This document shows positions 1-64,000 of a stretch of 64,000 nt of DNA, piece by piece. The notes beneath the pieces are model-generated. The model saw nothing but the letters and a program-made list of their open reading frames with translations, was not told the origin of the DNA and did no database searches. The position numbers were made by a program, and so were the translations under genes. How positions within the stretch are numbered: position 1 is the first letter of the stretch; every line of letters begins with the position of its first letter. The stretch is from Tieghemostelium lacteum (taxonomy: Eukaryota; Evosea; Eumycetozoa; Dictyosteliales; Raperosteliaceae): positions 868,001 through 932,000 of the forward strand of contig LODT01000006.1 of the NCBI GenBank assembly GCA_001606155.1, given 5' to 3'.

Positions 1-1
1 A

Positions 2-166
2 GCAGTTGACAATGCTGCTCAAATGGGTTATTTCCCAATTGTTCAATTTTTATTAACATTTAGACCAATGGATGGTTTTAAAAATGCAATCTCATTAGCT
101 GAAAATCATGGTTACAATGATATTGTAGAATTATTAAAAAAAAATATTCATCATCAAAAAATTTAA
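2..166 (+). CDS. C-terminus of an ankyrin-repeat-like protein (partial)
   Basis: The frame is open from the window edge to a TAA at 164-166 and gives 54 residues. The pattern AAQMGYFPIVQFLL and then AENHGYNDIVELLKK has the helix-turn-helix spacing of degenerate ankyrin repeats of the kind found in large dictyostelid ankyrin families. The start and the rest of the protein lie outside the window, so no function is assigned. About 235 bases of AT-rich DNA separate it from the next gene. Confidence 0.6.
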   Translation, partial: AVDNAAQMGYFPIVQFLLTFRPMDGFKNAISLAENHGYNDIVELLKKNIHHQKI

Positions 167-401
167 AAATAAATATTAATTTTTATATATTTATATATTA
201 ATTTAAGAACTTTATAAATTAGTTTAGTGAAACAGTATAATTTAGAAATAAAAAAGATATGGTGTATATTGTGGAGCAAATTCAATGAAAATTATTTTTT
301 TAATTTTTCAATTTCAGAGAGATATTTATTTGATAGAAAGTTTTTTTTTAAAAATTCAAAATATTTAACAGTTTGATTTTAAATAATATCGAATAATCAT
401 C

Positions 402-2274
402 ATGTATGATATAAATTGTTACATTTGTTATAATTTCTTAACAGAACCAATTACATTATTCTGTACACATTCATTCTGTAAGGACTGTATCGAAAAAGCT
501 TCAAAATCTGACCAAAAATGTCCAGAATGTAGAGATGAATATTCATTACCATTACCACCAATCAATAAAGTTTTACATAAACACATGTTAAAACTTAAAG
601 GTATTGATTTTGTAGATTCTGACGATGAAAAAACTCCAAAACCAGATAATAATCAAAATAACAATCAAAATAACAATAACAATAACAATGTTCAAATACC
701 TGATACAACAACACCAATGGTTATTGATGATCCAAAACCAGAATTTAATCCAAATTTAAAGTATATTGCTGCTGATGTAAGTATAAATTATAAATGTTAT
801 AAATTTTTATATTTATATATTAAAATTCTATTTATAGTTACAACATTTACCAAGAGATATATATGTAAATATATTCACACCATTTTCAATTAGAGAACTT
901 TGTAATTTATCATTAGTTTGTAAAGAATTAAATAAGGCAGCCAATGATAATTGGTTATGGAAATATAAATTGATTCAATTCTCACAATTTTCAAACCCAG
1001 AGAAATTTGAATACAATTATAAAAAGACTTATCAATACTATGTACAATGTGATAAGAATTTGGATAAAGGTGCTGCTGGTACTTTTAAGATGACAGCTTT
1101 CCGTGGTCATTCACAACACATTGGATGTCTATCACATCATGGTAATTTTATGAGTACTGGTAGTAATGATCATTCCATTAAAGTTTGGGATATGAATGCT
1201 AAAAAGGGTGAAGCATTATTGACTTTAAATGGTCATGGTGATAATATTAAATCACTTATTCAATTACAAACTACTGTTACATCATGTAGTTCAGATTCAA
1301 CTGCTAAAGTTTGGGATTTAGAAAATGGTGCACTTTTACATAATATGGAAATGCCAGATCCAAATGTACATTCAATCACTTATAATCCAATTAATAGTAA
1401 TCAATTGGTTGTTGGTAGTGATGGTGAAGTCTCCTTATGGGATCTCAGAGCCAATGTAAGATTATTAAAATTCAAGAATATTCAAGGCCGAATTCTAAAG
1501 AATCAGTTTAATCAATTGGGTAATCTAATGGTTAACACTGATCTTGGCTTAGAATCTTGGGATATTAGATCACCAATTGCTCCACTATTTAGAGCATCTA
1601 GATCAAATCATTTCCAGAGTACCAGTCAATACATTTTCTCTGCTGTTGGTACTACAATTCAAAAACTATCAATTAGTGATGGTAAATTATTATATACTTT
1701 AGGTGTAGGTAATCATGTACATGGTATTCATCCACATCCAATTCATCCACATCCAATTGTACCAAATACCCCATTAATTAATATTGCACCAACACCACCC
1801 CCTATCAATATTCATTTGCCATACCCACAACCACAACCTCAACCTACCAATATTCATTTGCCATATCCACAACCTAATATAGTACCACCACCACCATTAA
1901 TTGGAATTACATCACAATTTAATTTTACATCAACTAATGATGTTACAGCAGTTTCAATTGGTAATAATGTTTTACTATATGATAACAAAACTAATAGATT
2001 ACTATCAACACTTGCTAATCATACTGATGCTGTAAATCAAGTACTACTTAATGACAAGAAAATTCTTACTTGTTCTGCTGATAATACTATTAAAGTATGG
2101 AATAACAGTGGTTCTTATGAAAGACTTTACAGTCTTTTGGGTGGTTCTGTTGCTCCAAGACCAACTGATCCACCAGTTGTAGTCAAAGGTTGTTCTCAAA
2201 TTAGATTCGATCAATCAAAAGTTATTGGTGTATTTAATAATCTAGTTAGAGTTTATAATTTCAGATTAGATTAG
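402..2274 (+). CDS. RING finger, F-box and WD40 repeat protein
   Basis: Two exons, 402-776 and 838-2274, are joined by a 61-nt phase-0 intron (GTAAGT...TATAG), giving 603 residues. A C3HC4 RING finger occupies residues 6-43, with Cys6, Cys9, Cys21, His23, Cys26, Cys29, Cys40 and Cys43. An Asn-rich linker follows. The second exon opens with an F-box (LQHLPRDIYVNIFTPF, then LCNLSLVCKELNKAA), and the rest is a WD40 propeller with clear blades such as HSIKVWD, TAKVWD and TIKVWN. A His/Pro-rich insert of short repeats interrupts the propeller near 1710-1890. F-box/WD40 proteins normally act as SCF substrate receptors; a RING on the same chain suggests a self-contained or dual-mode ubiquitin ligase (inference). 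The F-box is only visible after splicing, which supports the intron. Confidence 0.85.
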
Positions 2275-2601
2275 ATTTCAACTTAATCACCTTTTTTCTT
2301 TTGCTCCTCCAAGTATAATAAACATGTTACATCTATTAAATAAACTTAGTTATTCTTTTTATAAAAAATTCTATTGTCAACATTGATAATTGGTTATACA
2401 TGTTAATGAGTTATTTTTTTTATTATTATTATTATAACAACAATGGTTTCTATTCAAATTTGGAAGATCGAATGAAAAATAAATAGATTTTGTATGAGTG
2501 GGTTGGAGTGTTGAGTGAAATGGTAATTTCATAATGTGATGATTTGGTTGTGGGTATTTATGCATTGAGATGAAGGAGTGTGTAATATATATATAATATA
2601 T
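2275..2601. other. Intergenic spacer between convergent genes
   Basis: This is AT-rich 3' flanking DNA of two convergent genes. It contains a 62-codon open frame on the minus strand (2377-2565) with no recognisable domain, which I regard as chance. I see no RNA gene or repeat. Confidence 0.5.
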
Positions 2602-2964
2602 CTATTTTAATAACTTTTTGATAGCTTCACTTTCAGCAGCCTCTAATGGGGTCTTACCATCTGGACCTTTAACAGTTTTAGATGCACCAGATTTAACAAG
2701 GAATTCAACAGCAGCAGTGTGACTTTCATAGACTGCAGCTAATAATGGAGTAATACCATAACCATCAACAGTATCAACTTTTGCACCTTTTGAAATGAGA
2801 TATTTCAAAACTTCAACTTGGTTGAAATCTGAAGCCCAGTGAATTGGTCCTCTACCATTTTGATCAGTTTTTGTCAATAGTGATCCATCCTTTTCAATGT
2901 ATGATTTAACATTTACTAAATCTCCATTCTTTACTGCCCAATTTAAATCATTAGCTTCTGACAT
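2602..2964 (-). CDS. mtpn: Myotrophin/V-1-like ankyrin protein
   Basis: A single exon encodes 120 residues, close to the 118 of animal myotrophin (V-1). Three to four ankyrin repeats are visible, including [20 protein letters not shown] and [21 protein letters not shown], and the N-terminus [16 protein letters not shown] resembles the vertebrate protein. V-1 binds and sequesters the actin capping protein and so tunes barbed-end capping; a role in the amoeboid cortex is inferred. I chose the ATG at 2964 because it matches the family start and lies after an A/T-rich leader; an in-frame extension of 20 residues upstream looks like 5' UTR. Confidence 0.85.
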
Positions 2965-3259
2965 TTTTGTTGTTTGTTGTTGATTAAATATTTGATTTTT
3001 ATTAAAAAAAATATTGAAAATCAATTTTTAATAAAAAAAAATTTTTGGTTTGATATTTTTTTCCAAATAAACCCACTTAAATATTCAAAATTAATCTTGG
3101 GGCCTATGGATGTTGATGATGATTATGACGAGAAATATCTTGATATACCATTTGATTAATTAATTAATTATTAATCTTAGTTTCAAATAAAAATCTTTTA
3201 TGTAATGTTTTAGATGAGATTTTTTTTGAAACTTTCAAATTTCTTTGATATTTTTAAAA

Positions 3260-4543
3260 ATGGGAAAGCAATGTTGTGGTGGTTCAAATAATAATAATAC
3301 TAATAATAGTCAATCATTAATAAAAATACAAGAAGATTCTGGATGTTGTAAATCAAATTCAACTTCAACAGATTCTGAAAGTTCTTGTTGTAAATCTAAT
3401 TCAATTACAAGTACAACAACGTCAGCATCAACATGTTGTAGTACCTCAAAATCAGAAAACTCTAGTTCATGTTGTAAGTCATCATCTTCAACTACTAGCA
3501 GCTGTTCTAGTGATTCTAAAAATAGTGAAGGTTGTTGTAAACAACAAAATAAGAGTACATCTTCAGCAGCATCTATTACAGATCCAACATTTATAATATC
3601 AAGTGAAGCAACTGAGGTTAAAGAAGATAGAGTTACAACATTTAAAGGATGCCCTTCATCTACACCACAAGCAGGTAAAGAGTCAATATGTAGTGGGTGT
3701 CCTGGACAGGGTGTATGCCAATCTCAAGGTACTGAAGTATCAGATGAAAAGAAATCAATAGAGATTAGAATGAAACCAATTAAACATAAGATATTAGTAA
3801 TGTCTGGAAAAGGAGGTGTTGGAAAATCAACAGTTTCCTCATTGTTAGCATATGCATTAGCTAGTAAATCTCAAAAGGTATCAATATTGGACGTTGATAT
3901 TTGTGGACCTTCTATACCATTATTAATGGGTATACAAGATCAACAAATTGTAAATTCAGAATATGGTTGGATTCCGCCAAAATCACCAGGTCATGAAATT
4001 AAAGTAATGTCGGTTGGTTCATTATTAAATTCACCTGATAGTCCTGTAATTTGGAAAGGTCCTAGAAAGACAACAATGATTAGAAAACTATTAAAAGATA
4101 CCTATTGGGGTAGACAAGATTATCTAATTATAGATACACCACCTGGTACATCAGATGAACATCTGTCTATAATCTCTGCATTGCAATCTTGTAATCCAGA
4201 TGGTGCAATTATTGTAACAACACCACAAGATCTCTCTGTAGATACTGTTAAGAAAGAAATACATCTATGTCAGAAACTAAACCTACCAATATTAGGTATC
4301 ATTGAAAATCTCTCTGGATTTGTGTGTCCATGTTGTAATGAAACTACTGAGATTTTTCAGAGAAATGGTAAAGGTGGAGGTGAGCAATTATCAAAAGAAT
4401 ATAATATTCCTTATCTTGGTAAAATACCAATCGATCAGAATTTATCAACTTGTACAGATTTAGGAAAATGTGCTGTTTGTGAACATCCAGAAACTCAAGG
4501 TTCACTTTCAATTTTAAGTATTCTAGAAAAGATTATGAAATAA
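3260..4543 (+). CDS. nubp1: Cytosolic Fe-S cluster assembly factor NUBP1/Nbp35
   Basis: 427 residues in one exon. This is the P-loop scaffold ATPase of the cytosolic iron-sulfur assembly pathway. The N-terminal cluster motif is C-x12-C-x2-C-x5-C (GCPSS...SICSGCPGQGVC), the deviant Walker A is SGKGGVGKS, and the DTPPGTSDEH and C-terminal CPCC motifs (bridging cluster) are all present. Ahead of this core sits an unusual low-complexity segment of about 90 residues with six Cys-Cys doublets, mostly CCKS-like. The ATG at 3260 has an AAAA context and is the first true ATG. The gene diverges from myotrophin, so the two share a promoter region of about 300 bp. Confidence 0.92.
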   Translation: MGKQCCGGSNNNNTNNSQSLIKIQEDSGCCKSNSTSTDSESSCCKSNSITSTTTSASTCCSTSKSENSSSCCKSSSSTTSSCSSDSKNSEGCCKQQNKSTSSAASITDPTFIISSEATEVKEDRVTTFKGCPSSTPQAGKESICSGCPGQGVCQSQGTEVSDEKKSIEIRMKPIKHKILVMSGKGGVGKSTVSSLLAYALASKSQKVSILDVDICGPSIPLLMGIQDQQIVNSEYGWIPPKSPGHEIKVMSVGSLLNSPDSPVIWKGPRKTTMIRKLLKDTYWGRQDYLIIDTPPGTSDEHLSIISALQSCNPDGAIIVTTPQDLSVDTVKKEIHLCQKLNLPILGIIENLSGFVCPCCNETTEIFQRNGKGGGEQLSKEYNIPYLGKIPIDQNLSTCTDLGKCAVCEHPETQGSLSILSILEKIMK

Positions 4544-4572
4544 AACTATAGTTTAGATTGAAATTGAAATTG

Positions 4573-5985
4573 TTATTCTGTACATTGCTTTTTATTATTA
4601 CAATTATTTTGATAATTTTCAATAATCAATTTATCAGTTTTATAATAATTTGGAATTGAACTTTCCTTTTTTTTATCCAAATCGACAATACCTATTTTAT
4701 AATAAATTATATTATTATCATTAAAATTGATTGTAGTATTACTTGATATGTCAAGAGAATTTATAAATTTAAAAGATTGAATAGTGTCACTATTAAATTT
4801 TGAATTATTATTAAACGACAACATTATTGAACAATCCTTAACAGTTGCTGAAATTAAAAATCTTGAAATGTACTCTCTAATTTGATCATTAGTTAGTTGA
4901 TCTAATTTAGATTGACTGTTTAACTGGTATCCAATAGTATTAGGAATCTGATTTAATTTACAATAGAGATAATATATTGCCTCTATATCCAATTCATCAT
5001 AGAGTTGTACCGATTTTAAATTGGATAGAATAGATTCTCTAGAGAGTATAGCAGACACTAATTCACATAGTGATTGTGTTGATAGTGTTGGTCTAAATAG
5101 ACTACCAATCATTTGTATACTCTCCTCTTTAGATAGATCATTTCCACCACCAAGTGACCCAGTGAATGCCAATTCACCATCTATATAAATCTTTAAATTA
5201 TTCTGTGGATGATAAAATAATTCTTTAATTGCTTTCTTTTTTCTATCTATATTCATACTATTATTATCATCATTATCATTGGAGTTACAATATAAATCCA
5301 ATGGACAATAATTACTAATCTCTGAAATGCTACCTTCTTGTAATTTTATATATTGATGCATACAATATCTACAAGTATTTGATTTTACATCTTTGGCATT
5401 GGTAATAAATTCAGATCTACTCTGTAAGAATCCCCATTTTGGTTTTATCTCTATACATATAATCTGATCTCTAGTGAAAGATGATGAAGGTGATGGTGAC
5501 AAAGAAGGAGAAAAGTTTTCTTTTGGTGACTGAAAATGATGACCAGGTATTGAAACATCTCTAAACATTGATAAATCTTGAATTAAAAATGCAATAGTGA
5601 TATTGGTATCAATACGTAATTTAGATCTAGATTTTGGTCTGTCATTGAGTATATGTTCATCTAGTTGTTCTAGAAATTCTTTTGTAACTCTAATTATTTC
5701 ACCTGGATATACATATCTGCTATTGAGTATAAATGACATTTTATCAGCAACAAATTTAAAATCAGAAATATCTTTATTTACTTGATCTTCATTGCCATTC
5801 AATAGAGTGCCAATTGTTGTGGAGCTAACATTGGTTTTTTTTACTCTTAAAACTCTACCATTTAATTTACTGTTATTTGGACCATGATATGTCAATACTA
5901 CATTACAAGCTCCTTCTCCTTTATATTTCCAGTATTTGAATGTACCAATATCAATATTAGTTATACTACTATGATCATGTTGCAT
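4573..5985 (-). CDS. ippk: Inositol-pentakisphosphate 2-kinase (IPK1/IPPK)
   Basis: 470 residues in one exon. The enzyme phosphorylates the 2-position of InsP5 to make InsP6, which is abundant in Dictyostelium. Diagnostic motifs are the glycine-rich loop YKGEGACNVVL (about residues 21-31), RVLRVKK, EIKPKWGF (about 179-186), CRYCMHQ (about 205-211), YCPLDL (about 226-231) and an SLGGGNDL segment later on. A Ser/Pro-rich insert (about 153-172) precedes EIKPKWG. The stop lies 30 bases from the end of the convergent nubp1 gene. The start is the first ATG; upstream is the divergent promoter shared with rpl35. Confidence 0.9.
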   Translation of the reverse strand: MQHDHSSITNIDIGTFKYWKYKGEGACNVVLTYHGPNNSKLNGRVLRVKKTNVSSTTIGTLLNGNEDQVNKDISDFKFVADKMSFILNSRYVYPGEIIRVTKEFLEQLDEHILNDRPKSRSKLRIDTNITIAFLIQDLSMFRDVSIPGHHFQSPKENFSPSLSPSPSSSFTRDQIICIEIKPKWGFLQSRSEFITNAKDVKSNTCRYCMHQYIKLQEGSISEISNYCPLDLYCNSNDNDDNNSMNIDRKKKAIKELFYHPQNNLKIYIDGELAFTGSLGGGNDLSKEESIQMIGSLFRPTLSTQSLCELVSAILSRESILSNLKSVQLYDELDIEAIYYLYCKLNQIPNTIGYQLNSQSKLDQLTNDQIREYISRFLISATVKDCSIMLSFNNNSKFNSDTIQSFKFINSLDISSNTTINFNDNNIIYYKIGIVDLDKKKESSIPNYYKTDKLIIENYQNNCNNKKQCTE

Positions 5986-6247
5986 TTTTATAATTTTTAA
6001 ACAAAAAAAATTATTTAAAAAAAGAAATTAATATAGGTAAATGGTCAAAATAATTATAATTATAGTAATTCTAAATGATCATTTTATTTATATTTAAATT
6101 CTTTTTTTTTAAATTAAATTTGATTATCTTAAAAACTTTTCGTAACGACACTTTGTAAATTTTCATTTTTTTGAGCAAAATTTGAAAATTAAAAAAAATC
6201 CAAATTTTTGTCGATTTTGTTACAGCACTTTCAGATTAACACACACA

Positions 6248-6790
6248 ATGGGTATGTGTTTATGTTTGGATATATATTTAGAGAATTCAAACCACAGAGA
6301 ATAGACATGTAAAACAGATTATCTAACATCATCATATTATAGCCGAAAAAATCAAAGCACACGAATTAAGAGACAAAAAGAAGGGTGAATTACAATCTCA
6401 CATCAACGAGTTAAAGACTGAACTCTCTTCATTAAGAGTTGCTCAAGTCAAAGCTCCAAACCCATCCAAATTAGCCAAAATGTAAATATTGATTATAGGT
6501 TATTATTGAAAGAAAGAGGATATTAATTATACCCCCCTTAACAAAATTATAGCCGTACTGTCCGTAGAGCTATTGCCCGTGCCTTGACTGTTGTCAACCA
6601 AACCCAAAAGACCTCTCTCCGTAGATTCTATCAAGACAAAGCTGCCAACCAAGTCCCATTAGATCTCCGTGTCAAAAAAACCAGAGCTATCAGAAGACAA
6701 CTCACCAAAAAACAACAAAACGCTGTTACTCTTAGAACTCAAAAGATCAACAAACATTTCCCACAAAGAGTATTTGCCGTTAAAGCTTAA
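6248..6790 (+). CDS. rpl35: 60S ribosomal protein L35 (uL29)
   Basis: Three exons, 6248-6251, 6343-6481 and 6553-6790, encode 126 residues. The first exon is only ATGG; a phase-1 intron then completes the alanine codon to give M-A-E-K-I-K-A-H-E-L-R, the normal uL29 start. The second intron (6482-6552) splits the Ile codon in SKLAKIRTVRRAIARALTV. The helical LRDKKKGELQSHINELKTEL segment and the LDLRVKKTRAIRRQLT tail are typical. uL29 sits near the exit tunnel of the large subunit. Codons are more GC-rich and C-ending than in the neighbours, as expected for a highly expressed gene. Confidence 0.95.
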
Positions 6791-7168
6791 ATTTTTAATA
6801 TAAAGGGTGTTTATTAATTAAAAAAGTCATATAATAATATCACGCACTGTATACACATACTCCTAATATAGGGAGAGAGACATAAACCACAGTGGATTTC
6901 AAACATATTTTTTTTATTTGGAAAAAAAGTTCAAATAATACATTGGTATAATTATTATTATTTTAAGAGCTATAATCAAGATACAGTCAACAATTTAAGA
7001 TGAAAAAACACTATTTGATAGATTACAGCATTTTACTTGAGATCTTCATTAATTTAAAATTTTTAGTATTTTATAAATTTCCTTTTAGAGAATTACTAAT
7101 ATTTTTTTAATACAAAAATTTAGTTTTTTCTTTTTCAATTGTCAGTCATATCACAATTATAATATAAA
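6791..7168. other. Intergenic region, rpl35 3' flank and CBS gene promoter
   Basis: About 380 bases of AT-rich DNA with homopolymer A/T tracts. Neither strand carries a coding exon, tRNA, or ncRNA motif that I can support. Confidence 0.5.
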
Positions 7169-8459
7169 ATGGATATTCATAATAGTTATTTTTATAATAC
7201 CCCAATTAAACCAAAAAACATTAAAAATGTTGGCAGAGTTTCAGAATTCAGAGAAGGTATTTCAATTAGTATAGAATCAAGTTCACTTTTAAAAAAGTAT
7301 CCAAAACCTTTAATTTGGGTTGATGCAGATGATTTAGTAATCTCTGCTTTTGAGGTAATCTATCATAATTATTTATTATTGTTTTTATATTTATATAAAT
7401 ATTAAATTCCATTTTTTTTTAAATAGAAAATCTCAAGCCAAAATGTATTATCAGCACCAGTTTATTGTTCTATTAAAAAAGATTGGGCTTCTATTTTAGA
7501 TATTAAAGATTTATGTAAATTTATTGTATCATTATTTGATGAGAATAATAAATTAAAAGATATAGATTACAAAGGTACAACTGTTAGAAACATTCTTTCA
7601 CATCCAGATGGAACATTTATAAAACCATGTCCAATATTATCTGTAAAAGAGAGTATTTTAAGTTTATTAAAATTCTTCCATCAAGGCCATCACAGAGTTT
7701 GTATATCTCTTGATAAACATGACAAAAAACAAATTGCAGTAGTTTCTGAACTCAATCTAGTTAAATGGATGGATAGACATGTATGTAATTTCATTTAAAT
7801 ATATATTTTAATTTAGAATAATTGTATTTATTTATATATTATCTACAGAAATCAATGTTAGGTGAAACTGGTGAATTAAATGTAAGTATTCTCCAACTTT
7901 ACAAATTAATTGGTTATTAATTTCAAATTAAATTTAAAATAGTTAGAGGAAATTGGAATGTATACCAAAGATAAGACATTAATATCAATCAATTGTAATA
8001 GTTTGGCAATTGATGCCTTTAGAATATTGGCATTCAATAATATCTATGGATTACCAATCGTTAGTGACAATGGTGAGATTATGGATAATATATCAGTTGT
8101 TGACATTAAATTCACCAAATTTGATTTGGCTAAATTTATGCAACCTCTATCTGAATTCTTTATTCCAAATCTAGCCAGTAAATACCCAGTATGTATTCAT
8201 TATTAGTACAATTTAAAAAATTAACATCTCATTTAACAATAATTCAAAATATAAATAGGTTCCACTTAGAACACCAATTATTTGTACACCTCAATCTAGA
8301 CTTAGAGAGGTAATTGGAAAGATTACATCTTGTAAAGTTCATCGTATATTCATTGCTGATGAACAAGTTGATGCTGGTATTGTTTTCGCCCCAAAAGTTG
8401 TAGTATCCGTATCTGATATAGTTCGTGTCATTTTGATTATGTGTGGAATTGATAGATAG
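7169..8459 (+). CDS. CBS-domain protein, AMPK-gamma/PV42-like
   Basis: Five exons (7169-7354, 7427-7780, 7849-7881, 7943-8188, 8259-8459) with four short phase-0 introns, encoding 339 residues. CBS-pair features recur: KPLIWVDADDLVISAFE, CPILSVKESILSLLKFFHQGHHRVCI, ISINCNSLAIDAFRILAFNNIYGLPIV and TPQSRLREVIGKITSCKVHRIFI, suggesting two Bateman modules with four CBS motifs. Such modules bind adenine nucleotides; AMPK gamma and plant PV42/KIN-gamma have this arrangement. The protein is shorter than dictyostelid AMPK gamma is expected to be, so I leave the exact orthology open. The third exon is only 33 nt. Confidence 0.8.
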
Positions 8460-8649
8460 ATTAATCAATACTGTTTAAAACAGTACATCTTAACTTATCA
8501 TCATCATCAATTATTACTTTACAATTGTAAATACACTAAATTTCTAAAAATAATAATTTACTACTCTAATGATATACATATTTAATGCTGCACTAATTAC
8601 TTTTGCTTCATAAACTTTTCTTTACATTATTATATTGTTCTAGATTTAT

Positions 8650-8913
8650 TTAAAATTGGAGTGGTGGTTGTTGAGTTAATAATAAATTGAATCTCTTCTT
8701 TAATGTAATTCTTTGTCTAGAGTATTTATCATCTACTGAAAAACGAGCTATTAAATGTTTGAGAATATATTATTAATATATATCTATATGATAACTTTCA
8801 TTAACCTAAATAGACATACCTGGATGAGCTGAGACGGTTGGTTTCTTTTTTGGACTAAATTTCTTTAAAGTATATTTTCTCTCTCCATTTTCTAAATAGT
8901 ACATTAAATGCAT
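8650..8913 (-). CDS. nop10: H/ACA snoRNP protein NOP10
   Basis: Two exons, 8820-8913 and 8650-8747, encode 63 residues, nearly the exact family length. The start [18 protein letters not shown], the middle [21 protein letters not shown] and the end [10 protein letters not shown] match NOP10 throughout. The 72-nt phase-1 intron splits the Ala codon of SAHPAR. NOP10 is one of the four core proteins of H/ACA pseudouridylation particles. The gene is too small and split to show as a long open frame. Confidence 0.95.
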
Positions 8914-9103
8914 TTTGTGATGGTTTGTTTGTGTGTTTAAGGTGTATAAAATTGGTATGAAACGAAAGAAAATTAAAAAAAAAAAAACGAAAGATTTTTA
9001 TTTAAAAAAAATTTCGATAGAGAGTTTATTTAATTTTCGAGAGATATATTGATACAGTGAATTATTACTTTTAGAAATTATATAAATATTGAAATTGGCG
9101 TTT

Positions 9104-9322
9104 TTAATCATCATTAGAGCCACTAATGTTATTTGAGGTGATATTATAATGATTCATTGGTGGCAATCTAGATGATATCATCATGGATGGTGAGCCTCTT
9201 GAGTTCATATTTATATTGGTAATGGTAATTGGTGATGGTGGTGGTGATGGTGGTATATTACTATATATCATTGATGGTGAAAAATGATATTGGAATTGAT
9301 TTAAATTTGGTGATAGAATCAT
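9104..9322 (-). CDS. Hypothetical small Ser/Pro/Asn-rich protein
   Basis: An ATG-initiated frame of 72 codons lies alone between nop10 and arpc5. It is rich in Ser, Pro, Met, Asn and Ile and has no signal peptide or known domain. A strong donor directly after an upstream ATG (minus strand, ATG/GTAAGT near 9534) hints at a spliced transcript here, but no acceptor joins it in phase to this frame. It may be a real small gene or chance. Confidence 0.3.
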   Translation of the reverse strand: MILSPNLNQFQYHFSPSMIYSNIPPSPPPSPITITNINMNSRGSPSMMISSRLPPMNHYNITSNNISGSNDD

Positions 9323-9999
9323 TGTATAGATATTTTCTTTTTTGAATATGTGTTATTTTTAGTTTTAATATTATAAATTTTTGAACTAAACTTTATTAAT
9401 TAAGTTATTGAAATATGATTTAATTGAATATGAAAGAAAAAAAATTTTAAATTAAATATTCAATTGAATAAATTAACCATTCATTTTTGTAAATAAAATG
9501 ATGTAATGATCAATGAGAATTTTTAAAATACTTACCATATCAAAACTGTACCTGTATCTTTTCAATTTATAGAGTTAATTTTGTGACTATATTCAATACA
9601 GTTTGAATATATTACTAACTAATTTTAAATTTTTCTTTAGAGAGTTTTCATTTTTTGTGTAGCAATAATAATAAAAGATATTTTTATATAAATAAAAACT
9701 GCTAACACCCTCAATATTGTTAGATTCTATCTATTAACCAAATCACACACACTATTTTAATTGTGGTGTTTTAAAATAAAAATTTAAATTTAAAAATTTC
9801 TATCTTTGGTAAAAAATACCAATCATTTAATTATTTTCCAACACAAATATTTGAAATAAAAATGGGAAGTTCTCATCCAGATGGTGGGTACCCATCAAAA
9901 TTTTTAAATGAAAAAATCAAAAAATGATTTTGTATTTTTTTTTTTTTTTTTTTTTTTGGTTGAAGATTTTTTGTAACATAATTATAATTTAAACACAAA
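9323..9999. other. Intergenic region and arpc5 leader with a 21-codon upstream ORF
   Basis: The region is AT-rich, with a T-tract near 9940. A short frame at 9862-9927 starts ATGGGAAGTTCTCATCC in a good AAAA context and ends at TGA about 70 bases before the arpc5 ATG, so it could be an upstream ORF in the arpc5 leader. No other feature is supported. Confidence 0.35.
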
Positions 10000-10621
10000 A
10001 TGAGCAATTACGATGAAGAGCAAGTTGAAACAGTTGTCGGTGGTAAATCTGACGCTGAATACAAAAATGATATAGCCGCTAGAGAAAGAGAAGTTACTAA
10101 AGCTTTAAATGGGTAGGTTAATTTAGATTTTGGAGATTGTCAGATCACACACACAACATTTATGAAGAGTTAGTTGATATTAATCTTTAACAATATTGCA
10201 AACACTGTAGTGGTAGACCACAAGATGCTCTTCCATTTGCTTTAAGTGATCCACCAGTATACACTAAAACTGCTGCTATTAAAGTAAGTTTAATTTAAAA
10301 ATTTTAGAAATGAAGATCATAATTCAACATCACACCTACACTATGAATCAAATGATATTAATATTTAAAATTATATTTTAATAGGATGCTAATGCTGATA
10401 TTGTTATCAAATTATTAATTGGTTTCAAAGAAAAAGATATTGATGCAGCTGTAGATTCACTCGATTCAGATCAATTGGATGTTTTAATGAAATATATTTA
10501 TCGTGCTTTGGGTACTACCACTGAAACTTCAAGTCTTCTTTTCAAATGGCACGAATCAACCCTCAAAAAGGGTGGTCTTGGTGCCATTATGAGAGTTATT
10601 TCTGAAAAGAAAACTGTATAA
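10000..10621 (+). CDS. arpc5: Arp2/3 complex 16-kDa subunit ARPC5
   Basis: Three exons, 10000-10112, 10211-10283 and 10385-10621, encode 140 residues (family about 150). The C-terminal half is diagnostic: IVIKLLIGFKEKDIDAAVDSL, LMKYIYRALG, LLFKWHESTLKKGGLGAIMRV and the final EKKTV. The first intron splits a Gly codon in ALNGGRPQDALPFAL; the second is phase 0 after AAIK. ARPC5 is one of the seven subunits of the actin-branching complex. The 3' end is followed by a spacer of 228 bases and a convergent gene. Confidence 0.93.
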
Positions 10622-10849
10622 ATATTATAAAAATTCCCCCACTCACCCAATTAAAATCCAAAAAATAAGAAGATAATCAATATTTATTTATATATATTAC
10701 AGTTTTATAAAACAAACTATTATTTAAGGAAGCAATACCATTGACACATCAATCATGATATTCACATTATTCTTGGTGTTAATATTGATTTATAAATAAA
10801 AAAAAAAAACACTTGTGTACTTGATAGAAATAATTATTATTATATAGTT

Positions 10850-11674
10850 TTATTTATCAAAGTGATGAAGGAAATAATATTTCATTTCAACTTGAACAGA
10901 AACCCTTTTGTTATCAGATTTTGCCCAATTGGTACCATCCAATTTATTACAAATAATTGAAAATGTAAAAAGATTGAATGTGTGGTAAGAATCTTGCACG
11001 GTATCTCTATCATGTTCACAAGAGTAATTAAAATTATCTAATTTTTTACATTTACAAAATGATCTTGGAGCTTCAGCTATAGTATTTTGAATATTAGTAC
11101 TAATTAGAGAAGGGGATATTTCGGACACTAAAAGCTACATACATTTAAATGATGAAATTGGGAATGATATAATTGCATTAGGATCATCTAATATCTGAAA
11201 TACTGGATCAGGAATTGGAAGAACATTTTCTTTTTCTTTTTTTTGAGAACCTTTAATGAGATCAGCAATTGGGATAATTTTACCTGTATTGTTGATATTT
11301 TGATTTTGTTTTTTTTGAGGTATTAGGATGTCTCTTGATATTTCAGGATGAATTGTAGTTGGAAGTCCAATAAATTTCAAAGTAACTGGAAATGCAAATT
11401 CATTTTCAGTGGTGATAATCTTAAATGATGATAAAAACAACATTGCGTAATCTGGGTTTTCTTTATCACCAGCATTGATAAATAGACTTGGTAAATCATT
11501 TTTGGCGAATTTAAATATCCTATTGGCAGGTGATGACAATCCTTCGCCATCTCCAAATTCAAATTCTATTGTTAATTTACTGTATTTACTAACTTTATTT
11601 TGTTTACCTTGACTATTAGTTGTTGGTATCATTTGTTTAGTCATTGTCAATGGTGATGACACTTTATAATAGGT

Positions 11675-11707
<33 letters not shown>

Positions 11708-11782
11708 GTTGGTATTGTCATTGTAACTTTTTAATGATTGTGTTGAAGGTGTTGATAATTGTATAAAATTATATCTGGGCAT
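10850..11782 (-). CDS. Unrecognised dictyostelid protein, spliced
   Basis: Two exons, 11143-11782 and 10850-11076, joined by a 66-nt phase-1 intron (GTATGT donor, TACTAAT branch-like site, CTATAG acceptor), encode 288 residues. The N-terminal region has an 11-residue Asn run. A beta-rich domain follows (SKLTIEFEFGDG, RIFKFAKNDLPSLFINAG, YAMLFLSSFKIITTENEF, FPVTLKFIGLP), and the last exon is Cys-containing (RSFCKCKKLDNFNYSCEHDRD) and ends VQVEMKYYFLHHFDK. There is no signal peptide or membrane segment. I do not recognise the family; a regulatory or scaffold role would be a guess. Confidence 0.65.
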
Positions 11783-12001
11783 TATATATTTAAAGTTTAG
11801 CCTTTCTACTCTAAAGACAAAATTTACATATTATAGTTATAGATATTTAATTTAGAGTAAAGTCGATTTTTACAATGAGTTGTGTTAAAATGTATGACTC
11901 ACACCCTCACACTGTATAAAAATGATTCATTTAAAAAAAAAAAAAACTTTTTAGTATTTATTGTTTGAGAGAGGATTATCATTGTTTACCTTTGAATATT
12001 A

Positions 12002-13256
12002 ATGGAAAATCAATTATCGGATAAATACAATTATTTATTAAATGAATTTCAAAAGAAACCATTAGAATCTGATATTTTAATATCATTATTTCACTCATCA
12101 TTACATTCAACTAAAAATTATATAATATGTAATCCATTCCCACAACAACTATTTAAAAATGAAAATGATAAATTTGAATTGGTTAAACAACTTTTAAATA
12201 CTCTTCCTTCTGTAAATGAATTACAGAATATAGGTAAATATTTTATATTAATGTTTAAAGATTACAATCTACTTACTAAATCAATCAATTCATTACTATT
12301 ACAATAAAGAAACATTAAAAAAATTACCAAGTAAATTAATAGAATTATTATATTTTATTTTAAAATCAAGTGGATTAGTTTCAGTTAATTTAGTAAATTA
12401 TAAAGATTTTGAAAAAAAAGTAAATTATCTAGTGGATTCATTAGATCATTTAAAAGAATCACATATACCATCTTATGTCTTTAAGTTCTCATACAGTCAA
12501 GATACTCAACAAGGTAGAATATTTAAAGAACAGGCACAAAAAGATGGAAAGATATTTGGTTACCACGGATCAGCTAATGAGAACTGGAATAATATCATTA
12601 AAGGTCGTGGATTCTCATCACAGTTTATCTCTGATCAGTGTATATTCGGTCCTGGTTTTTACTTTTCTAATGACAGTAAAGTATCACATTCCTTCATTAA
12701 ATGGAGCAAATGGTGGCAAAATTCAGTATTTCTAAGTAATGGTCAAGGAAAGATTGGATGTCTATCAGCATGTAATATATTAAATACTAAAGAGACTTTT
12801 CGTGGTACAAATGTACATTTACAATCATCTTCATCATCTTCACCAAATAACAAACATTTTCATGAATATAGAAAAGAGGATAAAGCATTACCTGAACATT
12901 ACATTCTAGCAAAAGAAGCTTCACATATTCAAGTAAAATATTTACTTTTATTTCAAGAATCAAAATTCAATTTATCCTCAAGTAGTAATAGTACAAGTAC
13001 AACTGGCAATAACTCATTATCAAGTTCTACATCATCAACAGCACCAATTGCTCAACAGAGAGTACAACAACAACAACAGCAACAACCACAAGGAAATTTT
13101 AGATTTACCATTCAACCATATTATATATTTGTTTTATTATTTTTATTGTATATTTGTATTTTACTTTATATTGGTTATTCCAAAAACTCTGGTATATTTA
13201 AACATTTATTTAAACAACCCAAAAAAATATATGTAAACTCTAATTATATTTCTTGA
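12002..13256 (+). CDS. PARP16-like membrane-anchored ADP-ribosyltransferase
   Basis: Two exons, 12002-12233 and 12310-13256, with a 76-nt phase-1 intron, encode 392 residues. An N-terminal helical region is followed by a PARP catalytic fold: GYHGSANENWNNIIKGRGFS (nicotinamide-binding His near residue 163), IFGPGFYFSND (conserved Tyr near 196) and HIQVKYLLLFQES. There is no Glu in the usual third position; the Tyr-containing VKYLL matches mono-ADP-ribosylating PARP16 (H-Y-Y class). A Ser/Gln-rich linker and a C-terminal hydrophobic segment (about residues 350-368) followed by basic residues indicate tail anchoring, as for ER-resident PARP16. In PARP16 this domain modifies ER stress sensors; that role here is inference. 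Confidence 0.82.
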
Positions 13257-13396
13257 TAAGTTCATTTCCCACACCACAAAAACTTTTATACTAATTTAGA
13301 AAAAAAAGAAATAAATAATTAAATTATTTATTTTTTATAACTGGTTTTAAAATATACATTAATACAATAGTAATATTTGTAATACTTTAGTAAATC

Positions 13397-14186
13397 ATGT
13401 TTAAAATATTTCTAATATTATCATTAATATTTATAAAATTTGGTATGTAAAAAGATATTTCAATATAAATATTTAAAATAGAATTAGATTTTTAACCATA
13501 TACTATTAAATTTAGGAAGTAGTTATGATTTAACATTATTAACATATACTGATACCAAACATTGTTATGGTGAACCAGATATTTTAGTATCTTATTCACA
13601 ATGCACATTATATCAAATTAAGAGAGTATATTATCCTCAATATTCAGATAAAGATTATAGAAGAGGTGATTATTATAGATTATATAATATAACACAAGCT
13701 GACCCAACATGTCAGAATGAACCCAGTGGTTTCAATGAAGAAGTTAAAAATGGTCAATGTATGAATATTGCCGAATGGATTGACCCAAATATTAGACATC
13801 ATAGATGGTCTTATAAATTCTTGATTAATGATACAATAGGTCCATGGAAATATGATAAATCTGGTTACTGTTACTACAGTGAGAATTCAAAAGATTGTAA
13901 AAATGTTGTAATTACCAATTCAAAGAATAATCTTTGTACACAAGTTTGGGAACATGGTGAATTCAAACCAATATTTATTAAAAGAGTATGTGAGGGTGTG
14001 GATAAAACTCAGTTTTGGAATTGTAAAGATGATAAATGTGAAGATTGTGTTTTTAATACTACAATGTCTTATGACTATTCTTGTGATAGTGTAACTGGAT
14101 TTCAACAAAATCATAGTAATAATAATATTCAACCACTCTTTTTACTAATGACTATTATACTTGGTATTACATTTATCATTATTTAA
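13397..14186 (+). CDS. Secreted Cys-rich surface protein, probably GPI-anchored
   Basis: Two exons, 13397-13442 and 13516-14186, with a 73-nt phase-1 intron in the signal peptide, encode 238 residues. The N-terminus MFKIFLILSLIFIKFG is a signal peptide. The mature part has about 14 cysteines (for example KHCYGEP, CVFNTTMSYDYSC, WNCKDDKCEDC). A hydrophobic C-terminus (PLFLLMTIILGITFIII) after a polar Asn-rich stretch fits a GPI signal or single membrane segment. The family is not recognised; it lies next to another secreted protein (chitobiase). Confidence 0.75.
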
Positions 14187-14542
14187 TTGACTACCAACTT
14201 TATTATAAACAATCTTATAGGTTGTTGTTTTTCAAATAAAATATCGATATTCCAACACCCACACTTTATTTGCAATAATAATTTTTATTAAAATTTTTTA
14301 TAACATTTTCAACACATTTGGTTCATGTACAAATTGAATTTAATTATTATTCGAAAGTCAAATAGACTATACTTATTATAATAATCTTAAAAATACATTC
14401 TTGCATACGCATTTACGAATATAGATATGACATTTAAAGATATTTTTTTTGGAATAATTGATATTTTAATTTAATAGCTCCTTTTTTTCATAGCACCTTT
14501 ATTTGTAGTATTCTAAATACACTATAGTTATACACTAGTTCA
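14187..14542. other. Intergenic region between secreted-protein genes
   Basis: About 350 bases of AT-rich DNA that carry the 3' flank of one plus-strand gene and the promoter of the next. I see no further feature. Confidence 0.5.
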
Positions 14543-15586
14543 ATGAAAATATATACTATTTTATATATTTTTATTATTATATATCAAATTAAATTTATAG
14601 AAGGAGATTGTGTATGTGAAGATCAGTCATTATGTGGAGTTAGAAATTATCCTTGGAGAAATGAAGTTGTTGGTTTTTCAAGTTCAAATAATTACACACA
14701 ATTAAAGGAAAAGGTTGATTGGTCTAGGATAACTACATTAGTATTGGTTTTAAATGAAAATACTGATCCTAGAATTATATGTTTAGCACACAGTCATGGT
14801 GTGAGAGTTCATCATAGGGTTCCATTTCCAGGGTACAGTTATGATGCTCAGAATCCATGGTTAGTTTCAAATCTTAGATTGGTTAAAGAATTTAAAGTTG
14901 ATGGTTTAAATTTAGATTTTGAGATGAATTCTAATGATTTTCAATCACAGATTGTAAATGAATTGGTAATGAGAATTAACCAACTATTGTATCTTATCGA
15001 TCCAAATATTCAATTGACATATGATATTCCTCTGTCACCTAATGAATTAGATTATGAATTTCTATCAAAGGCTTTAGATTACTATCTTGTAATGGCTTAT
15101 GATTTAAATTTTCATACTAATCCTTTAGCACCCAATTCACCATTGAACATAGTAGAAGAAGGAGTGGATTTTCTATTATCAAAATTAAAAATTCCAGCTA
15201 GTAAATTGGTATTGGGGTTACCATGGTATGGTTATTATGGACAATGTCAAGGAATGACCTCTCAGAGTAAATTAGGGTTTCAGACATGTAATTTACCAAG
15301 TTATCAAATACCACCTTCAATGACTTATCAAGATATTCTATTGAATCTAATGAAACTTGACAACAGTGGTCAATTATGGGATCCACAAACCATGACACCT
15401 TATCTAAATTGGAAAGATGAAAATGGGAATATTTATCAAATACGATATGATAATCCAAGATCTATATCTCAAAAAGTATCTTATGCTAAAAAACTAAAAT
15501 TAAGAGGTGTAGGAGTGTGGAGAATTGACAGTATTTTCCAATTGAATGATCAATCCGCAAAATTAATGTGGTATTCTCTGACATAA
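14543..15586 (+). CDS. ctbs: Di-N-acetylchitobiase (GH18, lysosomal)
   Basis: 347 residues in one exon. The N-terminus (MKIYTILYIFIIIYQIKFIEG) is a signal peptide. The GH18 active-site motif is VDGLNLDFEM, with D120, D125 and catalytic E127; LVMAYDLNF and LVLGLPWYGYYG are the other GH18 strands, and RGVGVWRIDSI closes the barrel. Chitobiases split N,N'-diacetylchitobiose cores from glycoproteins in lysosomes, and dictyostelids have several. The length and all catalytic residues are normal. Confidence 0.92.
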   Translation: MKIYTILYIFIIIYQIKFIEGDCVCEDQSLCGVRNYPWRNEVVGFSSSNNYTQLKEKVDWSRITTLVLVLNENTDPRIICLAHSHGVRVHHRVPFPGYSYDAQNPWLVSNLRLVKEFKVDGLNLDFEMNSNDFQSQIVNELVMRINQLLYLIDPNIQLTYDIPLSPNELDYEFLSKALDYYLVMAYDLNFHTNPLAPNSPLNIVEEGVDFLLSKLKIPASKLVLGLPWYGYYGQCQGMTSQSKLGFQTCNLPSYQIPPSMTYQDILLNLMKLDNSGQLWDPQTMTPYLNWKDENGNIYQIRYDNPRSISQKVSYAKKLKLRGVGVWRIDSIFQLNDQSAKLMWYSLT

Positions 15587-15828
15587 CAAATAAAAATTAT
15601 TAAATTCACATTATAAAACTTTAGGTGATTGAATGATATTAAATGACCAATCAGTAAAAATAATTTGTGGTTCACATTTAAATCACTAATTGACCAACCA
15701 GGTTCGTGATATTTAAAAAAAAATAAAATATATTTCAAAACAGACTGACTTTCTTTATCAGATCTAAATTTGATTTTTTTTTTTTTATTTTTTATTTAAA
15801 TTAAAATAGTACTCTGGTAATTAAAGAA

Positions 15829-17693
15829 ATGGTAATAATTCAATAGAACAACAATAATCACTATATATTTTTAAAAATATTTATTTCTAAAACATATTTT
15901 TTTTTAATTTATTTTTAGAGTGAAGACATACATTATGCAAAAGTTGAGTGGGACTCTGATCAAAGTACAATTGAATGTAAAACATGTCAAAAACAATTTA
16001 CATTAATTAAAAGAAGAGTATATATAGATACATTTAGGGTTAAACATTTTGATTATTAATTGGATTTTAAATATAGCATCACTGTAGGTTATGTGGAAAA
16101 GTATTTTGTGATACATGTTCAAATTATTATGCAATACTACCGACAGAATATGGTTATACTGGTCAACAGAGATTATGTAAATCATGTCATTCTACATTTG
16201 AAAATAATAGATTTTGTTTTGGTATGCAATCAACACAGTGATATTGGACAATGAATTAATATTAACATTCATTTGGTATAGAAAATGATTCATTATCAGC
16301 ACAGTTTCAATTGAGATCAACTGCAACATTTGAATTTGTAAAATCATTATATGATATAGGTAATATAAAACATGGTCTAAGGAAATCTTATTGTTTAGTA
16401 CAGAAAAGAGATACAAGTGAAGAGGTTTTACTTCAAGTTATAACACCATCAGTTTCACAATGTCCATGGTCTATAGGTTCTTCTGAGAAGCTAAGAAATA
16501 GATTTATAAAGACAATGTTGGCATTGAAACATCACAGTATATGCACACCATTACACATTGAAATCTCAGTAGGTCAAAGCGAAGATAAAATATTTGTATT
16601 TAGAAATTATTATAAAAGTGGTAGTATGAGAGATTTAATATATAAATCTAAACCTCTGTCTCCATATGACTCAAAATATACATTCAACAATAAGAAATCA
16701 AATTCCACTGGTGTAAATCTAAAGAATATATCGAGATATGGAAGAGAGATTCTAGAGGCTTTACAATATCTCAAAAGTAAAGGAATACCATTTACCCATT
16801 TACACACTGCCAATATATTAATGATCAATGATCAATGTTTTCTAACGGATATTGAAAATTCACTATTGGGTATGAAACCATACCATCTTGAATCGATTCA
16901 ATCAAAAGAGAATCCAGAGGTTATATGTTTTGGTCATGTACTTTTTGAGATGATTGTTGGTGTTCCTTTAGGTAATGATATTCAAAATTATCAAAATTAC
17001 ATTCCACTTTATCCTGACGATATCTATCCAATTCTTACAAAGATATTCTCATCATATATACCACCTACTGTTGAGGAGTTGCTTAAACTCCCTTATTTCT
17101 CACTACAGTCACCAAACACAACAACTCATCCAATACAAGATGGTAAATTAAAAAAATCACAATTGGCCTTTATCAACTCCAACGCAAATAAATTAGAATT
17201 TATAAAATTAGTTTCACTTCCACCAACATCATCTAATGGTAGTTCCCTAAGAAATAGTAATAATAGTAACACTCTATCAAGTACAAAGTCAAGTGGCACA
17301 CCTGTACCAATGAAGAAACAATTATCTTCAAATTCTATACTAGAGTCTACACCTTCAACTGCTACTAGTTTTGGAAGTGGTACTACACCAAATACACCAA
17401 ATACACCAAATATTAATAATATTATAAACAAAGGAATTAAATTACCAGCATTTAATAGTAGTAATATAAATTTAAGAACAAGTACAAGCCCACCACCTTC
17501 AGTTAGTCAAGTTAAATCATCAACATCACCATCTACCATACCACCTCCACCACCACTATCTTCAAGACTTTCAACAACTATTCCCTCTCCAAATGATGGT
17601 AGAAAATCTCTTTTAGATAGTATTAAAAACCCAGAAAATATTAAAAAACTAAAATCAACACCTAAACCAGGAGGTGCAACTAAAAAGAAATAA
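15829..17693 (+). CDS. FYVE - pseudokinase - WH2 protein (Slob/PXK-like)
   Basis: Four exons: 15829-15831 (ATG alone), 15919-16017, 16077-16221 and 16282-17693, giving 552 residues. The one-codon first exon (ATG/GTAATA) is inferred from phase; the other joins rebuild a classic FYVE finger (KRRHHCRLCGKVFCDTC, then GQQRLCKSCH) across an intron. A kinase-like domain follows, but the catalytic loop reads FTHLHTANILM in place of HRDLKxxN and the DFG position reads TDIEN, so it should be inactive. A Ser/Pro-rich tail ends in a WH2-like actin-binding motif (RKSLLDSIKNPENIKKLKST). FYVE binds PI3P on endosomes, so the protein probably links endosomes to actin (inference). Confidence 0.85.
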
Positions 17694-17795
17694 AAGTATT
17701 GATAACTTGGTTAACAATTTAAATTGCAATGCATTTTATTTTTATCCAAAAAAAAAGAGATTCTACTAAAACTTATATGAGTTAAAACGTATATT

Positions 17796-19658
17796 CTATT
17801 CTAATGCTTTGGTAAGAAACATTATAAAGCAAAACAGTGCAAATGACCATGCTATAAATGGATTTTGCAAGATGGATGGATAGTTTTTAGATGCCATTTT
17901 TTTGATTAGATCAAAAAATGAAATATCAGGATCACCACTTTGAATTGGTTTTTCAATAGATGGTAATAGTGGTGGAGATGAATCTCCATTATCAGCACTG
18001 TTATTATTATTAATTCTATGAAAAAGAGTTGATTTTGTATTGGATTGAACTGGTGAATTTGGAGCAGATCTTCTTTCACGTTCGCACTTGAATTCCAATT
18101 CAGTGAGATCACTAACAACTTTATTATAGAGATCCTTTTGATTCTCCAATGCTACTGTATGTTCTGTATTTTCCGTTTTTAATTGATTAATTTCCAATTG
18201 ACTTTGTTCCATTTTCTCACGATATTGGAGAATCTCTTTATTCATTTCATCAATAGATTCCAAAAGATTCTTATTAGATTTTGTCAATTGAAGATTTTTG
18301 TTTGTCAATTCACTATTTTTATGTTTATCATTGTCACCACAAGCCTCCTCTTTTTTAGCCATTTGTCTTTGAAATTCAAATCTCTCCAATCTCAATTGAT
18401 TCCTTGTAAAAGATTCAATGGATTGTGCACGATGGGCATTTTCTTCATATTCCAAAACTTTTGCTCTACAATCATCTATTATAGATTGGTATCTCTTCTT
18501 TTCTGATTGTTCAAAATCATTTAGTCTCCTTAGATCATTACACTCTGCTTCTTTGGTGTGTAATTTACTATTCAAATCATTGATTTGGTTCAGTAGAATT
18601 TCTCTATCTTTTTCTTTGTGGCTATATACAGGGTTTCCATTTGCATTTACTACTTGGAATGGGTCATCATCAGCATTATGATATTCATCATCATCGTCAT
18701 CGTCAGTCATTATGGAATAGGTATTTTCGGTTACATCTTGATGTGAAAGATCTTGTTCAGTCGATTTTTGACTACCATTACCCTGATGGGTAGTTTCATC
18801 ACTAGCAATGACATAGTAGATGTTACCTTGAATTTCCATTAATCTATTTGTATTGGATGCGTGTGATTCCAATGGTGACAATGAATATTTCTTTGCCAAA
18901 CCGTCTCTGGTAATAGTTGTAACCTTCTTGTCATTATATTTCAAATACTTTGATTTTATAGTTAGATCCAATGATGGGTGTAAAGGTGTACTACTAGGGA
19001 ATGGTACAATCAATGTATTTCTATTGTCATCCATATGCATTGATAAATCAATATTAACGCTAACTAATAGAGAGTGTTTTCCATGTAGACTGACAGTCAA
19101 CAGTTTTTGTTCAAAATTAGTTTGTACTGAATTATCAATTTTAGAATGTACACTATCAGAGAAAAATGTCATTTTCAATTGAATCTTTTCATTTGTGATC
19201 ATTGCGTAACCATCACCACCAATCATATTATTAGTTCCATCAATCTTACTACCTAATAGCATTTTACTTTGCTTTTTTGTCAATGATCCAGTTGGAGTAA
19301 TTCCCGTTACTTTATTCAAATTCTCCAAGAATTGAGTTTGTGTTTGATTTTGTGATGTACTACTGATACTATTTCTTTTACTACTATTATTATTACTGAA
19401 TTTACTCGGTATTCCATTAACTTCAATTAGAGGTGTAGATGATATTAAACTATTATTTACTTCAGGTGATATAATGTGTTTTTGTATTCTAAAACTTGAA
19501 GATTCACCTTTAAATTTACCTCTTTCCCATTTGATGGTAACAAACTGATCAATGAGATCATTGGATATATTATTTAATTTTTTAAATTCAATTTCAAATT
19601 GAATTTTTACTTTATCTTTTCTAGCATGTGAAAGTCCGCCTTTAATGCCTTTAATCAT
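17796..19658 (-). CDS. Tail-anchored NT-C2 and coiled-coil protein
   Basis: 620 residues in one exon. The first 250 residues resemble the N-terminal C2 (EEIG1/EHBP1) domain: VKIQFEIEFKKLNNI, FVTIKWERGKFKG, IQLKMTFFSDS and LLVSVNIDLSMHM. An acidic stretch (TDDDDDDEYHNADDD) follows, then a long coiled coil (about 350-520; LLNQINDLNSKLHTKEAE) and a C-terminal hydrophobic segment NPFIAWSFALFCFIMFLTKAL, which indicates tail anchoring. EHBP1-like proteins connect membranes to actin or Rab traffic; the exact partner here is unknown. Confidence 0.75.
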   Translation of the reverse strand: MIKGIKGGLSHARKDKVKIQFEIEFKKLNNISNDLIDQFVTIKWERGKFKGESSSFRIQKHIISPEVNNSLISSTPLIEVNGIPSKFSNNNSSKRNSISSTSQNQTQTQFLENLNKVTGITPTGSLTKKQSKMLLGSKIDGTNNMIGGDGYAMITNEKIQLKMTFFSDSVHSKIDNSVQTNFEQKLLTVSLHGKHSLLVSVNIDLSMHMDDNRNTLIVPFPSSTPLHPSLDLTIKSKYLKYNDKKVTTITRDGLAKKYSLSPLESHASNTNRLMEIQGNIYYVIASDETTHQGNGSQKSTEQDLSHQDVTENTYSIMTDDDDDDEYHNADDDPFQVVNANGNPVYSHKEKDREILLNQINDLNSKLHTKEAECNDLRRLNDFEQSEKKRYQSIIDDCRAKVLEYEENAHRAQSIESFTRNQLRLERFEFQRQMAKKEEACGDNDKHKNSELTNKNLQLTKSNKNLLESIDEMNKEILQYREKMEQSQLEINQLKTENTEHTVALENQKDLYNKVVSDLTELEFKCERERRSAPNSPVQSNTKSTLFHRINNNNSADNGDSSPPLLPSIEKPIQSGDPDISFFDLIKKMASKNYPSILQNPFIAWSFALFCFIMFLTKALE

Positions 19659-20186
19659 ATTGTTTGGAATATAATATATAAAATGTGTTTGTTTTTTTTT
19701 TTTTTCTGTTTTTGTCTTATTATTTGTATAATGTGGAGTGTGTAGGGTGAGTGTGTAATGAATTTGAAAACTGGGAAAATATAAAAATAAATTAAAATAT
19801 CAAAAAAATGGTGTTAGATGTCGTTTTGCCCAACTCCCGATTCAAATTTCACTAAAATTTTGTAAGTTAAAAAAGATCTGATTTTTTTAACTAAAAATAT
19901 TAAAAATCAAAATTAATTAAAATTTTTAAATGAAATAAATTTGTAAAGTTAGAAATGTTAAATGTACAAATTATTTTGAAAACATACAATGGTGGTAATT
20001 TAATTTTTTTTTAGTGAAAAAGATAAATACATTTTCAAGTTTTGGAGTGAAAATTGGGGTAGGGGGTGAAGGTTTTAATTTTGGATTTTTCTATTTTTCA
20101 CTATATATATTATTTATCCTAGATAACACTCTAGAGTTCCAAGATCATAAATATTCTAGTGATAGAGATAAAGATAGGAGATAAAA
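19659..20186. other. Divergent promoter region
   Basis: About 530 bases between two divergent genes. The sequence has poly-T/poly-A tracts and one G-rich patch near 20050 (GGGGTAGGGGGTG). No coding exon or RNA gene is evident. Confidence 0.5.
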
Positions 20187-21723
20187 ATGTCTAAAAATAA
20201 TCAATTAATTTTAATAGTATCGTTATTATTTTTAATAGTAAATGTAATTGTTGCATATGAATATCAAAATGAATTAGATATAAAATTGTGTGAAAATGGA
20301 GGTATAGAATTTAGTGGTAGTTGTATATGTCCGTATAGTTATAGTGGTAATAAATGTGAAATAAATTCAACAGAGATCTGTTCAACAGTAAAAGATGGTG
20401 ATGCTGATTTAGGTAATTTCTGTTGTTGGAATAAATATAGAGCTTCTATAAATGCAAAAGCACAGGCATTAGGTAATAATGCAATAGTAAATGAATCTGA
20501 ACAACATAGTAAATTAGAATCATTACTTAAAGTCTATGGTCCATGGTCAAAGAATGATATACTCTACTTTAATTATCTATTTAAAAAGAATTCTGATACA
20601 GGAAAATATTCTCTAAAATACTTGAATTTAGAATATAATGTACCAAATGATAATCGACTTAAACCATTGGCATTTGTGTTGATGATTCATAATGTTGATA
20701 TTGAATCTATTGATACACTATTTAAAATACTTTATAAACCATATCATTATTTTGTAATTCATAGTAAGTATAGTTTACAGGGATCATATAAAATCAAATA
20801 CTAATTCAAAGAAAATAGTTGATTCAAATTATAATAATGCAAGTCAAATTGAATTATTAGAGCAGTATTTTGAAAATGTTCAAGCTGAATCAAAGAAATC
20901 TGATTCAAAATATAAAGATTATCCAAGTAATATACATGTATTAAAGAGATCATACTATGGTTTATGGGGTGGAATATCCTTAGTCTATATAGAATTGTCA
21001 TCATATACGGTTCTATTTGATATGGTTAAAGAGAGAATAAATAAAATTGGATCCAATGAAAATAGTCAATGGTCACATGTCATCAATCTAAGTGCTAATG
21101 ATTTCCCAACAATATCCTTAGCAAAACTTCAAGAATTTCTAACTCAAAATCAAAATACATCATATTTAGCCGATTGTTGTATTATAAATACTTTTAGATT
21201 TAATGTAAGTATTATATGTATATAACATGCTTTAGATATAATATTAATAGATATTTTATAGTATACCTTTTATGAGAAATTCCCTAAGAAATATGATATG
21301 GTTAGTACTAATATATTTTTAGAAAATGATTGTGGTAGAGAAGGTAGTTATCAATATGTTGATATATGTCAATATGGCACACAATGGCACATTTTAAATC
21401 ATAAATATGCTCATTATCTAATTGGTGATATGAAAGCTGTTGAAGTACTTTTATCATTGAAATTCTTTTGGGTACCTGATGAAACATTCTTCCAAGCCTC
21501 TAAGAGATATTATCCATTACCAATTGGACATAAATTTGAAGTTGATGTTAGAAGAACTACAATGTGGAGTACTAACAGTGATGCACATGATTCATCTAGA
21601 TTTGCAGTATCATTAGCAGATGTTGAAAAACTATCAGGAAGAGAATTCTTTGTAAGAAAAGTTTATCCACATCAAAAAGATGTAAAAGAAGCAATTATAA
21701 AGAAATTTCATACTATTGAATAA
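20187..21723 (+). CDS. EGF-like domain plus Core-2/I-branching (GT14) glycosyltransferase, copy 1
   Basis: Three exons, 20187-20763, 20819-21204 and 21262-21723, encode 474 residues. The first intron (55 nt, phase 1) has a GTAAGT donor, TACTAAT site and AATAG acceptor at the same codon position as in the paralogue at 46358-48098. The N-terminus is a signal anchor, and an EGF-like module follows (CENGGIEFSGSCICPYSYSG, GNKCE). The luminal domain shows GT14 'Branch' features: LAFVLMIHN, YHYFVIH, KRSYYGLWGGISLVYIEL, WSHVINLSANDFP, GTQWHILNHKYAHYL and PDETFFQAS. These are Golgi type II enzymes related to beta-1,6-GlcNAc or xylosyl transferases; the sugar donor is not predictable. Confidence 0.85.
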
Positions 21724-21928
21724 AAATAAATAGTATAATATTAATAAATTTAAATAAATAATATAATAGTACTAATTCTTTTTATTTGTTGTTTTTTGTA
21801 TTTCATTTCTAATTGTTATTTTAATTATTGTTATGTTATGATAATTTGTTATTGGTGGGGGTTTGTGTTTCTAGGAATATTTATACATATTTGTGAAAGT
21901 GAGATGTGGGGGAGGAGGGATTGGATGA

Positions 21929-24900
21929 TTATTTTTTATTATTATCAGGTAGGGTACTAATTTGTTTGAGAACTTCCAAAAGAGTTTTTAAGATGGCATC
22001 ATTGATGGTTTGTGAATTTGGTCTATTGAAACCAGAACCACAATCAGAAAGACCATGGAAACCCATAGACTTTAGATGTGATACATTATAGGTGTTATTA
22101 GTTGATGATGTAGGAGGGGATCTATTTGTACCAGTAGATGCACCATTTACAGATAATGAACTGGCAGAGGAATTTGAAAGACTTTGATTATTTAGAATAA
22201 TCTTATCAATAGAGAACATAAACTCCATGATAGATAATGAAGATTGCATCATTTTTCCAATTTGTGAACTGGTAATTACATTACTAAGTTTGGGTATAAA
22301 TGATTTATAAATTACAGGGAATGCTTGTGGCATGAATTGTATACCTTCTTTTAATGCTTCATAGATGAATAATTGTTCATGTTCACGATCAGTATGAACC
22401 AAAATCGTTACTAAAAAGGTGAAGAGTAAACAAGCATGATCTACATCTGGTAACATATCTTTACTGTAGAGCACTTGTAATGGAGTTTTGGCACTGTCTG
22501 TTGAAGTGATTTGGTCGAGATTTGCAATCTCACCTTCAGTTGTAAAGAGTGCTGTTAGATATCCAAGTATACTGCTACCTGATGAACGTTTAGCTGTGAT
22601 GGTAAGGAAGGTAGTCATAAGACGAACTGTGGCAGTCTTGGTAGATGGATATCTCAAACCTTTCAATAGGTGAGCTGCAATGGCAAATGAGAAGTTACTT
22701 TCAAAACTAATACCAGTTATAAGATCTAAACCTGAAAGTACTTTACCAAAAGATGCATAGGTTTGCATGTAGGTCTTTGAAACTGATTCTTTAAAGAGAT
22801 CAGCTCTATCTACAACCTTTAATATAACTTCAAGAAGTGTAATAGCAGCTGTGAATATTCTAGGTTCGTATAATTGAACACAAGTTGTTGCAACCCAGAA
22901 CAATGGAATCGTGTATTTACTAGTATGTGGTAGATATTCAAAGAGTTTGGTAAAACATGATAAAACACCAACAATCAAGTCATTGTGATCTTGTAATGAT
23001 CTTGGTGAAGATACAGCACTCTTTAGTACAGAAAGGATATTGAAGAACAGTTCATCACTTATAAAGTTAGTTGATCTTGCTGTGATACCAAGTGTCATTA
23101 GAGCACGAGCTTGGATTGGTGGATTAGGTTTAAGTGCCGCAATTGTTGTAAAACTCAGCCATCTGCTATGCCATTGTGTACCCATTGCTTGGTTATTAGG
23201 TGAACATATATTCAAAACCTGTAGAATACTACTGACAACTGGGTCCATATTGGTAATTGCCATTTTTTCAAGTTCCTTACTTGTTGGGTCTGGTGTTGTA
23301 AAATCAGTATTCAAAGATGCACCACCAATACCAAAGAGCAATTTAAATGAAGGTTGACCAAATTCAGAGAGCATAAATGGTAGACCTTGAAGTTTATTCT
23401 CGTTGCTAACCAGTGTTGTATATAGTGAATGACAAGTGTTAATCAATAGACCGTGTGTTGTAATTCTAACATTTACATTACCACTACTGAATAGTGTGCA
23501 TATAATGTGTAGTAACTCTGGTAGATATTGTTGAGAATAGATAAGATTGTCAAATGATAATAGTAACAATAGTCTCTCATAGACTATAATCTGTGGCCAA
23601 AGTTTGTTTTCACTTAGGTCATGGACAGATGGTTCCAAACCAGTCTTTTCAAGGAGAGTTAATAGTTTACTAATAATCTTTCCAGAGATTAATTGAGGTG
23701 ATTCAGCAGCCATTGAGGATATCATTTCACCAACAGTCTCACAGGTATTAGTACCAAATCCAACTTCTAAACATTTTTTTAGACAACATTTTAGAGCCAA
23801 ATTGACAAGTTCAGGTTTTTGTCTACCAAGTGTTTCCCAGACCTTAGAGAGAATAAGTGATTTCATAGATACCTCGTGAAGTGATAGGTCAATAAGACTA
23901 TTGAGTACTGTAATGGTCTTTTGGTATTTCTCTTCATTTAGACAAGATTTCTGACAGAAATCGGCAAGATTTGGAATCCATGGAGAGATATAATCTAATA
24001 CTAAATATTTAGCAACTGCAGAAGCTTTAGTAATACCATGTAGACATTCGCTTAGGAACTCCAATGTTAGAGGTTTCTCAGTTTTTGCAAGTTTCTCTGA
24101 GACTCTAATAACAAATTGTGTGGAATTCTTTGGGATGCATAGACCATTGGTCTCTAGTAACTGTAATTTCAAAGCAAAGTTTGAATTTCTACAGAGTGCT
24201 GATAACATGTTATAGGCAGCAACACGAAGTGCATTTCTTGTGGAACCTAAATTCAATAAGGCAACATTGAGTAGTGTACCTGGTATATCCTGTGGACGGA
24301 ATACACGATTACTGATTTTAGTTTGGTCAGGTTTAGATAACTTCCAACGAGCTTTCAATTGATTGATTGCTTGTATAATCTGTTGAACAGATGGTGAACG
24401 TAATGTCATTGTTTTTATACCTGATTGTTCGTATTTTACTATAAATTCCTGATCTTCATCAACAGCTGATCTGGAGACTTCCAACAATGTTGAAATGTGA
24501 TAGAGATCAGTGAGGGTAGTTTGTTTACCAAACACATTATGAACACCTATACTAACCAATTGAAGAACCTCTGAACTTATTCTCAAAGTTACATTCTTTT
24601 CATTGTACTGTCCTGACAGTTTAAATACTGGACTAAATGTGGATTTGACATCAGTTTCAACAGCCATACTAGTTGAAGGTAAACCAGACTCAGATTCACT
24701 TACAATATCATAGAATTTCAATGGATTGGCAAGGAATGTAATCTTTTTAGCAGCACGACCAATGAGTTTAGTTATTCTCTTGGAATACTTTTTAAATGCG
24801 TGGTTTGGGTTGACGATATAAATGTGTTTTAAATTTTCAGCAGCTAAATCTGGGAAATGTCTCAACCATGTAGTACACCAAGGCAATGGAATCTGTTGAT

Positions 24901-27900
24901 TAACAGTGAACAATGTACAATCTAATACCAATACAAAAGGTGATCTGATAGAATCTTGAACAGTCTTTAGAATGTGATATAGAAGATGTTCCATATCGAT
25001 ATTGGATTCAAAACGTCTGGCAATATAATAGAATACTGGATGCTTTTCTTTAGTTACACCATGCTTGTAGAATATCTTCTTTTGTTTGATTGCATCAGTG
25101 TTTAGATTAGCAAATCTTCTCATAAAGTCCTCATAGAAATTACTGGAGGTTTTGGCATTTTGTTGAGTTGATCTTCCAACTAATGTACCCTTCTTTTTAG
25201 TCTCTTGTAAATCAGGTGGTGGACCAAGTCTCTGTAGAATAGAAATCAATCGATCTGATGGTTCCTTTTGGTTCATTTGAATGAGTTGTTTTGTAATCTT
25301 TTCTAAAGAGAATGCAAAATGTTGGTGAAGAACAATAATATCTTCATCCTTTTGTTCATCAGTGATATTAGTCTTTTGGAATGGTACTTGATGATCAGTA
25401 GTCATTACAGTGAAACTATCAAATAGATCATCAATAACCTTAACATTTTCATTTACAAAAGCATTAAGGTTTGCCATATAACTTTCTCTAACACCCATTT
25501 GACCATTTGCAAGATTTTGAAGAATCTTTGTACTAAGAACCAAAGCTCTTCTAGTTTCTCTGGAAAGTGCACCAGCACCTACAATACCAAAACTCTCTGG
25601 ACTTACAATAGCTGGACATATAAATCTAAGGAACATGATACCACCGATAGCCATCTTTTCATTTCCAGGGAATGATTCTTGAACAACCTTTGCAATATAA
25701 TTACTAATCTCACGGAATGGTGCAGGAAGATTAGGAACTGAATCTTGAATAGCTTGAATAAACTGTTTAGTCAACTTTATCAATGCATTGGTATTGGCTT
25801 GAATGTCATCTACACCTGGTGTGATTTTACCTGGATCAATCTCCATACTATTGGTATTATTAAGTAGTGTCTTTATAACTGGTAACAATGTGGATTTCAA
25901 ATATGGTGTACCAATGAGTTTAGTATAGGTAGCTAGCATTTTAGTGGCAACTGAGTTTCTACGGAAAATGGTATTGGCAGTATCAGTATTGGTAACTTCA
26001 TGTTGAATTACAGATTTCAAAACGGACATGGTCTTATCATTGGCTTCTGAAAAGTTTACCAAAACTTTGGCTACCTCATCAGCTTCGGTGATTTGAGTGA
26101 TTTCACCTAATGCTAGAATACAACTGTAATCAGGTTCCAAAAGTAGTTCAATAAACTTTTCATAACGATCTGCAGATTGATCATCTTCAACTACATCAAA
26201 ACCTGTACCTTGATTGAGAATATTGGCAATAACACGAAGGAATGCTGAACGAGTTTCATGATCTTCATGATAGCCCATAGTTACTACATATTCAAGACCA
26301 GAGTGAATATTGGCATTCAACATGTTAGATAGACATTTAATAGCATTCTCGGCTAATTGAGGTGGTGACTCACCATCTTGTTTACATCTTGTGAGTAAGG
26401 TAGTAAAGAATGTAAAGTATTTACCAAATTTGTTAGATTGGGTATCAACATCAGTTGTCAATACTAAACCTCTGAGTAGTGATGCAATAGTTGTTATACA
26501 TGCTACATCAACTTCTTTGATTAATTTCTTGAGCAGTATTAACTCACTCTTTGAACCTTCTTGAGTTTGAACATCAATACGAGATGGGTTATCAGTAGAT
26601 AGAGATAATGATGATTTCATATTAAAATCACTAGTCCATTCAATGATATTCTCAACTAGTTGATTACGGAAATCCATTTCCTTACTGAATGAGATGTACT
26701 GTCTCTTCACCATCATCATTTCCAATAGAGTACAAAAGTTCTTTTTAATCTTTAAACTGGTTGTTGATTGTACTAGATAATTGATATATTTGATAATCAA
26801 GGTCATCAAACCTTCAAAAGTAGTAACCATTGATAAATCATCAGCTTCATGTGAGATATCTAGAATATGTTTGACAATGGAAATACTCTGATCGACAAAC
26901 AATGTACTTCTGTCATTGACCTCCAATTGACCAGCCTCACCAAAGAATGACTGAATCTCAGCTTGTAAATGTCTGAATAGACAACTATAACTAGCAGGTG
27001 ACAAACCAGTACCAATCAATGACATTGCAGTCTCTCTTATAAAAGCATTATCAGAGACTACCAAATCCATTAACTCATCCATAAAACTGTCGATTACCTT
27101 TACAGTTTTCTCAGTTTGAACATTTTTCTTATTCAATAGACCTGGACGAAGAAGTCTCTCTTGACTCTGTTGTAAATTGACACGAACTGTAGTCTCCTTA
27201 TTAAAAGTAATTGCAGATAGACCGCAAAGGAACCCAAGTGTATTATGCCACTCTTGTTTAACTTCTGCAGGGGATTTATCAACTTTTACAGCAGTTGCAC
27301 TACTTGATGATTGAGGTTTCTTATTTCTTTCAGCATCGTCATTTAACAACAATACAGGTGTCAAAGAATTCCAACGACTGTAGACATCTTCCCAAGCTGC
27401 AAAGTTACCAGTTGTCTGTACTTCAATTCTTCTTAATAAAGTACGAATTACTTTTTGTTGATGTTGTCTACCAGTTTGTAAAACACCTGCAGTTGATAGT
27501 TTCTTATAGACTGGATAGTTTGAAACTATACCATTAACCTCATCCATTTCACCTAAAATCTCAATTTCTTCACATAAAAGTCCAAAACAAGTTGCACATT
27601 TTGAACAGATATCAGGTTCAGATGAACATAGGTGAATGAGTAATGCAACCTCAAGTTTAGTGCTACCTTGTGATCTTGCATCACGAACTGATTGTTCAGG
27701 TCTAAGAGTTTCTTTATACTTATCCAAAAACTCATTACGTCTTAACAATATCTCTTCCAGTAGTGTTACAAGTTTTTGGATTTGTTCAGCCTTGATATCC
27801 TTCTGTTCAATAAGTGTATTGGCGAGTGACACATTTACAGCAGATGAAATCTCCCAGAATCCACTTACTTGACCTTTTGCAAACCATGATTCAATATGCA

Positions 27901-29712
27901 AAGGTTTATGGAATTTGAGTAGAGTCTCTGCAGCTACATCTGAGATTTCTGGAATTTGGAATTGACTAGCACAAAAACACAGACCAGTGATAATAGTACG
28001 AATCTCTTCGAGATCTTGTGCAGCAGTCTTTACAGAATGTAATGGAAGATTAGGATCGGCATTAAATAACTGAATGAGATAACCCATCACTTGAGTATCA
28101 TGAGTAACCTTCTCAAATTGGGTCTTAGATTTCTTATCTGTTGCATTCTTTAGAAGGTTATAGTTTCGAACGGATGATAGACAATCTTGAAAGAGTGATC
28201 TTAAAGGTCCTGCTACAAAACTATAGGCATCGACAATTGTTGGGTTCCATGGGAGAGTGTTTAGATCCTGTGCAATACGTAACAGAGATCTAACATAAAC
28301 CATACGGAAATGTTGAGGAACTTCAGGACTTAGACAATCTGGGATTAGTGTAGTTATCTTTCTAGGTTGAATACGGAAACTTGAGACTAAACAATCAGTC
28401 ATTAAATCCAGTTCATTATTAGCCTCTGGTTGTCTGGTAACATTAAACAAACGTTCTTTTAATTCAGTTTCAATAGCAGGTACAATATAACGAAGTGCGG
28501 ACATATCAGATTTAGAGACAAATGTAGAGGCCTTACAAATATCAACATAACAAATTGCAGCAACATCAGCAAGTTTTGGAATTTTTAGAGACTTTTTCAA
28601 GTTATCCAAGAACTTTTCTTTGGAGGCATAGACATCGGATTTGTCCTTGTAGATCTTCAACATGATATCAGGACACAATATCAAAAGCATAGTTTGTAAA
28701 GGCCAAAAACTATTTTTATGAGTAGTTTTCTTTGCCCAACCATCGAGGATATCAAAGAGACCATCGGGATTGCCAGGTAGACGTTCGCCACTCTGACATA
28801 ATGCTACAAATTCCATTGGATAATTATCAATCCAATTCCAAACTGCTTTTCGAAGAACTTGTGAGAATATCAATTGTTGTTTATCCTTTTTGATATTGGC
28901 TGCTGATTTGGTTACCTTGTCGAGAAGTTCCGATAGACGTTTACTGTTGAGATTTAAATGTTCTATCAACATGAACTGATTTGTTTGTTCATCAGTCTCT
29001 TTACCTGAGGCTATCGAATGAAAGATATCCAATATCTTTCCACTTACTGCCTCATAGTTTGTAGCTGACAATTGGAATAACACATTTCCACTGTTAATTT
29101 GTAATTCTACTTCATTGTTAACAACTGATCTCATTAGACAATTCATACAACGATCCAATAGAGTCTTTGCTGATGACTCCTCTAAAGGTGGTGGTAGAAT
29201 TTGTTCTTCTTTTTCTTTTAATCTTATAGCTTCCTTTTCATCTAATCCTTGTACATTTCTAAATTGAGATTTCTAGATATATAAAATATAAATTTTAATT
29301 AATAAATCTTTAGATTTATACAAAAATTTATCTCTAGATATATCAAATTTAGATATCTATTTTTTTTTTTTGGTAATTAAATTATACATACAATATGTTG
29401 CCATTGATTTGACATACAATTGGATAATAATTTAAGAACATAAGATTGTGCCCATAGATTGTGTTCGGGTGTTTCATCTTTATCTTTACGTTTCATTAAA
29501 TTCTCTAGTGATTCAGAGAGACCATTGGCAATGGTTTGTAATTTTGTTGAAGACAATTTAATTAATGTGTCTTCATTATATTTCCTAATTTGATCTTGTT
29601 GAATTTGATCTTGTGTCTGATAACCACCAACATTTTTATTTAACTTTATCTGTACATTTATTCTACCTATAAGATCACCTATCAGTTTATCTTCATAATC
29701 AATAGTTGACAT
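21929..29712 (-). CDS. nfaA: Neurofibromin (RasGAP NF1 homologue)
   Basis: Two exons, 29392-29712 and 21929-29272, joined by a 119-nt phase-0 intron, encode about 2554 residues. The RasGAP domain spans roughly 1150-1370, with the arginine finger in TIFRRNSVATKMLA and the FLRFICPAIVSP signature. A Sec14-like lipid-binding module with its PH-like partner follows (about 1510-1770; FYYIARRFESNIDMEHLLYHI, SPFVLVLDCTLF). Long HEAT-like helical regions flank it, and the extent matches NF1 end to end. In Dictyostelium NfaA limits Ras activity and macropinocytosis, and that knowledge comes from the family. The C-terminal tail is Ser/Thr/Asn-rich. Extra open frames on the plus strand here are shadows. 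Confidence 0.95.
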
Positions 29713-30274
29713 TTTTTAAAAACTGATTTATATCGATAAATTCTGTGTATTATTATTATTATTAAAGGAGATCTAAAGTTTAGGATGTTGTTGTTTTGTG
29801 ATTGTTTGGTTTTAATAAATAAATATATATAAAGTACAATTAATTAAATATATAAAAAATTAAAAAAAAAAAGTTAAATTTTATCCTGTTTCTAATTGAT
29901 GGTATTGATTAAACTAATCTTTCAAATCTAAAAAATCATTTATCAAAAAGAATAGAGGAAAAAAAGATACAAAATACAAAAAATAAAAAAAAAAAAAAAA
30001 AAAGACAAAATATCTTTTTTTGATAAATTTATATCATCACAAGATTTCCAGATCGGAGCAATTTTCAGAACTTCTAAATTTTGTGCAATACTTAAACAAA
30101 TTCTTATCCTAAGTCGTTATAAATTTAAATTTTAAAATAATGAAAATATTTCGAATACATAAATTTATTTTATTTTAAACTAGTTTTAATTATATATTCA
30201 AATAAAGAAAAAAATTGGGAGAAATGGGGAAAATGGTAGTGAAGGGATTATTTTTCGTTTTTTTTTTGGTGGTT
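29713..30274. other. Intergenic region between nfaA and cct5
   Basis: About 560 bases of AT-rich DNA with long A tracts. A slightly GC-richer patch near 30045-30095 (ATTTCCAGATCGGAGC and following) has no reading frame or recognisable ncRNA motif. Confidence 0.45.
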
Positions 30275-31894
30275 TTATTGTTGTTCTTCTTCTGGACCTT
30301 GTTTTATAATATCGTCAATTTTCAAAATCATTTTAACAACTTGAGATGCCAAAGCAAATTGTTGTGATTTACCAGGTAAAGTATCAAATACTTGTTGATC
30401 TTTCATATTATTTGTATTTTTTTGATTACAATCAACACCAAGATATGGGTTGTTTTCTTTGATTTGTTGAGACTTGATTTGAGAGAGAGTTTCAATGGGT
30501 GGTAAACCAGAGTTTTCAGCAAGAGCCAAAGGAATATTCTCCAAGGCATCGGCAAAAGCTCTGACAGCGTATTGTTCAATAGTTGGAATCTCATCGGCTT
30601 TGGAAGATATCAAAAGACCACAAGATATCTCAGCACTACCACCACCATAAATGATTCTGTTATCTCTAATGAGGTTTCTAGTGACACAGAGTGCATCGTG
30701 AATAGATCTCTTTGCTTCTTCAACAATCATTTTGTTTCCACCACGAACAAAGATGGTTACAGCTTTGGTATTTGGACAATCTTCGATGGATAAGAAACGA
30801 TCTTTGGTAGTTCCAAAACCAATTTCTCTAACCAAACCAGCTCTACCAAGTTTATCAGCAGATACATCTTCAAAACGTGCAACAATTCTTCCACCAGTAG
30901 CCATTGCAATCTTCTCAAGATCCATACCACCAACCCAACGAACTGCTGGTAAATCATTTTGTAATAGTAAATGGTTAGCTTCATCATCAAAACCCCATTG
31001 ACAAATAACCAAATTGGCACCGGTAGCTTTAACCTTCTGAACCATATCTACAAAGTACTTTTGTTCAATGTCACCAAGTTTCTTGAAATCCTCAGCATTT
31101 GAGATCTCAATGGAATTTTTGGTTTTTAATTTGGGTGGTTCGAATGGACAAGTTAAAAGACAAATTTTGGCATCTTTGATTGTAGTTGGCATCTGTGGAT
31201 GTGAGATACCTTTTTCAATTAAAATACCACTAATCAATTGTGTATCTTCTAATTTACCACCTTCACGTCCTTCTAGTTTAATATTTTCAAAATTGACATC
31301 TTTTCTATCTAAATCTGCAACTGATAATACAGCCTTAACTGCAATTTCTCCCATTTGTCTGTGGAATCTATTGACAATCTTACTTCCTAAACAGGTCATG
31401 GCAGCTTTGATTAAAGGCTCCAAATTCTCACGGCTAAAATCAATCTTGTCAGAAATTTTCTTTAGATGCTCTTGTGCAATCTTGCAGGCCAACTCAAATC
31501 CCTCTGAAATTCTACATGGATGAATACCTTTCTCAATGAGACCTTCTGCTTGTTCCAATAAAGCACCTGCCAATACCACAACACCAGTGGTACCATCTCC
31601 AATTTCATCATCTTGAGATTTTGATAATTGTACCAATAGTTTAGCAATTTGATTGTCAACTTGCATGTTATCCAAAATAGTTGCACCATCGTTGGTAACT
31701 GTAACATCACCATCTTGACTGACAATCATCTTGTCCATACCTTTTGGACCCAAACTGGATCTCATGATATTGGCAATAGTTTTAGCTGCTAAAATATGTG
31801 ATTTTTGTGCTTCAATACCCCTTAATCTTTCCTTTTGAGCTTGTTCTCTTATAATAATAAAAGGTCTACCATATTCATCAAATGCTAAACTCAT
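30275..31894 (-). CDS. cct5: Chaperonin TRiC/CCT subunit epsilon
   Basis: 539 residues in one exon, full length for CCT5. Group II chaperonin motifs are intact: [39 protein letters not shown] (ATP-binding and catalytic Asp), and [10 protein letters not shown]. The N-terminus [18 protein letters not shown] is characteristic of epsilon. CCT folds actin and tubulin in the cytosol. The frame uses C-rich preferred codons, consistent with high expression. Plus-strand frames within it are shadows. Confidence 0.96.
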
Positions 31895-32051
31895 TTTTTG
31901 CTATACAATTATCTTAGAGTTTTTTAAAAAAAGATGAAAAAAAAAAAAAAAATAATGAAGTTTCATTGCAAAACAAAAAGAACTGTGAAAAGATAGTGTG
32001 TTTATATGTTCATTTTCAAATAACTATATACATTTTTAATTTTATTACTAT

Positions 32052-32345
32052 TTATATTGTCCCACCTAAATTATTATTTAATAAATATAATGCATCCTAT
32101 AAAAATGAAATTTCAGTTAGTTTCACATAAAATACACAATTATATCCTGATATCATTATTAGAAAATTGGAGATCATTACTTGATATTTTCTTTCTTTTT
32201 CAACTGAATCATCACATGGTTGTTTAAAGGCAGTGTTTAATTTCGTTCTAAAAAATTCAAAATTTGTAAATTTTAATTCGGTATTTGCTTTTCTAACTAT
32301 AGATCTATAAACTCTAATTATTTGTTGATTACTTATGTTCCTCAT
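32052..32345 (-). CDS. Small LYR-motif mitochondrial protein (MIEF1-microprotein-like)
   Basis: Two exons, 32181-32345 and 32052-32096, joined by an 84-nt phase-0 intron (GTAATG...TATAG), encode 69 residues. The helical start NQQIIRVYRSIVRKANTEL holds a VYR variant of the LYR tripeptide; FEFFRTKLNTAF and DDSVEKERKYQDALYLLNNNLG complete the fold. Length and end (LGGTI) resemble the 70-residue human MIEF1 microprotein (ends LGRII), a mitoribosome assembly factor that pairs with acyl carrier protein. That specific orthology is inferred; the LYR family itself is clear. The start is the ATG at 32345; a longer in-frame extension has no ATG. Confidence 0.75.
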
Positions 32346-32632
32346 CTTTATGAATTGTCCAACTTTTTTTATTATAAAGATTGGAATTGGTTTGTTCAAC
32401 AAAAATAAAATAAAAAAAAATGTTCAGAAAAATTTTTTACACAATGATTATTATAAGTTGGCATGGTATAAAACAGGTTATTTATTTAAACATTTAAATT
32501 TATTTGAAAACCCAAGATTCATTCTTTTGAATATATTTAAATTTAAAACTATAGTTTATAAAGATTATAAATTAATATGTGTCATTGGATATGAGATCAT
32601 ATTGATATATCAAGTATAAAAATTATATTGTA

Positions 32633-33025
32633 TCAGAACTTCTTAGAATCTTTTGGTCCAACATGCACTGCTTCGGAACAGGTCTGTTTTTATCATCATA
32701 ACAATATAATATTTATACTATGAGGCAAACACTTACATAAATAAACTATTATTTTACATGAATTTAGCAAATTTGATAACCTAAAGTTTTAAAAAAAAAA
32801 TACTATATTTAATATTAATATTAACAAGTTCATTTATAATAAATAAATATTAATAGTAAATATAAAAATGATCAGCCAGTCCCCCAAGCTTTTTTGGCTA
32901 CTTGAGCAGTCTGCCCGTATCTTCAAGGTTTAACAGTTTCAAAAATCAGACTGGGGCGGGTATATATCATCATTACATTTTTATATTTACAATTGCATAT
33001 GAAAACTTACATTGTTAGTAGACAT
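32633..33025 (-). CDS. Candidate tiny spliced gene hosting a snoRNA in its intron
   Basis: A five-codon first exon (33011-33025, ATG TCT ACT AAC AAT) is followed directly by a GTAAGT donor. The nearest GC-richer block on the same strand (32633-32683, after AAAAACAG) gives the phase-0 peptide TCSEAVHVGPKDSKKF and a TGA stop. Intermediate exons are possible: a 23-nt exon after CTTTAG near 32785, or a 9-nt exon near 32750. The full protein is therefore uncertain, and I do not recognise it. The intervening DNA contains the snoRNA described separately, which makes a host-gene role attractive even if the peptide is minor. Confidence 0.35.
32856..32990 (-). ncRNA. Intronic box C/D snoRNA, predicted rRNA P-loop methylation guide
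   Basis: On the minus strand a perfect 15-bp terminal stem (32976-32990 with 32856-32870) encloses a C box ATGATGA (32967-32973) and a D box CTGA (32872-32875), each just inside the stem. Internal D' (CTGA, 32946-32949) and C' (TTGAAGA, 32920-32926) boxes are also present. The 11 bases CCGCCCCAGTC at the D' box are complementary to GACUGGGGCGG of the universally conserved P-loop (helix 80) of large-subunit rRNA. The fifth base above D' pairs with the second G of GGGG, the position equivalent to E. coli G2251, which is 2'-O-methylated; yeast snR67 is recalled to do this. The guide above D (GGGGGACTGG) has no target I can name. The block is GC-rich in an AT-rich intron. Confidence 0.85.
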
Positions 33026-33413
33026 CGTTCGTTTTTTAATAATAAATAAAAAAAAATTTTCCAAATCTTATTCGAAAAAATAAACAAAAAAAAAAAATAA
33101 ATGTTTTAAAAGTTTTTGTAAATATTTTGTAATTTTTTTTATAAAATAAGATCATATGTTGATTTGGAATATTTAATTGAATATTAATTTAAAAATGATG
33201 TAATTTTATACTAAGAAGTCTTGATATTTAAGATCTTATGGATAGTTTACGGAAAATTTCTTGATCATGATACATCATCAACAGTTAGATTTCTTTAATT
33301 TTTGTTTTTTTTTTCTTATTTTTTTTTTTTCAAGTTTTTTTTGTACAAGTAAATATCTGGAGTTGTGTTTAAAAGAGGTTTTATATTGAATATATATTAC
33401 CATTTTAAATTAG

Positions 33414-35120
33414 AAGTGGATAACAACCAATATCAAGAATATCAAACCAGTAGAGAAACAATAAATACAGATAATCTTAGAAGGTCATTTGAAAATTCAA
33501 ATGAGGTATTAAACAACAATCATAACAACAACAACAACAATTCAGATAGATTAATTTTTAAAAAAGAGGAAGTATTTCAACATCCTTTACAACCACAATT
33601 GAATAAAAGTAGTGACAATAGTATAATAATAACAAGTAATAATAATATAAGTAAAAGTAGTAAGAATATGATGATTTTAGATAATAAACCTTTAATGGAA
33701 CAAGATGATTACAATGGAAACTCAACTTTATTTGCACCACATCGTACGAAATCTATATTAGATGGTGATACATTTACACCTCTTACTGCGAATGAGTTTG
33801 TACAAGTATATGAAACTAGTCTTTCCAATAGACCCAAAAAGAAATGTATGTTTATTTCTATCAAGGTGGTGGGAATCAAAAAAAAAAAAAAATCTCCCTC
33901 CCAACCTCAATTATAAGGGATTAAAAATCAAAAAAAAATTCCTTGATTTCCGCGTTTATGATATGTATATACTAACATTTGGTAATCTTATTACTTAATC
34001 TTGATTTGGATATTCAGTTGTTTATTTATTCCCAATATGGTTAGAAGAGAAATTAAGAGGATTTGATGATCCTATTATAAGGGTTTGTCAGAAATTTACA
34101 GGGAAATATAGTTACTATTTTAGTTTAATAATTACATCAATGGTTGCCATTGAGATTGCATTCATTGCACCATTTGTATTATTTATATTGGGACAAGATC
34201 CATTGGCAACAGAGTTTACATATCTAGGATTATTATTAGCCCTATTATCACAGGTACCAAAGAGATTTCTTTGGAGATTTAGACCGTTTATGGTGAGAAG
34301 AGCTATTATTAGAAAGAAAGATAATACCTCTTCATTCCCCAGTAGAGCAGTTACATGCTCTGTGGTCTACAGTTATGCAATATGTTGGACAGCTTATTAC
34401 TATCAACAACAAGCTGCAGAAGCTGAGTTTGGTTCATCAGCAAGCGTCAGTCAGGTACAATGGTGGATGCCATTTTTATTTATAATAATGATTGCCCTAT
34501 CGAGTTTTGCCAGAATTAATCTAGGTGTTCACTATCCATCCGATTGCGTTGGTGGTGTTATTCAGGGTACTATGGTATGTCTCATTGGTACCTCTTTTAG
34601 AGCTATCGATGTTGTTGGTTGTCGTTCTTGTTGGAACGATAGTTGTTATGCAACTACTCTCTCTCAAACTCTGTCATTTTCCAATTTGGGAAGACTCAAT
34701 TACGTCATGTTTGCAATTCTACTGGCACTTTGTATCATTATACCTATTGTATCCACTATGAAACCAGTCGATTTTTGGTCAAAGTGTGATAGAGTCTATG
34801 GAATGCTTTTCCCTGCTGTTTGTTTCCAACTCCTCTTCCTATGTCCTAAATCCTATGATATCTCTGCTTCCTTACCACACCCACCTTCACCTTCTTGGTA
34901 TTCATTTATGTTCTCTTTATCTATAGCTTTAATTGCAATTGTATGTTTTATCTCATCTATGATTTCTTTTGACCATATATTAACCATTTATTTTATATAC
35001 TACTACTATATTTAGATTTTAGGAGGAAGGATTAAAGTTAAATATTCACTTATAACATTTTGGGGACTATTTTTAACACTAACTATATGTTTATTTTCAT
35101 GGAGACTGGCATTGGTTTGA
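33414..35120 (+). CDS. PAP2-superfamily multi-pass membrane protein (5' end uncertain)
   Basis: Exons 33414-33845, 34018-34940 and 35016-35120 join in phase through introns of 172 and 75 nt. The frame is open back to a stop at 33350 without an ATG, so a short upstream exon with the start is missing from the model. The N-terminal cytosolic part is Asn/Ser-rich. The membrane part has the lipid phosphatase layout: KRFLWRFRP (motif 1), SSFPSRAVTCS (motif 2) and SSFARINLGVHYPSDCVGG (motif 3 with its His and Asp). Motif 2 lacks the usual His (PSGH reads PSRA). Such proteins dephosphorylate sphingoid or isoprenoid phosphates; activity here is uncertain. About 8 membrane segments are apparent. Confidence 0.75.
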
Positions 35121-35563
35121 TTTTTTTTTTATAGACAAATTACAATTAATAATATTCTATCAACATTATAATAACAATTGCATTTATTTATTTATTTTTT
35201 TTTAAAATAATAAAAATAATTAGAATAAATCTGTAAAACTTTAATTGAATCCAAGTTAATATATAATAACAAATCAAATAATAATTATCAACTTTATTCA
35301 GACAAATTGAACTAATTTACTGATCTATTTGAAATTTTTTTGTTTATTTAAATTTTATACCACCACTAATATAATAAATTTTGTAATAATTAGATATTTC
35401 ATTATCTAGCGATACCAGTAGCAAGTTTGGGAATTCAATGATTTTTTCATATCCCAACGGCAAAAAATAGAAAATGCAATGGATTTTTTTTTTATTTTTT
35501 TTCTTATTCTTTAATTACTTTCTCCATTTGATTCCAAAAACCTACATATACATTGAACAAAGA
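35121..35563. other. Intergenic region before serA
   Basis: About 440 bases of AT-rich DNA. An in-frame hydrophobic extension of 30 codons (from 35474) precedes the serA ATG, but its Phe-rich content comes from a T tract and it looks like leader sequence. Confidence 0.5.
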
Positions 35564-37122
35564 ATGGAACCACAAACTTCATTTCCAAAGGATAAAATTA
35601 ATATATTATTATTAGAGAATATTCACACTGCTGCCGTAAAGTCATTTGAAGCAGAAGGTTTTCATGTAGGTATTTTAGTAAAAACATTTTTGGAGGGAAA
35701 ATATTAGGACACATGTCGGAGATTAAAAAAAAATGTTAAAAAATGAAAACAAAATATTTATTTGAATTTATAATTAATTTATAATAATAATATAATAAGA
35801 TTGAATCCATTTCATCATCATTACCAGAAGAAAAGATTATTGAGAAAATTAGAGATGTTCATGTATTAGGTTTGAGAAGTAAGACAAAAGTTACAGAGAA
35901 GATATTGGATGCTGCAAAGAGACTGTTAGCAATTGGATGTTTTTGTATTGGTACTGATCAAGTAGATTTAGAACAAGCTGAAAAAAGAGGTATTCCAGTA
36001 TTTAATTCACCATTTTGTAATAGTAGATCAGTTGCCGAATTGATCATTGCTGAGATTATTACACTTTCAAGAAGACTTGGTGATAAGAGCTCTGAGATGC
36101 ACAAAGGAGTCTGGAAGAAGGATTCTAAAGGTTGCAATGAGATCAGAGGTAAAACATTAGGTATTGTAGGTTACGGTCATATCGGGTCTCAACTATCAGT
36201 TTTGGCAGAGGCTATGGGTATGAATGTCCTCTACTATGATATCGCTAGAAAATTACCATTGGGTAACAGTAAAATGTGTACTGATATGAAGTCTCTATTG
36301 GAACAATCCAATTTTGTTACTTTACATGTACCTGATACTGAAGTCACTAGAAATATGATTAAACAAGAAGAGATTAATCTCATGCGTAAAGGAAGTTATC
36401 TATTAAATGCCTCTAGAGGTAAAGTAGTAGATATCAAAGCACTGGCTGATGCATTACGTTCAGGTCATTTAGCTGGTGCAGCTGTTGATGTTTATCCAAT
36501 GGAACCAGAGGCAAATTGCTCTGATTGGGTTAATGAATTACAAGGTTGTCCAAATACCATTTTGACACCACATATTGGTGGTTCAACTGAAGAGGCTCAA
36601 GAAGCCATCGGTTTAGAGGTCTCCGATTTGATTATTAAATTTATCAATACTGGTTCCTCTGCTGGTTCTGTAAATTTCCCAGAAGTAAACCCAAGTGTAA
36701 ATCCATCAACTCACAGAATTTTAAATATCCATCATAACAAACCTGGTGTTTTAAGAGTAAGATCTTTTTCTCAAACATAGTTTATAATATTATCCATATA
36801 TATCTATATACCTTATACCATTATCCATATCTATTAAAATTTACACCTTTATTTCCCCAACTGATAATCTAACCTTTCATTATTCTTTAATTTTTTTTTC
36901 TCTATTCTTTATTTATCTATTACATTATCATTTACTACTAATGTTATTAAATTACAGGATGTAAATTTAGTATTATCTGAATTCAATGTATCAAGTCAAA
37001 TTTTATCAACTACCAAACATATTGGTTATTTGATTGCTGATGTTGACCAAGCTGCTTCAAGAGAGATTAAAAAGAAGATCTCTCAGTTACCAAATTCTAT
37101 AAAGACAAGAGTACTCTATTAG
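35564..37122 (+). CDS. serA: D-3-phosphoglycerate dehydrogenase
   Basis: Three exons, 35564-35665, 35800-36756 and 36958-37122, encode 407 residues. The enzyme oxidises 3-phosphoglycerate, the first step of serine synthesis. The Rossmann motif GIVGYGHIGSQ, and catalytic Arg (NASRGKVVD), Glu (MEPEAN) and His (PHIGGST) are present, as is FCIGTDQVDL. The last exon encodes an ACT regulatory domain (NVSSQILSTTKHIGYLIADVD). The bacterial SerA-like short form with one ACT domain fits the length. The second intron (201 nt) is long for this window and has a TACTAAT branch-like site. Confidence 0.95.
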
Positions 37123-37166
37123 AATTGTATAATCTGGTGAATAAATTAATTAAAACTAAAATTTAT

Positions 37167-40100
37167 TTATAAGTCATCTAAATCCAAATCTGCATCGATA
37201 TCAATTTTTGAAGAAAGTGATGGTTTTGAAAAGTTTGAAGGTTGTGATATTGGTTGTTGTTCTGGTTGTTTTGATGGTAGATCTTCTTCATCACCCCAAC
37301 CCATATCACCATCATCCAAAACTTCATTTACAATAGCATTGATATTTTCATTATCTTGGGTGGTATTATTTTGTGAAATGGTAGTAGCTATTGATGTATT
37401 TACACTTGATGTACCTTTACCATCAATTTTTGATATATTTGATATATTTACATTATTATTATTAGTTTGTTGTGGAAATGTTGGGTTATAAGAACATTGA
37501 AATTCAGAATCACCATCATTATCCCAACTATCATCTACAGGAGGTCTAGTATTTTCTCTAAATGATTTGGATTGTGAATGGTTTTGTACAACTGTTGTTT
37601 CTAAAGTACCCAAATCATCAAAGATATCAATATGGTCTAGGTTTTCAATGTGTCCAATTATAGGTTCATCTACTTGTTTTGGTTTTTCATTTCTACCTTT
37701 AGCTGTATTAGATGGTGCACTATCAAAAATAACTTCAATGGAATCTTGAATAACAGTCTGATTGATTGATCTTTGACTTGGTATACTTTTTGGAATGGAT
37801 GGATGTTGTTGTGGTTGTTGAGTTGATCTTTTTTGACTTGGTAATGGACTTTTAAATTGAGGAGTTTCAGGTACCTCATCCAAAATTGGTGAACTATGAC
37901 TATTTTCTCTCTTTATAGGATTGGATGCTCTTTGCTGAGTTGGTATTTGCGATGGTTTTTTACTTGTGGCATGATGTGGTTGAGGTTCTGTATATGAACT
38001 CCATCTTTCATTTTCCATATCACCACCCCATCCATCACCTTCTTCAACTTGTTCCTCATCATCTTCAACTTCATCTCCATATTGCTCTTGATCATATTCT
38101 TCATCTTCGTCATCAATAGATTCATTTACCCAATTATTATTAGTTTGGTGACTTGAAGGTTTAGGTTTAGATTTTCTTCTTGGTGCTGATTTATGTGTTA
38201 TATTTACAAGTCCTAGGGAGTTTCTAATGGATCTTTCAAGTCTTTTATAATCATTATCAGGATCATCCGGAAAAATTGAATGTTGTGCATCTAATCCACT
38301 GAGAATACATGAAGACTCCACAGAAGATTCAATCATAAATATGGCAACGATTGCATCTTGGACCTCAACAACATTTCTAAACATTAATCTTGCATGTGCT
38401 TGGGAAAGTCTAATTAAAGACTCTAACAATCTAACAGTTGTTCTACCTTCATTCTTAATATTTCCTGCAGCTCTCTGTTTTGAATAATAGGTTTGTAAGA
38501 GTTTTTGTGATTCTGGTGATAGTGTTGGATGAAATGCTGATTTTACATAATAGATATAAGACTGTAACATATCAAGATTCCAAAATGAATCTTCTTGTTT
38601 TACAGGTTGATCAACGGTTCCATATATACTCTGTTTAAGTATAAAGTCACTAACTAATGTATCCCATTGTGTATCTTGATTATCAGTTAGCAACAAAATG
38701 ATATCAAATCTCGATAGTAAAGGACTTGCTAAATTGGTATTAATAGAAAGTGGTTCAGAATGGTCATATTTTCCTTTAGAATTGGTTGCAGCAATAATAC
38801 TAGTTCTAGTATGAAGTTTTGAAATTACACCTGCTTTTGCAACTGAAAGAGTTTGTTGCTCCATTGCCTCGTGAATAGTTGCACGATCAGCTTCTTTAAT
38901 ACCACTGAATTCATCTATACAACACACACCTCCATCAGCAAGTACCAAAGCACCAGCTTCTAAAACCATCTCACCACCACCCTCTCTAACAGCACTTGCT
39001 GTCAAACCAGCTGTAGTTGTACCAATACCAGTTGTCAATACTGATCTGGAAGCTAGTTTTGCAGCATATTTCAAAAATTGGGATTTTCCAGTCCCAGGTT
39101 CACCAACTAACAAAAGATGACATTCACCTCTAATTTTTAAGTTTTTCTCTTTTTGATGAACATGAACACCACCTATTAGTACTAACAGCATTGCAAGTCT
39201 TACTACAAATAGACCGTAGACACCAGGACATATATGAGCAAGTATCTTATTACGCCCAGCTAGAGGTAGTTGTTCATTTGCAATCCAAAAATCTTCAAAT
39301 TGACCACGAATTTCATCTGTCATTCCTGAAATGAATTTCTGCTCATTCATTACTTTAATGTAATTTGCAATGACTACAACTTCAATATCACATCGCTCGT
39401 CAGCTTTAATTGGTTTCCAACGTCGAAGTACAATTCCACTGACCACAATATCATCACCAGCTTGACACTGGTCAACTAAATCCTCCTGTAAGAGTATCAA
39501 TATACTTCTAGGAATAGACCCTGCACCTAACTGATGAATCTGTTCTTGTAATTTAATTTCCTGGTAATCGCAATGATCACCTATTCCTTTGCTAGCTTGA
39601 AAGTTATATGCATTTCCTCCGCATTTTCCATCGGGATTCGGACATCTCTTTGGTAGTGAAAATTGATTAAACTGTTCATAATCAATAAATACCTCAAAAA
39701 GATAGTGACATTTATTACATTGAAATACCTTCGATTTCTCTAAAACTTTTGATTGACCTGTTCTAATAATTGTACCTCTCATCTCAATAAACAGTCCTAT
39801 ATCTGTGGACTTTGGTAGAGAGGAGCTATTAATCTCTTTACATATTGGCAAATCGCATACTCTAACTCTACAATTCCTTTTAATTGTAAAATTCCTATTT
39901 GAACTACCTATCACAGATGAGTTGTCTGATTGGCTACTTATATGTTGTCTATTATTTATATTATTTACATGGTTATTTACACCGCCTGATTCTGTATTCG
40001 ATCTATGAAATGATAAAACTCTTTGTTGAGCTAACAACAATCCTTCATTGAATATAGGTAATAGTTTTGTTGGATTTGATATAAACAGAGGTCCAAAGTT

Positions 40101-40343
40101 TACATCACCTTCTAATATCATTAAAAACCTGTGTTTTTTGATAAAAATATGTGTTAACCTTAATTGTATATAATCTTGTAAATTTAGTTATACATACTCT
40201 ACAACTACAGAATAATATAATGAGGGATCAGGTTGACTAAGAATGTGTTCAATATCTTTAACATAATGCGAAAGTAATAATTTTACAAAAAAATCTAAAT
40301 ATTCTTCTTTGGAAAAAGAGTCAATGTCGTAGATGGTATACAT
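37167..40343 (-). CDS. mcm9: MCM9 DNA helicase
   Basis: Two exons, 40198-40343 and 37167-40128, with a 69-nt phase-2 intron, encode 1035 residues. The first exon (MYTIYDIDSFSKEEYLDFF) precedes the N-terminal domain with a zinc site (CNKCHYLFEV, RCPNPDGKC) and SVTGTV-like OB region. The MCM core shows Walker A GEPGTGKSQFLKYAAK (about residue 390), LVLADGGVCCIDEF and SPLLSRFDIILLL. DYQEIKLQEQ and RRWKPIKADERCDIEV match MCM9 better than replicative MCMs. MCM9 works with MCM8 in homologous recombination repair. The C-terminal third is acidic, Ser/Gln-rich and unstructured, as in animals. Confidence 0.92.
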
Positions 40344-40515
40344 TGTATAATTGATGTCACTAAAGTTTCGAAAATATCTGAAATGATTCTATAGTTTCGT
40401 GACGTATTCGAACAGATATTTTTAAAAATCAAATTAAACTTAATTTTTAAAAATTTTACTTAACACCATCTTTTTTTTTCTTGTAAAACCTATTCATACT
40501 GTACATTCTATTTTT

Positions 40516-41649
40516 ATGCATTCTAGATATTTGATATTTGCGATAATTTTAATAATAACAATTATAAGATTTACAAATGCTCAACCAATAGAATTACAAC
40601 CACCTAGTAATAAGGAATTCTATTGCTTTGGTAATTCCAACGCAACAGATGCAGACAGAGACAACAGAAATGAACTATATTATCCAGCATTACCTACACA
40701 GTTTGAGAATACCGATCACAAGTTTATTCAGAGCTCTGTGAGATATATTCCAGAAGGTTGCCAAGAGTTCCTACACGAACGATCGAATAGGGACAAAAGA
40801 TCATGTTGTATGACTGAACAACAAGATCGATTTCAGTTTCTTCTAGAAAGGATATTTAAAGCATCTAAAGGTGCTTTAATTGATTGTCCAACTAAAGAAT
40901 GGCTGCCTCTCCCTAATGGATTTAGAGAGGTTTCGGATACAGGGCAAACACCAGATTTAGAAGCACAAACCACCAATCCATACATTCGTGTCTATGATAC
41001 CAGATATCATGTAAAAACATGTATTGACCACCTCCAAAAACTCCAATGCTACAAATGCTCTCAAGATCACAATACCATTTTACGGGAACCTAATGTATTC
41101 CTAAACCCAACTGACATTTCCAATCTTGACAATCAACCATTATTTTACATTAATGCCAATTATACAAGAAATTCATTATACCAGCAATTCGTTGGAAAGT
41201 CAGTTACACTCTGTCTATCATATTATGAACAACTTAAAGAATATTGTTCATTCATTAGTTTTAAAGAAATTGAATTTGAAAGCTATTACACGGAATCTCT
41301 TAAAAACTTTTATGAACCAGCAAATGATGGATACTCTAATATTGACCAACCAAAGATTGTTAGAAAACTCTATGTAAGTCCAGATCTAACGGACGCATTC
41401 TATGTCTCGAATGCCAACTGTTTTAAGCTTCCTATTGAACCCTTTGAACCACCAGTATGCTCTTTGATTCACAATGGAACATTTATGAATGACTACAGGT
41501 CAAATATTGAAAAAGACATCAATGGTCGTCCCATTGATTCGGATATACAAACTTCACAAAGTAGTAGTCTTTTATCTACTATACTAACTCTAAAACTACA
41601 TATTGTAATATTCACAATAATAATAATTCACATTTATTTAATTTTATAA
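40516..41649 (+). CDS. Secreted Cys-rich protein, probably GPI-anchored
   Basis: 377 residues in one exon. A signal peptide (RYLIFAIILIITIIRFTNA) and a hydrophobic C-terminus (LKLHIVIFTIIIIHIYLIL) frame a luminal domain with about 14 cysteines, including SCCMTEQQ, DCPTKEW and LQCYKCSQDH, and several N-glycosylation sequons. The CC-containing segment is loosely reminiscent of folate-receptor-like folds but I cannot assign it. It is divergent from mcm9, with about 170 bases between the starts. Confidence 0.75.
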   Translation: MHSRYLIFAIILIITIIRFTNAQPIELQPPSNKEFYCFGNSNATDADRDNRNELYYPALPTQFENTDHKFIQSSVRYIPEGCQEFLHERSNRDKRSCCMTEQQDRFQFLLERIFKASKGALIDCPTKEWLPLPNGFREVSDTGQTPDLEAQTTNPYIRVYDTRYHVKTCIDHLQKLQCYKCSQDHNTILREPNVFLNPTDISNLDNQPLFYINANYTRNSLYQQFVGKSVTLCLSYYEQLKEYCSFISFKEIEFESYYTESLKNFYEPANDGYSNIDQPKIVRKLYVSPDLTDAFYVSNANCFKLPIEPFEPPVCSLIHNGTFMNDYRSNIEKDINGRPIDSDIQTSQSSSLLSTILTLKLHIVIFTIIIIHIYLIL

Positions 41650-41793
41650 TAAAAATAAAAGAGATAATGAATTATAATTCTAATAATATAATATTTGCAT
41701 TTTAGGGGATGTATAATTTTATATTTATTTCTTCTTTTGGGAATGATAGTTTTGCAAATCGAGAAAGAAAATATATATAATAATAGTGAGATT

Positions 41794-42675
41794 TTAACGT
41801 TTGACCAATGGGAACTTCTTTCTTGCTTTCAATTGACCTGGTTTCTTTCTTTCTACCTTTCTGGAATCAGATTTGAGTAGACCAGTGATCTTAAGTGCTG
41901 GGAAATAACCAAGATCATAATTACAAAGACCAATAGCAATGGCACGTGCAGATGCCTCAGACTGACCTTTCAAACCACCACCAGAAACCTTTACATTAAT
42001 ATCCCATTTAACAAGAGTCTCTGTCATAACCAATGGTTGCAAAACATTATCCTTATAGGTAATAGATGGGAAATAGTCAAGGATAGTTCTACCATTAATC
42101 AGTAACTCTCCACTACCTTCTTTAATATAAGCAACTGCATGTGATCTCTTTCTCTTTGAATATCCCAATGCAACACCATTTACCACACGTGTACTTGTAA
42201 TCTTTGAACGTAATGGACTGTATGGTTTAAAACGACTGGAATCATTAAAAGGAAGTATAACCTCCTCTATATTACTGTCAGGTCTAGATCTTTCAAATTC
42301 TATATTTGCCAAATCCTCTTTAGATGATGGTCTATGAAAAACTTCATCTTGTTCAGGAACTGGTATAGCTGAACGTACTTGATACTCATTCTTGTACTCT
42401 GTATCTGTTTTTGCTTTCTTTTGTGTTTCCTTTTTGAAATTTTCTAAATAATCATCTCTATATTTCAATCCTTCTTTGTTTTCATTTAAAAATTTTTCTT
42501 TACTAGTTTCAAATGGTTTACTATCAGCATTTGAAGAACTACTAAAATATCTATATTGTTGTAATTTTTGACTATTATATATTGTATTTGATTTTCCTAT
42601 ATTACTATATAAATTTGATATCAATGAATTATATTTATAATAATTCAAACTCAATCTATGAACAGATTGAATCAT
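41794..42675 (-). CDS. mrps9: Mitochondrial ribosomal protein S9 (uS9m)
   Basis: 293 residues in one exon. The C-terminal 130 residues are uS9: GYSKRKRSHAVAYIKEGSGEL, NGRTILDYFP, KWDINVKVSGGGLKGQSEA, ARAIAIGL and the basic end KKPGQLKARKKFPLVKR. The N-terminal 160 residues form a mitochondrial extension, beginning MIQSVHRLSLNYYKY, basic and hydroxylated as in a transit peptide. The ATG at 42675 is the first real ATG; the frame extends 8 codons further without one. Confidence 0.92.
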   Translation of the reverse strand: MIQSVHRLSLNYYKYNSLISNLYSNIGKSNTIYNSQKLQQYRYFSSSSNADSKPFETSKEKFLNENKEGLKYRDDYLENFKKETQKKAKTDTEYKNEYQVRSAIPVPEQDEVFHRPSSKEDLANIEFERSRPDSNIEEVILPFNDSSRFKPYSPLRSKITSTRVVNGVALGYSKRKRSHAVAYIKEGSGELLINGRTILDYFPSITYKDNVLQPLVMTETLVKWDINVKVSGGGLKGQSEASARAIAIGLCNYDLGYFPALKITGLLKSDSRKVERKKPGQLKARKKFPLVKR

Positions 42676-42860
42676 TTTCGTGTTTTTGGTCACTCTCAAT
42701 GAAAATGATCAAAATTTTTATAAAAAAAAAAAAAAAAATTTATTTCTTTCATTTACTTAAAACTAATAACATAACACTTGGATTATTCAGTTTGTGTACT
42801 ATAAATGTTATAACAAGGTCATGTTTATTTACTATTGGTGTACTCTATTTTAGTAATTTA

Positions 42861-43097
42861 TTAGAGGATTATACAAGTTTTGTTTGGAGGTAAACTTGAA
42901 ACATCAGTACGTGCAGATACTTGATTTTCAGTATTTGAATTGTTCAATGAAGTAGTTTCACTTTTTATTGTTGATAACTCTTTGTAGGATACACTCATAT
43001 CGAGAGGTTTGCTAAGTTTTCTAAAAGAGTCTATTTTGAATTAAATTTATATCAAATGAAAAAATTAATTAATAGTAAACTTACCTGATATTGTCAT
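42861..43097 (-). CDS. 60-residue CAAX-box protein
   Basis: Two exons, 43085-43097 and 42861-43030, with a 54-nt phase-1 intron, encode 60 residues. The start is MTISDSFRKLSKPL and the end is PPNKTCIIL, a CIIL CAAX box; a terminal Leu predicts geranylgeranylation. Nothing else in the chain is diagnostic. The size and prenyl end recall a G-protein gamma subunit, but the NPW-type motif is absent, so I do not call it one. It lies between mrps9 and a permease and is too small to have been seen as one open frame. Confidence 0.65.
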
Positions 43098-43904
43098 TGT
43101 TGATTATAAATTATCCTTGATCTATGAATGAATAATTAAATTATTTTGAATTTATAATAAGATTTATAAACTAATTGATGTTTAATATCATTAATTGTCA
43201 AACAAACCACCGAAAATCTCCAATTTTAAAATAAATTAAACATCAATTCTAATAGGTGTTGTATCTAGAGTTTTTAAATTTAATATTAGCTTCTAATGAC
43301 TCTTAAACTCATTTTAACAATTTACTATAATATTAATTTGATTCTAAATAACATATAATTTATTTGAATTCATAAACCCAAAAACACAATTCTTAAATTA
43401 TTATAAATTTATATAAAAGTAGATAGTTATAAATATTATTTAATTAATTGTTGTAGGAGGTAGATCTGAAGTTATGATATCATTAATTTCTGAAAAAGCA
43501 TTCTCCAGCTGAGCAAATTTTTAACTCCCAGGATTTTTGATGAAAAAATATCAACCGAAAGGAATAAGGGATTTTTATTTTTTTTTTAAATTTGAAAGAA
43601 TCAAATCCCATTTGACATTTCGCGCGAATACAAAAAGTAAGTGATTGTTTTGATACATATCTATCTGATTCTATAAAAAAGTCAAAGTAAAAGTAGAGGG
43701 TGTAAACAACCACAATTACGCAAAAAGAGAGAATTATTGTTTTTTTTTTTGTTTGAAAATTTTAAAACACAATTGATATTTTACCCACTTTTATACATAC
43801 ATTATTTATTTTTAGTTTTTTTTAGTGTATTTTGTGTTTATTAGTATAGAAGAAGAAGATTGTTTAAATAAACATATTGACATTATTGTGATTTTTATAT
43901 TTAG
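43098..43904. other. Long intergenic region upstream of the permease
   Basis: About 800 bases. The middle part (43450-43700) is less AT-rich and contains TTTCGCGCGAATAC near 43620. A 76-codon minus-strand frame there (43483-43713) has no ATG-supported start or domain and looks like chance. No RNA gene passed inspection. Confidence 0.45.
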
Positions 43905-46014
43905 ATGGGTAGATCACCAGATGAAACGCAACCATTAATCAATGGTGAAGGTGGAAGTAAACAAAATTATAGTAATCCATATGGATTTTTATATCCAGGT
44001 AGCGGTAGTGTTTCAACATTAGATTTCACAGGTGAACATGAAGATCAACGTGTATTGACAGGTACCAATGAGAAATTGGAAATATCAGATCAACCTTTGG
44101 ATAAGGTAAAGAAGATTGATGGTTCAGATGAACATAAAATAGGTCAAATTCTAGCAACTGCCATTTGTGGTAACGATATCACTTCAAGTATTTTCTATAC
44201 TTCTAGTTTATGTACAGCCTCTGCAGGTATTTTTGCACCAATATCTTTAGGTATTGTTTGCGTCGTTTTATATTTATTTAGAAAAGTAAGGAATATTATA
44301 ATAACACCAACACCACCAACATATACACATTATTTGAAAATTAGAAAAAGGAAATTAACAAATATATTTATTTGAAAAGGTATATGGAGAAGTTGGTAGT
44401 GCTTTACCTTTAAATGGAGGAGCATATAATGTATTATTAAACACTACAACTAAACATGTAGCATCTTTAGCAGCAGCATTGACAATGATTTCATATATGG
44501 CAACAGCAGTAGTTAGTGGATCCAGTGCGATGCAATATCTCAGTGGTATTACAGATAAAGTTAATGTCTATTGGGCAACCATTGCACTATTGGGATTCTT
44601 TGCTCTACTCAATCTAGTAGGTATCAGTGAATCTGCAATTGTAGCAGCAGTCATTTTCATTATTCACATGATTACACTCAGTATTTTGGTATTTGGTGGT
44701 TTTGTTTCATTTTTCATTAAAAGAGATTTTGAAGTAGTCAGACAGAATCTACATGGTCAGTGGCCTGCTGATTATAGTTTAGATAAGATAGCTCAGTGTG
44801 AAGAACAAAACTACTTTGGAAAGAATTTTGCATTTAATATCTACTTTGGATTCGGTGCTGCAATGTTAGGTGTAACAGGTTTTGAAACCTCTTCTAATTT
44901 CATTGAACAACAAGAACCTGGTGTATTCCCAAAGACCTTGAGAAACATGTGGATGATTGTTACATTCTTTAACCCAATTATCAGTGTTCTTTCATTAATG
45001 TTTGTTCCAGTTTGTGATATTGCAATGAACAATACCGGTGTACTTGCTAGTGTTGCTGAGGTTGCTATTGGAGATTGGTTTAAGATTTGGGTTGGTATCG
45101 ATGCATGTTTGGTACTTTCCGGATCAGTAATTACAAGTTATGTAGGTGTTATAGGTTTAGTCAGAAGAATGGCATTGGATAGATGTTTGCCTCAGTTTTT
45201 GATTCACACTAATCCATGGAGAAAGACAACACATTGGATTATTATATTGTTCTTTGTCATTTGCTCTTCATTGTATATGATTGTCGATGGTAATACTGAT
45301 ACTCTAGCTGGTGTCTATACTGTTGCATTCCTTGGTGTAATGTCATTGTTTGCTGTTGGTAACATGTTATTGAAATACAAGAGATCATCACTAAAGAGAG
45401 AAATCAAGAGTCCTTGGGTTGGTGTAGTTATTGCTTTCTTTTCCGTTTTGGCTGGTCTTGTTGCAAATATCATTCGTGATGACATTATTGTCTATTACTT
45501 TGGTATCTATTTCATTGTCACTGCAGTTATCATTTTGACAATGTTTATTCGTGCTAAATTGCTAAAGATTGTGTTGTTCTTTTCACAGATTCTCTTGTCT
45601 GGAAATGCCAAACTTAAAGCATCCGTTTTCATTGGTGACGCTGTAAAGAGAATCAACAGTCAACCTATTGTCTTTTTTGCCAGTAAAGATGATCCAGCTT
45701 ATCTAAACAAAGCTATTCTCTACATTAGAGATAACGAACAAACAAATTGGGTTAAAATAGTACATTGCTATGATGATGAAAATCCTCCAGTTCCAGCTCT
45801 CGAAGAAAATATTCACTTTTTGGATAAGTGTTATCCAAAGATTAGAATTGATCTAATTAAAGTACACGGTCCTTTCACTCCATCCACTGTTGAAAAGATC
45901 TCTGACATTATGAACATTCCAAAGAACTTTATGTTTATTGCTTGTCCAAGAGATCAAACTTATCCTCATTCTATTGGTGATTTTGGTGGTATTCGTATGG
46001 TATTCAATGTTTAA
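43905..46014 (+). CDS. Amino acid permease (APC superfamily)
   Basis: Two exons, 43905-44285 and 44380-46014, with a 94-nt phase-0 intron, encode 671 residues. A polar cytosolic N-terminus of about 75 residues precedes the APC start (HKIGQILATAICGNDITSSIFYTSSLCT, TM1 with the broken-helix glycine) and about 12 membrane segments (for example GEVGSALPLNGGAYNVLL and FGFGAAMLGVTGFETSSNF). The C-terminal 170 residues are soluble (AVKRINSQPIVFFASKDDPAYL) and resemble a universal-stress-like regulatory domain seen in prokaryotic-type APC carriers. The substrate is unknown. Confidence 0.88.
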
Positions 46015-46357
46015 TATTAAAAAATAGAAGTAATAATAATAGGTACCAGTTATATATATTTTCTCCCTTTCCCCTCACTCAAAACTTATAAATTATCACT
46101 CAAATATATAATAATAATATATATTATAATAATAAAATATTAAACATTTTAAATTACTTCAAAATTGTTCATATTTATTGTAAATTGGAATACCCACATT
46201 TACAAATAATTTTTAATTATCTTTATTTTTTTTTTTTTTGATATTAGAATACTTATTCAGAGAGTGTGGGTAATGGTGTGGATACAATGTTTTCAAGATT
46301 TTATTTTTGAACATTGTATTTACATACACTATATTCACTATTTTATATACACCTATA
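46015..46357. other. Intergenic region before GT14 copy 2
   Basis: About 340 bases, AT-rich with TATATA stretches near 46110. An in-frame 17-codon extension above the GT14 ATG lacks an ATG. Nothing else is seen. Confidence 0.5.
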
Positions 46358-48098
46358 ATGAATTATAGTTACAAATATTTAGGAATATTAATAATATTCA
46401 CCATTGTATCTATAACTGTATTAGTTACTTTTAATAGTAACTCCATAGTTCAAAATTCTCAACCAATATCTAATAAACTAGTTGATAATAATAATCTAAA
46501 AGTAGAGGATAAATGGAAATACTATAGAGTCCGTTCAAATTCAGCAAATGCTAATGTATCTGTACATTATAATATACCTAAAAACTTTCCTAGTAAACAT
46601 GGCAACAATGCTGCAGCTAAAAAAACAAAAACAGAATCATCTGGCATTGAAACATCTTCAATGAAAACAATGGTGTGTAAAAATGGTGGTATTGGATTCC
46701 AAGGTGAATGTATATGCACCTATCCATTCTCAGGAAAAGAATGTGAAATCTCAAAAGAAGATGATTGTAAATCATCTCCATTGAAATTCTCAGTTGATAA
46801 TGTCAATGCTAGTAGCTGTACAATTGATCCTACTATTATATGTTGTTCTAGTAAACATAGAAACAGTCAGAAACTATTTCACCAATATTCCAATAACCAA
46901 AATGTAGAACTTAAAAGACTACTTTCTCTCTATGGTCCTTGGGATGAAAATGATAAATCACTTTTCACCTATTTATTACAAACTGAAGATGAGTCAGCAA
47001 ACTCACCAATGTCTTTAAAAAACAAAGATTTTGATCATTCTCAATTTGATTTTGAAAAGTATTATTCAATTTCAAAAACCAATCTAGCATTTGTAATATT
47101 ACTAAAACATTTTGATAGTGATACTTTTGAGAAATTATTTACAACTATCTATAGATCTAAACATTATTATGTTATACATGGTAATTATTTTCCTGCTTGA
47201 AATTTAAATTTGAATGTTATATTAATATTTTCTTTTCAAATAGTTGATCGTGATGCTAATAAAAAAGAGGTAGAAAAGTTTAAGAGTTATATGTCAAATA
47301 TAAAGAATGCAGAAAATATAGCTGTGTTGAATACCAATTACTATGGGAATATTTCACCACTCTATGCTGAAATTACAGCTTATGATCAATTATTTAAAAT
47401 GGCTGAAAAGAGAGCTAAAAATATTTCAAGTACTGATCAAATATGGAGTCATGTTATAAATTTAAATTATAATCATTACCCTACAAAATCATTTGCAGAT
47501 TTGGAAATGATTCTATCTTTACCAGCTAATATTAACAGAAACTATATTGGTGAATATAATTCTGAAAAAGGTTCAAATAATTACGAGGTATGTATAGACT
47601 TCTAACAATGATTTACTTTATAGAAATTTAAAAATATTAATTATAAAATATTTTATATAGAAAAATTGGATAGAATGTAATAACTCTAGAATTTATATAG
47701 ATTCACATCACTGTGGTGATTTTAAAAATATTGTAAATTCCATTGATAAGACAAAGATAACTGAAGGTTCACAATGGCATATTATTTCAAATAGATTTGC
47801 TAGATATTTAATTTCAAATATTGAACCTTTGGAAAGACTATTGTCAATGAAATTTATATTACAACCTGAGGAATTGTTTTTCCAAGCATCTAAAAACTAT
47901 AAACTAAAAGATCAACATTGGGATAGATCCAACTACAGATACTCACCAAAGAATGGTAAAGAACTGAAATTTAATGAATTACAAAACTATCGTCACCCTC
48001 ATTATTTTGCAACCCATGTCAATTCAGATTCACTAAGACATGATATCGTTACACATTATCTAAAAAAGAAAATGGCTGATCCTTTTAGTTTAGTTTAG
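46358..48098 (+). CDS. EGF-like domain plus Core-2/I-branching (GT14) glycosyltransferase, copy 2
   Basis: Three exons, 46358-47180, 47244-47587 and 47661-48098, encode 534 residues. It has a signal anchor (YLGILIIFTIVSITVLVTF), a longer luminal stem than copy 1, an EGF-like module (CKNGGIGFQGECICTYPFSG) and the GT14 domain (LAFVILLKHFDSDTF, YYVIH, WSHVINLNYNHYPT, GSQWHIISNRFARYL, PEELFFQAS). The introns fall at the same codons and phases as in the copy at 20187, so the two are paralogues from a shared spliced ancestor, now 25 kb apart. Sugar specificity is unknown. Confidence 0.86.
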
Positions 48099-48178
48099 AT
48101 TTCTAATAATAAAAGCTGATATTATTATAATTGCTGATTTGTATATTGAGGAGATATCAAAGTCCGCTAATTGTAGAC

Positions 48179-49182
48179 TTAGATATAAAATCCTTTATCA
48201 TTTTGTTTATTTACAAGGTGAGTGAGTTTCTTGTACATTTCCAAACGACTGGTTTTTAAAGTGGCATTTGGTGTAGTGAATATATTTGGATAAATATCCT
48301 GACATATAGATTCATATGCTTGTACACTTTCAAGATTTAATATAGGTTCTGTCAATGAAAATACAGAACATGCAGGTATATTCAATTGTTGACTGGTTGT
48401 AATAATTGCAGCAGTCAATCTCTCTACAATATTTGGTGATTCTAATGGCTTTAATGAATATTTCTAGTGTATTATTCAGAATGCAATTAGTATACATCTC
48501 AATCCAAATGTAGTATAATGAATAAACATACATTTTCAAAATTTGAAGTATAGATTGCTCTGACAAATGGTGGTATTGGGTGTTTGTGATCAAATGCCAA
48601 GTATCTAGCATCCAAAATAGAATCCAAAACCAAAATTGATAAGGTGTTTTTAAATTGACCTATAATAACTTTTGCTAAATTGAAAGATCTATCTGAAGGC
48701 TCTGTAACTTGTGATAAAATGACAATAACACTGTCATTAGATTTTAATTTATAAATTGTACATCTATTATTAAGAATATTTTCATTGGTCTTAATGATTT
48801 TCTTTATTTTATAATTTTGTTAATAAATCATTATATTACGTTGTTTAGAGATTATACATACAATATCATCAATAGTAATATCACCAATCTCTTCTAATTC
48901 ACTCTCTGATTTATCATTAATAAAAAATGATCGAATGAATATAGATGGTGCCTCTTTAGTTGCTATAATTAATGTTTTGTTGCTACAATCTATATCTTTT
49001 TTGGTAATCTGTGTCAGATAATAGTTAATAACATTGCATAGGTAAATAATCAAATAGGATAATAAAGGTATAAATACATTTAACTTTGGTTGTGGAAGTG
49101 GAAAATACTGAGTTGACTCCTCTTCTTCTTCTTCTATTTCCCAGTTTCTTGATCTGGTAGTTTGTATATCAAAAGAGTTCAT
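48179..49182 (-). CDS. psmg1: Proteasome assembly chaperone 1 (PAC1)
   Basis: Three exons, 48862-49182, 48532-48801 and 48179-48463, encode 291 residues. The N-terminal acidic run (EIEEEEEE) and the downstream pattern match animal PSMG1: PIPPFVRAIYTSNFEN aligns with the PSPFLRALKTQNF of human PAC1, and LKPLESPNIVERLTAAIITT with PLLEQPNIVHDLPAAVL; LNIPACSVFSLTEPILNLESVQAYE follows. PAC1 pairs with PAC2 to guide assembly of the 20S alpha ring. The domain only becomes contiguous after splicing, and both introns are phase 0. Confidence 0.85.
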
Positions 49183-49382
49183 TGTGCAAGTTCAGTGTTT
49201 ATAAAATTAAAAAAAAAATAAAAAGAATTGTTGAGGTTTTTTAAAAGATTGATGGAAGAGATTATTTTTAAGAACTGTTACGTTTATTATCTATTAAAAT
49301 TGTTGTTGTGGTTGTTGTTACATGGTATTTGGCTCTGCCCGTGTTCAAAAATAGATTAAAAATAAAAAAAAATTTGTTTTAG

Positions 49383-49441
49383 ACAGAACTCGAGGGATTT
49401 CAGAACATTTGAATTTGTTTGAATTGCTGTAAGAAGTTCTC
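49383..49441 (-). ncRNA. Class I-type small ncRNA, copy A
   Basis: On the minus strand the 5' end (GAGAACT) can pair with the 3' end (AGTTCT). Just inside the 5' stem is TCTTACAGCAA, one mismatch from the CCUUACAGCAA motif of dictyostelid Class I RNAs. The length of about 59 nt fits the known 42-65 nt. A DUSE-like box lies 59 nt upstream (49501-49507). Ends are estimated from the stem. A diverged second copy with the same promoter spacing lies at 49673-49731. Confidence 0.8.
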
Positions 49442-49500
49442 GAAAAATGATTTAGTTTTTATGATATTTAAATAGGAGTTTTGATGTGTTTTTATAGAAT

Positions 49501-49507
49501 TTATGGT
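49501..49507 (-). promoter_or_regulatory. DUSE-like upstream element of ncRNA copy A
   Basis: ACCATAA (minus strand) resembles the dictyostelid upstream sequence element of small ncRNA genes (core CCCATAA). It lies 59 nt above the aligned RNA start, in the expected range of about 60 nt, and the same box recurs at the same distance above copy B. Confidence 0.65.
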
Positions 49508-49672
49508 TTCGGAAAAAAGATAAAAATAAATTTGAAAATAGAATTAATTTAATATTAAATTTTTAAGAGGATCATCCATGATCAAGTTTTATTTAATCTC
49601 TTGTAATAGAACTGAGTGGGCCACTATTATTATTAAAGTTCAAATTTATGAAAATATAAAAAAAAAAGAATA

Positions 49673-49731
49673 GCAGAACTCTAGGGTTTTCATAACATTG
49701 AATTGATTAAATTGTTGTAAGGAGTTCTTGC
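49673..49731 (-). ncRNA. Class I-type small ncRNA, copy B
   Basis: The minus-strand ends GCAAGAACTC and GAGTTCTGC form an 8-9 bp stem with one bulged A. CCTTACAACAA follows the 5' stem, again one mismatch from the Class I motif. The stem changes relative to copy A largely preserve pairing. The estimated length is 59 nt, and a DUSE-like box lies 59 nt above the aligned position. Confidence 0.82.
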
Positions 49732-49788
49732 TAATTATATGTATTTTAATTATATTTAAATATGAGTTTTAATATAATTTTTTTCAAT

Positions 49789-49795
49789 TTATGGT
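49789..49795 (-). promoter_or_regulatory. DUSE-like upstream element of ncRNA copy B
   Basis: ACCATAA on the minus strand (context GAACCATAAATTG) matches the box above copy A in sequence and distance. Conservation of the box while flanks have diverged supports function. Confidence 0.65.
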
Positions 49796-50128
49796 TCAAA
49801 TTTATATTTAAACACAAGAAATTGTTATTCTCTAAAAAATAAATTTTTCAGAAATGATTTCATTTTGAATCGAAAAACCAATTTGTAAATATAAGATATG
49901 TTTAAAATAATAGTGATTTTACAAAATTGTATTTATTAATATTTTTGGATTGGAAGAATTTTGTGTTTTTGTTAAATGTTGTAAGAGAGGGAGTATTGTA
50001 CTAGTTGGGGAAAAAGGAGGGCAAAGAACAAAAAGGAGCTTTTTCGATTTTGTTATTATTTTGTGTTGTAATTGATTTTCTAGATATATTGAGGTTGTGA
50101 TGGGAGGTTTAAAAAAAATTATTAAATA
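49796..50128. other. 3' flank of the TTBK-like gene
   Basis: About 330 bases of AT-rich DNA. A TCTTACAACAT string near 49978-49988 lacks a flanking stem and DUSE box and is not called. Otherwise nothing is seen. Confidence 0.45.
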
Positions 50129-51792
50129 TTACATAACTATACATTTACTGGAACAACATTTGGCACTTGGTTTTACATGTTGATTAGAAATATCAATTTT
50201 GGTATCGTGTGGAGTATTATTATTATTGGCATTTTGTGAACCCAATTGATGAGAGCTTGATTTAGCTTTCAAATGTTTTGAAGTATTACCACCTCCACCA
50301 CCAGAATGATCATCCAAATCACCTTTGGTATCACGTCTTGGTGATGTTTTTTGATTCCAAGAACCATTAGACTCCTTGTTATCTTCAGAAGAAGCAGCAA
50401 TAACAGAGGCACTGGCAGAATCCCTTCTCTGTAATTGAGGTTGAGGTGAATCATCATTACCCATAGCTTGATCAGAACTATGATAGAGGTTATTAGGTTT
50501 AGTCGAATATGGTTGTTTACCCTGTTGCTGTTGTTGATTATTTACAATAACATTGTTACTGTTGTTACTATTCTGTTGATCATTATCCAAACCAGGAGAT
50601 GGCATTCCAGAACCTTTTGGAACACCAAGACTACTCATACTGGTATTAATAATGGACAGATTCTGAGTTGAAGATTGAGCTTGAGTGGCAACTTCCCAAT
50701 CAAATGGTGTACTTTCATTCAATCCCAACGATACATAGCACTCATTCAACAGACTCTGTAGGAAAACATAATTTGGACGATCCTCGTAATTTAGTGATTT
50801 CAAATGTTTCATGAATTGAGAAAACTGTGGTGGCAAATCCCGAACTAGTTCAGGAGTGTTGTATTTCATCTTCATATCACCAATTTGATCCTTATCTTTC
50901 AGTTTTCTCCATGGTAGCTGGCCTTCAGCAAATTCTATCAATACATAAAAAATTGACCATAGGTCATCTCTTCTTCCTAGATCTTTGGACAAATGACTAT
51001 TAATTGATGCATATCTAGCTGTTCCTCTAAATCCTGTTGAATCTCTTGGTGGTCTAACTTCTCCACTGGCCAATACATATCTTCTAGCAAGTCCAAAATC
51101 AATTAAATATGTTATATTTCTTTTATTCTGTCCTAATCCAATTGCAAAATTTGACTATACGTTATATTTTATATCCAATACATGCATTAATATCCACACT
51201 TTTCTATGATAAATAGTGTTTTTTGGTTGATATTTTTTTTACATACTGGTTTAACATCTCTATGAAGGTAACCTAAATCGTGAACAGCCTGTAGGGATTG
51301 TATCATTTGAATTCCCAGCTTTAAAGTTGTACCCATAGTAAATTTACCATCAGCTTGACGACGTCTTAATTCAGAAAGATTATCACCTAGTAGTTCCATA
51401 ACCATATAATTATAGTCATTGTGTCTACCACAAGTAATAAATCTACATACATAAGGACATGCCTGTAATTTCTTTAATACTGCTACTTCTAATCTCAAAA
51501 CTTGTTTTTTTGTATCTACCTTTTCCACCTTGATCGCTATTTGTTCTCCATTTATAATATTTTTACCAGAATAGATTTCACCAAATGCACCTTGACCTAT
51601 TTTTTTTAAAACTGTCCATCTTCCTTTAATTAGACTACCTGTAGTAAATCCAATATTCTATCATTGTAAAAATTATAATAAATCATTTTCCAATTTTTAA
51701 TAATAATCAATCAACAGTGTTTAAATATTTTGAATTAGCTATGAGATTATAAGGTTTAAAGTTAATCAATGTCTAAGATTGATAGTTACCAT
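50129..51792 (-). CDS. TTBK-like CK1-family protein kinase with a CAAX end
   Basis: Three exons, 51790-51792 (ATG alone, inferred), 51247-51657 and 50129-51154, give 479 residues. The kinase domain starts KGRWTVLKKIGQGAFGEIYSG and has YLHRDVKPSNF, LIDFGLARRY and the tau-tubulin-kinase signature GEVRPPRDSTGFRGTARYAS, then GRRDDLWSIFYVLIEF and QLPWRKLKDKDQ. HRDVKP and SNF are joined by splicing of a 92-nt phase-0 intron. The C-terminal 150 residues are Ser/Asn/Gln-rich and end KCCSSKCIVM, a CAAX box (terminal Met predicts farnesylation) with a palmitoylatable CC just upstream. All catalytic residues are present, so it should be active, likely at membranes. Confidence 0.88.
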
Positions 51793-52782
51793 TTAGATCA
51801 ATTGCGTTTCAGTAAAGAGAAAAATATTGATTGGTAAAGAAAAAAAAAAAAAGAATAAAAAAAAAGGAAAAAAAAAAATAATCAAACAAGACAGCAATAG
51901 GATATTCTATAAATAAATTGTACAAAACAATTGTAAAAGATTTAAAATGGTTAGTATATATTAAAAATATTGCGATGTAAAACTATTGATAACGAAATTT
52001 TCAAAACACTAAAAAAAAAAAAAACAAATTGTATCACAATAAAAATCAAAAAAAAATTCTTTTACACAAACTCTTTGTGTCTATTTTTATTTGAATAAGA
52101 AAGGCAATTTTATCTGTTCTTTGATATTAATAACTAATCATGATTTTTTTTTTGTTAAGACTGCCTTATTTTTTGTGGATTTAAGCTTCATCGATTATGT
52201 GTGAAGTTTGAATACCTGGCACTTAAGTGACATCTGTGCATTTATGATCGGTAAAAGTTTGCACTATACGGTATCTGATCGGAATATTATTCAGACCTTT
52301 GGGTTTTTTTTGATGGCAGGTTGTACCCACTGTGCATCTATGAGAACCACCACTTCGAAAGTACCTGGAACTTTAAAAACGATAATTGGTGCACAATTTA
52401 CTCAGCAACTCAATCTCCTACATCAGGATGGAATTTCATCTGTGATACGAAATGTAGGTATGAATATTCAATCGCCTCTACACAATCAACTTGACCATTT
52501 TTCTATGAGCTCACTATAGTGCACTAGTGTATACCCTGATAATACAAAAAATCTCTTACATTGTGTCCACCTGTCATAGTATATGAGAAAAATGTTAATT
52601 ATCTCAGATAAATTATTGGAGCTCTTTAATACTATAAGGAAAATTTCCTTTTATGGTAATATGGAAGTTTTAATTGTTATATTTCATGAGAAAAACAACT
52701 AAACTGTAAATATTAATAAAAATTTCTCAATTTTACAATATTTAAATTTTTCTTAGTCATATTTCAAATAATAATTATTCTT
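51793..52782. other. Intergenic region with a GC-richer unexplained block
   Basis: The first 350 bases are strongly A/T-tract rich. From about 52140 to 52520 the sequence is clearly less AT-rich and holds a 103-codon open frame on the plus strand (52208-52519, no convincing ATG start) and an open stretch on the minus strand (VPGTFEVVVLIDAQWVQPAI). Neither protein is recognised. It could be a decayed gene or unknown non-coding element; no terminal repeats were seen. Confidence 0.4.
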
Positions 52783-53700
52783 ATGAGTGGTAATAATAAG
52801 AATAGATCTATTCGAACAACTGAGACATTAGAACTATCCGATGAAGATTTTGTAGAAGAATACACAGGAGATGATCCACTAGCCACTTATTCGGATTATG
52901 TAAACTCTATCACAGATATAAACAGACTCAGAAAACTAGTGTTAATAAAAGAATCCAAAATTTTTGATATAAAAAACCAAGATGATAGCCAATTCTTCAA
53001 AACAATATTAGATTTTACAGATATTGCAAAAAAGAATAAGGAATTAGAGGTTAGGGTCAGTGAACTAGATAAACAATTGGAGATAAAAGAAAAAGATAGA
53101 CAACTACAAGAAAAAGATAGTCAATTACAGGAAAAAGAAGGTTTAATACAGCTTTACGTTGAAATTAACAATCTCAAGATTTCAAACCAAAATCTGCAAA
53201 AAACAGTTCTTAGTCACCAAGAGAGTATCGCCAACCTTAACGAGAAAATTTCCAGTATCCCCTATAAAACCTTGAGAAAAGAGAAAATACTTTCATTGAA
53301 CTACACATCTGATGTCTCCAAGTTCTACCTCCGATATATCCTCCTCCCATTGGTGCGGGAAATGAAATCCTTCGAAGATATAGAGTGGGACGAATTTGAA
53401 GCCATATACACAGACTATATGGAAGTAAAGATTCTATCATTGAAAATGGGAGTTAATATAAATATTTTACACTATGTCAATTCTATCAGAATCAGTTTTG
53501 TACACTCTATTAAATCATTAGTACCCAGTACTATACAAAGAGGGGTAGATAATATGATAGAGTATGTTGGCTATCTAGACAAACTATATCAACCACTTAC
53601 ATACCAATTGAAAAAAACAATCGATGTCTATCTACAACAGAATCCACAAAAAACTAGAGCTACAACTTCAATTAATACTATTAACAACAATAACAAATAG
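52783..53700 (+). CDS. Hypothetical coiled-coil protein
   Basis: 305 residues in one exon. The N-terminal 60 residues are acidic (LELSDEDFVEEYTGDDPLATY). A coiled coil follows (about 90-160), including a short repeat EKDRQLQEKDSQLQEKE, and then a helical C-terminal domain (VSKFYLRYILLPLVREMKSFEDIEW, YMEVKILSLKMGVNINILHYV). No membrane segment, zinc site or known domain is visible. Its closest kin cannot be judged by eye. It follows the GC-richer block, and the two might belong together. Confidence 0.6.
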   Translation: MSGNNKNRSIRTTETLELSDEDFVEEYTGDDPLATYSDYVNSITDINRLRKLVLIKESKIFDIKNQDDSQFFKTILDFTDIAKKNKELEVRVSELDKQLEIKEKDRQLQEKDSQLQEKEGLIQLYVEINNLKISNQNLQKTVLSHQESIANLNEKISSIPYKTLRKEKILSLNYTSDVSKFYLRYILLPLVREMKSFEDIEWDEFEAIYTDYMEVKILSLKMGVNINILHYVNSIRISFVHSIKSLVPSTIQRGVDNMIEYVGYLDKLYQPLTYQLKKTIDVYLQQNPQKTRATTSINTINNNNK

Positions 53701-53943
53701 AGGAAATAATATTCATATGTGTGACAGTAGATTTTTCATCTCACATCGGCGTGTACAGAAAATAATCCAGAATATAATCCAGATTTAAATTTTAAGCCAC
53801 AAAAAATCTCTTGTTAATTAAAGAAATTTCAAAATATTGAATAAAAATAAATATAAATAAATAATATAATAGTGATTTGTAAGTTATTAAAACCTTTTGT
53901 TGTGTTTTTTATTTGAAGTACAGTTTTTTATATATTCATTCTG

Positions 53944-56502
53944 TTATTTGAAAAGGCAGAATAAAAAGTTATTTTTCTTTTGTTCAATAGTACGAGTTAT
54001 CCATTCGGGCCAATTTTTATAGTAAATGTTCTCTTTGGTTGCTTCTTCGTAGAGAGATCTGATATCAATATTTGCATTATCACCTTCTCTAGCTCTGTGT
54101 AGTTTAATGGAGACAGCTAAGGATTGGAAATACTCCTTCTTGAGATCCAAGTTCTCTTTATCCACCTTATCAAAGTAATCTTTAGGATTGGAATTACCCA
54201 ATAGGAAGGATCTAAAGGTATGGAATTGGTTGATACATTCCTCTAATTGTCTTTGAAGATCTTCAATTTGTTGTGACTTGATTTCCAGTCTGAGTTGAGA
54301 GTCATTTTCAAGTCTCTGAATCTCAGCCATCAAGAAACTATTTTGAGACTGATGTGCAGATAGAGCATCCTTAAGTTTATTAACATCCATAGACCCACGT
54401 CTAGAACTGTTATTCTTACCAGATGTATCCTTATTCTTATCCATAAGTTCAGTAAGATAACGATCTTTCTTCTCTGTTTCCTCTCTGAGCATTTCATTCT
54501 CTCTCTTTATAGACTGAACAGCATTTTCATTCAGTTTCGAAGACTCATCCAAATCTCTGACATTAGCACGTAATGTAATTATAGTCTTATCACGATTGGT
54601 AATCTCTTCCACCCATTTATATTCACCATGGAATTTCTCTTGTTTCTTTTGACTTAATTCCTGATTTTGTTTCTCCACTGTTGACAATTGTTGTTTGGTA
54701 TAGGATAACTCTTTCTTCAAACGTTCAATCTCTTCATTACCCATCTGTAAATCAATCTGAAATGATTCACTAGGTTTCGATTCACTTTGAGATTTAGATA
54801 ACATTTCCTTAACTCTTTTAATCTCATTCTCTAAATCATTTCTTCTCTGTCTTTCAATCTCTAAAATTTCATCTTGTTGCTGTAAAAACTTTTTCTTTAA
54901 ATCTTCTTCAATCTTATTTCTAATCATATCCAAATCAATTAAACTATTACTATTATTACTATTATTTGTTGTTGTTGTAGAGGTTGAAGTTGAAGTTGAA
55001 GTTGAAGTTGTATTATTACTTTCTGGTACTGTAGTGGTACTAGTTAAAGGAGGTGAACTAAGTAACATGGATTGTGGTCTTGAAGGACTAGTTGTTACAT
55101 TAGATGGAAATGTAGTTGTAGTATTAACTGAAGATGATAGTACAGGTGAAGATGAGCCAACTACAGATTGAGTCTCAACTTGCATTGAAAGTCTTTTTTT
55201 AATCTCTTCTTCTTGTTGTTGGATAACTAACATTCTTTGTTTTTCTCTTTCATCTTCCTGTTTTTTGAAATCTTCTTGTTCTCTATCTTTTTGTTCCTTT
55301 TGAAGACGAGCTTGTTCGTCTTTTTGTCTTTGTAACTGAAGTTGTTGTTCCTGTTCTTGTTTCTTTTTGTCTTCTTCTTGTTGACGTTGTTTCTCTGCTT
55401 GTTCTTCCTGGAGCTTCTGATCAAGGAATCTCTTTCTCAATTCCTCTTCACGTTTCTTTAGACCCTCATCAATTGAGGATGTAGGAGTATAGGAAGAACT
55501 CATACTACTCTGTTGTTGATTAGTAGGTTTCTTTATAGCAGTTGCACGAGAATTGTTATCATCGTCATCATCATCATCCAAATCATCTCTATCTGTCATA
55601 TTGTTATTAAACTGACCTTCAACAACAGACATTGTACCTCTACGTGGATTAAACTCTTTAATAGGTTCTTGAGTTTTCTGTTGTTGATTGTAATGAGTTG
55701 CCAAATAGTCACTACTCATAGTTTGAGCTAAAGGTCTTCCACCTCCACCACCAGCACCACCTCCATTTCCAATAGGAATATCAGTACTATTAGAAGTCAA
55801 ACCAAATTTCTGGTTATTACTTAAAGATGAATAGTATCTCTTATACTCTTTCAAACCTTCAGTCCAATAATTTAAATCAGAAGGTTTCAAAACTTGAAGA
55901 ATATAGATACGAGTAGGAGTTGCCAATTCAAAACCTTGATCTACAGTCTTCACACCCAACATGTCAGGTAAATTAATAAAACCATATGAATTGGTATCAC
56001 CTTCTTTCTCATAGTAATACAATTTAGTATCCTTCTGTTGAAACCAACGTTTCTTGTAGCCTTTAACCAACCCTTTCTCACCCTGTTTCTTAAGATACCC
56101 TTGTAAAAGTGGTGGTTTTGGTAATTCAATTACCTTAGAGGTCTTTAACTGATTAGAAGAAGATAAATCCTGATATTTCTTAGCTTCCTCTTTCTTTGCC
56201 ATAACCCTACTAGTTTCCTCTGCCAATCGAATTTTAATATCTTTAAGTATCTCTAAATTCTCTGGTCTCTTACTCTCTTCATTTTGACTAAGATCTTTAT
56301 AAACTGGTAAAATAGATTTAACTATACAAATAACATTTAGGTTAGAATATCTCTATATTGATATTAACCTAAATTTTTATGACAGATTCTTACGTATAGT
56401 AGCTGCTTTTGAGATTTCAGAAGGTGTACCACTATCAACTAGACTGTGAACTTGGTCTAAAAGTGATTGAACATCTGCAAATTGACTTTTTACTGATGTC
56501 AT
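53944..56502 (-). CDS. PH-domain and long coiled-coil protein
   Basis: Two exons, 56394-56502 and 53944-56321, with a 72-nt phase-1 intron, encode 828 residues. The N-terminus (SVKSQFADVQSLLDQVHSLVD) is helical. A PH domain follows (LLQGYLKKQGEKGLVKGYKKRW, LYYYEKEGDTNSYGFINL, LKPSDLNYWTEGLKEY). The rest is Ser/Thr-rich linker plus long Lys/Glu/Gln coiled coil (about 310-370 and 470-760). PH plus coiled coil suggests a phosphoinositide-regulated scaffold; the family name is not known to me. Confidence 0.82.
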
Positions 56503-56679
56503 CGTATGTGGATAATAAATAAAAAAAGTTTTGATAATAAAAAAAGAAATCAATATAAAAAAAAAAAAAGAAGTTGTATGAAGATATTTTTTTCAATTTT
56601 CGAGGTTTTTATGTTTTACTTTAAATTTTACAATTGAGTTGGACAAAAAATGTAGTATGACGTAAGAGCACATTTGACC

Positions 56680-59600
56680 CTACTTTTGTAATTGTAATTG
56701 TGACCATTTAAATGGAATTTGAGTAGGTGTACAGAGATCTTGTAGATTTTTATCATGTTTATCTAGTTTTAGTAGATAGGAGTCAATGATTTTCTTGAGA
56801 GATAAAGTAGCTAAAACAGACTGTTGATTATCAAGTAGAGCTGTTTGATCACTAGTGTCAATGGTAAAGAGTTTAGATAAAAAGGATAACTGATGGAAAA
56901 GTTTCATTGCAGTGTAGGACTGTTTCATCTCACCTGTACAACGATGTGCTGTACATTTAAGTTTACGTTCTCTATAGAATCTAGACTCCTTCTCACACTC
57001 TGTACACACTAGATGCCAATTCTGATACTGTTTTAAAAACTTTCTAATAAACATGGTCATTTGATTCTGAAGTGTCTCTAAAGACATACATTCTGAACAC
57101 TGTTTACAATTAAATCCTTCGGAGCATACTGAATCCTGATCAGAGAACTCTGAACTGTGTCCATGTGAACATACAAAATAAGGATTCAAGCAATTCTTGT
57201 ATCTAAAATCTTCATTCAACGACAAGAATGTATTTTCATCATTTTGGAAATCTTCATACGATCCGAGTGTTGAACTTGAACTTGTGTTCTTTTTATACTT
57301 TAAACTAGTCATTCCCAGCCATTTTGCAAGTTGAGAAACCTCAGTACCTAAAGGTGAGGTAATACGTTGAATTGGTGGAAGAATCTGTTGGGAAAGGTAC
57401 CATTCATAATCAATATCCTCTGGATTTTCAATATCCTTTGGATGCTTAGCTCTACTATACCAATCTGCGGATCCTTTTGTAATTACATATGGTATCTGGT
57501 CACCAGGTTGAACGAAATTACCACGTTGTCTCATGGCAATAGCAACTTGAACATGAGGTTGAATATCAGCATCTTTATACTCTTCAGGCTGTCTACTTAG
57601 AGATTTTGTAATCACAAATTTCTCTAAAGGAATCAAATGTTCTTTTATATTCTTATCAATGTCTTCCAAGTACTCTTTAATCAGTTGGAAGATTTTGATT
57701 TTTTCATCGTCGCTATTGAGAATGAGTTGGAGGATAAAGTTGCCTATATCTTTAGTGAGATCACACCAATCTCTACGAACTATATCCAGACCTTTATTCA
57801 CCTGTTCTGTCTTCAAACTTCCATCAGGCAACTTAGTCTCAGTCAACGATGCATATCTCTTCTTCTTCAACAACAAAAGTCTCTTAAATATACCATCTAA
57901 AGCAATCTCCATAACCGAGCCTTTATACTGATCGTTAATCTTCTGTTGAATCTCTCTACCTATACTCTCAGCCTCATCATAATTTCCAACACCAGTATAA
58001 ATCATTATAGAATCAGTATCACCATAGATAACCTCATAGTTCATTCTAGTAGTCACCGTTTGAGCTTGCTGAAGATTCTCTCTACCCTTTCTAGTGACCA
58101 ACTCTGCAAGTGGCAATGCATAAAATCTTGAAAAACTAAAACCCAAACACCCATACATACTATTAGCAACTAACTTGATAGCCAACTGTTGAATATTCAG
58201 TTGTTGAGATTTCAAAGATTCCTTATCTTTCTCAATTTCTAATTTCTTTTTTACCTCTCTTCTTTTTTGCACAAGATCACGTAGGACTCCAGGAAGAATA
58301 CCTTTCTCTAGCGCACTATTAGGTGGTTGACATTCTTCCCATTTACCATCATCCTTCTTTGCTCTTTGGATTGTTGTAAAACATACATTAAACTCTTGAA
58401 TAATCGATGGATACAATGAATTAAAATCCAATAGCACAACATAACGATCGTAAAAGTCAATCTTTGGATCCAAAACCAAACCACCACTATACTGTGCCTT
58501 GTTAGGTACATCTACACCCTTCTGCTCAAATTTACTTTTAATCTTATCGGGCAAGAGATACTTCTTCTGATGAAAAGTATGTAAAAGTAGATACTCGATT
58601 CTCTCCGCTCTCAACCCTTTCAATGACCTATCCCACTGATTACCAGCTAAATTAGTCAACTGTTTAGTCAATGGTAGAATCTGGAGATGGAAAAGTAACA
58701 AGAACACAACATAACAGTCATTTTCATTCAATTCCACCAACATATCAAGTTTCTTGCTACTTCCAAAATAAGGTTCGATATAGAGTGTGTTAATCTCTTG
58801 TTTCTCCATTTTCAACTGACTTTTACACAAGTCAACTAGAGAATAGTTCTTTTCCTTGGTAAGAAACTCTTTACTAATCACACTGAGATCGCATATCAGT
58901 CTACCTCCAATACTTTGGTTAGGGTCAATCTGTGATCTTCTCAATCTACCAAAATAAGACCAATCCATAATCTTCAGTTTTTCAAATCGGTCAAAAAGAA
59001 TTTCCAAGTCGTAGTTTGCGATATTGTGACCTGTGTAAATGTCAGGGTCGACATTGAGAACTGTCTCCAGGAAATACTTTAACAATGCAGATTCACTCTG
59101 ACATACTGTTAGATTAGGTTTAGAATCAGCTTTGAAATCTGGTGGTAACACCTGTCCCTTCAAAGCTCTGACAACAGTTGAATACTTTAGTTCCTTTGTA
59201 TTCTTTGTAGCACCATCTACCTCAACATGTTCATGAATAACCGAACTTATCATTACAATCTCTGAATTAGATTCATTTTGAACGGCTTTGACAGCAACAC
59301 TCATAACCACAACTGGAGGTGATGCTAACTTTCCAACTGGCAATGGTTTGATATTCTTGAATGACTTTACAGAACCTTCATATCTACACCACGATCTACG
59401 ATTTCCATCAAATCTAGCTTGAAATTCGGTCAATGCCAACCAAGAAGGTCCCATAATTTTAGTTTTTAGAATAAAGAGTTCAGTTGCACTGGATGTGGCG
59501 CCATAGACACACTGAAATGTCTTTCCTTGTATATCGTTTGGCACAGTTGGCTGATTTGCGCTATAAGAGACTTTCCAAAGTCTAACTGATTTCTGAAGTG

Positions 59601-61092
59601 GTATATTCTTATGTGCAACACTGTAGTCAAAACATGCGCCTCTTTGAACTGGTTTACAAGTGTAATTGGATATACGATGTTGAGACATTACTTGTTTGAT
59701 CTCATCCTCAACCATCTGGTCACTGACTTGAATAGTAGTTCCATCTTGGAGATCATCTGTCATTTTATAGTCACGTGGTAGGAAATATACATTACGAGGT
59801 ACATGGTCAACTACAACACAACAACTTACATATTTCTCAGGCTGTTGTGTTTCCTTGTCTGCCAATTGCTTAACTTTACCAAACATCATTATTCTACCTT
59901 GTTTATCTTCTTCAATTGACAGTAGAAATAGGTTTATTCCATTACCAGACTTCTCTAACAATTGGTCATTCTTTGGTGTCATTTGGTCATATTTAAGAAT
60001 GGAAACTACACTATCTGCATTATTGTTCTGTTCCCACCAGTTATCTACAGTCTTTGGAGATACTACAGGTTTCTGGCTACTTTGTTGTCGTAGTAGAACT
60101 TTACTAACTTTAGGTTGTTGACTATTAACATCATCTTGAATTGAAAATTCAAAATTATCATCCATATCTACGGTACCATCTAAATTCAATGTAATTTGAC
60201 TTGGAGCTTGACTTTGAGATTGTTGAGATTGTTGTGTTTGTATTTTACTTTGTTGTTTCTTATATTCTTCTAAATGTTCTTGATCCAGTTCATTATTTGG
60301 TTCATTGGTAAGATCATCTAACATTGAATCAAAATCCACAATAGTCTTTGATTTTTGAGTTGCATTATTATTTGATTTCTTAAATTTCTCTGAAAAATAC
60401 TATTTATAAATCTAAGATTAGTTTACTTTTATAAACCTATCTAAGATTTATCCAATTATATCTTAGATCTATTTAAAAATATTATATTATATCTTACATT
60501 TGTATTATTACCTGGATTTGAAGTTAAATTTCCTTTATCTAGAAAAGTTGAAATTCTATTCTTTTCAGGTGCCAACTCTACAGGTTTCTTCTTTGAAGCA
60601 CTAGCATTAGTACTACTACCATCTTTAGTCTTTCTTTTAGTAGATTTTGAAAATGTTTTACTACCATCTTTCTTTGCTATTTTCTTTTTTCTACCAACTT
60701 CCATTGCTTCCTCACCAGAAGAGTATTCTCTATCATCATCATCTTCATCATCATCATCATAATCATCATCATCATCTTCATCATCAGATCTCTCTTGATA
60801 ACCAAAACCATTATCATTTACAATAAAGTCTCGACGTTTTCTCTTATTTTTTAATTCGTTTTGAATTCTATCCTTTTCATCTATATTCTCATTATCATCT
60901 TTTTCATCATCTGAATCCTTATTATCAAAATCTAGATCATCCAACTAATATACATCATATAATATTAATATCAAATATACTATCCCTAAAATGTAATCAT
61001 AAAATACCAACTTGAGATTGAACTTGACCCTCTTTTGCTCTTTTAATTGCCTCTAATGATTTTAATTTTGAATCTTTCTTTCTACTACTCAT
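56680..61092 (-). CDS. pola1: DNA polymerase alpha catalytic subunit
   Basis: Three exons, 61012-61092, 60498-60944 and 56680-60399, encode about 1415 residues. The N-terminus (MSSRKKDSKLKSLEAIKRAKE) and an acidic, basic-patch region match the POLA1 N-terminus (RDFIVNDNGFGYQE). The family B polymerase motifs are DFNSLYPSIIQEFNVCF (about 832), KLVANSMYGCLGF and YGDTDSIMIY (about 967). Two C-terminal zinc clusters (CSHGHSSEF through CKQCSEC, and CTECEKES through CTAHRC) bind the B subunit. It synthesises the DNA part of primers with primase. The first donor reads GTTGGT, an unusual but GT splice site; the third exon could also start 12 nt later (after CAGAG). Confidence 0.92.
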
Positions 61093-61550
61093 TATCTCTA
61101 ATCTTTAGAGTTTTCATCAAATGTTTTTTTAATTTTTTTTTTTAAATTTTGGCGGTTCCATTATAAATTTTCAAGTTTAACAAAACAATTTTTCAATTTA
61201 TTATAAACAATTTCAGTTTAATGATTATTATAATTACATAATTAGAGTTTGAACTTTATGTTTATTTATATTATTGAGAGATAAAACTGATTTAATGAGA
61301 AATTATTTGTATACAAAAATTAAGTTAAATACTTTAAAATGGACAAGTATTTTATTCAAATTTAATCAAGATCAGGTTGTGGGTAAAAGCCTTATTTTTT
61401 TAGATTTTTTTTTTTTTTTGATTTTTTTTTAGATAATTTGGCCACTGTTTTTTTTATTTTGTGTAACAATATAATAGTGTTCAGAGACAAAAATATCTCA
61501 GTGAGAATATAAATCTCACTTGGGTATAAGAAACAAAATTATATAAACAA
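61093..61550. other. Divergent promoter region of pola1 and the kinase gene
   Basis: About 460 bases of AT-rich DNA with long T tracts near 61410. No coding exon, tRNA or ncRNA motif is apparent. Confidence 0.5.
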
Positions 61551-64000
61551 ATGACAAGTACAAATACAACAACTGGTGGTAGTAGTGCATCAGGAGGTGG
61601 AGGTACACTCCCCAACCCATTATCTAATAGTGGTGGCTGGAAGAACTCTATTAAACCTAACCAATACAGTACCAATCATCAAACACTATTGTCACCTAGT
61701 AGAAAACAATCCATGTTAAAAAAACCTTTTGAAATACTTTCAAGTGTCTCATCAAACTATAACACTGATGATGAAACTAGTGACTGTGATGACAATAGTG
61801 ATATCACATCTAAAAAATCTGTACAGAATAACAACCATATTGATTTTAGTAGAATTATAGATGAATCAAATAAAAATAATAACAATAATGTAAATAGTAA
61901 TCAGTGTAGTAATAGTAGTAGTAATAGTAATAATACTTCACCTAATATTAATGGTAGTGGTAGAGATACTTTTAAACTTTCAAAACAAAATTCATTAAAG
62001 AATTTTGATAATCTAACCCAAGATCAAGAGATTTTAGTAAAAATTTGGTTACCTATGGAATACACTGGAACACTGTATAAAGTCAGAAAATTCAGTGGAG
62101 GTAAATCAACAATGGAAATTCTAAATATTCTCAATTCACAATTGGCACCATTTTACCAGTCACCTAAAAACAAGTTATTCCTAAACAATGAAGATAAACC
62201 CATACCCCCACATGTGACCCTAAAAAAATTAAATTTATCAAAAACTGTAGGTGTACTTTTTTTAGAGAGGTCAGAGATCAGCCAGAGGAATGATTACTTA
62301 TACAATTTTATAATACGATATAGGATGTAATTTATATAAGAAGAGAACCTGAATATGAAATATCTGCACCTGGGTATCCTAATAAGGGTACATTGGTTTT
62401 GGACAAGGATATAAAGGTTGTAGAGATACTTCAAAAGATTGAATTATGGTTATTTGATAAGGTGGATGATGGAAGACCACATGCTAATAGTAGTGGTTCA
62501 AATGGAGTTCAAGCAGATTATACAACTGATATTATAGATGAAGTTCATAAGGAACATGATGATAATGGCTTTGTTTCCAATTATAATCTACTAAAGAAAC
62601 TTTCATTACCAAACAGTAGAAAATCATCTAAACTCAACAGAGGCTATTATCTCAGACTTTTTGATCAGAAACAATTAAATAACTATGGTATTAAGATTAA
62701 AGATACTTTGATTTTCAAAAAGAAGGTACTTAATCGTGGTCTTGGTGTTGATGATGCTGAAGGTGGTATAGAACTTCTAGTAGTCTATTCACCATTATCA
62801 ATGTATCCTACACCTTCTGAATTGAATATCAATCATGACTCAGAAGAACAACAACAATCATCTAACACCTCAACACCACCAATTTCACCAAATTTAAAAT
62901 CCGGAATGGAAAACTTAAATTTACAAAATGTGGGGGGTAATGAAAAATCACCAAATAGCATGACATCAGTTGGTGGTGGATTTAATAACATTATTGCAAC
63001 TAGTATGATTAAAATTGAAAAACCATTGTTGATTAATGATCCTAATGAGGATTCATCTGACACTGGAAATGGTACAGCTGGAAGTATATCAGTAAAGAAA
63101 GATAAAGGTAAGAAGAAAACATTGTCAGGTGTAGGTCTACCTTTTAATGTACAACATAAAACACATGTAGATTATGAATATAAATGGACTGGTGCCAATG
63201 TTGAAGAGTCATTTGAATTCAAGGAGAAGTTAGGTCAAGGTGGATATGGAGCTGTATTTAGAGTCTCACATAAAGAGACTGGATTTAATCTAGCTGTAAA
63301 AGTTCTTTCTGTGACTCCAACTAGACTAAAAGACATTGAAAAAGAGATGGACCTTCTCAAAAAGTGTCGGTGTCCTAATGTACTTTCCTATTATGGAAGT
63401 ATTAGTAAACTTACTGAACTTTGGATTCTGATGGACTACTGTGCAGTTGGGTCTATTAAAGATATGATGAAAACATGTTGTGATACATTGGATGAAGATC
63501 AAATCTCTGCAGTTACTTTGAATGTATTGGGTGGACTTGGATACCTCCATTCCAAAGGTATAGTTCATCTAGATGTCAAAGCTGCCAATATCCTTCTAAC
63601 AGAAGACAAACAGATTAAAATGGCTGATTTTGGAGTTAGTCAACAACTTCAAACTCCATATGGCCACTCTAATGTTTTGATAGGATCACCTCTGTATATG
63701 GCACCAGAACTTATATTAAAAGCACCATTTTCAGCTAAAGCTGATGTATGGTCACTAGGTATAACATTAATTGAGTTGGCTGAAGGTAGACCACCTGGAA
63801 GAGGTCTAAAGAATATGAATCAGTTATTGGAGATACCCAATATGGCACCACCTAAACTCTCTAATCCTAAAGATTGGTCACCTTCATTCAATGACTTCCT
63901 CTCCAAATGTCTAACAAAAGACCCAGAACAAAGACCATCAGTTAGTGAATTACTTTCTCATCCATTTATGCAATCTGCCAAAACTACAGAATGTCTAAAT
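61551..64000 (+). CDS. STE20-family protein kinase with ubiquitin-like N-terminal region (3' truncated by window)
   Basis: Exons 61551-62246 and 62324 to the window edge, with a 77-nt phase-0 intron, give 791 residues so far. A Gly/Ser/Asn-rich start is followed by a region shaped like a Ras-binding or FERM-N ubiquitin fold (ILVKIWLPMEYTGTLYKVRKF, KSTMEILNILNSQL) and a second related stretch after the intron (GTLVLDKDIKVVEILQKIELWL). The kinase domain (from about 527) has LGQGGYGAVF, AVKVLS, ADFGVSQQL, GSPLYMAPELI and DVWSLGITLIELAEG, typical of GCK/MST-like STE20 kinases. The catalytic loop reads VHLDVKAANIL: the usual Arg of HRD is Leu, but Asp, Lys and Asn remain, so activity without normal T-loop control is plausible. 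Confidence 0.85.

Follow-up and report, generated by a model that had tools for sequence, protein, structure and literature searches.

Methylation of the ribosomal P-loop G, a base in contact with the CCA end of the tRNA in the P site, is common to bacteria, mitochondria and the eukaryotic cytosol. Animal non-coding host genes of the UHG/SNHG type carry one snoRNA per intron and have short exons without a long ORF. In D. discoideum the site is Gm2952 of 26S rRNA, which was mapped by RiboMeth-seq and to which the C/D snoRNA CD13 is assigned by guide prediction; the available part of PMC8817022 lists it beside yeast Gm2619 (snR67), human Gm4166 (U31) and Arabidopsis Gm2610 (snoR35). Bacterial Gm2251 is equated with yeast Gm2619 and U31/snR67 in the available text of PMC7600485, where the human site is printed as Gm4196, and the human number thus differs between the two sources. 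The host organisation of U31-type snoRNAs is intronic in human and Plasmodium, polycistronic in yeast and clustered in Arabidopsis (PMC2656528). For D. discoideum, 46 of 47 C/D snoRNAs are described as intergenic, in equally spaced clusters, with CD38 as the sole intronic one (PMC8817022, partial text). In vertebrates, C/D snoRNAs lie at a set distance from the 3' splice site, and this distance is tied to their assembly via AQR/IBP160 (PMC8162545, partial text). The available part of PMC5295588 does not discuss snoRNA hosts, and no report of an intronic snoRNA organisation in another dictyostelid appeared among the matches listed.

We analysed a P-loop guide snoRNA within a window of Tieghemostelium lacteum DNA, i.e. 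the whole stretch of 64,000 nucleotides. The first-pass annotation had described a C/D snoRNA with a perfect 15-bp terminal stem and internal D' and C' boxes. Both points are borne out, since the C, D', C' and D boxes and the stem are all present, C' with one mismatch, and Rfam homology to U31 and DdR13 supports the assignment further. The strand, which that annotation did not give, is the minus strand. The features of the snoRNA are as follows.

32856..32990, minus strand: C/D snoRNA of the U31/snR67/DdR13 kind, from stem to stem, assigned by boxes, stem, chance test and Rfam
32976..32990, minus strand: terminal stem of 15 bp, 5' arm
32967..32973, minus strand: C box, AUGAUGA
32949..32959, minus strand: D' guide CCGCCCCAGUC, complement of the P-loop GACUGGGGCGG
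32946..32949, minus strand: D' box, CUGA
32920..32925, minus strand: C' box, UGAAGA, one mismatch to UGAUGA
32876..32889, minus strand: putative second (D) guide GCUUGGGGGACUGG, read from the letters alone
32872..32875, minus strand: D box, CUGA
32856..32870, minus strand: terminal stem, 3' arm

The two arms, 32856-32870 and 32976-32990, pair without a mismatch and join the C and D boxes as a k-turn requires. The mature RNA is probably shorter than 32856-32990, with the stem in part a processing stem. A search of the assembly (23.3 Mb in 43 contigs) found the snoRNA in a single copy. By eye, CAGUCUG (32946-32952, D' guide plus box) is seen to be complementary to CAGACUG at 32905-32911 of the same RNA, and this downstream stretch could fold back onto the D' guide.

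The chance expectation for such an element is low. We scanned both strands of the window, accepting only exact C and D boxes that directly adjoin a Watson-Crick stem of 6 bp or longer. Two elements came out, with stems of 15 bp (the P-loop guide) and 10 bp (C box at 32699). In 40 simulated Markov-1 windows of 64 kb there were 0.025 elements per window at this stem length and none with a stem of 8 bp or more. The 15-bp stem appeared in none of 1000 trials with shuffled flanks, and for the 11-mer guide chance predicts about 6e-8 occurrences at 2-14 nt from any given C box. Folding alone separates the RNA from its shuffles only moderately on the minus strand (z -1.85) and slightly better on the plus strand (z -2.91). 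This lone-RNA result carries little weight either way, because in a C/D RNP the proteins hold the RNA.

The D' guide points to the P-loop. All 11 bases of the guide (32959-32949) match, as had been claimed, but the last of them is the C of the D' box and only 10 pairs lie outside the box, the pairing being judged against the published P-loop site. The fifth base above D' (32954) lies opposite the second G of ACUGG, which by the D+5 rule we take to be the target, the equivalent of E. coli G2251. The earlier choice of this G is thus supported by the guide register and by the D. discoideum counterpart with its mapped Gm2952 (PMC8817022, available part). In a 156-base search the snoRNA scored 27.9 bits against Rfam SNORD31 (E 1.2e-4; E 4.6e-4 in the other search; cut-off 40) and 23.7 bits against DdR13 (E 0.0043; cut-off 65). 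Both curated cut-offs are missed, and our claim is one of homology and like function, not of formal Rfam membership.

C box, spacer and guide are in register with both Rfam alignments. Compared with DdR13/CD13 of D. discoideum (RF01563), these three parts are nearly identical, whereas the 3' half does not align, and CD13 has further assigned targets, A1370 and A1463, to which the D guide here seems to have no such relation. With human SNORD31/U31 it shares the D' guide ACCGCCCCAGUC in the same register, but it is longer (91 nt from C to D) and its second guide differs from the SNORD31 consensus. The predicted methylation site is that of human U31, yeast snR67, Arabidopsis snoR35 and Plasmodium PFS5. 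The comparison thus supports a new orthologue of U31/snR67/DdR13 (CD13) at a site that is already known and widely conserved, and a further amoebozoan guide confirms this conservation. For the D guide, yeast 25S rRNA would presumably offer a pairing at about 2770, some 150 nt 3' of the P-loop, over 12 positions with five G-U pairs, which we give as a lead only.

The rDNA itself seems to be absent from the assembly. The P-loop pattern GACTGGGGCGGT matched no place in it, GACTGGGGCGG was found only in the snoRNA itself, and one scan of the genome contigs for a eukaryotic P-loop stretch returned none. Scans of viral contigs returned neither a eukaryotic LSU stretch nor a C box with the P-loop guide. 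Extrachromosomal rDNA, as in D. discoideum (PMC8817022, available part), would explain the missing P-loop. A sarcin-ricin 14-mer with at most one mismatch matched three places (L002, L003 and L004), exactly at L002, which was rejected as rRNA since Rfam recognises no rRNA there. Positions 1484-1545 of L002 are antisense to the sarcin-ricin loop (GTTCCTCTCGTACTA) and bear no Rfam name; they are perhaps another guide RNA.

Next to the P-loop guide lies a second C/D snoRNA, missed in the first-pass annotation, which is the DdR1-like element with the 10-bp stem. Both of its guide stretches resemble the Rfam consensus in the printed alignment. The two snoRNAs fit into the following proposed gene structure.

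32781..33010, minus strand: proposed intron 1, 230 nt, GTAAGT...CTTTAG, holding the P-loop guide snoRNA
32737..32780, minus strand: proposed exon 2, 44 nt
32549..32736, minus strand: proposed intron 2, 188 nt, GTAAGT...CTATAG, holding the DdR1 homologue
32631..32702, minus strand: DdR1 (CD1/U61/snR56) homologue, C/D snoRNA with a 10-bp Watson-Crick stem (52.8 bits, cut-off 70, E 2.8e-8)

GTAAGT occurs exactly twice on the minus strand between 32423 and 33353 (0.134 expected; P for at least two 0.007 by simulation), each time exactly 31 nt upstream of a C box, that of the P-loop guide and that of the DdR1-like snoRNA. Sequence signals for a 5' and a 3' splice site surround each snoRNA. The earlier proposal of intron nesting gains support from this spacing and from that at other snoRNAs of the genome.

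For these we searched the assembly for GTAAGT or GTAGGT followed by a C box and a D box, with reversed patterns as control. Matches numbered 10, 7 and 12 against 5, 11 and 2 in the control, an excess that exists only in the sum. Ten of the 29 matches were kept as snoRNAs, and the other 19, which had no stem, Rfam match or snoRNA neighbour, were dropped without each being disproved. Two were kept without an abutting stem or an Rfam match, namely the second snoRNA of L010 (boxes and neighbour) and L026 (boxes and a start in common with DdR2). The Rfam names among or beside the kept matches are DdR1, DdR2, DdR16, DdR5, snR78, SNORD74 and SNORD27, none above its cut-off. As controls independent of the donor, snoR38 gave no match by family or by guide pattern and DdR11 gave one by family, below the Rfam cut-off.

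Twelve snoRNA candidates were then compared. GTARGT lies within 80 nt upstream in 11 of them, at gaps of 31-42 nt and once 59 nt; the exception is DdR11, with GTAAAT/GTATAA instead. Five of the twelve had been selected by the donor (DdR2, L010b, DdR16, L012B and a DdR3-like one). The seven others, which had not, carry GTARGT in six cases, against about 0.025 expected per snoRNA from the 43 sites on the two strands of the window. Independently of the donors, [CT]AG follows the D box at 73-95 nt in 11 of 12, L012A being without a YAG at this spacing. With shifted offsets the best YAG window equals 11 of 12 in 0.03% of 20,000 trials (p 0.0003 for any such window). The pyrimidine content before single acceptors is no better than in shuffles (p above 0.05 for 11 of 11), and the summed acceptor pyrimidine score, 150 versus 109 and reached by none of 1000 shuffles, is also raised whenever a YAG is present at all.

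Modelling these signals, with acceptors chosen by hand, gives 12 introns of 181-230 nt at six loci with internal exons of 24-79 nt, and the longest ORF in the modelled spliced stretches is at most 41 aa. In the first intron of L007 Rfam recognises no snoRNA. The intron-like stretch upstream of DdR2 (L007 1653-1872, minus strand) has GTAAGT but no RNA known to Rfam, and could harbour an unknown one. L012 has a series of three C/D snoRNAs on its minus strand (1400-2200), each preceded by GTARGT; two of the three resemble SNORD27 and SNORD74. Shortly before the first donor, AAAAAACGA recurs at three snoRNA loci (window 33030-33040, L007 and L011) and is a possible start-site motif.

The modelled loci resemble UHG/SNHG hosts in having one snoRNA per intron, short exons without a long ORF and a constant spacing ahead of the 3' splice site (spacing rule in PMC8162545, partial text); they differ in their short introns of about 200 nt, which are here proposed from sequence. 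The spacing suggests that the same constraint on the distance to the 3' splice site acts in this dictyostelid. CD13 is reported as intergenic, in contrast to the P-loop guide here, which looks intronic, and an intronic origin in a non-coding host seems to depart from the D. discoideum report.

We consider it very probable that the P-loop guide is a U31/snR67/DdR13 orthologue which lies in an intron of an apparently non-coding minus-strand host and directs methylation of the P-loop G. Boxes, stem, guide, homology and splice-site-like spacing are observed, and expression, splicing, RNP assembly and methylation in this species would take the following course. The minus-strand host RNA, with the P-loop guide one intron upstream of the DdR1-like snoRNA and with short, apparently non-coding exons, would be spliced and the intron debranched. 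Stem and boxes would hold the snoRNA together while the intron is trimmed to a C/D RNP, with fibrillarin, NOP56, NOP58 and SNU13 as the expected proteins. The D' guide would base-pair with the P-loop of 26S rRNA, and the +5 rule would place the 2'-O-methylation by fibrillarin on the G that corresponds to E. coli G2251 and yeast G2619. The guide itself is real, ordinary and expected at a known site; the proposed gene organisation is the interesting part.

The strongest competing account is that the introns are part of the 5' UTR of the LYR-protein gene downstream (32052-32345, minus strand, ATG at 32345, two exons, 69 aa), with no separate non-coding host. The gene is on the same strand and its start codon is about 200 nt from the proposed last acceptor. 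However, several ATGs would precede the LYR start, an added MSTNN exon leaves the LYR match no better (14.3 versus 14.7 bits), and the five other snoRNA host loci are also without a long ORF in the modelled stretch. We regard this account as rather unlikely.

Less probable still is an independent, unspliced bicistronic transcript from which nucleases trim both snoRNAs, the GTAAGT motifs being a coincidence or processing signals. It would match D. discoideum, where C/D snoRNAs form intergenic clusters of two or three and all but CD38 lie outside introns (PMC8817022, partial text), and CCATAA, the DUSE core, is present at 33241 on the minus strand. This motif, however, recurs some 22 times elsewhere in the window and lies about 250 nt before the first snoRNA, whereas a two-C DUSE-like ACCATAAA stands 67 bp upstream of each of two Class I RNA genes in the window. 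The spacing of donor and YAG, found at 11 of 12 snoRNAs, also argues against such a transcript. The two Class I genes are listed here.

49384-49439, minus strand: Dictyostelium Class I RNA gene, above the Rfam cut-off
49674-49727, minus strand: Dictyostelium Class I RNA gene, above the Rfam cut-off

Together with their upstream motif, the Class I genes mark the DNA as dictyostelid. The two-C form of the DUSE is described for D. lacteum, for P. pallidum and for the greater part of A. subglobosum (PMC7919456, partial text). Finally, a nonfunctional element, either a degenerate snoRNA copy or a hairpin formed by chance, would fit the Rfam scores below cut-off and the mismatch in C', but is very improbable given the single genome copy, all four boxes, the perfect 15-bp stem and a chance expectation far below one.

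Beyond the non-coding host that we favour for the P-loop guide, a wider reading strikes us as evenly balanced. Many C/D snoRNAs of this genome (DdR1, DdR2, DdR5, DdR16 and the U31-, snR78-, U27- and U74-like ones) would sit one per intron in short-exon hosts that encode no protein, and 73-95 nt would separate the D box from the 3' splice site downstream. The 'intergenic, equally spaced' clusters of D. discoideum may be unrecognised spliced hosts of the same kind. If this is true, splicing-coupled C/D snoRNP assembly predates the split between Amoebozoa and animals, and its age becomes testable. A one-per-intron arrangement with a constant spacing to the 3' splice site would also mean that the intergenic description of Dictyostelium snoRNAs needs re-examination.

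The LYR protein encoded downstream matches mammalian AltMIEF1, the 70-aa protein of the MIEF1 upstream ORF, from end to end (E 2.2e-4); its score against Pfam Complex1_LYR_1, 14.7 bits, is below the cut-off. The MSTNN exon was rejected as its N-terminus, as the 69-aa ORF already spans the 70-aa AltMIEF1 and the Pfam score is not raised. An AltMIEF1-like LYR protein thus seems to have its own gene here.
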